A stretch of 24,858 nt of DNA from the IMG/VR virus record IMGVR_UViG_3300013094_000265, positions 1-24,858 of that record; one strand, given 5' to 3'. How positions within the stretch are numbered: the stretch's first letter is position 1; every line of letters starts with the position of its first letter. The stretch is from a virus. The notes under the pieces are model-generated. The model made no database searches. It was not told the origin of the DNA and saw only the letters and a list, made by a program, of their open reading frames with translations. The position numbers and the translations under genes are program-made. This document shows, piece after piece, positions 1 to 24,858 of this stretch.

Positions 1-1161
1 GCTACTTGGAATACGTAATCCACGGAATAACTTGTTAGTAAAGTACTTTAAGTCATCAATTTCGCCAATATTCTTACCGCCTTCTAGCATTGTGACGTCT
101 GATCCTTTGCCGTCTGCTGTTTTGGGGAAGAAGTAATCTTCGTTAATGCTTAGAGGGTTGTATGCAGAGTCTATGACGTTCTGTCCGCCTCCTGTTTGTG
201 ACGGAATACGGCGTTGGTGGATTTCGTTCTTAACACGCTCAACAAAAGCCATAGCCAAGTGACTTGGCATGTTTCCTACGTCAATATGGAACACACGGCG
301 CTCTGGAGCACGTTGTATACGATAGATAAGGATAGCATCTTCTAGCAATTCCTTCTGTTTGTATACTTTAAATATATTTTCTAACAAACTATTGCCAAAA
401 GGAAAGTTTTGATCTAGTCCTTCGGACAAAGATAAATGTACCATATGCTTGGCATCAATAGCATTTTCTTTATATTGAATGCCAAAACGGTTGCCACCAC
501 CCGAACCACCACCTGTACTGCCTCTTTGGCCGCCACTTGAGCCTAAATATCCGCTCGCAGGCAAAGGGCCGCCACCAGTTTGACGTGGATTCATGTTAGG
601 TGTTATTTGTGTAGCAACTAAATTTTCAAAATTAGGTGCTAGATCTTTAACAATATACTGTTCTGGCTTTTTGCCTTCGCTTTCATTAACAATTACTTTG
701 ATTAAATTGCTAGGATCTATCCAACTCCATTTTTGATTTTCTGGATCTCGAATGAAAAATGCATCGCCGTATTTGAATACATTGCGTACAATACGGAAAA
801 TACGTGTGTCAAACTTTTGTAACTTACACCATTGCTGTAGATATTCACTTAAAACACGAACTTCTACGTTAGTTGCTTTATGACGCCAGTTAACTTCAAA
901 TGGAACATTGCTTCCTTTGATCTTTTGTGTACAAAATTCTGCTAAAATATCCAAAGCCGCATTAACTTCAGGATCGCTATCCATAACTTCGTACTGTTGG
1001 TAGCGTTCAATTCGATTTGGACTACCAGTATAAACATCAGGAAGATACGAACTATAGTTAGTACGTGCAGGACCCGGGCGGCTTCCACCGCCTTGACCGC
1101 TGATAGGACCTAATGTTTCTCCATTTAATGGAACTGGTGTGAAGTATTTTTTCCAACTCAT
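1..1161 (-). CDS. 20: Portal vertex protein, gp20-like (3' end beyond window)
   Basis: Portal protein of the T4 type. It forms the dodecameric ring at the unique capsid vertex through which DNA is packaged and to which the neck and tail attach. I read 387 codons from ATG at 1161; the frame stays open to the window edge, so the C-terminus is missing (T4 gp20 is about 524 aa). Family-typical segments are NRIERYQQYEVMDSDPEV near residue 50, VFKYGDAFF near 127, and YFFPKTADGKGSDV followed by GEIDDLKYFTNKLFRGLR (residues 343-383). A Gly/Ser-rich stretch at about residues 187-227 looks like an inserted flexible loop. The start lies 6 bases after the stop of the upstream gene, whose last codons (CAAGGATAA) supply the AAGGA ribosome-binding site, so the two genes are probably translationally coupled. 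Identification is firm. Confidence 0.93.
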   Translation of the reverse strand, partial: MSWKKYFTPVPLNGETLGPISGQGGGSRPGPARTNYSSYLPDVYTGSPNRIERYQQYEVMDSDPEVNAALDILAEFCTQKIKGSNVPFEVNWRHKATNVEVRVLSEYLQQWCKLQKFDTRIFRIVRNVFKYGDAFFIRDPENQKWSWIDPSNLIKVIVNESEGKKPEQYIVKDLAPNFENLVATQITPNMNPRQTGGGPLPASGYLGSSGGQRGSTGGGSGGGNRFGIQYKENAIDAKHMVHLSLSEGLDQNFPFGNSLLENIFKVYKQKELLEDAILIYRIQRAPERRVFHIDVGNMPSHLAMAFVERVKNEIHQRRIPSQTGGGQNVIDSAYNPLSINEDYFFPKTADGKGSDVTMLEGGKNIGEIDDLKYFTNKLFRGLRIPSS

Positions 1162-1167
1162 CGATTT

Positions 1168-3468
1168 TTATCCTTGAAGCCTGTTGCCACTTAGACTCTT
1201 AGTTGCTTTAACTTGCCTGTGTGCGGCATCAGCAGTATCGGCAGTATGGCTAACTAGCTTTTCTATACTTCTATTTAAGTGAACAAGCTGTTCTTTCAGG
1301 TCTTTCATGGTTACATCTGCTGTTACAGGAGCTGTTTTCTTTTGCTTATCTGCATCATCTTCTTTTTTCTCTGGAGCTTTTGGAGCTGGTGCAGGAGCTG
1401 GAGGAGGAACTGGAGGTTTTGGAATTTCTGGAACTTTAGGTATTGATTGTGTAGATAGTTTATCTTGACGCTCAAACATTGACTTATCCATAGTTTCTTT
1501 AGGAGTCGCCGCTTGAATTTGTTTCATAAGTGCTTCTTTTTCTGCAGGACTTGCAGTTGCACTCATTGTCATTGCTTGTTTTTTTAATTCGTCTAAGTTA
1601 GGTTGTTTTCCAATTAAACTTTGTGCTCCTTCTAACCCTGGCATCTTATCGCTTACATTGAAACTACCGCCTACACCTGGCATGTTTTTCATCATGTCTT
1701 GCATTTGCCCTGGCATGTTTTTCATCATGTCTTGCATTTGCGGTGTTACATTAGGCATACCTTTAGACATACTGCCTAGCATTCTTGTCATTTGATCTTT
1801 AGTAGCAACCATTTCTTCGCCGTGCAGTATTGCAGGTGTACCTTTACCAAATTGCTCAAACATACCACCAAACGATCCACCTTTTATAAAATCATCAACA
1901 CCTGGACTACCGCCCGCACGTTTAACTATGTTACCGTTTTCATCAATTTTAGTTTTAGTTTCTGTGGGTTGTGGTTTTAATCCTACTGCATCTTGTGCAG
2001 TTGTACCTATTTTATCTATACCGCCACTAACTTTGCCAGCAGTGCCAACTGTATCAGACAAAAATTTATTAAATTTGTTTAAATTTTCAGAAGTAGGAGC
2101 AAGTTTATCATTAACATCTTTAAATTTACTAGCTAGCCCAGCACTCACATTGCCAAGAGCCATATCTGCAGAATTTAGTGCTCTGCCTGTTCCTGCACCC
2201 GCTACATCTTTACCAGTATCTACATCTTTACCTTGTGTTTGTCTATCTGCGGCACGCTGTTGTGTAGCAATAACTTGTTCGCTAGTTGCTGGTTTGCCTG
2301 TTTGTTGTTGAATTAATCCAGCAGTTGCTAGCTTGCCTTGAATTTCTTTGTTCTCGGAGTACATTTTTCTAGCGGCGTCACCACTAGCACTACGGTCAAA
2401 TGCTAACTTATCTCTATATTCTTTACTTGATTGATATTCTACTACGTGCTGTTTAGCTAGTTCCATTGCATCTGCGGCAGCTTTTTTCTCTGCATCTGTA
2501 CGAGCATTCATTTGTTGCTTCAATGCATTTTCAAATTCTTTACCTGCCGGGCCTAACGCACTCATAGCGGCCGCACCTTCTTTAGTACGAACACCGCCTG
2601 TTACAATTTCACTAGCTAAATCTTGTACACCTTCACCTAATGTACCAAAAGTTAGTTGAGCTTTCTTATAGTTTTGTTGTTGCTGATCGTCCATTTGCAA
2701 CAATGTTGCTTGAACGTCTGCTTTGCGCATTTGTTTTTCAAGATCATTAGCTTGTTGTTCTTTACTCTTACCAGTAATCTTAGCTAATCGATCCATTTCA
2801 TCAGCAAGTTCGATAGCACTTTGAGTAGCACGAGCCGCACGTTCTTTATCTTGCAACATGCCTGCACGACTGTTTAATGTTACTAATGACGTTGCTTTGT
2901 TAAAATCTTCAACAGTTGTACCACTTTGCATTAACTGTTGTGCTAAACTACCTTGAACATCAGTTTGTTCAAGTACTGCTTGATTTAATTTTAATTGATT
3001 CTGTACACCTTGACTAACACCTTGGCCTAATCCAGCAAAGTCTGTGCTGTTTTTACGAACCATTTGTTGCAAATCGCCCAATTGCATATGAGCGCCAGCG
3101 GCACCTTCACGTAATTTTCCTACATCATTAGTAAAGTTAACACCAGATTTACCCATCTGGTTAATGGAATCATTAGCATCTGTTACGTATTTGGCAGTTC
3201 CTCCGAATACTTCACCTATTTTTGGAAATACTTTACTAACAATACCAGCACCATCTTGTAGTGCATCAGATGCACGATACTGACTAGTCATTAATTTGCC
3301 AGTAGAATCTGCTAGTCCAGCACCAAATCCTTTGGCGGTACTATCGCCGCCACCACTGCTTTGTTTAGGAGCAGAATTTCCTCCACCAAAGTTTCCACCA
3401 CTTCGTAGAGCATCGGCCAAATCTTGTATAGATTCTCTCGATAAGGTTACTGGTTCAGATGCGGCCAT
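1168..3468 (-). CDS. Putative tail tape-measure protein (766 aa)
   Basis: Probably the tape-measure protein that sets tail length inside the tail tube. The evidence is architectural. It is a long, mostly helical, Gln/Ala/Lys-rich protein with extended coiled-coil-like segments (about residues 110-440). Near residue 545 it carries GTPAILHGEEMVATKDQM, which resembles the GTPAxLHGxEAVVP-type motif common in tape-measure C-terminal halves. It then has Met-rich repeats, a Pro-rich linker (about 675-705, PPVPPPAPAPAPKAP) and a Lys/Asp-rich tail. At roughly 1.5 angstrom per residue, 766 aa would predict a tail near 115 nm (T4 gp29 is about 590 aa). It lies divergent from the gp26-like frameshift gene, matching the usual linkage of tail-assembly chaperone and tape measure, and directly upstream of gp20. 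AAGGA is about 12 bases from the ATG, a long spacing. An alternative is another large virion structural protein. Confidence 0.55.
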   Translation of the reverse strand: MAASEPVTLSRESIQDLADALRSGGNFGGGNSAPKQSSGGGDSTAKGFGAGLADSTGKLMTSQYRASDALQDGAGIVSKVFPKIGEVFGGTAKYVTDANDSINQMGKSGVNFTNDVGKLREGAAGAHMQLGDLQQMVRKNSTDFAGLGQGVSQGVQNQLKLNQAVLEQTDVQGSLAQQLMQSGTTVEDFNKATSLVTLNSRAGMLQDKERAARATQSAIELADEMDRLAKITGKSKEQQANDLEKQMRKADVQATLLQMDDQQQQNYKKAQLTFGTLGEGVQDLASEIVTGGVRTKEGAAAMSALGPAGKEFENALKQQMNARTDAEKKAAADAMELAKQHVVEYQSSKEYRDKLAFDRSASGDAARKMYSENKEIQGKLATAGLIQQQTGKPATSEQVIATQQRAADRQTQGKDVDTGKDVAGAGTGRALNSADMALGNVSAGLASKFKDVNDKLAPTSENLNKFNKFLSDTVGTAGKVSGGIDKIGTTAQDAVGLKPQPTETKTKIDENGNIVKRAGGSPGVDDFIKGGSFGGMFEQFGKGTPAILHGEEMVATKDQMTRMLGSMSKGMPNVTPQMQDMMKNMPGQMQDMMKNMPGVGGSFNVSDKMPGLEGAQSLIGKQPNLDELKKQAMTMSATASPAEKEALMKQIQAATPKETMDKSMFERQDKLSTQSIPKVPEIPKPPVPPPAPAPAPKAPEKKEDDADKQKKTAPVTADVTMKDLKEQLVHLNRSIEKLVSHTADTADAAHRQVKATKSLSGNRLQG
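1681..1740 (-). repeat. Tandem 33-bp repeat inside the tape-measure-like gene
   Basis: A 33-base unit (1681-1713) is followed at once by a second copy identical over 27 bases (1714-1740). On the minus strand it encodes two copies of QMQDMMKNMPG. The repeat keeps the reading frame, so copy-number change would lengthen or shorten the protein by 11 residues at a time. Confidence 0.85.
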
Positions 3469-3497
3469 AAGAAATAAAAATCCTTAAAATATGCGTA

Positions 3498-3505
3498 TAT
3501 AAATA
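3498..3505 (+). promoter_or_regulatory. T4-type late promoter TATAAATA
   Basis: Exact match to the T4 late promoter octamer recognised by gp55-RNA polymerase. By T4 geometry (octamer at -13 to -6) transcription would begin near 3511, 24 bases before the gp26-like start. AGGAG lies at 3524-3528, 6 bases from the ATG at 3535. Confidence 0.75.
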
Positions 3506-3515
3506 CTTGATATTA

Positions 3516-3523
3516 TATTTATC
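3516..3523 (-). promoter_or_regulatory. Late promoter GATAAATA for tape-measure/portal operon
   Basis: On the minus strand this reads GATAAATA, one base from the T4 late octamer and identical to the octamers before gp6 and before the membrane-protein gene. The predicted start is near 3510, leaving about a 41-base leader before the ATG at 3468. It is interlocked with the plus-strand octamer at 3498-3505. Confidence 0.65.
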
Positions 3524-3534
3524 AGGAGCCAAAA

Positions 3535-4362
3535 ATGGCCAATAATCCCTTAGCACAACACTTTAGACAACCAAAAATCTTTGTAAAATTACCTAGTCAA
3601 GGAGTCTACAGCAAGCCAGGTACGATTCAAGGCGATGTTAATAGCATTCCAGTATACGGTATGACCGGCATGGATGAAATTATCATGAAAACTCCTGATG
3701 CATTATTAACTGGAGAAAGCAATATTCGTGTTATTGAAAGTTGCTGTCCTAGTATTAAGAATGCTAAAGAACTTAGTGTATTAGATACTGATTTAATTTT
3801 TACAGCTATTCGTATTGCTACTTTTGGTTCAGATATGCAAGTAGAAAAAACTTGCCAGCATTGTGGTGAGTTAGGCGAATATACTATAGATCTAAATCGT
3901 TTGATTGAGCATTTTAATCAAGTTAAGTTTGATAACAACTTAGTTTTAGATAATCTTGTAATTAAAATGCGTCCAATGACCTATGAGCAAAGCAACGATT
4001 TTGGTCTAAAGAATTTTCAACTACAACAAAAACTAGCACAAGCAAACAGAATTGAAAAAGAAGAAGAACAACAAAAAATTCTTAATGAGTTATTTGTTGA
4101 ACTAGGTGCTATGCAAAATGAATTGTATAGTCTAGCTATCGAAAGTATTCAAACTGACAAAGTCAATGTAACAGAACGTGCTTATATTAATGAGTTTTTA
4201 GAAAATTGTGATCGAAGTGTGTTTGCTAGTATCAAAGCTCAGTTTGAAAAAAATCGAGATGCATTATCATTGCCTTCATTTACAGTTGAATGTAGTGATT
4301 GTCAAGGTTCTAACGAAATTTCTGTAACAATGGATCAATCAACTTTTTTCGGACAAGCCTAA
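3535..4362 (+). CDS. gp26-like baseplate hub / tail assembly protein (0-frame product)
   Basis: 275-aa product of the unshifted frame. By appearance it belongs with T4 gp26-type baseplate hub assembly proteins, which act as chaperones for tail or baseplate assembly. I see two CxxC pairs, CQHC (107-110) and CSDC (253-256), that could form a zinc ribbon; the segment LVIKMRPMTYEQ (141-152); and a charged helical middle (160-190). The start at 3535 is fixed by AGGAG 6 bases upstream and a late octamer at 3498. The 3' end holds a programmed -1 frameshift signal: codons 270-272 (ACT TTT TTC) contain T TTT TTC, and shifting yields a 349-aa fusion. A short form plus a frameshifted long form is the arrangement of lambda G/GT and P2 E/E' chaperones. 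In T4 the genes at this point are separate 26 and 51, as I recall. The gp26 assignment is moderate; the ORF is certain. Confidence 0.6.
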   Translation: MANNPLAQHFRQPKIFVKLPSQGVYSKPGTIQGDVNSIPVYGMTGMDEIIMKTPDALLTGESNIRVIESCCPSIKNAKELSVLDTDLIFTAIRIATFGSDMQVEKTCQHCGELGEYTIDLNRLIEHFNQVKFDNNLVLDNLVIKMRPMTYEQSNDFGLKNFQLQQKLAQANRIEKEEEQQKILNELFVELGAMQNELYSLAIESIQTDKVNVTERAYINEFLENCDRSVFASIKAQFEKNRDALSLPSFTVECSDCQGSNEISVTMDQSTFFGQA

Positions 4363-4470
4363 TCGGACTCCCCGCCCAGGAAATTCAAGAAGACTTGGTT
4401 AGGCTAGACAAATACATAAAAGATTTCAAATTAGAATTATATAGAATTAGTTGGTATATGCGGGGCGGGG
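4344..4470 (+). promoter_or_regulatory. Programmed -1 ribosomal frameshift signal with pseudoknot
   Basis: The slippery heptamer T TTT TTC (4344-4350) is in the correct phase of the gp26-like frame. After a 5-base spacer (4351-4355), 4356-4366 (AGCCTAATCGG) pairs with 4395-4405 (TTGGTTAGGCT) over 11 bp, three of them G-U. In the loop, CCCCGCCC (4370-4377) is perfectly complementary to GGGCGGGG (4463-4470), giving an H-type pseudoknot with an all-GC second stem in otherwise AT-rich DNA. The second stem's 3' arm forces unusual codons (CGG, GGC, GGG). The -1 frame is open from the slip to a stop at 4581-4583. Confidence 0.85.
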
Positions 4471-4583
4471 TCACAGTAAATGACCTACTAGATCGATATA
4501 GTTACGAAGATAGAGAACTATTTTATAAAATCATTGCCGATAATTTTGAAAATACTAAAAATACCGGAATGCCATTAGTTTAA
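4350..4583 (+). CDS. C-terminal extension expressed by -1 frameshift (gp26-like fusion, 349 aa)
   Basis: 77 codons in the -1 frame, joined to residue 272 of the gp26-like protein when ribosomes slip at 4344-4350. The extension begins RTSLIGLPAQEIQEDLVRLD and contains SWYMRGGVTVNDLLDRYS, a predicted helical region. I infer it plays the part of the T segment of lambda gpGT or the E' segment of P2, linking chaperone to tape measure and tube subunits. It has no credible start of its own: its only early in-frame start-like codon is TTG at 4395 without a ribosome-binding site, and the first ATG (4458) also lacks one. In T4 the gene after 26 is 51, a baseplate hub assembly factor; whether this piece is a gp51 remnant cannot be told by eye. 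The stop overlaps the stop of the converging minus-strand gene. Confidence 0.75.
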   Translation, partial: RTSLIGLPAQEIQEDLVRLDKYIKDFKLELYRISWYMRGGVTVNDLLDRYSYEDRELFYKIIADNFENTKNTGMPLV

Positions 4584-5497
4584 TAACTGCCGCCTATACG
4601 TACAACTCCAGTACGTGCATTTTTCTGACGGCCGCCACCTATATCAGTCCATTGATCAGTATCTTGAGTTTGTCTATCGTCTTGTTGTTTTACAACAGCG
4701 TCATTGGCTTTTTCACTGTCTGTCTTGGCAGCTTTTTCAGCAGGAGTATTGCCTTGAATAGGTTTGTCTTTTGGATCTCTTCCACCTAGTACATGATCTT
4801 TGAATTCATCTACAATCCAAGTTCCACCAGCACCTAGTACACCTGCAATGTCTAAATCCCATTGACTGCCTTTTAGTCTAGGAAATACGTCACTTAAATG
4901 GAAGAAAGCAATTTTAGTAATCCATTGACTACCCCATTTACTATTGATAGCAACAATAGCGGCAGCGGCTGTAGTAGCATCCATGGCAGTAAGTACACCA
5001 ATAATCCAACCTATTGTTTTTCCCGCAAAAGGAACATAGTGCAATAGTATTTTAAATATCTTAAGTACACCAGCTAGTGAACCTAATATTGCGGCAGTTT
5101 CAACCACTACAGCAATACGAGTAATCATCAAACCCATTAGTTGTTGGCGCTGATACTGATATTCTTCCTGTTTGATTTCATTGGCATTGTATAGTTCTTC
5201 AAGTTTACCAATGTTTGTATAATAGTCGTAGATAGGTTTTCCTACACTATAACCAAATCCTAGTGTAATAAACCACTTGACTACACTACCTATAATAGAT
5301 CCAAGTACTCCAAAAAAGCCTTCTTCTTTAGCCGCTGTTTTTAGTGCAGTACTGCTTGCTTTAGTAGCTCGTGGTATTGCTTTAAGTCCAGTTTTTACTG
5401 CTTGTTTACCACCTAATCGAGCACCTGTCTTGACTAACCAAGAAGCAAGTCCTTCATCAGATCTTACATTATTTTCAACTAATTCATGGATTTTCAT
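4580..5497 (-). CDS. Uncharacterised late protein with membrane-type segments (305 aa)
   Basis: Not recognised. The N-terminus MKIHELVENN is followed by a basic amphipathic stretch (20-58). Three hydrophobic segments follow, at about 61-85 (FFGVLGSIIG...), 119-148 (LMGLMITRIAVVVETAAILG...) and 160-184 (GWIIGVLTAMDATTAAAAIV). There is one charged loop (94-118) and a polar, Gln/Asp/Lys-rich C-terminal tail (235-305). It could be a membrane protein or a virion protein that inserts into the host membrane during DNA entry. A GATAAATA octamer at 5503-5510 would start transcription at or next to the ATG, and a sigma70-like promoter lies further up (5584-5612), so it may be read both early and late. 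No Shine-Dalgarno is visible. It converges with the frameshift gene, the two stops overlapping by 2 bases. Real gene likely; function unknown. Confidence 0.75.
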   Translation of the reverse strand: MKIHELVENNVRSDEGLASWLVKTGARLGGKQAVKTGLKAIPRATKASSTALKTAAKEEGFFGVLGSIIGSVVKWFITLGFGYSVGKPIYDYYTNIGKLEELYNANEIKQEEYQYQRQQLMGLMITRIAVVVETAAILGSLAGVLKIFKILLHYVPFAGKTIGWIIGVLTAMDATTAAAAIVAINSKWGSQWITKIAFFHLSDVFPRLKGSQWDLDIAGVLGAGGTWIVDEFKDHVLGGRDPKDKPIQGNTPAEKAAKTDSEKANDAVVKQQDDRQTQDTDQWTDIGGGRQKNARTGVVRIGGSY

Positions 5498-5502
5498 AAA
5501 GA

Positions 5503-5510
5503 TATTTATC
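5503..5510 (-). promoter_or_regulatory. Late promoter octamer GATAAATA abutting a start codon
   Basis: Minus-strand GATAAATA in the same context (CGATAAATATC) as the octamer ahead of gp6. T4 spacing places the first transcribed base at about 5497, the A of the ATG, so a late transcript would be leaderless or nearly so. Confidence 0.55.
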
Positions 5511-5521
5511 GTTAACTTGTA

Positions 5522-5880
5522 AGAAGAACTTGCGTTCTTCTGTTCATCGCTTTCGCTCGAACTATTAAGAAGTAGTTAATGATATTATAAACGCGAAGCG
5601 TTAAAGTTTCATGTAGATTGTTTTCAGTCAGACGGAACCGTTTTACGGGTTCCATCTAATAGCTTCATGTGAGTTGCACCCAGCCGAGACTATGGAAATA
5701 GGTATTTTAACACTTGCTTTATGGGCTCTGACCTTTCCCTACCTACGTCGACATCGCGGAGTTACCGCTACCTTCAGCTTCGTTCCTAGTGCTTGAAGTT
5801 TTTAAAAGCAATGCGTGTGTTCTTAGATGCCAACAGCACCTGATATCAACGGATACCCCAATTGTGTGATGGGTCCATCA
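5522..5880 (-). ncRNA. Candidate structured RNA in the 450-base gap
   Basis: Between the 86-aa gene and the membrane-protein gene no frame is convincingly coding, the base composition looks richer in GC than the flanks, and hairpins are dense. Helices (plus coordinates) are: 5522-5529/5534-5541 with a GCAA tetraloop on the minus strand; 5590-5594/5598-5602; 5628-5639/5648-5659 (12 bp); 5698-5704/5740-5746; 5756-5759/5765-5768; 5772-5778/5791-5798; 5825-5830/5836-5841; 5842-5847/5852-5857; 5867-5871/5876-5880. Five pairs that are G-U on the minus strand would be A-C mismatches on the plus strand, which points to a minus-strand RNA. It could be a free ncRNA, the 3' region of the upstream operon, or a long leader. 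It matches no riboswitch, tmRNA, RNase P or intron core I know. Ends are approximate. Confidence 0.4.
5584..5612 (-). promoter_or_regulatory. Sigma70-like promoter (ATGAAA-17-TATAAT)
   Basis: On the minus strand TATAAT (5589-5584) sits 17 bases after ATGAAA (5612-5607), 4 of 6 matches to TTGACA. The -10 context GTTTATAAT is identical to that of the gp55 operon promoter. Predicted start is near 5577, giving an 80-base leader with the GCAA-capped hairpin before the ATG at 5497. Confidence 0.45.
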
Positions 5881-5946
5881 ATATGTTACGTGTCCGGTTT
5901 ATTCCCCGGTTTTTCCACAGCGGTATTACAAACTGGCCCGCTAACC

Positions 5947-6207
5947 TTAAGTGTTGGAGTTATATCTGCGGTAAAGTTCTTTTTCCGCAAGTTCCCTGTG
6001 GATGCCTGTGATGTTGTCTACGACCCAGCCTAAATAATCGACTGATAATGATTTAATTGATTTTCCATAGTGCTTGCCTTTTAAGCTCCAGATGCCAGAT
6101 TCGACAAACATACCAAAGTTTTTACGTGCTGGGTCATTCCACTCTAAATCTCGAGCGGTCTGTTGGTCACTTTGACGTTTTACCTTTTCCCAGTTCAGCT
6201 TTGCCAT
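5947..6207 (-). CDS. Small conserved-type protein (86 aa), DUF3820/ExoX-tail-like
   Basis: Short basic protein, last gene of the gp55-led operon. Its centre, GKHYGKSIKSLSVDYLGWVV (about residues 44-63), resembles the FGKxKGxxLxxLPxxYLxWl pattern of DUF3820-type and exonuclease-X C-terminal domains, which suggests a nucleic-acid-related role. The resemblance is by eye and the catalytic domain of ExoX is absent. The start codon lies 41 bases inside the end of the SegE-like gene in another frame, so translation is probably coupled; only a weak GGA precedes it. The overlap makes the precise start uncertain, but no better in-frame ATG is present downstream. Confidence 0.6.
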   Translation of the reverse strand: MAKLNWEKVKRQSDQQTARDLEWNDPARKNFGMFVESGIWSLKGKHYGKSIKSLSVDYLGWVVDNITGIHRELAEKELYRRYNSNT

Positions 6208-6643
6208 GTTCCAATAATGCTTGTCTTAATACGTTACTGCCGCCGACTCTTACATTAATGATGCCATTGTAATAGTCATCAGTTTCAAGTACCCTGCGGT
6301 CGAATTGTTCCTTAGCCTCTATGTATGACGTTTCTGCTTTTGATTTACAATAATATAGTATTTCTCTGCGAAAGTTTTCTTGACCTAACTGCGCGATATC
6401 TCGATTTAGTTCAGGCGAACTACCATAATAAGTGCGCCAATCACTATCGATTTTACCACGGATTTTCTTTTTTTTCTTAGTGCCGTTTTTTAATTTTACT
6501 GTTCGATAAGTAGTTTTAGAAAATTTAGCTAGTTTTTTGCCTATGTACTTACGACCCGAGACGGTGTTTGTTATCAAATATACAAACCCAACACAGTCTT
6601 CGGGAAGAGTTTCAACGATTTCATTCATATAGTACCAGGACAT
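6167..6643 (-). CDS. SegE-like GIY-YIG endonuclease
   Basis: 158-aa protein with a GIY-YIG nuclease core: GFVYLITN (19-26) and KYIGKK (32-37) supply the two defining strands. DWRTYYGSSPELNRDIAQLG and the later SYIEAKEQF (with the likely metal-binding Glu) follow the layout of T4 SegE-type proteins. T4 Seg proteins are freestanding homing endonucleases that cut the same locus in rival phages. A DNA-repair or general nuclease role cannot be excluded, because no separate DNA-binding domain is evident. It sits between recombination genes and the 86-aa gene, whose start it overlaps by 41 bases. The first ATG (6643) lies inside a strong hairpin and has no Shine-Dalgarno; Met6 (6628) is an alternative start just beyond the hairpin. 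Confidence 0.8.
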   Translation of the reverse strand: MSWYYMNEIVETLPEDCVGFVYLITNTVSGRKYIGKKLAKFSKTTYRTVKLKNGTKKKKKIRGKIDSDWRTYYGSSPELNRDIAQLGQENFRREILYYCKSKAETSYIEAKEQFDRRVLETDDYYNGIINVRVGGSNVLRQALLEHGKAELGKGKTSK

Positions 6644-6673
6644 TAACTATGTAGTTTATTCTGTCCCTGGTAC
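6632..6673 (-). promoter_or_regulatory. Hairpin over the segE-like start codon
   Basis: GTACCAGGACA (6632-6642) faces TGTCCCTGGTAC (6662-6673). In the minus-strand mRNA they form an 11-bp stem with one bulged G and a 19-base loop. The loop holds the last two stop-codon bases of the 89-aa gene's region and an 18-bp quasi-palindrome, and the TG of the nuclease ATG is within the stem. No U-run follows, so it is not a typical terminator. Start-site occlusion like that of T4 homing endonuclease mRNAs is inferred. Confidence 0.65.
6642..6659 (-). repeat. 18-bp quasi-palindrome, copy 1
   Basis: Minus strand ATAAACTACATAGTTAAT; matches 17 of 18 bases of the element at 10566-10583 in the gp55 promoter. 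It lies in the loop region of the segE-start hairpin. Confidence 0.7.
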
Positions 6674-6925
6674 CTCGCCATTTTGGTTTGCCTTACGTGC
6701 CCTCTTTTCCCTATCCAGCCACACACGATACTGCTGTACATGTGTGCGGCGTTCTTTTGCTATTATACGTATTTGCGCTAGCCAGTAGCGCATGTTTTCG
6801 CCTGCGATTCTTGTGCCTTTTGCTTGCCAGTCTTGATTAGCCTTAAAATATTCCTTAAACGCCGCCATGAGTCGTTCATGCGACTCTTCATTTTGATATG
6901 GAACGGGTTCAACGTGCTTACTCAT
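6656..6925 (-). CDS. Small basic helical protein of unknown function (89 aa)
   Basis: Function not recognised. The protein appears almost wholly helical and is rich in Lys/Arg, with ERLMAAFKEYFKANQDWQAK (about 16-35) and YWLAQIRIIAKERRTHVQQY (about 47-66), then a charged tail. A DNA- or protein-binding accessory role beside gp46/gp47 is plausible from position only. The start ATG sits in the sequence ATGAGTAA that also contains the gp46 stop (8-base overlap), the same overlap seen between gp55 and gp47, so translational coupling is likely. Confidence 0.7.
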   Translation of the reverse strand: MSKHVEPVPYQNEESHERLMAAFKEYFKANQDWQAKGTRIAGENMRYWLAQIRIIAKERRTHVQQYRVWLDREKRARKANQNGEVPGTE

Positions 6926-8696
6926 TTACTTCTAAGTCGTTTGCATAGCTGGTAAAGCCATTTTCCTTAACTACTTTCAGCACGTTGTTAACACGGCCGA
7001 TTAGTTCGTCCTTGTGACTGATTAGGAAAATGTTCTTCTTACGTTCACGAGCCATCTTTTTAAGTACGGCCAGTGCGCCTTCTACACCTGATGCATCCAA
7101 GCCGTTGTCAATAAGTTCGTCAACAAACAGCAAATTAATCTGCTGATATAGACTTTCCCATACATCACGGAACGCCCACGATAAGCCTAAAATCAATCTA
7201 TTGCGCTCGCCACGTGACAAGTTGTCAAAGTCCAAGTCCTGCCCTAGCTGTGTGATCAATACTGACAAATCGTTTTGGAATATCACAGTATGTGGCAAGC
7301 CCATTTTGTCAAGATAGTAAGTTAGACGATTGTTCAAGTAAGCAAGATTCTGATCAATGATTTTCTTGCGGATAAAGCTATCTTTTGACGTCAACAGCTT
7401 GAGCAAGAACTCCTGATGATCCTTGAGTGCAGTAAGTTCGTTAACACGATCCCAGGTGATTTCCTGTAGAGCTGTGTCAGTTAGCTCGTCAATTTGCTCT
7501 TGATAATGATCAGTTTCTCCAGCTTTAATAGTCAACTGTGTTTCAAGAGTTTTAAGATTATTTTGATGTTTAAGTGCTTGTTCTACTGTGTCGTAGTAAG
7601 TGTCAGGGCGTCGAGCGATTTCACCTAGGGTGGCGATTTCCTGTGTAATTTTAGCTAGATCTTGTGTGACCTTGTCAAAGTATTTTTTCGCTTCTTCAAG
7701 GTGCCCTTGTGCTGTGGCAGTCATTTCTTCATGTTTGTGATCATGTAGTTGTTGCTCACAGGCGTGACAGGTCTTACTAGCCAATAAGGCAAGCTCGCGA
7801 TCATACTTCGTGACGCTTCGCTCCGCTTGCGCTATCGCGCTTTCTAACGTAGCACGTTCCTTATTTAGGCTTTTCAGCTTCGCTGCCTTTTCATCATAGG
7901 CTTTTAGCTCGGCATGCTTCGCAAGCTCAGCGTCAATATCTACGCTTTCTAATTCAATGATAGCACGGCCGATTTTTTCTAATTCGTTAGCATGTTGAGT
8001 ATTCCAAGCACTTTGTTTAGTCAGTAAATTATCAATACTTTTCTGAATATTTTCGTTGGATTTCTTTATTGCTTCAATATTAGCAGATTCTTGTGTAATA
8101 GAATCCTTAGTAGTACGGATCATTTCTTTTAGTGTTTCTGCTTTTTCACTCAGCAATGTAATACCTAAAAGTTGTTCAATGATTATACGTTGATCATTGG
8201 CCTTCATACTTAAGAAAGGCTCTGTATAAGTGTTCAATGCTACAATGTGCTTGAACATATCGTGACTCATACCTAGCAAATCATCTAGGTCTTTTTGTGT
8301 TTCACGCATGTCACCTTGGGCATCATCAGTTTCTTCACTTTCCTGAGCTTGGTCATTGACAAAGAACTGCATTATAGTAGGTTTGCGACCACGTTCAATA
8401 CGATAATCTATGCCATCTTTTTCAAAGGTTAGTGTTACTAACATACCTTTGTTATTGATCTTGTTAATAAGATTATCTTTTTTAATGTTAGTTAACGCTT
8501 GTCCAAACAATGCAAAACTTAGTGCATTAACGATAGTAGTTTTACCTGTACCGTTACGTGAACCACTGTCGTCTCCGCCCTGGTCTAAATTTTCACCTAG
8601 AACTAGTGTTAGGTTTTCCTGTGCGAAATTAACTGCTTGGGTTTGATTACCCACGCTCATAAAGTTACGTACTGTTAGTTCTTTTAATTTTATCAT
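6918..8696 (-). CDS. 46: Recombination endonuclease subunit gp46 (Rad50/SbcC-like ATPase)
   Basis: ATPase subunit of the T4 gp46/47 complex, which resects DNA ends to feed recombination-dependent replication and degrade host DNA. 592 aa with the SMC/Rad50 layout: Walker A GSRNGTGKT (45-53) in an N-terminal ATPase half; long coiled coils (about 185-300 and 315-420); a CxxC zinc hook CHAC (310-313) at the apex; ABC signature LSRGE (493-497); Walker B LLFVDE (522-527); and the His-containing switch ISH (559-561). Length is close to T4 gp46 (560 aa). ATG overlaps the gp47 stop as ATGA, indicating coupled 1:1 synthesis. A region before the Walker A motif (QGGDDSGSRN) is longer than usual. Confidence 0.96.
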   Translation of the reverse strand: MIKLKELTVRNFMSVGNQTQAVNFAQENLTLVLGENLDQGGDDSGSRNGTGKTTIVNALSFALFGQALTNIKKDNLINKINNKGMLVTLTFEKDGIDYRIERGRKPTIMQFFVNDQAQESEETDDAQGDMRETQKDLDDLLGMSHDMFKHIVALNTYTEPFLSMKANDQRIIIEQLLGITLLSEKAETLKEMIRTTKDSITQESANIEAIKKSNENIQKSIDNLLTKQSAWNTQHANELEKIGRAIIELESVDIDAELAKHAELKAYDEKAAKLKSLNKERATLESAIAQAERSVTKYDRELALLASKTCHACEQQLHDHKHEEMTATAQGHLEEAKKYFDKVTQDLAKITQEIATLGEIARRPDTYYDTVEQALKHQNNLKTLETQLTIKAGETDHYQEQIDELTDTALQEITWDRVNELTALKDHQEFLLKLLTSKDSFIRKKIIDQNLAYLNNRLTYYLDKMGLPHTVIFQNDLSVLITQLGQDLDFDNLSRGERNRLILGLSWAFRDVWESLYQQINLLFVDELIDNGLDASGVEGALAVLKKMARERKKNIFLISHKDELIGRVNNVLKVVKENGFTSYANDLEVNE

Positions 8697-9706
8697 AGGC
8701 TGTTATAAATGGCAAGAAGTGTATTCTTGTCGTAAGTGTCGCTTTCAATGTTAACAATCTGACTGCTAACAATTTGATCTACGCTTTCAAAACTTTGTAT
8801 ATCGATGTTAGTATTAATTTCAACATCTTTTCGTTCTGTAATTAAAGTCAATTCACGGATATCATAATCACTAATAAATTTTTCTTTAATAAAACTAGCT
8901 TCTTCGTAGGTAATATCAATATCTAAAGTAACACGTAAATGTTGTTTAGGTTTAATAATTGTATCAGCTTCGTCGATCAACTGACTTAGTTTTACAGTTC
9001 TAAATGTAGGCTGATTATTCCATGTATGATATTCAGGTTCTTTGCCCCATTCTAATACCATCATGCCACGTTCGTCATCCCAAGTATCTGCATAGTTGTG
9101 TGGGAACGCATTACCAATATAAACAATATTACCTTTTTGCTGACGTTTATGAAAGTGTCCTGAAAATACATATTCGGGACCTACAAAGTCTTCTGCTCTA
9201 AGCTCACCGTGATCCGGCATTTGAATCATTGCATTCATATAAAATAACGGTAATTCAAAGTGACCAAACACATATTTGCTTTTAAGCTCTTTCATTTTAC
9301 GCCATTCTTCCCCCACAAGCCAGGGGCAGAGCGTAACATTTCCAATAGTAGTAGGCTCGTGTACGACAGTAATGCCAGGAATGTATTTTCCAAATTCCAC
9401 AGAGTGTATGTCTCTTTTATCTTTATAATACAAATCATGATTACCAGGAAAGAAGTAGAACTGATCAAACGCTTGTCCCAACTTCTCCAAGGCCCTAAGG
9501 CTATAATCCATTGTAGTAATATTAAGGCTATTACGATTATGATGCCAATCGCCCATAAAGATACCTGTATCACAACCTTCCTCCTTTGCTTTGGCAATAT
9601 ACCAATCTACAAATTCTTCGCAGTCTTGATTATGTGTACTACTATTGCTTTTGAGACCAAAGTGTATGTCTGTAAAACACGCCACTTTCTTGAATAAATT
9701 ACTCAT
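8693..9706 (-). CDS. 47: Recombination nuclease subunit gp47 (Mre11/SbcD-like)
   Basis: Metallophosphoesterase nuclease partner of gp46. With the start at 9706 it has 337 aa. Phosphoesterase motifs are in order: DIH (13-15), GDWHHNR (52-58), GNHD (88-91), GHFE (148-151) and GHFH (183-186), which supply the two-metal ligands. The C-terminal third is the capping and gp46-binding region. I prefer ATG at 9706 over the in-frame ATG at 9718: GGA lies 7 bases before it, the start forms the ATGAGTAA overlap with the gp55 stop, and it puts DIH at the usual distance from the N-terminus. The longer start would add MEIQ. Followed by gp46 with a 4-base overlap. Confidence 0.95.
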   Translation of the reverse strand: MSNLFKKVACFTDIHFGLKSNSSTHNQDCEEFVDWYIAKAKEEGCDTGIFMGDWHHNRNSLNITTMDYSLRALEKLGQAFDQFYFFPGNHDLYYKDKRDIHSVEFGKYIPGITVVHEPTTIGNVTLCPWLVGEEWRKMKELKSKYVFGHFELPLFYMNAMIQMPDHGELRAEDFVGPEYVFSGHFHKRQQKGNIVYIGNAFPHNYADTWDDERGMMVLEWGKEPEYHTWNNQPTFRTVKLSQLIDEADTIIKPKQHLRVTLDIDITYEEASFIKEKFISDYDIRELTLITERKDVEINTNIDIQSFESVDQIVSSQIVNIESDTYDKNTLLAIYNSL

Positions 9707-10538
9707 CTGAATTTCCATAACGTTTCATTGCGGCTTCATGTTCTCCAGCACCAGTACGACTGTAGCTAGGATTCATACCGTTAATTTCTAAAATATCATC
9801 TCGGATATTCTGATTGCGTTTTTCAATATTAATAACACGAACAAAACTATTAGTAACAGCCGCAGTAAAGTAAGCAAATGGATTGTCTGATTTACTTTCG
9901 TCAAATTGTAATCCAATTTGTGTTAACTGCAAAATGGCTTGTCCTTTCATTTCATCATTGTAAGTGTACCCACGAACGTTACCACGGGTTGCATAACGCT
10001 CGCATAACTTTAACATCATTCGTGCTAAATTGTTAGTAATTTGGCCAGCATCTTTGTCAAATTTTCCTTTGACTAAATCGCCTTTCCAATGGCTTTTTCC
10101 TACGCAAACTAGATCGTCTGTATCGTTAAATTTCCAATGTTGGAACGGAGGAAAGTTAACTTTATCTCTGTGATCTGCTACGCTCTTGGGATTTTTCTTA
10201 CGGGTATTATTCAAAGGAATATGATCAAAAGTCATAATCCTGAAGATTAACTCTGTCTTTGGAATTTTTTTATAATCGATTTCACAGTCTGCTTGTTTGA
10301 TTTTCTCACCAGCTTTTTTGCGAGTTTGATAGTCTAAATCGCCTAGTCGTTTAGCTCGATTTCGCTTGGCTTCTGCAATACTACGTATATTAATTTTATC
10401 TACGCTAGGTAAAATGATATCATATTGATGATATTCTGGGCTAGTAAACACACAATAACTGCTTTTTGATTTGTGTATTTCTGCTAACATGTCTTTGTTA
10501 TTAAGATAGTTAACTTTTGCGGGTGTTGTTATAGTCAT
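9699..10538 (-). CDS. 55: Late-transcription sigma factor, gp55-like
   Basis: Directs host RNA polymerase to late promoters of the TATAAATA type, several of which occur in this window. 279 aa, against 185 in T4. VNYLNNKDMLAEI (9-21) lines up with the T4 N-terminus (YNYVNNKELLQAI, from memory). The sigma-region-2-like core spans about 166-250 (LARMMLKLCERYATRG, QFDESKSDNPFAYFTAAVTN). Between them lies an insert of about 135 residues with basic helices (54-82) and an FPPFQHWKF segment. The C-terminus (MKRYGNSDE) lacks the hydrophobic clamp-binding motif I expect from T4 (LDFLYE). First gene of the minus-strand operon, behind a strong sigma70-type promoter, as expected for a regulator needed before late genes. 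AGGA is 10 bases from ATG. Confidence 0.92.
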   Translation of the reverse strand: MTITTPAKVNYLNNKDMLAEIHKSKSSYCVFTSPEYHQYDIILPSVDKINIRSIAEAKRNRAKRLGDLDYQTRKKAGEKIKQADCEIDYKKIPKTELIFRIMTFDHIPLNNTRKKNPKSVADHRDKVNFPPFQHWKFNDTDDLVCVGKSHWKGDLVKGKFDKDAGQITNNLARMMLKLCERYATRGNVRGYTYNDEMKGQAILQLTQIGLQFDESKSDNPFAYFTAAVTNSFVRVINIEKRNQNIRDDILEINGMNPSYSRTGAGEHEAAMKRYGNSDE

Positions 10539-10562
10539 CCTTTTCCGTTCCTATGATGTGTT

Positions 10563-10591
10563 ATTATAAACTACGTAGTTAATAAAGTCAA
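10563..10591 (-). promoter_or_regulatory. Sigma70-type promoter of the gp55-47-46 operon
   Basis: Minus strand TTGACT (10591-10586), 17-base spacer, TATAAT (10568-10563): near-consensus for the host housekeeping sigma. Predicted start is near 10556, 18 bases before the gp55 ATG. A 12-bp perfect palindrome AACTACGTAGTT (10569-10580) occupies the spacer and could be an operator. Confidence 0.8.
10566..10583 (+). repeat. 18-bp quasi-palindrome, copy 2
   Basis: ATAAACTACGTAGTTAAT; differs in one base from the copy at 6642-6659 (minus). It covers part of the -10 box and most of the spacer of the gp55 promoter. Confidence 0.7.
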
Positions 10592-10598
10592 ATAAATA
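10591..10598 (+). promoter_or_regulatory. Late promoter octamer AATAAATA for the baseplate operon
   Basis: One base from TATAAATA. Predicted start near 10604, leaving a 16-base leader with AAGGA at 10608-10612, 7 bases from the ATG at 10620. It touches the -35 box of the opposing gp55 promoter. Confidence 0.55.
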
Positions 10599-10619
10599 AT
10601 ATACCAAAAGGATATTATT

Positions 10620-11615
10620 ATGGCATTCGGCGACAATTTAGTACAAAATATAGGTGCTTCACAAAATTTGATAGGTGCTGGCTCAAATGCTATTAATGTA
10701 GCTAGTAACTTATCGAGTGCATTGAGCGCAGGATACGCTAGCGGGGGTGTAATGAGCGCCATTCGCAGTATTGATTTACCAACTGCTGGTGCGGCTGTTG
10801 GAGATATTGTTAGTGCAGTAGCCACGTTTGGCGGTGATGCAAATGCTAACGATTGGCGTGTTAGAATGAGCTTGCCAACTTGGCCTAGTTTTTCTTCTAG
10901 TCCTGTACTTAAACCTTTGAAAGACGCAGGCGGATTAATTTTTCCTTACACTCCTCAGATTACAATTACAAGTAAAGCTAGCTATACCAATATTCCAGTA
11001 ACGCATACAAACTATACGTTTAAAGCATTTCAAAGTAGTGATCCTGGTGAAATACAAATTACTGCACCTATGAACGTTGAAGATGCTACACAAGGATTGT
11101 ATTGGATTGCCGCGGTTCATTATTTACGTAGCCTTACCAAAATGTTCAGCGGAAATGATCCAAAGGCAGGCAATCCTCCGCCGGTTGTTATGCTTAACGG
11201 CTATGGAAATTATGTTTTTAAAAATGTGCCAGTAGTAGTTACAAGTTTTACAACACAATTAGATTCTAGTTGCGATTATATCGGTGTTAATGTTGTAGGT
11301 AGTGCTGCCGGATCTACAGAAGGTGTAGCCGATTCTATCGGAGGTCTTGCAAGTAGTTTAGGAGGAGCCATTCCAGGCATCAGTGGTATTACAGATACTA
11401 TAAGTAATATCGCCGGCGGAGTTGGACAAGTTGCCGCTCTTGCAGGAACATTTGGATTAGGCGGAACTACCAGTGGAGGTGTAACACACGTTCCTACTAA
11501 GAGTAGCTTTAGTGTAACATTGCAACCAATGTACAGCAGAAATAGCGTTAAAAACTTTAGTCTTGATAGATTCGTTCAAGGCGGATATCTTAATAATTCT
11601 TTTGGATATATCTAA
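10620..11615 (+). CDS. Baseplate/tail-tube-like structural protein (gp48/gp54 position)
   Basis: 331-aa virion protein, first in the baseplate operon. The centre (about 75-230) looks like a tube-fold domain: DWRVRMSLP, then GLIFPYTPQITITSKASYTN, HTNYTFKAFQSSDPGEIQIT, and PPPVVMLNGYGNYVFKNVPV. The C-terminus (about 290-331: SFSVTLQPMYSRNSVKNFSL, GGYLNNSFGYI) closes the domain. Two Gly/Ala/Ser-rich hydrophobic stretches, at 1-65 and about 237-280, are inserted around it. Its place just before gp53 and the hub gene fits gp48 or gp54, the tube-initiating proteins on top of the baseplate, but direct similarity to the T4 proteins is not obvious by eye. Start set by AAGGA 7 bases upstream. The following gene begins 1 base after the stop. 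Confidence 0.6.
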   Translation: MAFGDNLVQNIGASQNLIGAGSNAINVASNLSSALSAGYASGGVMSAIRSIDLPTAGAAVGDIVSAVATFGGDANANDWRVRMSLPTWPSFSSSPVLKPLKDAGGLIFPYTPQITITSKASYTNIPVTHTNYTFKAFQSSDPGEIQITAPMNVEDATQGLYWIAAVHYLRSLTKMFSGNDPKAGNPPPVVMLNGYGNYVFKNVPVVVTSFTTQLDSSCDYIGVNVVGSAAGSTEGVADSIGGLASSLGGAIPGISGITDTISNIAGGVGQVAALAGTFGLGGTTSGGVTHVPTKSSFSVTLQPMYSRNSVKNFSLDRFVQGGYLNNSFGYI

Positions 11616-11616
11616 C

Positions 11617-11919
11617 ATGGCAGCAAATTATACAAATGTTAGTCCTTGGTATACAACTCCAATTACTAACAACTATTTAGATGTACTGACTATTAGACCA
11701 GTACCAGCATCTGCCGACGATTTTTTATATACAATACAACCTCAATATACTTACAGACCAGATTTATTAGCATTTGATTTGTATAAAAATGCAGGACTTT
11801 GGTGGGTGTTTATACAACGTAATCTTGATGTATTACAAGATCCTATACTTGATTTTGTTCCTGGCGCACAAATCTATATACCACAAGGTACAGGGTTAGC
11901 AACATTATTAGGATTATAA
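11617..11919 (+). CDS. 53: Baseplate wedge protein gp53-like
   Basis: 100-aa protein matching the compact T4 gp53 wedge component, which joins neighbouring wedges and closes the hexagonal baseplate. The recognisable core is YRPDLLAFDLYKNAGLWWVF (47-66), followed by QRNLDVLQDPILDFVPGAQI (67-86) and the strand YIPQ, a LysM-like layout. I chose ATG at 11617, one base after the preceding stop, giving MAANYTNVSPWY. A longer in-frame start at 11563 would overlap the previous gene by 53 bases and adds an unlikely hydrophobic leader. T4 gp53 is about 196 aa, so this is a short form keeping the C-terminal part. Confidence 0.82.
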   Translation: MAANYTNVSPWYTTPITNNYLDVLTIRPVPASADDFLYTIQPQYTYRPDLLAFDLYKNAGLWWVFIQRNLDVLQDPILDFVPGAQIYIPQGTGLATLLGL

Positions 11920-11920
11920 A

Positions 11921-14209
11921 ATGAGTTTAGATAACGTTTCTGGATTAATTGATTCGGCAACTGCAACAATTCAGTCTGGTGTTACGGCTGTTGGTAATAC
12001 AGTATCGAGTATTGGCTCGAGTGTAAGTAGTATTGTATCACAAGGTCCTGCTAGTGCGTTAAGTGGAATCGGTGATACAATATCTGGAATTTTTCAATCG
12101 TTATCAAGTTTCATTAAACCATTAAGTGGAGTAGCATTACCAATTCCTAATCCTCTATTTGCCTATGCAAGTTATGATTATATTCTTGGTATCGGTGTAT
12201 TAACAGATGCACAGCTTAACAACCCATCATCATATATTAGTTCAAATAGTTATCCTTTAATATGTAAATCAGCAAATGCAAGTCCTAGTAATAGAATTAA
12301 CACTCCATACGGAAAATTTGATTTTTTTATAGACAATTTAGAAATGAAAGGTGTGTTAACAGGGCAAGGCGGAAAAAATTCAAGTCTTACAAACATATCA
12401 TTTGATATTATTGAACCATATAGTATGGGCCTATTTTATATTGCTTGCCAACAAGCGGCTCAACAAACAGGGCATGATAACTGGCGTGATGCTCCATTTT
12501 TACTTACAGTTGATTTTGCTGGTAATACAGAAACTGGTAGTATGGTTAGTATTCCTGGCACTAGTCGTAAAGTTGTTTTTAAATTTACTAATTTAACTAT
12601 GAAGGTTAATGAAAAAGGTGCAACATATAATTGTGAAGCATTCGTGCAAGGAGCTCAAGCACATACTTCAGAATATGCAAGTCTTAAAACAGACGTATCT
12701 GTTAAAGGTACAACTGTACAAGAAGTTTTACAAACAGGAGATAAAAGTTTACAAGTTGCTGTTAATCAACGTTTACAAAAATTAAAACAAGATAAAGTTG
12801 TTGATGTTCCTGATGAAATTATTATTTTATTTCCTAAAGATATTTCATCAGGTACGACTGGTTCTACACAATCAACTGATTCAGAAAATAACACTACTGC
12901 AACACAGTCAGTTGATTCACCAACAGCGCAAGCAGTTTTTACTAAGTTAGGATTGCAACGTAGTGCAAGTAATAAAACATTAGTGCAAGCATCGACAGAT
13001 TGTAATGCTATTGGTTCTGCTTCGCTTACCTTTGATGAAATTAAAAAAGGAGATCCTAGTTTTGGTTCAGAAAATCAAATCTATGATTCAACAACAAAAA
13101 CATATATTCGCGGAAAAAATACAATAGATCCTAAAAGCAGTGAATTTAAATTTACTCAAGACAGTGATATTCCTAATGCTATCAATCAAGTACTGTTAAA
13201 GAGCGATTATGCAAACAAAGCATTGGATGCCGCAAATGTAACTCCTGAAGGTATGCGACAATGGTGGCGCATAGACACACAAGTGTATAATATTGGAACT
13301 ACTCAGAAAGCTACTGGTAAAAAACCTAAATTAATTGTATATCGAGTAGTACCTTTCCAAGCACATACTAGTAAAGTAATGCCTCCTAATACTAAAGCCC
13401 CGGGTTTTGAAAATTTAAAAGCACAAGCCGCTAAAGTTTACAATTACATATATACTGGAAAAAACGTAGATGTTATAAAATTTGATATAGAATACAATGC
13501 AAGTTTTAGTACAAGTTTGCCAGCTGGCAGTTTAGCAAATACACAAGATAATAAGAATGCGGCAGCTCAAGGCGGTGCAAAAGAAAAAACAGTTCCAACA
13601 GTTACAGTATTAGAACCTGGATCAAATCCTTCATCAAAGTTGGGAACAAATCCAACACAAAACAAATATTCTGGAACAACACAAGCTACTGATAAAAAAG
13701 GTGGTGGTGGATCAGAAGATCAAAAAACTCGCGCGGCACGTATATGGCACGATGCAATTAATGGCGGAACAGACATGCTACAACTTAATATGGAAATTAT
13801 AGGAGATCCATATTATATAATGCAAAGCGGTGCTGGCAATTATACATCTCCTCCAAGCCAATACAGCAATGTTAATGCAGACGGAACTATGAATTATCAA
13901 AACGGAGAAGTTGATATTATAGTTAATTTTAGAACTCCTATTGATATTAATCAAACCACAGGATTATACGATTTTGGCGGCTCTGCAGGATCTAGCGCAC
14001 CTATAATGGCGTTTAGCGGATTGTATTGTATAAACAATGTTACTAGTCACTTTAAACAAGGAAAGTTTACACAAACACTAGAAGGTTTTAGAAGACCAGG
14101 ACAAGAATTAACTGCAACTGGTAAACCATTATCTACATCAGATAGTAAAGTTAATGCAAATAATCCAGATGGTACTGGAGATAAAACCGCCGCTCCTAGC
14201 AATGGATAA
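11921..14209 (+). CDS. Large putative baseplate hub structural protein (762 aa)
   Basis: Lies between gp53 and gp5 where a gp5-binding hub protein would be expected, so a gp27-like hub role is inferred. Sequence blocks are: a Ser/Gly/Val-rich low-complexity N-terminus (1-70); a domain with FDIIEPYSMGLFYIACQQAA and GHDNWRDAPFLLTVDF (about 160-200) and MKVNEKGATYNCEAF (about 227-241); a helical segment (about 265-295); a Thr/Ser-rich linker (about 308-335); a middle block with QWWRIDTQVYNIG and LIVYRVVPFQAHTSKVMPP (about 447-490); a second linker (about 540-600); and a C-terminal domain with IWHDAINGGTDMLQLNMEII and FSGLYCINNVTSHFKQGKFT (about 607-725). The tandem arrangement of tube-like domains is typical of hub proteins. 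No lysozyme or peptidase motif is seen. Start one base after the gp53 stop; an AAGG-type site lies before the next gene. Confidence 0.6.
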   Translation: MSLDNVSGLIDSATATIQSGVTAVGNTVSSIGSSVSSIVSQGPASALSGIGDTISGIFQSLSSFIKPLSGVALPIPNPLFAYASYDYILGIGVLTDAQLNNPSSYISSNSYPLICKSANASPSNRINTPYGKFDFFIDNLEMKGVLTGQGGKNSSLTNISFDIIEPYSMGLFYIACQQAAQQTGHDNWRDAPFLLTVDFAGNTETGSMVSIPGTSRKVVFKFTNLTMKVNEKGATYNCEAFVQGAQAHTSEYASLKTDVSVKGTTVQEVLQTGDKSLQVAVNQRLQKLKQDKVVDVPDEIIILFPKDISSGTTGSTQSTDSENNTTATQSVDSPTAQAVFTKLGLQRSASNKTLVQASTDCNAIGSASLTFDEIKKGDPSFGSENQIYDSTTKTYIRGKNTIDPKSSEFKFTQDSDIPNAINQVLLKSDYANKALDAANVTPEGMRQWWRIDTQVYNIGTTQKATGKKPKLIVYRVVPFQAHTSKVMPPNTKAPGFENLKAQAAKVYNYIYTGKNVDVIKFDIEYNASFSTSLPAGSLANTQDNKNAAAQGGAKEKTVPTVTVLEPGSNPSSKLGTNPTQNKYSGTTQATDKKGGGGSEDQKTRAARIWHDAINGGTDMLQLNMEIIGDPYYIMQSGAGNYTSPPSQYSNVNADGTMNYQNGEVDIIVNFRTPIDINQTTGLYDFGGSAGSSAPIMAFSGLYCINNVTSHFKQGKFTQTLEGFRRPGQELTATGKPLSTSDSKVNANNPDGTGDKTAAPSNG

Positions 14210-14221
14210 CAAGGTATATAA

Positions 14222-15634
14222 ATGACAGATAAGAATTATGATTACGTACCTTCGGGCGATGCAGAACAAAAACCTGGCCCGTTTTTAGCAAGGATTGTCA
14301 GTAATCTCGATCCTACTTACATGGGAATTTTAGAAGTTGAAATTCTAAGACCAGCAGGTGGTGATGGAGTTGAAAGTCAATTACACCAAGTAAAATACAT
14401 GAGTCCGTTTTATGGAGTTACTGGTGTTAAGTATGTTCAGCAAGATCCTAACGATTATAATAATACACAAAAAAGTTATGGAATGTGGATGATTCCTCCT
14501 GATCCAGGAACTACAGTTGTTGTATTTTTTATCGATGGGGATCCTCGTCAAGGTTATTGGATAGGATGCGTTCAAGATGAAAATATGAATTTTATGTTGC
14601 CAGGTATTGCGGCCACACAAAATACTGTTGAAGGAGATTATCCTAGAGCACCTGTTGCAGAATACAATAAACAAGTTAATGATACTCCTAGCGATCCAAC
14701 ACAAATTAAAAAACCTACACATCCATTAGCAGATGTATTAAACAGTCAAGGTTTAATTAATGATGATATCCGCGGTCTTACTACTAGTAGTGCAAGACGT
14801 GAAGCACCTAGTATGGTGTTTGGAATTAGCACACCTGGACCGCTTGATAAACGTCCTGGCGCAAAACAAGGCCCAGTTGGAAAAATAGAACATTTAATTC
14901 CAAATGCTCCAGTAAGTCGTCTTGGCGGAACAACTTTTGTAATGGATGACGGCGACGATAAATTTTTAAGGATGACAAAAGCAGGAGATGGTCCTCCAAC
15001 TTATGCCGCAGTAGAACAAGGAGACACTAGCGGTGATCCAACAATTCCTCATAACGAGCTAGTACGTATTCGTACACGAACTGGTCATCAAATTCTTTTG
15101 CATAATAGCGAAGATTTAATTTATATTACTAACAGTCGTGGCACTGCTTGGATAGAATTAACTAGTAATGGAAAAATTGATATCTATGCAAAAGATAGCA
15201 TTAGCTTGCATACAGAGAATGATTTTAATATTACTGCTGACAGAGATATTAATTTTACTGCCGCAAATAATATTAATCTAAATGCTGGTGTTAACTTTAA
15301 TGCTACTGCCGGAACTAACTATGAAATTAAAGCAGGAGCAGACGGGAAGTTAACCACAGGCGGAAATAGTAATATTAATGCTGGCGGAAATCACGTTGAG
15401 ACTGCATCTGAAATTCACATGAACGGCCCGGCTGCCGATACTGCTCAAGATGCTCCTAAAGCTGGAAGAATACCGCAAACAGAACCTTGGGCTGGACACG
15501 AAAATTTAGATCCTGCTAGCTTTACACCAGATAATACTCAAGCTACTGATAGTCCAACAACACCTGCTCCGGCAGCATTTGGTATGTATACAACAACTAC
15601 AGATACTTTTAACAAAGTTCAAGGAGGAAGTTAA
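14222..15634 (+). CDS. 5: Baseplate hub needle protein gp5-like, without lysozyme domain
   Basis: Tail-spike/needle protein at the centre of the baseplate. 470 aa: an OB-fold domain (about 18-125: FLARIVSNLDPTYMGILEVE ... MWMIPPDPGTTVVVFFIDGD ... GYWIGCVQDE); a proline-rich connector (about 140-285); a short strand pair RTRTGHQILLHNSEDLIYI; then a beta-helix needle (about 310-400) with repeating units such as DSISLHTENDFNITADRDIN, the octad pattern of T4 gp5C and VgrG; and a low-complexity tail. T4 gp5 (575 aa) carries a lysozyme between OB fold and needle. Here that interval has no lysozyme-like catalytic signature, so wall digestion must come from another protein. Start: AAGG (14211-14214) seven bases before ATG. 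The stop overlaps the gp25 start as TAATG. Confidence 0.9.
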   Translation: MTDKNYDYVPSGDAEQKPGPFLARIVSNLDPTYMGILEVEILRPAGGDGVESQLHQVKYMSPFYGVTGVKYVQQDPNDYNNTQKSYGMWMIPPDPGTTVVVFFIDGDPRQGYWIGCVQDENMNFMLPGIAATQNTVEGDYPRAPVAEYNKQVNDTPSDPTQIKKPTHPLADVLNSQGLINDDIRGLTTSSARREAPSMVFGISTPGPLDKRPGAKQGPVGKIEHLIPNAPVSRLGGTTFVMDDGDDKFLRMTKAGDGPPTYAAVEQGDTSGDPTIPHNELVRIRTRTGHQILLHNSEDLIYITNSRGTAWIELTSNGKIDIYAKDSISLHTENDFNITADRDINFTAANNINLNAGVNFNATAGTNYEIKAGADGKLTTGGNSNINAGGNHVETASEIHMNGPAADTAQDAPKAGRIPQTEPWAGHENLDPASFTPDNTQATDSPTTPAPAAFGMYTTTTDTFNKVQGGS

Positions 15635-16077
15635 TGGCTTCTACATTATATAAAAAGATAGTTTTACCAGCAGTTTCTTCTCGAGCACCTGATATTTCTG
15701 GATCTAAAACCTATAGAGGATTTAGTACTGTTAGTACTGATACTGAGAATTTTGCATTGTATGATTATCAACTGATTAAACAGGATTTGCTAAATCATTT
15801 TTATGTTCGTCAGGGTGAAAGACTAATGCAACCAGAATTTGGCACAATTATTTGGGATCTATTGTTTGAACCTTTAACAGATATAGTTAAAGATTTAATA
15901 TTACAAAATGTTAATGAAATCATAAATTATGATCCTAGAGTTCAAGCTGGAAATGTAGTTATAACACCTTATGATACCGGGCTACAAATAGAGTGTACGC
16001 TAATATATAGTCAATATAACCTGCAAGAACAGTTGCAATTACGGTTTGATCAAGCCAACGGACTACTTGTACAATAA
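15634..16077 (+). CDS. 25: Baseplate wedge protein gp25-like
   Basis: 147-aa wedge subunit of the GPW/gp25 family, conserved in contractile tails and type VI secretion (TssE), which nucleates sheath assembly at the baseplate. The hallmark is RQGERLMQPEFGTIIWDLLF (79-98), the EFG-containing signature, followed by EPLTDIVKDLILQNVNEIIN and strands TPYDTGLQIECTLIYSQYN. T4 gp25 is 132 aa. The start overlaps the gp5 stop by one base (TAATG), with GGAGG a few bases upstream inside gp5, so coupled translation is very likely. A 47-base gap with a late octamer separates it from gp6. Confidence 0.93.
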   Translation: MASTLYKKIVLPAVSSRAPDISGSKTYRGFSTVSTDTENFALYDYQLIKQDLLNHFYVRQGERLMQPEFGTIIWDLLFEPLTDIVKDLILQNVNEIINYDPRVQAGNVVITPYDTGLQIECTLIYSQYNLQEQLQLRFDQANGLLVQ

Positions 16078-16098
16078 ACTACGCACATAATTTTAATC

Positions 16099-16106
16099 GA
16101 TAAATA
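16099..16106 (+). promoter_or_regulatory. Late promoter octamer GATAAATA ahead of gp6
   Basis: Context TCGATAAATATC is nearly identical to the octamer ahead of the minus-strand membrane-protein gene. Predicted start near 16112. AGGA (16115-16118) lies 6 bases from the ATG at 16125. Confidence 0.65.
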
Positions 16107-16124
16107 TCATTATTAGGATACATT

Positions 16125-19100
16125 ATGAGCTCAACGGATAGACTAAACAACCTGCTAGTGAGCGAAGACTGGCAAAAAATTTATCAATCATTTAAAAACG
16201 CAGACTTCCAAAGCTACGATTTTGAAAATCTGCGCCGTACAATGATCAATTATATCCGTACGAATTTTCCAGAAGATTTTAATGATTATATCGAAAGTTC
16301 GGAATATCTAGCGTTAATCGATGTCATTGCTTTTCTTGGGCAAAGTATTGCATTTCGTGTTGATTTAAATGCTCGTGAAAACTTTTTAGAACTAGCAGAG
16401 CGCCGTGATAGTGTATTACGTTTAGCTCGTATGATAGGTTATAATCCTAGTAGAAACGTTCCAGCAAGTGGTTTATTAAAAGTAAATGCAATAAGCACAA
16501 CAGAAACTGTATTAGATAGTAATGGAATTAATCTAGCAGGACAATATATTACTTGGAACGATCCAAGTAATATTAATTGGTACGATCAATTTATTAAAAT
16601 AATTAATTCAGCATTATTGACAACTAATCAATTTGGCAATCCAATTGATCAAGCTAGCATTTATGGTATTAGTGCCGGACAATATAGATTTAATGGTGCT
16701 AATAACAACGTTCCTGTTTATAGTTTTAGTAAAACTGTAGCTGGACGAGTAATGAATTTTGAAATAACCAGTACTACATTTGCAAATCAATCATACATTT
16801 ACGAAGAACCTCCTTCGATTGGCAATCAAATTGCATGTGTTTATCGTGATGACGGCTTTGGAGCCGGTAGTCCTAACACAGGATTCTTTTTTAACTTCAC
16901 ACAAGGTACATTAAATCAAGCAACCTTCATAGTTAATCAGCCTACAAGTAACGAAACAATCGATATTGATACTCAGAATATTAATAATACTGATGTATGG
17001 CTATGGCAATTAAATCAAAGTACAGGATTAGAGGATACGCTTTGGTCTCAAGTTCCTGCTCTAACAGGTAATAATATTATCTATAATAGCTTAAACAATA
17101 AAATAAAAACAATTTATAGTGTTATTACTCGAGCTAACGATACAGTATCGTTATCATTTTCTGATGGAACATTCGGACAATTACCATTAGGAAATTTTAG
17201 AGTTTATTACAGAACCAGTAATAATTTAACATATACAATTAATGCTTCGGATATTTTAAATGTTTTAATTACAATTCCTTACACAAGTAGTAAAGGTCAA
17301 ACTGAAACTTTAACATTAAGTCTTGGACTAGTTACTAGCGTTTCTAATAGTTCTGCAACTGAAACAAATGCAAGTATTAAAACCAATGCTCCACAAACAT
17401 ATTATACACAAAATCGTATGGTTACTGGAGAAGACTATAACATCAGTCCATTATCAGTTACACAAAAAGTTGCTAAAGTTAAATCTATTAATAGAACAGC
17501 TAGCGGTATTAGCCGTTATTTTGATTTAGTTGATCCAACTGGAAAATATTCTAGTACTAATTTGTTTGGTGACGATGGAATTATCTATCAAGAATCTTAT
17601 ACATCAACTACTAATTTTTCTTATCTAACTAAAACTGATATCGAAGGTATAATTTACAACACTATATTTCCAATATTAAATACTCCTGATTTACGTAATT
17701 TTTATTATGCAAATTACATTAACTATATTACAGAAAGTCTTAATATTTCTTGGTATAATAAAACTAGCGATAGCAATAGCAGTACAGGATATGTAGGATC
17801 TTCATCAGACGCAGTACCATATAAAGTTGGATCGTATACAAGTACGGATTTAAAATATTTTACTACTGGTGCGTTAGCAAAATTTGTAGCACCTACTGGT
17901 CAATATTTTAATACAAACAACGACAATAAATTATTGTCAATACCAGTTGTTAACGGAGTTCAACAAGCTCTGCCTTCAGGCGGAACAACTTATATTTGGG
18001 CTCAAGTAGTATCTATTACTACAGACGGAACAGCTAGCGGTACTGGTCTGTTATCAACAGGGTTTGGTCCAATAACGCTTAACAAGATTGTTCCAACTGG
18101 AGCTGTAATTAATCAAATTATTCCACAGTTAAATGTGACAATACAAGCATCAGTTGTTACAACAATGATTGATTTAATTTTTAATAACAAGCCATTTGGC
18201 CTTCGTTATGATGCTACTACACAAAGCTGGCAAATTATTTTTGAAACTAACTTGAATACTACTAGTGCATTTAGTTTAGGTAATCAAGGAGATATTACTA
18301 ATTCGCAGTTAGATTCTAGTTGGATATTATTGTTTACAACTAACAATCAGTATTATACTGTAAATTCTCGTTTACTGCGCTACATCTTTGAAAGCAATAA
18401 AGAAATAACTTTCTATTTTGATAGTACACAAAAAGTGTATGACACAGTAACTAGCAATACAATTTTAGATAGTTTAAAAATTTTAAGCATCAATACTCAG
18501 CCGGATAATACAATCCCATTTACAACTGATATGGCTTGGCAAATTATCAGCGAATATAACGGTGCAGATGGATATACAGATCCAAGTAAAATTGTTGTAG
18601 CATTTGCTGACAGTGAAAATAATGGTATCGTAGATAACCCACAATTATTTTTAGATATTGTTTCTCCAACAACTAATAGTTTACAAAAATACATCATTCA
18701 ACAAAAATATTTAATAAGTGCCGGACAAGAAGATTATCAATATGTTAGCAATGCTGACAATACTGTGATAATTTTAAGTACTCAAAGTAACGTTGGATCT
18801 TTGACTCAATATACTGACGGACAATATTTTTATTTTGTTGATAAACAAGTCGTAAAAAAATACGATGCATCAACAAGCACTTTAAATCCGACACTTGATT
18901 ATAAAGTATTTGTTGGACGTGACAATTTAAAATTTCAATATATTCATAATGCTGACTATGATAGTCGAATCGATCCAGGTGCAAGTAACATCATGGACAT
19001 TTATGTATTAACTACAGCATATGATACACAATTTAGACAATGGTTATCAGGAGCAAACGTTGATGAACCATTGCCTCCAAGTAGTACAGAACTTAATAAT

Positions 19101-19610
19101 TTATTAGGTACAGACTTAAATTTAATTAAATCTATTTCGGATGAAATTGTATATCATCCAGTTAGTTATATTTTATTATTTGGATCACAAGCCGACCTTA
19201 GTTTGCAAGCTACATTTAATGTAGTAAGAAACCCAAGTAGTACTGCAAGTGATAATGACATTATTTCAAGAATAATCACAGCAATTAATCAATTCTTTGC
19301 TCTTGAAAATTGGAATTTTGGAGATACATTCTATTTTTCAGAATTATCGACTTACGTTGTAACACAATTATTACCAGATATTACTAATTTTGTAATTGTT
19401 CCTAAACAAGGAAATCAGTATTTTGGCAGTTTATTTGAAATCCAATGCCCTAGCAATAAAATATTCATCAGTTGTGCAACAGCATCTGATATTAATATTG
19501 TTGCAGGGCTAACATCTGATAATTTAAAAACAGTAACAGGTTCAGCATTAAATTCAGTAGTAACAAATCAAAACATTACTAGTGCAACATTCGGAGTAAC
19601 TAATGGCTAA
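16125..19610 (+). CDS. 6: Baseplate wedge protein gp6-like (1161 aa)
   Basis: Wedge subunit forming the baseplate inner ring that contacts gp25, gp53 and gp7. The N-terminal domain is plain: DFQSYDFENLRRTMINYIRT (27-46), FPEDFNDYIESSEYLALIDV (about 48-67), then IAFRVDLNARENFLELAERR and a short helix LRLARMIGYNPSRNVPASG, the J/gp6 signature. The C-terminal part has VSYILLFGSQADLSLQATFN and a helix-strand region typical of gpJ-like dimerisation domains (about 1008-1100). At 1161 aa it is much longer than T4 gp6 (660 aa), the extra mass being strand-rich domains in the middle (about 160-990). Has its own late octamer and AGGA site. Its last 8 bases overlap the next gene, whose GGAG site (19593-19596) is inside gp6. 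Confidence 0.92.
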   Translation: MSSTDRLNNLLVSEDWQKIYQSFKNADFQSYDFENLRRTMINYIRTNFPEDFNDYIESSEYLALIDVIAFLGQSIAFRVDLNARENFLELAERRDSVLRLARMIGYNPSRNVPASGLLKVNAISTTETVLDSNGINLAGQYITWNDPSNINWYDQFIKIINSALLTTNQFGNPIDQASIYGISAGQYRFNGANNNVPVYSFSKTVAGRVMNFEITSTTFANQSYIYEEPPSIGNQIACVYRDDGFGAGSPNTGFFFNFTQGTLNQATFIVNQPTSNETIDIDTQNINNTDVWLWQLNQSTGLEDTLWSQVPALTGNNIIYNSLNNKIKTIYSVITRANDTVSLSFSDGTFGQLPLGNFRVYYRTSNNLTYTINASDILNVLITIPYTSSKGQTETLTLSLGLVTSVSNSSATETNASIKTNAPQTYYTQNRMVTGEDYNISPLSVTQKVAKVKSINRTASGISRYFDLVDPTGKYSSTNLFGDDGIIYQESYTSTTNFSYLTKTDIEGIIYNTIFPILNTPDLRNFYYANYINYITESLNISWYNKTSDSNSSTGYVGSSSDAVPYKVGSYTSTDLKYFTTGALAKFVAPTGQYFNTNNDNKLLSIPVVNGVQQALPSGGTTYIWAQVVSITTDGTASGTGLLSTGFGPITLNKIVPTGAVINQIIPQLNVTIQASVVTTMIDLIFNNKPFGLRYDATTQSWQIIFETNLNTTSAFSLGNQGDITNSQLDSSWILLFTTNNQYYTVNSRLLRYIFESNKEITFYFDSTQKVYDTVTSNTILDSLKILSINTQPDNTIPFTTDMAWQIISEYNGADGYTDPSKIVVAFADSENNGIVDNPQLFLDIVSPTTNSLQKYIIQQKYLISAGQEDYQYVSNADNTVIILSTQSNVGSLTQYTDGQYFYFVDKQVVKKYDASTSTLNPTLDYKVFVGRDNLKFQYIHNADYDSRIDPGASNIMDIYVLTTAYDTQFRQWLSGANVDEPLPPSSTELNNLLGTDLNLIKSISDEIVYHPVSYILLFGSQADLSLQATFNVVRNPSSTASDNDIISRIITAINQFFALENWNFGDTFYFSELSTYVVTQLLPDITNFVIVPKQGNQYFGSLFEIQCPSNKIFISCATASDINIVAGLTSDNLKTVTGSALNSVVTNQNITSATFGVTNG

Positions 19611-22600
19611 TAGTCAAGACGCACAAAAAGGTAATACTAGTCTTAGTATAAAGTTTCTTCCAACATTTTATCAAACTAGTGCCAACAGAAAATTTTTACA
19701 AGCTACTGTTGATCAACTTTTCCAGCCCGGCACAGTAAAGAAAATCAATGGATATATTGGTCGAGAAAATGCTAAAAGTGCCACAGGTACAGATATCTAT
19801 ATTACTGCTCCAGAATCTGATAGACAGAATTATCAATTTGAACCTTCTATAACAATTAAAGATTCGTTAGGTAATAATACTTTCTTTAAAGATTATATTG
19901 ATTATATTAATCAAGTTGGTGTATTTGGTGGCAACACATCTAATCATGCTAGGTTAAACAAGCAAGAATTTTATAGTTGGAATCCACATATCGATTGGGA
20001 TAAATTTGTTAATTTTCAAAATTATTATTGGCTACCGTACGGACCTGACACTATTAAAATTGTAGGTCAGCAACGTGCCATTGAAAGTACTTATACTGTC
20101 TCAATTGAATCTGAAATTAATAACAATGAATACGTCTTTACTCCTAACGGATTTACACGTAATCCTGTATTAAAATTATACAGAGGACAAACTTATATAT
20201 TTGAAATCAATAGTCCTGGAAATCCATTCAGCTTTAAAACTGCACGTAGTATAGGAACTTCTGATAGATATCTTACAAATTTTATTGATAATTATGGAGT
20301 AGAAGTTGGAACTGTTACATTCACTGTTCCTCTAGATGCTCCATCATTGATGTATTATCAAAGTGAAACAGATATTAATCTAGGCGGCGCCATAGAAGTT
20401 CTAGATATTTCAGATGATACTTATATTGATATTACTAGTGATTTATTAGGAAAGAAAACTTATAAACTTCCTAACGGAACTTATTTAAGCAATGGTATGA
20501 AAGTAGCATTTGCAGGAAATGTTACCCCTTCAAGTTATGCATCTGGAGAATATTATGTCGAAGGCGTTGGAACTTCAATTAAATTAATTTCAACAACAAC
20601 TTTAGAAGTTATCAACTCTTATACTACAGAAGAAACTATTCCTTTTGATAGCGATAAATTTGATACAAATCCGTTTAGCGATGCTACTGGATTTGCAGGA
20701 ACTCCAGATTATATTTTAATTAACCGTGCAAGTACCGATTATAATAATTGGAGTCGTTACAATCGTTGGTTCCATAAAGATGTAATAATATCTAGTGCAT
20801 CTTATAACGGCAATGTTGCTAGTTTAGATCAAAAAGCAAGAGCTATTCGCCCTATTATTGAATTTGAAGCAAATTTAAAATTAGCTAATTCAGGAACAAC
20901 TGCAATATCTGACATAGATATAGTAGACGATTATACAACAGATGCGTTTTCAGTTATAGAAGGAAGTTTTGGATATAACGTTGACGGAATTCCTCTTGCA
21001 CAAGGTCAGCGTATTATTTTTACAGCAGACGAAGATAGACTAATAAGAAATAAAATTTTTGAAGTACAGTTCTTAGATGTATTACATTTAAGTTCAGGTA
21101 GTCGTCAGATACATTTAGCTGAAATTACTGATCCAGCAACATTGACAAATATAATTCCAGTAGTTTTAGTTAAATCTGGTGTAAAATATCAAGGTAAATC
21201 TTTTTGGTATAACGGAACTACTTGGGTATTAGGCCAGCAAAAAACTACAATCAATCAAGCACCTTTGTTTGATGTTGTGGATTCTAACAAAATTAGTTAT
21301 GGAGATACTAGTGTATATAATGGATCTACATTTGCTGGAACCACATTGTTTTCTTATAAAATAGGAACTGGATCAAATGATTCTGCATTAGGATTTCCAT
21401 TAAGTTATAGAAATATTAGTAACATCGGTGACATTGTTTTTAATTTTACACTGACTACTGATAGTTTTCAATATAAAGAATCTACAGCAGTTATTACACA
21501 AGACATTAATGTAGGTTATTTGATCAAACAAGACTATGCAGGAAACTTAGTTTATCAGAACGGATGGACTACTTGTACAGTTCCAAACACACAAGCCGCC
21601 ATTAGAATTTATAAAAATTCAGGATTAACAAATAATTTTAATATTGATATTTTTGATGATATTACAAATCTTTCTGATTTAGTTGTAAGAATTTATGTTA
21701 ACGGTAAAAGACTTGATCCAACATTATGGTCTATAAGCAACGGCCCTCAATATAAAGTTGTTAATTTAACAACTGCTATTGGTACATCCGATGTATTAAC
21801 AATTCGTGCATTTGCCGCTCAACCGATAAATGCTAACGGATATTACGAAATACCTTTAAATTTACAAAATAATCCGTTGAATAATACAATGGGTGATTTT
21901 ACATTAGGTGAAGTTATTGACCACGTAGAATCTATAGTAGATAATTTATCAACTACATTTGTTGGAAGTTTTCCAGGTTCTGGAAACTTAAGAGATCTTG
22001 GATCTATTACTCAATACGGTACTAAATTTGTACAACATAGTGGCCCTTTAAGTACTGCTATCTATCATATTACTACAGAATCGAATAACATGATCCGTAG
22101 TATTGAACAAAGTAGAGATGATTACAGTAACTTTAAACGTAATTTTATTAAAACTGCTACGAATCTTGGCATCGATGGAGATCCAGTTACACTAGTTGAT
22201 TTGATTATGCAAAAATTGAATAAGGATAAGCCTAATACTGCTCCTTATTATTTTAGCGATATGATTCCGTATGGCGCCGCAGTGAAAACTAATCTTACTG
22301 TAGTTGATCATCGAATTAAACAATACCCATTAAGCTCTGTTTTTACATTAGATGTATTGTCAAATAAAGCTGTAGGTGTTTATCTAAATGGTGTACAACT
22401 AATTTACGGACAAGATTATACATTTAGCGATCAAGGATTTGTTATTATTGATTCTAGTATATCAATGAATAACGGAGACACTATCACTACAGTAGAATAC
22501 GATAGTACAGATGGATCTTTTGTTCCAGCTACGCCTACCAAATACGGTATGTGGCCTGCTTATACTCCAAAAATTTATTTAGATACTACTCTAGTTACAC

Positions 22601-24858
22601 CTCAAATGATGATACAAGGGCACGATGGAAGTCTTGTATTAGCATACGGTGATTATCGTGATAATTTAATTTTAGAATTAGAAAAACGTATCTTTAATAA
22701 TATTAAAGTAAAATACGATCCTACTATTTTTGATATTGCTGATATTATTCCTAGCTACAATCGAACTAATGATTATAGTTTAGCAGAATTTAATAACGTA
22801 TTGTCTTCAAATTTTTATAAATGGATTAGTTTAACTGGTCAAGATTTTACACTACCGCTTAACTACGATTTAAACAATTCGTTTACATACAATTATTCTA
22901 ATTCGGCAGCACCAGATGGCACTCCTCTTCCAGGTTATTGGAGAGGAATTTATCGTTATCTATTAGATACCGACCGCCCTAATTTATGTCCTTGGGAAAT
23001 GTTAGGATTCAGTATTCAACCAAGTTGGTGGGTAGAAAAATACGGTCCTGCTCCTTATACAGGTGATAATTTACCAATGTGGCAAGATATTAACGATGGC
23101 ATGGTTCGTGCTCCAAATAGTCTTCCATACAAAGTTCCTAAGTATGCTAAACCATTTTTAATGGAGCATATTCCTGCAGATAGTGATGGTTTATTAAAGA
23201 GTCCACTATTTTCAGGATTAGCATTTGGCCCTATTACACAAAGCGTTGATAATAATTTTGTGTTTGGCGATGTTGCTCCTGTTGAAAATGCATGGCGCAG
23301 AAGTAGTTACTATCCTTTCAGTGTAATACTTGCAAGTACTTTATTAACTCCTGCAAAAACTTTTGGTTTATTATTAGACAGATCACGTATAGTTAGAAAT
23401 CTTGCTGGACAATTAGTTTATAAAGATACAGGATTACGAATTCGTCCTCAGGATATTTTAATTCCTAGCATTTATTCAAGTACCAAACGAGTACAAACTG
23501 CGGGTATTATTAACTATACAATTGATCATATTTTAAATTTTATCTTTAGTAATAATGTAAAGTCTTATAATACATACGTTAGTGATTTATCTAATTTAAC
23601 AGCTCAATTAAGTTATCGAATTGGTGCATTTACTAGTAAAGATCAAATTAATTTATTATTAGATAGTAAGACACCGTTGAGTTCGGGTAGTGTATTTGTA
23701 CCTCAGGAAAACTATCAAGTTATATTGAATAGTTCTAGTCCTGTTAAAAAGATAACTTATAGCGGTGTTATTGTTACTAAATTGCAAAGCGGATATGCTG
23801 TAAAAGGTTATAGCAGAACTCAACCTTACTTTACATATTATCCTTATATACAATCTGGGCCAACAATTAATGTAGGCGGCATTAGCGAACCTTATACTAC
23901 TTGGACTACTGGTGAAGAATATGTTGCTGGTAGCGTTATTCAATTTGGCAATGTATATTATAGAACTCCAACAACTATAGTTGCAGGAACAACATTTGAT
24001 CCAACACAATTTGTTTCTTTAGGAGCACTACCAGTTATTGGCGGAACAAATGCTATATTGAGAATACGTTGGGATAGATCAAGTCCGATTGTAGTTCCAT
24101 ACGGTACAACATTTAACACAGCACAAGAAGTTGTTGACTTCTTATTAGGGTATGGACGCTGGTTAAAAGATCAAGGATTTGTGTTTGATGATTTTAATAC
24201 AAATTTACAAGCAATTTCAAACTGGGAAACTAGTGCTAAAGAATTCTTATTCTGGACAACACAAAATTGGTCGGCCGGTGCAAACAAGTGGAGCGATTGG
24301 GAACCAAATGTAGCAATTTCATATGGTACTGTTGTAAGATACAATGGAAATTATTATAGCGCATTGTATAATAATCCTCCGTCTAATGAATTTAATGAAA
24401 ATTTATATGTTGTAGTTAACGGTATAGATGCTGTTGGCAATAGTGTGATTAGTTTAAGTCCTAGCGCAAGTAAATTAACGTTCACAACTCATTTAGAAGT
24501 AGTCGATGATATTAAAAATCAATTTTATGAATATGAAATTTTTAAAGTTGATGGAACACCTATACAACCACAATTTTTAGATAGCTATAGAAATGGCAAT
24601 GTTGTAAACTATTCTCCAAGAACAACTGACGGAATTTATAGTGCTACATTCTATCTAATACAACACGAACATGTAGTTGTAGTTGATAATGCTACAATTT
24701 TTAACGATATAATTTATAATCCAGAAAGCGGATACAGACAAGAACGTGTAAAAGCCTCAGGGTATGTGAGTGTTGATTGGTACGGCGGACTAGATATTCC
24801 AGGTTTTATATTTGACGAAGCAATTATTCAAGCATGGCAACCATGGCAAGATTATGCA
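19603..24858 (+). CDS. Giant baseplate/tail structural protein in the gp7 position (partial, at least 1752 aa)
   Basis: Open frame from ATG at 19603 to the window edge; the C-terminus is outside. Begins MANSQDAQKGNTSLSIKFLP. Position directly after gp6 is that of gp7, the wedge initiator (1032 aa in T4), but the protein is much larger and no clear T4 similarity is visible. Segments that stand out: FYSWNPHIDWDKFVNFQNYY (about 124-143); a strand-rich cupredoxin-like stretch (about 187-270) with LYRGQTYIFEINSPGNPFSF and GTVTFTVPLDAPSLMYYQSE; GYWRGIYRYLLDTDRPNLCPWEML-type Trp-rich block (about 1110-1150); and two motifs like carbohydrate-binding modules of the CBM5/12 kind, WTTGEEYVAGSVIQFGNVYY (from 1437) and SYGTVVRYNGNYYSAL (from 1574). 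Host-surface binding is possible. Translationally coupled to gp6 by an 8-base overlap. Confidence 0.8.
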   Translation, partial: MANSQDAQKGNTSLSIKFLPTFYQTSANRKFLQATVDQLFQPGTVKKINGYIGRENAKSATGTDIYITAPESDRQNYQFEPSITIKDSLGNNTFFKDYIDYINQVGVFGGNTSNHARLNKQEFYSWNPHIDWDKFVNFQNYYWLPYGPDTIKIVGQQRAIESTYTVSIESEINNNEYVFTPNGFTRNPVLKLYRGQTYIFEINSPGNPFSFKTARSIGTSDRYLTNFIDNYGVEVGTVTFTVPLDAPSLMYYQSETDINLGGAIEVLDISDDTYIDITSDLLGKKTYKLPNGTYLSNGMKVAFAGNVTPSSYASGEYYVEGVGTSIKLISTTTLEVINSYTTEETIPFDSDKFDTNPFSDATGFAGTPDYILINRASTDYNNWSRYNRWFHKDVIISSASYNGNVASLDQKARAIRPIIEFEANLKLANSGTTAISDIDIVDDYTTDAFSVIEGSFGYNVDGIPLAQGQRIIFTADEDRLIRNKIFEVQFLDVLHLSSGSRQIHLAEITDPATLTNIIPVVLVKSGVKYQGKSFWYNGTTWVLGQQKTTINQAPLFDVVDSNKISYGDTSVYNGSTFAGTTLFSYKIGTGSNDSALGFPLSYRNISNIGDIVFNFTLTTDSFQYKESTAVITQDINVGYLIKQDYAGNLVYQNGWTTCTVPNTQAAIRIYKNSGLTNNFNIDIFDDITNLSDLVVRIYVNGKRLDPTLWSISNGPQYKVVNLTTAIGTSDVLTIRAFAAQPINANGYYEIPLNLQNNPLNNTMGDFTLGEVIDHVESIVDNLSTTFVGSFPGSGNLRDLGSITQYGTKFVQHSGPLSTAIYHITTESNNMIRSIEQSRDDYSNFKRNFIKTATNLGIDGDPVTLVDLIMQKLNKDKPNTAPYYFSDMIPYGAAVKTNLTVVDHRIKQYPLSSVFTLDVLSNKAVGVYLNGVQLIYGQDYTFSDQGFVIIDSSISMNNGDTITTVEYDSTDGSFVPATPTKYGMWPAYTPKIYLDTTLVTPQMMIQGHDGSLVLAYGDYRDNLILELEKRIFNNIKVKYDPTIFDIADIIPSYNRTNDYSLAEFNNVLSSNFYKWISLTGQDFTLPLNYDLNNSFTYNYSNSAAPDGTPLPGYWRGIYRYLLDTDRPNLCPWEMLGFSIQPSWWVEKYGPAPYTGDNLPMWQDINDGMVRAPNSLPYKVPKYAKPFLMEHIPADSDGLLKSPLFSGLAFGPITQSVDNNFVFGDVAPVENAWRRSSYYPFSVILASTLLTPAKTFGLLLDRSRIVRNLAGQLVYKDTGLRIRPQDILIPSIYSSTKRVQTAGIINYTIDHILNFIFSNNVKSYNTYVSDLSNLTAQLSYRIGAFTSKDQINLLLDSKTPLSSGSVFVPQENYQVILNSSSPVKKITYSGVIVTKLQSGYAVKGYSRTQPYFTYYPYIQSGPTINVGGISEPYTTWTTGEEYVAGSVIQFGNVYYRTPTTIVAGTTFDPTQFVSLGALPVIGGTNAILRIRWDRSSPIVVPYGTTFNTAQEVVDFLLGYGRWLKDQGFVFDDFNTNLQAISNWETSAKEFLFWTTQNWSAGANKWSDWEPNVAISYGTVVRYNGNYYSALYNNPPSNEFNENLYVVVNGIDAVGNSVISLSPSASKLTFTTHLEVVDDIKNQFYEYEIFKVDGTPIQPQFLDSYRNGNVVNYSPRTTDGIYSATFYLIQHEHVVVVDNATIFNDIIYNPESGYRQERVKASGYVSVDWYGGLDIPGFIFDEAIIQAWQPWQDYA

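Follow-up and report, generated by a model that had tools for sequence, protein, structure and literature searches.

The window analysed here, the whole stretch of 24,858 nucleotides of an IMG/VR virus record, carries on its plus strand a gene at positions 3535 to 4362 (TAC-N), the frame-0 product of which comprises 275 amino acids and ends at the stop codon 4360-4362. The gene belongs to the T4 gp26/gp51-type family (PF12322), its product scoring above the Pfam gathering cut-off (E 4.7e-17; 62.9 bits against a cut-off of 24.5) and matching phrog_150 as well (E 3.8e-19). A search of the viral fold library BFVD with an AlphaFold model of TAC-N, built from 40 relatives with a mean pLDDT of 86.5, showed a resemblance to T4-like baseplate hub assembly proteins (best TM about 0.85). 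A fold search of the PDB with the same model gave no convincing match, and no known or solved tail chaperone structure appeared among its results; this is no argument against membership in the chaperone family. In BFVD the model also resembled larger uncharacterised proteins of other giant phages (Special G, RSF1 and phiEaH2), and judging from the model it is possible that these are unrecognised chaperones.

Next to this gene lies a divergent neighbour of 766 amino acids (1168-3468, minus strand), which is probably a tape measure or similar virion protein. Searches of Pfam and PHROGs revealed no profile match of its own; by blastp it matches a virion structural protein of Kaldavass (E 9e-9), and its counterpart in RaK2 is annotated as tape-measure-like. 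The gene order portal, counterpart of 1168-3468 and gp26 is common to six jumbo phages.

Near the end of TAC-N, separated from the frame-0 stop by three codons, is the slippery heptamer T TTT TTC (4344-4350, plus strand), the candidate site of a -1 shift. The local reading frame is ACT TTT TTC GGA, a phase that fits -1 slippage, and a spacer of 5 nt (4351-4355) leads to the first downstream stem; the earlier note had described both the in-phase heptamer and the spacer, and both are in place. Scans of IMG/VR for relatives yielded 80 and 72 loci. Both parts of the gene were present in 149 loci, a set including some from the same contig and the window itself, and a non-redundant set (<95% identity) comprised 94 loci. 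A check of heptamer conservation across these homologous loci was positive: the sequence was exactly TTTTTTC, with exactly six T, in 149/149 two-part loci and in 94/94 non-redundant ones, and the second part always lay in the -1 frame relative to the first (149/149). TTT makes up 83% of the Phe codons in the same genes, and TTT TTC would be expected in ~14% of Phe-Phe pairs, so that conservation of the heptamer in all 149 loci is beyond chance.

The -1 frame extension, TAC-C (4350-4583, plus strand), is open for 77 codons followed by a stop, giving a predicted fusion of 349 amino acids. Its length is exactly 77 amino acids in all 94 non-redundant relatives, and 54% of the differences among them fall at third codon positions of the -1 frame, a mark of selection on the protein. 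A stop codon of the -1 frame stands directly 5' of the heptamer in 16 of the 94 loci, and in these the frame can thus be entered only there. The extension alone gave no usable match to Pfam, PHROGs or PDB sequences. The earlier note had suggested comparing it with gp51, and a profile comparison of the window's extension directly against the T4/cyanophage C-domain gave a weak match (8%); the two are linked stepwise, the window's extension profile matching those of jumbo phages (E 1.6e-17), these matching the cyanophage-type extensions (E 3.5e-5) and the latter matching the C-terminus of gp51 (E 5e-6). The putative homology to the T4/cyanophage C-domain rests on the jumbo-phage intermediates.

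Stem 1 is formed by 4356-4366 and 4395-4405 (both on the plus strand), and its 11 bp, as proposed in the earlier note, are found in the window, three of them being G-U. Taken alone, the 65-nt fold downstream in the window shows no unusual stability (z -0.54), so the stem is supported by comparison and not by energy. The window's clade accounts for about 70% of the relatives. Among the 66 clade relatives used in the covariation test, 94.8% of cells were paired, both partners had changed in five pairs, and the doubly changed cells numbered 41, compared to 11 +- 2.8 after shuffling. To meet the worry that relatives had been selected by their pairing, the test was repeated on 69 relatives picked by protein identity only, with the same result (37 against 10 +- 2.5). 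RNAalifold finds the stem unprompted, and the 60 nt past the slip site have a mean fold z of -3.9 in this clade, compared to -0.1 to -0.5 further downstream. Codon choice in the extension appears to be constrained by stem 1: residue 4 (Leu) is always encoded by CTN and never by TTA or TTG in the window's clade, while residue 18 is, in all cases but one, AGG (Arg) or GGG (Gly). Stem 1 is largely missing from the sister clade (27 sequences; mean fold z -0.8), which keeps the heptamer and extension; the stem is thus not universal. Unrelated hairpins were found at the same place in P-SSM2 (z -3.6), S-PM2 (-5.0), Atu_ph07 (-3.0) and PA5oct (-3.1), and the same fold test gave no such hairpin after the slip site in RaK2, Kaldavass and phiM12. 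Overall, the covariation supports stem 1 as a putative downstream stimulatory structure of the window's clade, absent from the sister clade.

The second half of the pseudoknot described in the earlier note stands in the window itself, where the stem 1 loop (4370-4377, plus strand) and a downstream segment (4463-4470, plus strand) can form eight perfect G-C pairs (CCCCGCCC/GGGCGGGG). With loops of 17 and 57 nt, stem 2 is a long-range pairing between the loop and the downstream sequence and not a compact H-type knot. Its 3' strand lies within conserved Arg-Gly-Gly codons of the extension, and the G-richness there is partly a protein constraint. A helix of 8 bp at constant position did not hold up among the relatives: no more than 59.8% of cells were paired when the register was kept fixed, and the register drifts. 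We also compared the pairing of each loop with its own downstream region and with the regions of relatives. Native pairs had a mean of -11.9 kcal/mol and swapped pairs one of -10.3 kcal/mol (z about -5, ranging from -4.7 to -5.8), sequence relatedness being only partly controlled in this comparison. No such native excess was seen with non-overlapping control regions, and the excess persisted at 75% redundancy. Base composition was ruled out as its cause, shuffled loops giving z between -1.0 and 2.2. The excess was weaker in the sister clade (z -2.3, p 0.011), where a pairing scan found the best native pairing between the same two regions. On this comparison we take stem 2 in the relatives to be a long-range pairing that is real but drifts in register, a tendency rather than a fixed helix. 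Tentatively, and with some leaning towards the contrary, it can be proposed that T4-like jumbo phages possess a lineage-spanning long-range pairing between the loop past the slip site and the Arg-Gly-Gly codons ~85-100 nt downstream, which would be maintained by compensatory evolution while its register drifts, survive the loss of stem 1 and adjust how much short and how much long chaperone is made.

The arrangement extends well beyond the window's lineage. A nucleotide search of named phages gave no match, and the relatives among them were found by protein search. All seven of the named jumbo phages examined (Atu_ph07, Phosso, Kaldavass, XaC1, PA5oct, 121Q and RaK2) have the heptamer and a -1 extension, as do P-SSM2, S-PM2, KVP40 and phiW-14, while T-rich variants occupy the slip site of HTVC008M (T8) and phiM12 (T TTT TTT, T7). 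T4 carries two PF12322 genes. The product of one (gp26) covers the short profile, while that of the other (gp51) extends over the whole profile with its C-domain; matches to this C-domain lie in the -1 frame of P-SSM2, S-PM2, the pelagiphage HTVC008M and phiM12. The guess that genes 26 and 51 are the T4 equivalents was therefore a good one, gp26 being the counterpart of the short form and gp51 combining that form with the C-domain. T4 thus shares with the window a short and a long form of PF12322, but holds them as separate genes on opposite strands, where the window has one frameshifted gene. T4 gp26 still ends in ...EFFELL; its Phe pair is coded TTC TTT, which offers no canonical slippage, as though a duplication giving rise to genes 26 and 51 had been followed by loss of the slip site. 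Sphingomonas phage PAU encodes a distant PF12322 relative too, and behind it (about 2250-2470 of the compared stretch) comes an ORF in a different frame with AAGGAG and ATG ATG, which is possibly a C-domain with its own ribosome-binding site.

Taking the above together, we consider it highly probable (roughly 0.93) that one gene yields, by a -1 frameshift at U UUU UUC, a 275-aa short and a 349-aa long tail chaperone, and that these two forms with a common N-terminal part are encoded by a conserved frameshift is what the sequence comparison argues. Most ribosomes would terminate at 4360-4362 and release the short form. A minority would slip back one base at the heptamer, both tRNA-Phe re-pairing on UUU UUU, with the aid of the downstream stem and the long-range helix, and would go on to produce the long form with its 77-aa C-terminal domain; the heptamer and the downstream structure would thereby set the short:long ratio. 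Going by the analogy of lambda G/GT, the tape measure protein may be coated or chaperoned by the short form, while the C-domain of the long form may recruit the tube protein. The heptamer and its phase, the conservation of the -1 frame as protein, the covariation of stem 1 and membership in the family are demonstrated here; we infer that slippage occurs, as well as its rate and the chaperone role of the products. The frameshift and the lambda G/GT-type identification made in the earlier note are both supported by the comparison, T4 holding short and long copies of the family. Lambda gpG/gpGT uses another heptamer, however, and the window has its tape measure candidate on the other strand; to our knowledge there is no known sequence relationship between the window's chaperone and lambda gpG/gpGT.

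Could the -1 frame instead be a separate gene, translated by re-initiation or coupled translation past the frame-0 stop and never fused? The downstream frame is annotated as a gene of its own in the 121Q and Phosso records, and the earlier statement that this frame has no usable start has to be qualified, as the window contains a TTG at 4395. This codon, however, is located downstream of the start of the conserved extension, which is conserved right from the first residues past the heptamer, and 59 of the 94 relatives have no ATG, GTG or TTG upstream of extension codon 25. Conservation of the heptamer would also be needless for such a gene, and we regard this explanation as very improbable. 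Equally small is the chance that RNA polymerase, and not the ribosome, slips on the T run. The window has a T6 run, and the T runs of 8 and 7 at the same place in HTVC008M and phiM12 make transcriptional slippage possible in those two phages; yet all IMG/VR relatives have exactly six T and then C, a run that is short for slippage by a polymerase; stem 1, moreover, covaries as expected of a ribosomal stimulator.

A different matter is the function of the long form. It may be that the frameshift is real but that its product serves only baseplate hub assembly, which is the classical view of gp51, and is not a GT-like tape measure chaperone. The annotations of T4 gp26 and gp51 speak of hub and hub assembly proteins, whereas the design of a short and a long form and the two-gene split in T4 mirror the tail chaperones. 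Moreover, the tape measure gp29 is itself part of the hub pathway of T4, so that the hub and chaperone views overlap. A role in the hub only is unlikely in our opinion, although it deserves far more weight than either explanation that dispenses with ribosomal slippage, and the tail chaperone reading is preferred.

A 2022 study by Vladimirov and colleagues is said to describe frameshifting for several groups of T4-like phages, with T4 itself having 26 and 51 as separate genes, in agreement with the idea of the earlier note. A review from 2016 had described G-T frameshifting as a conserved trait of long-tailed phages, "except T4" (PMC5009743), and T4-like tail chaperone genes were then identified by Vladimirov, Gautam and Davidson (2022, Virology 566:9-15, as cited in PMC10885494 and PMC12846349). 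According to the PRFect paper, which cites that work, some T4-like phages do not frameshift but have two genes, a short one and a longer fusion gene (PMC10885494), while the Adele paper, also citing it, refers to poly-T as a known -1 signal in TAC-N genes of T4-like phages (PMC12846349). As far as these citing papers describe them, the T4-like TACs of that study resemble the window's in belonging to the same gp26/gp51 family and in having poly-T -1 slippery sites in TAC-N. The impression in the earlier note that frameshifted chaperones were undescribed for this group thus has to be given up, going by the same citations, and our finding is a sound rediscovery in a further lineage. The TAC locus of phage Adele (Vandenendeviridae and Andersonviridae) likewise has a -1 frameshift at a T-rich motif in a myovirus TAC-N, but it concerns other phage families and the motif is GTTTTT, compared to TTTTTTC in the window (PMC12846349).

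The evidence on RNA structure and the wide sampling may be what the present analysis adds to prior work. The large independent sample confirms the T4-type hub assembly proteins as predicted frameshifted tail chaperones, a class of which T4 was long the exception, and the window's lineage contributes an RNA element with compensatory changes. Finally, annotations of jumbo phages can be corrected, since several public records split these genes or drop the extension: the fusion is divided into two genes in 121Q and Phosso, and the extension is unannotated in PA5oct and RaK2.
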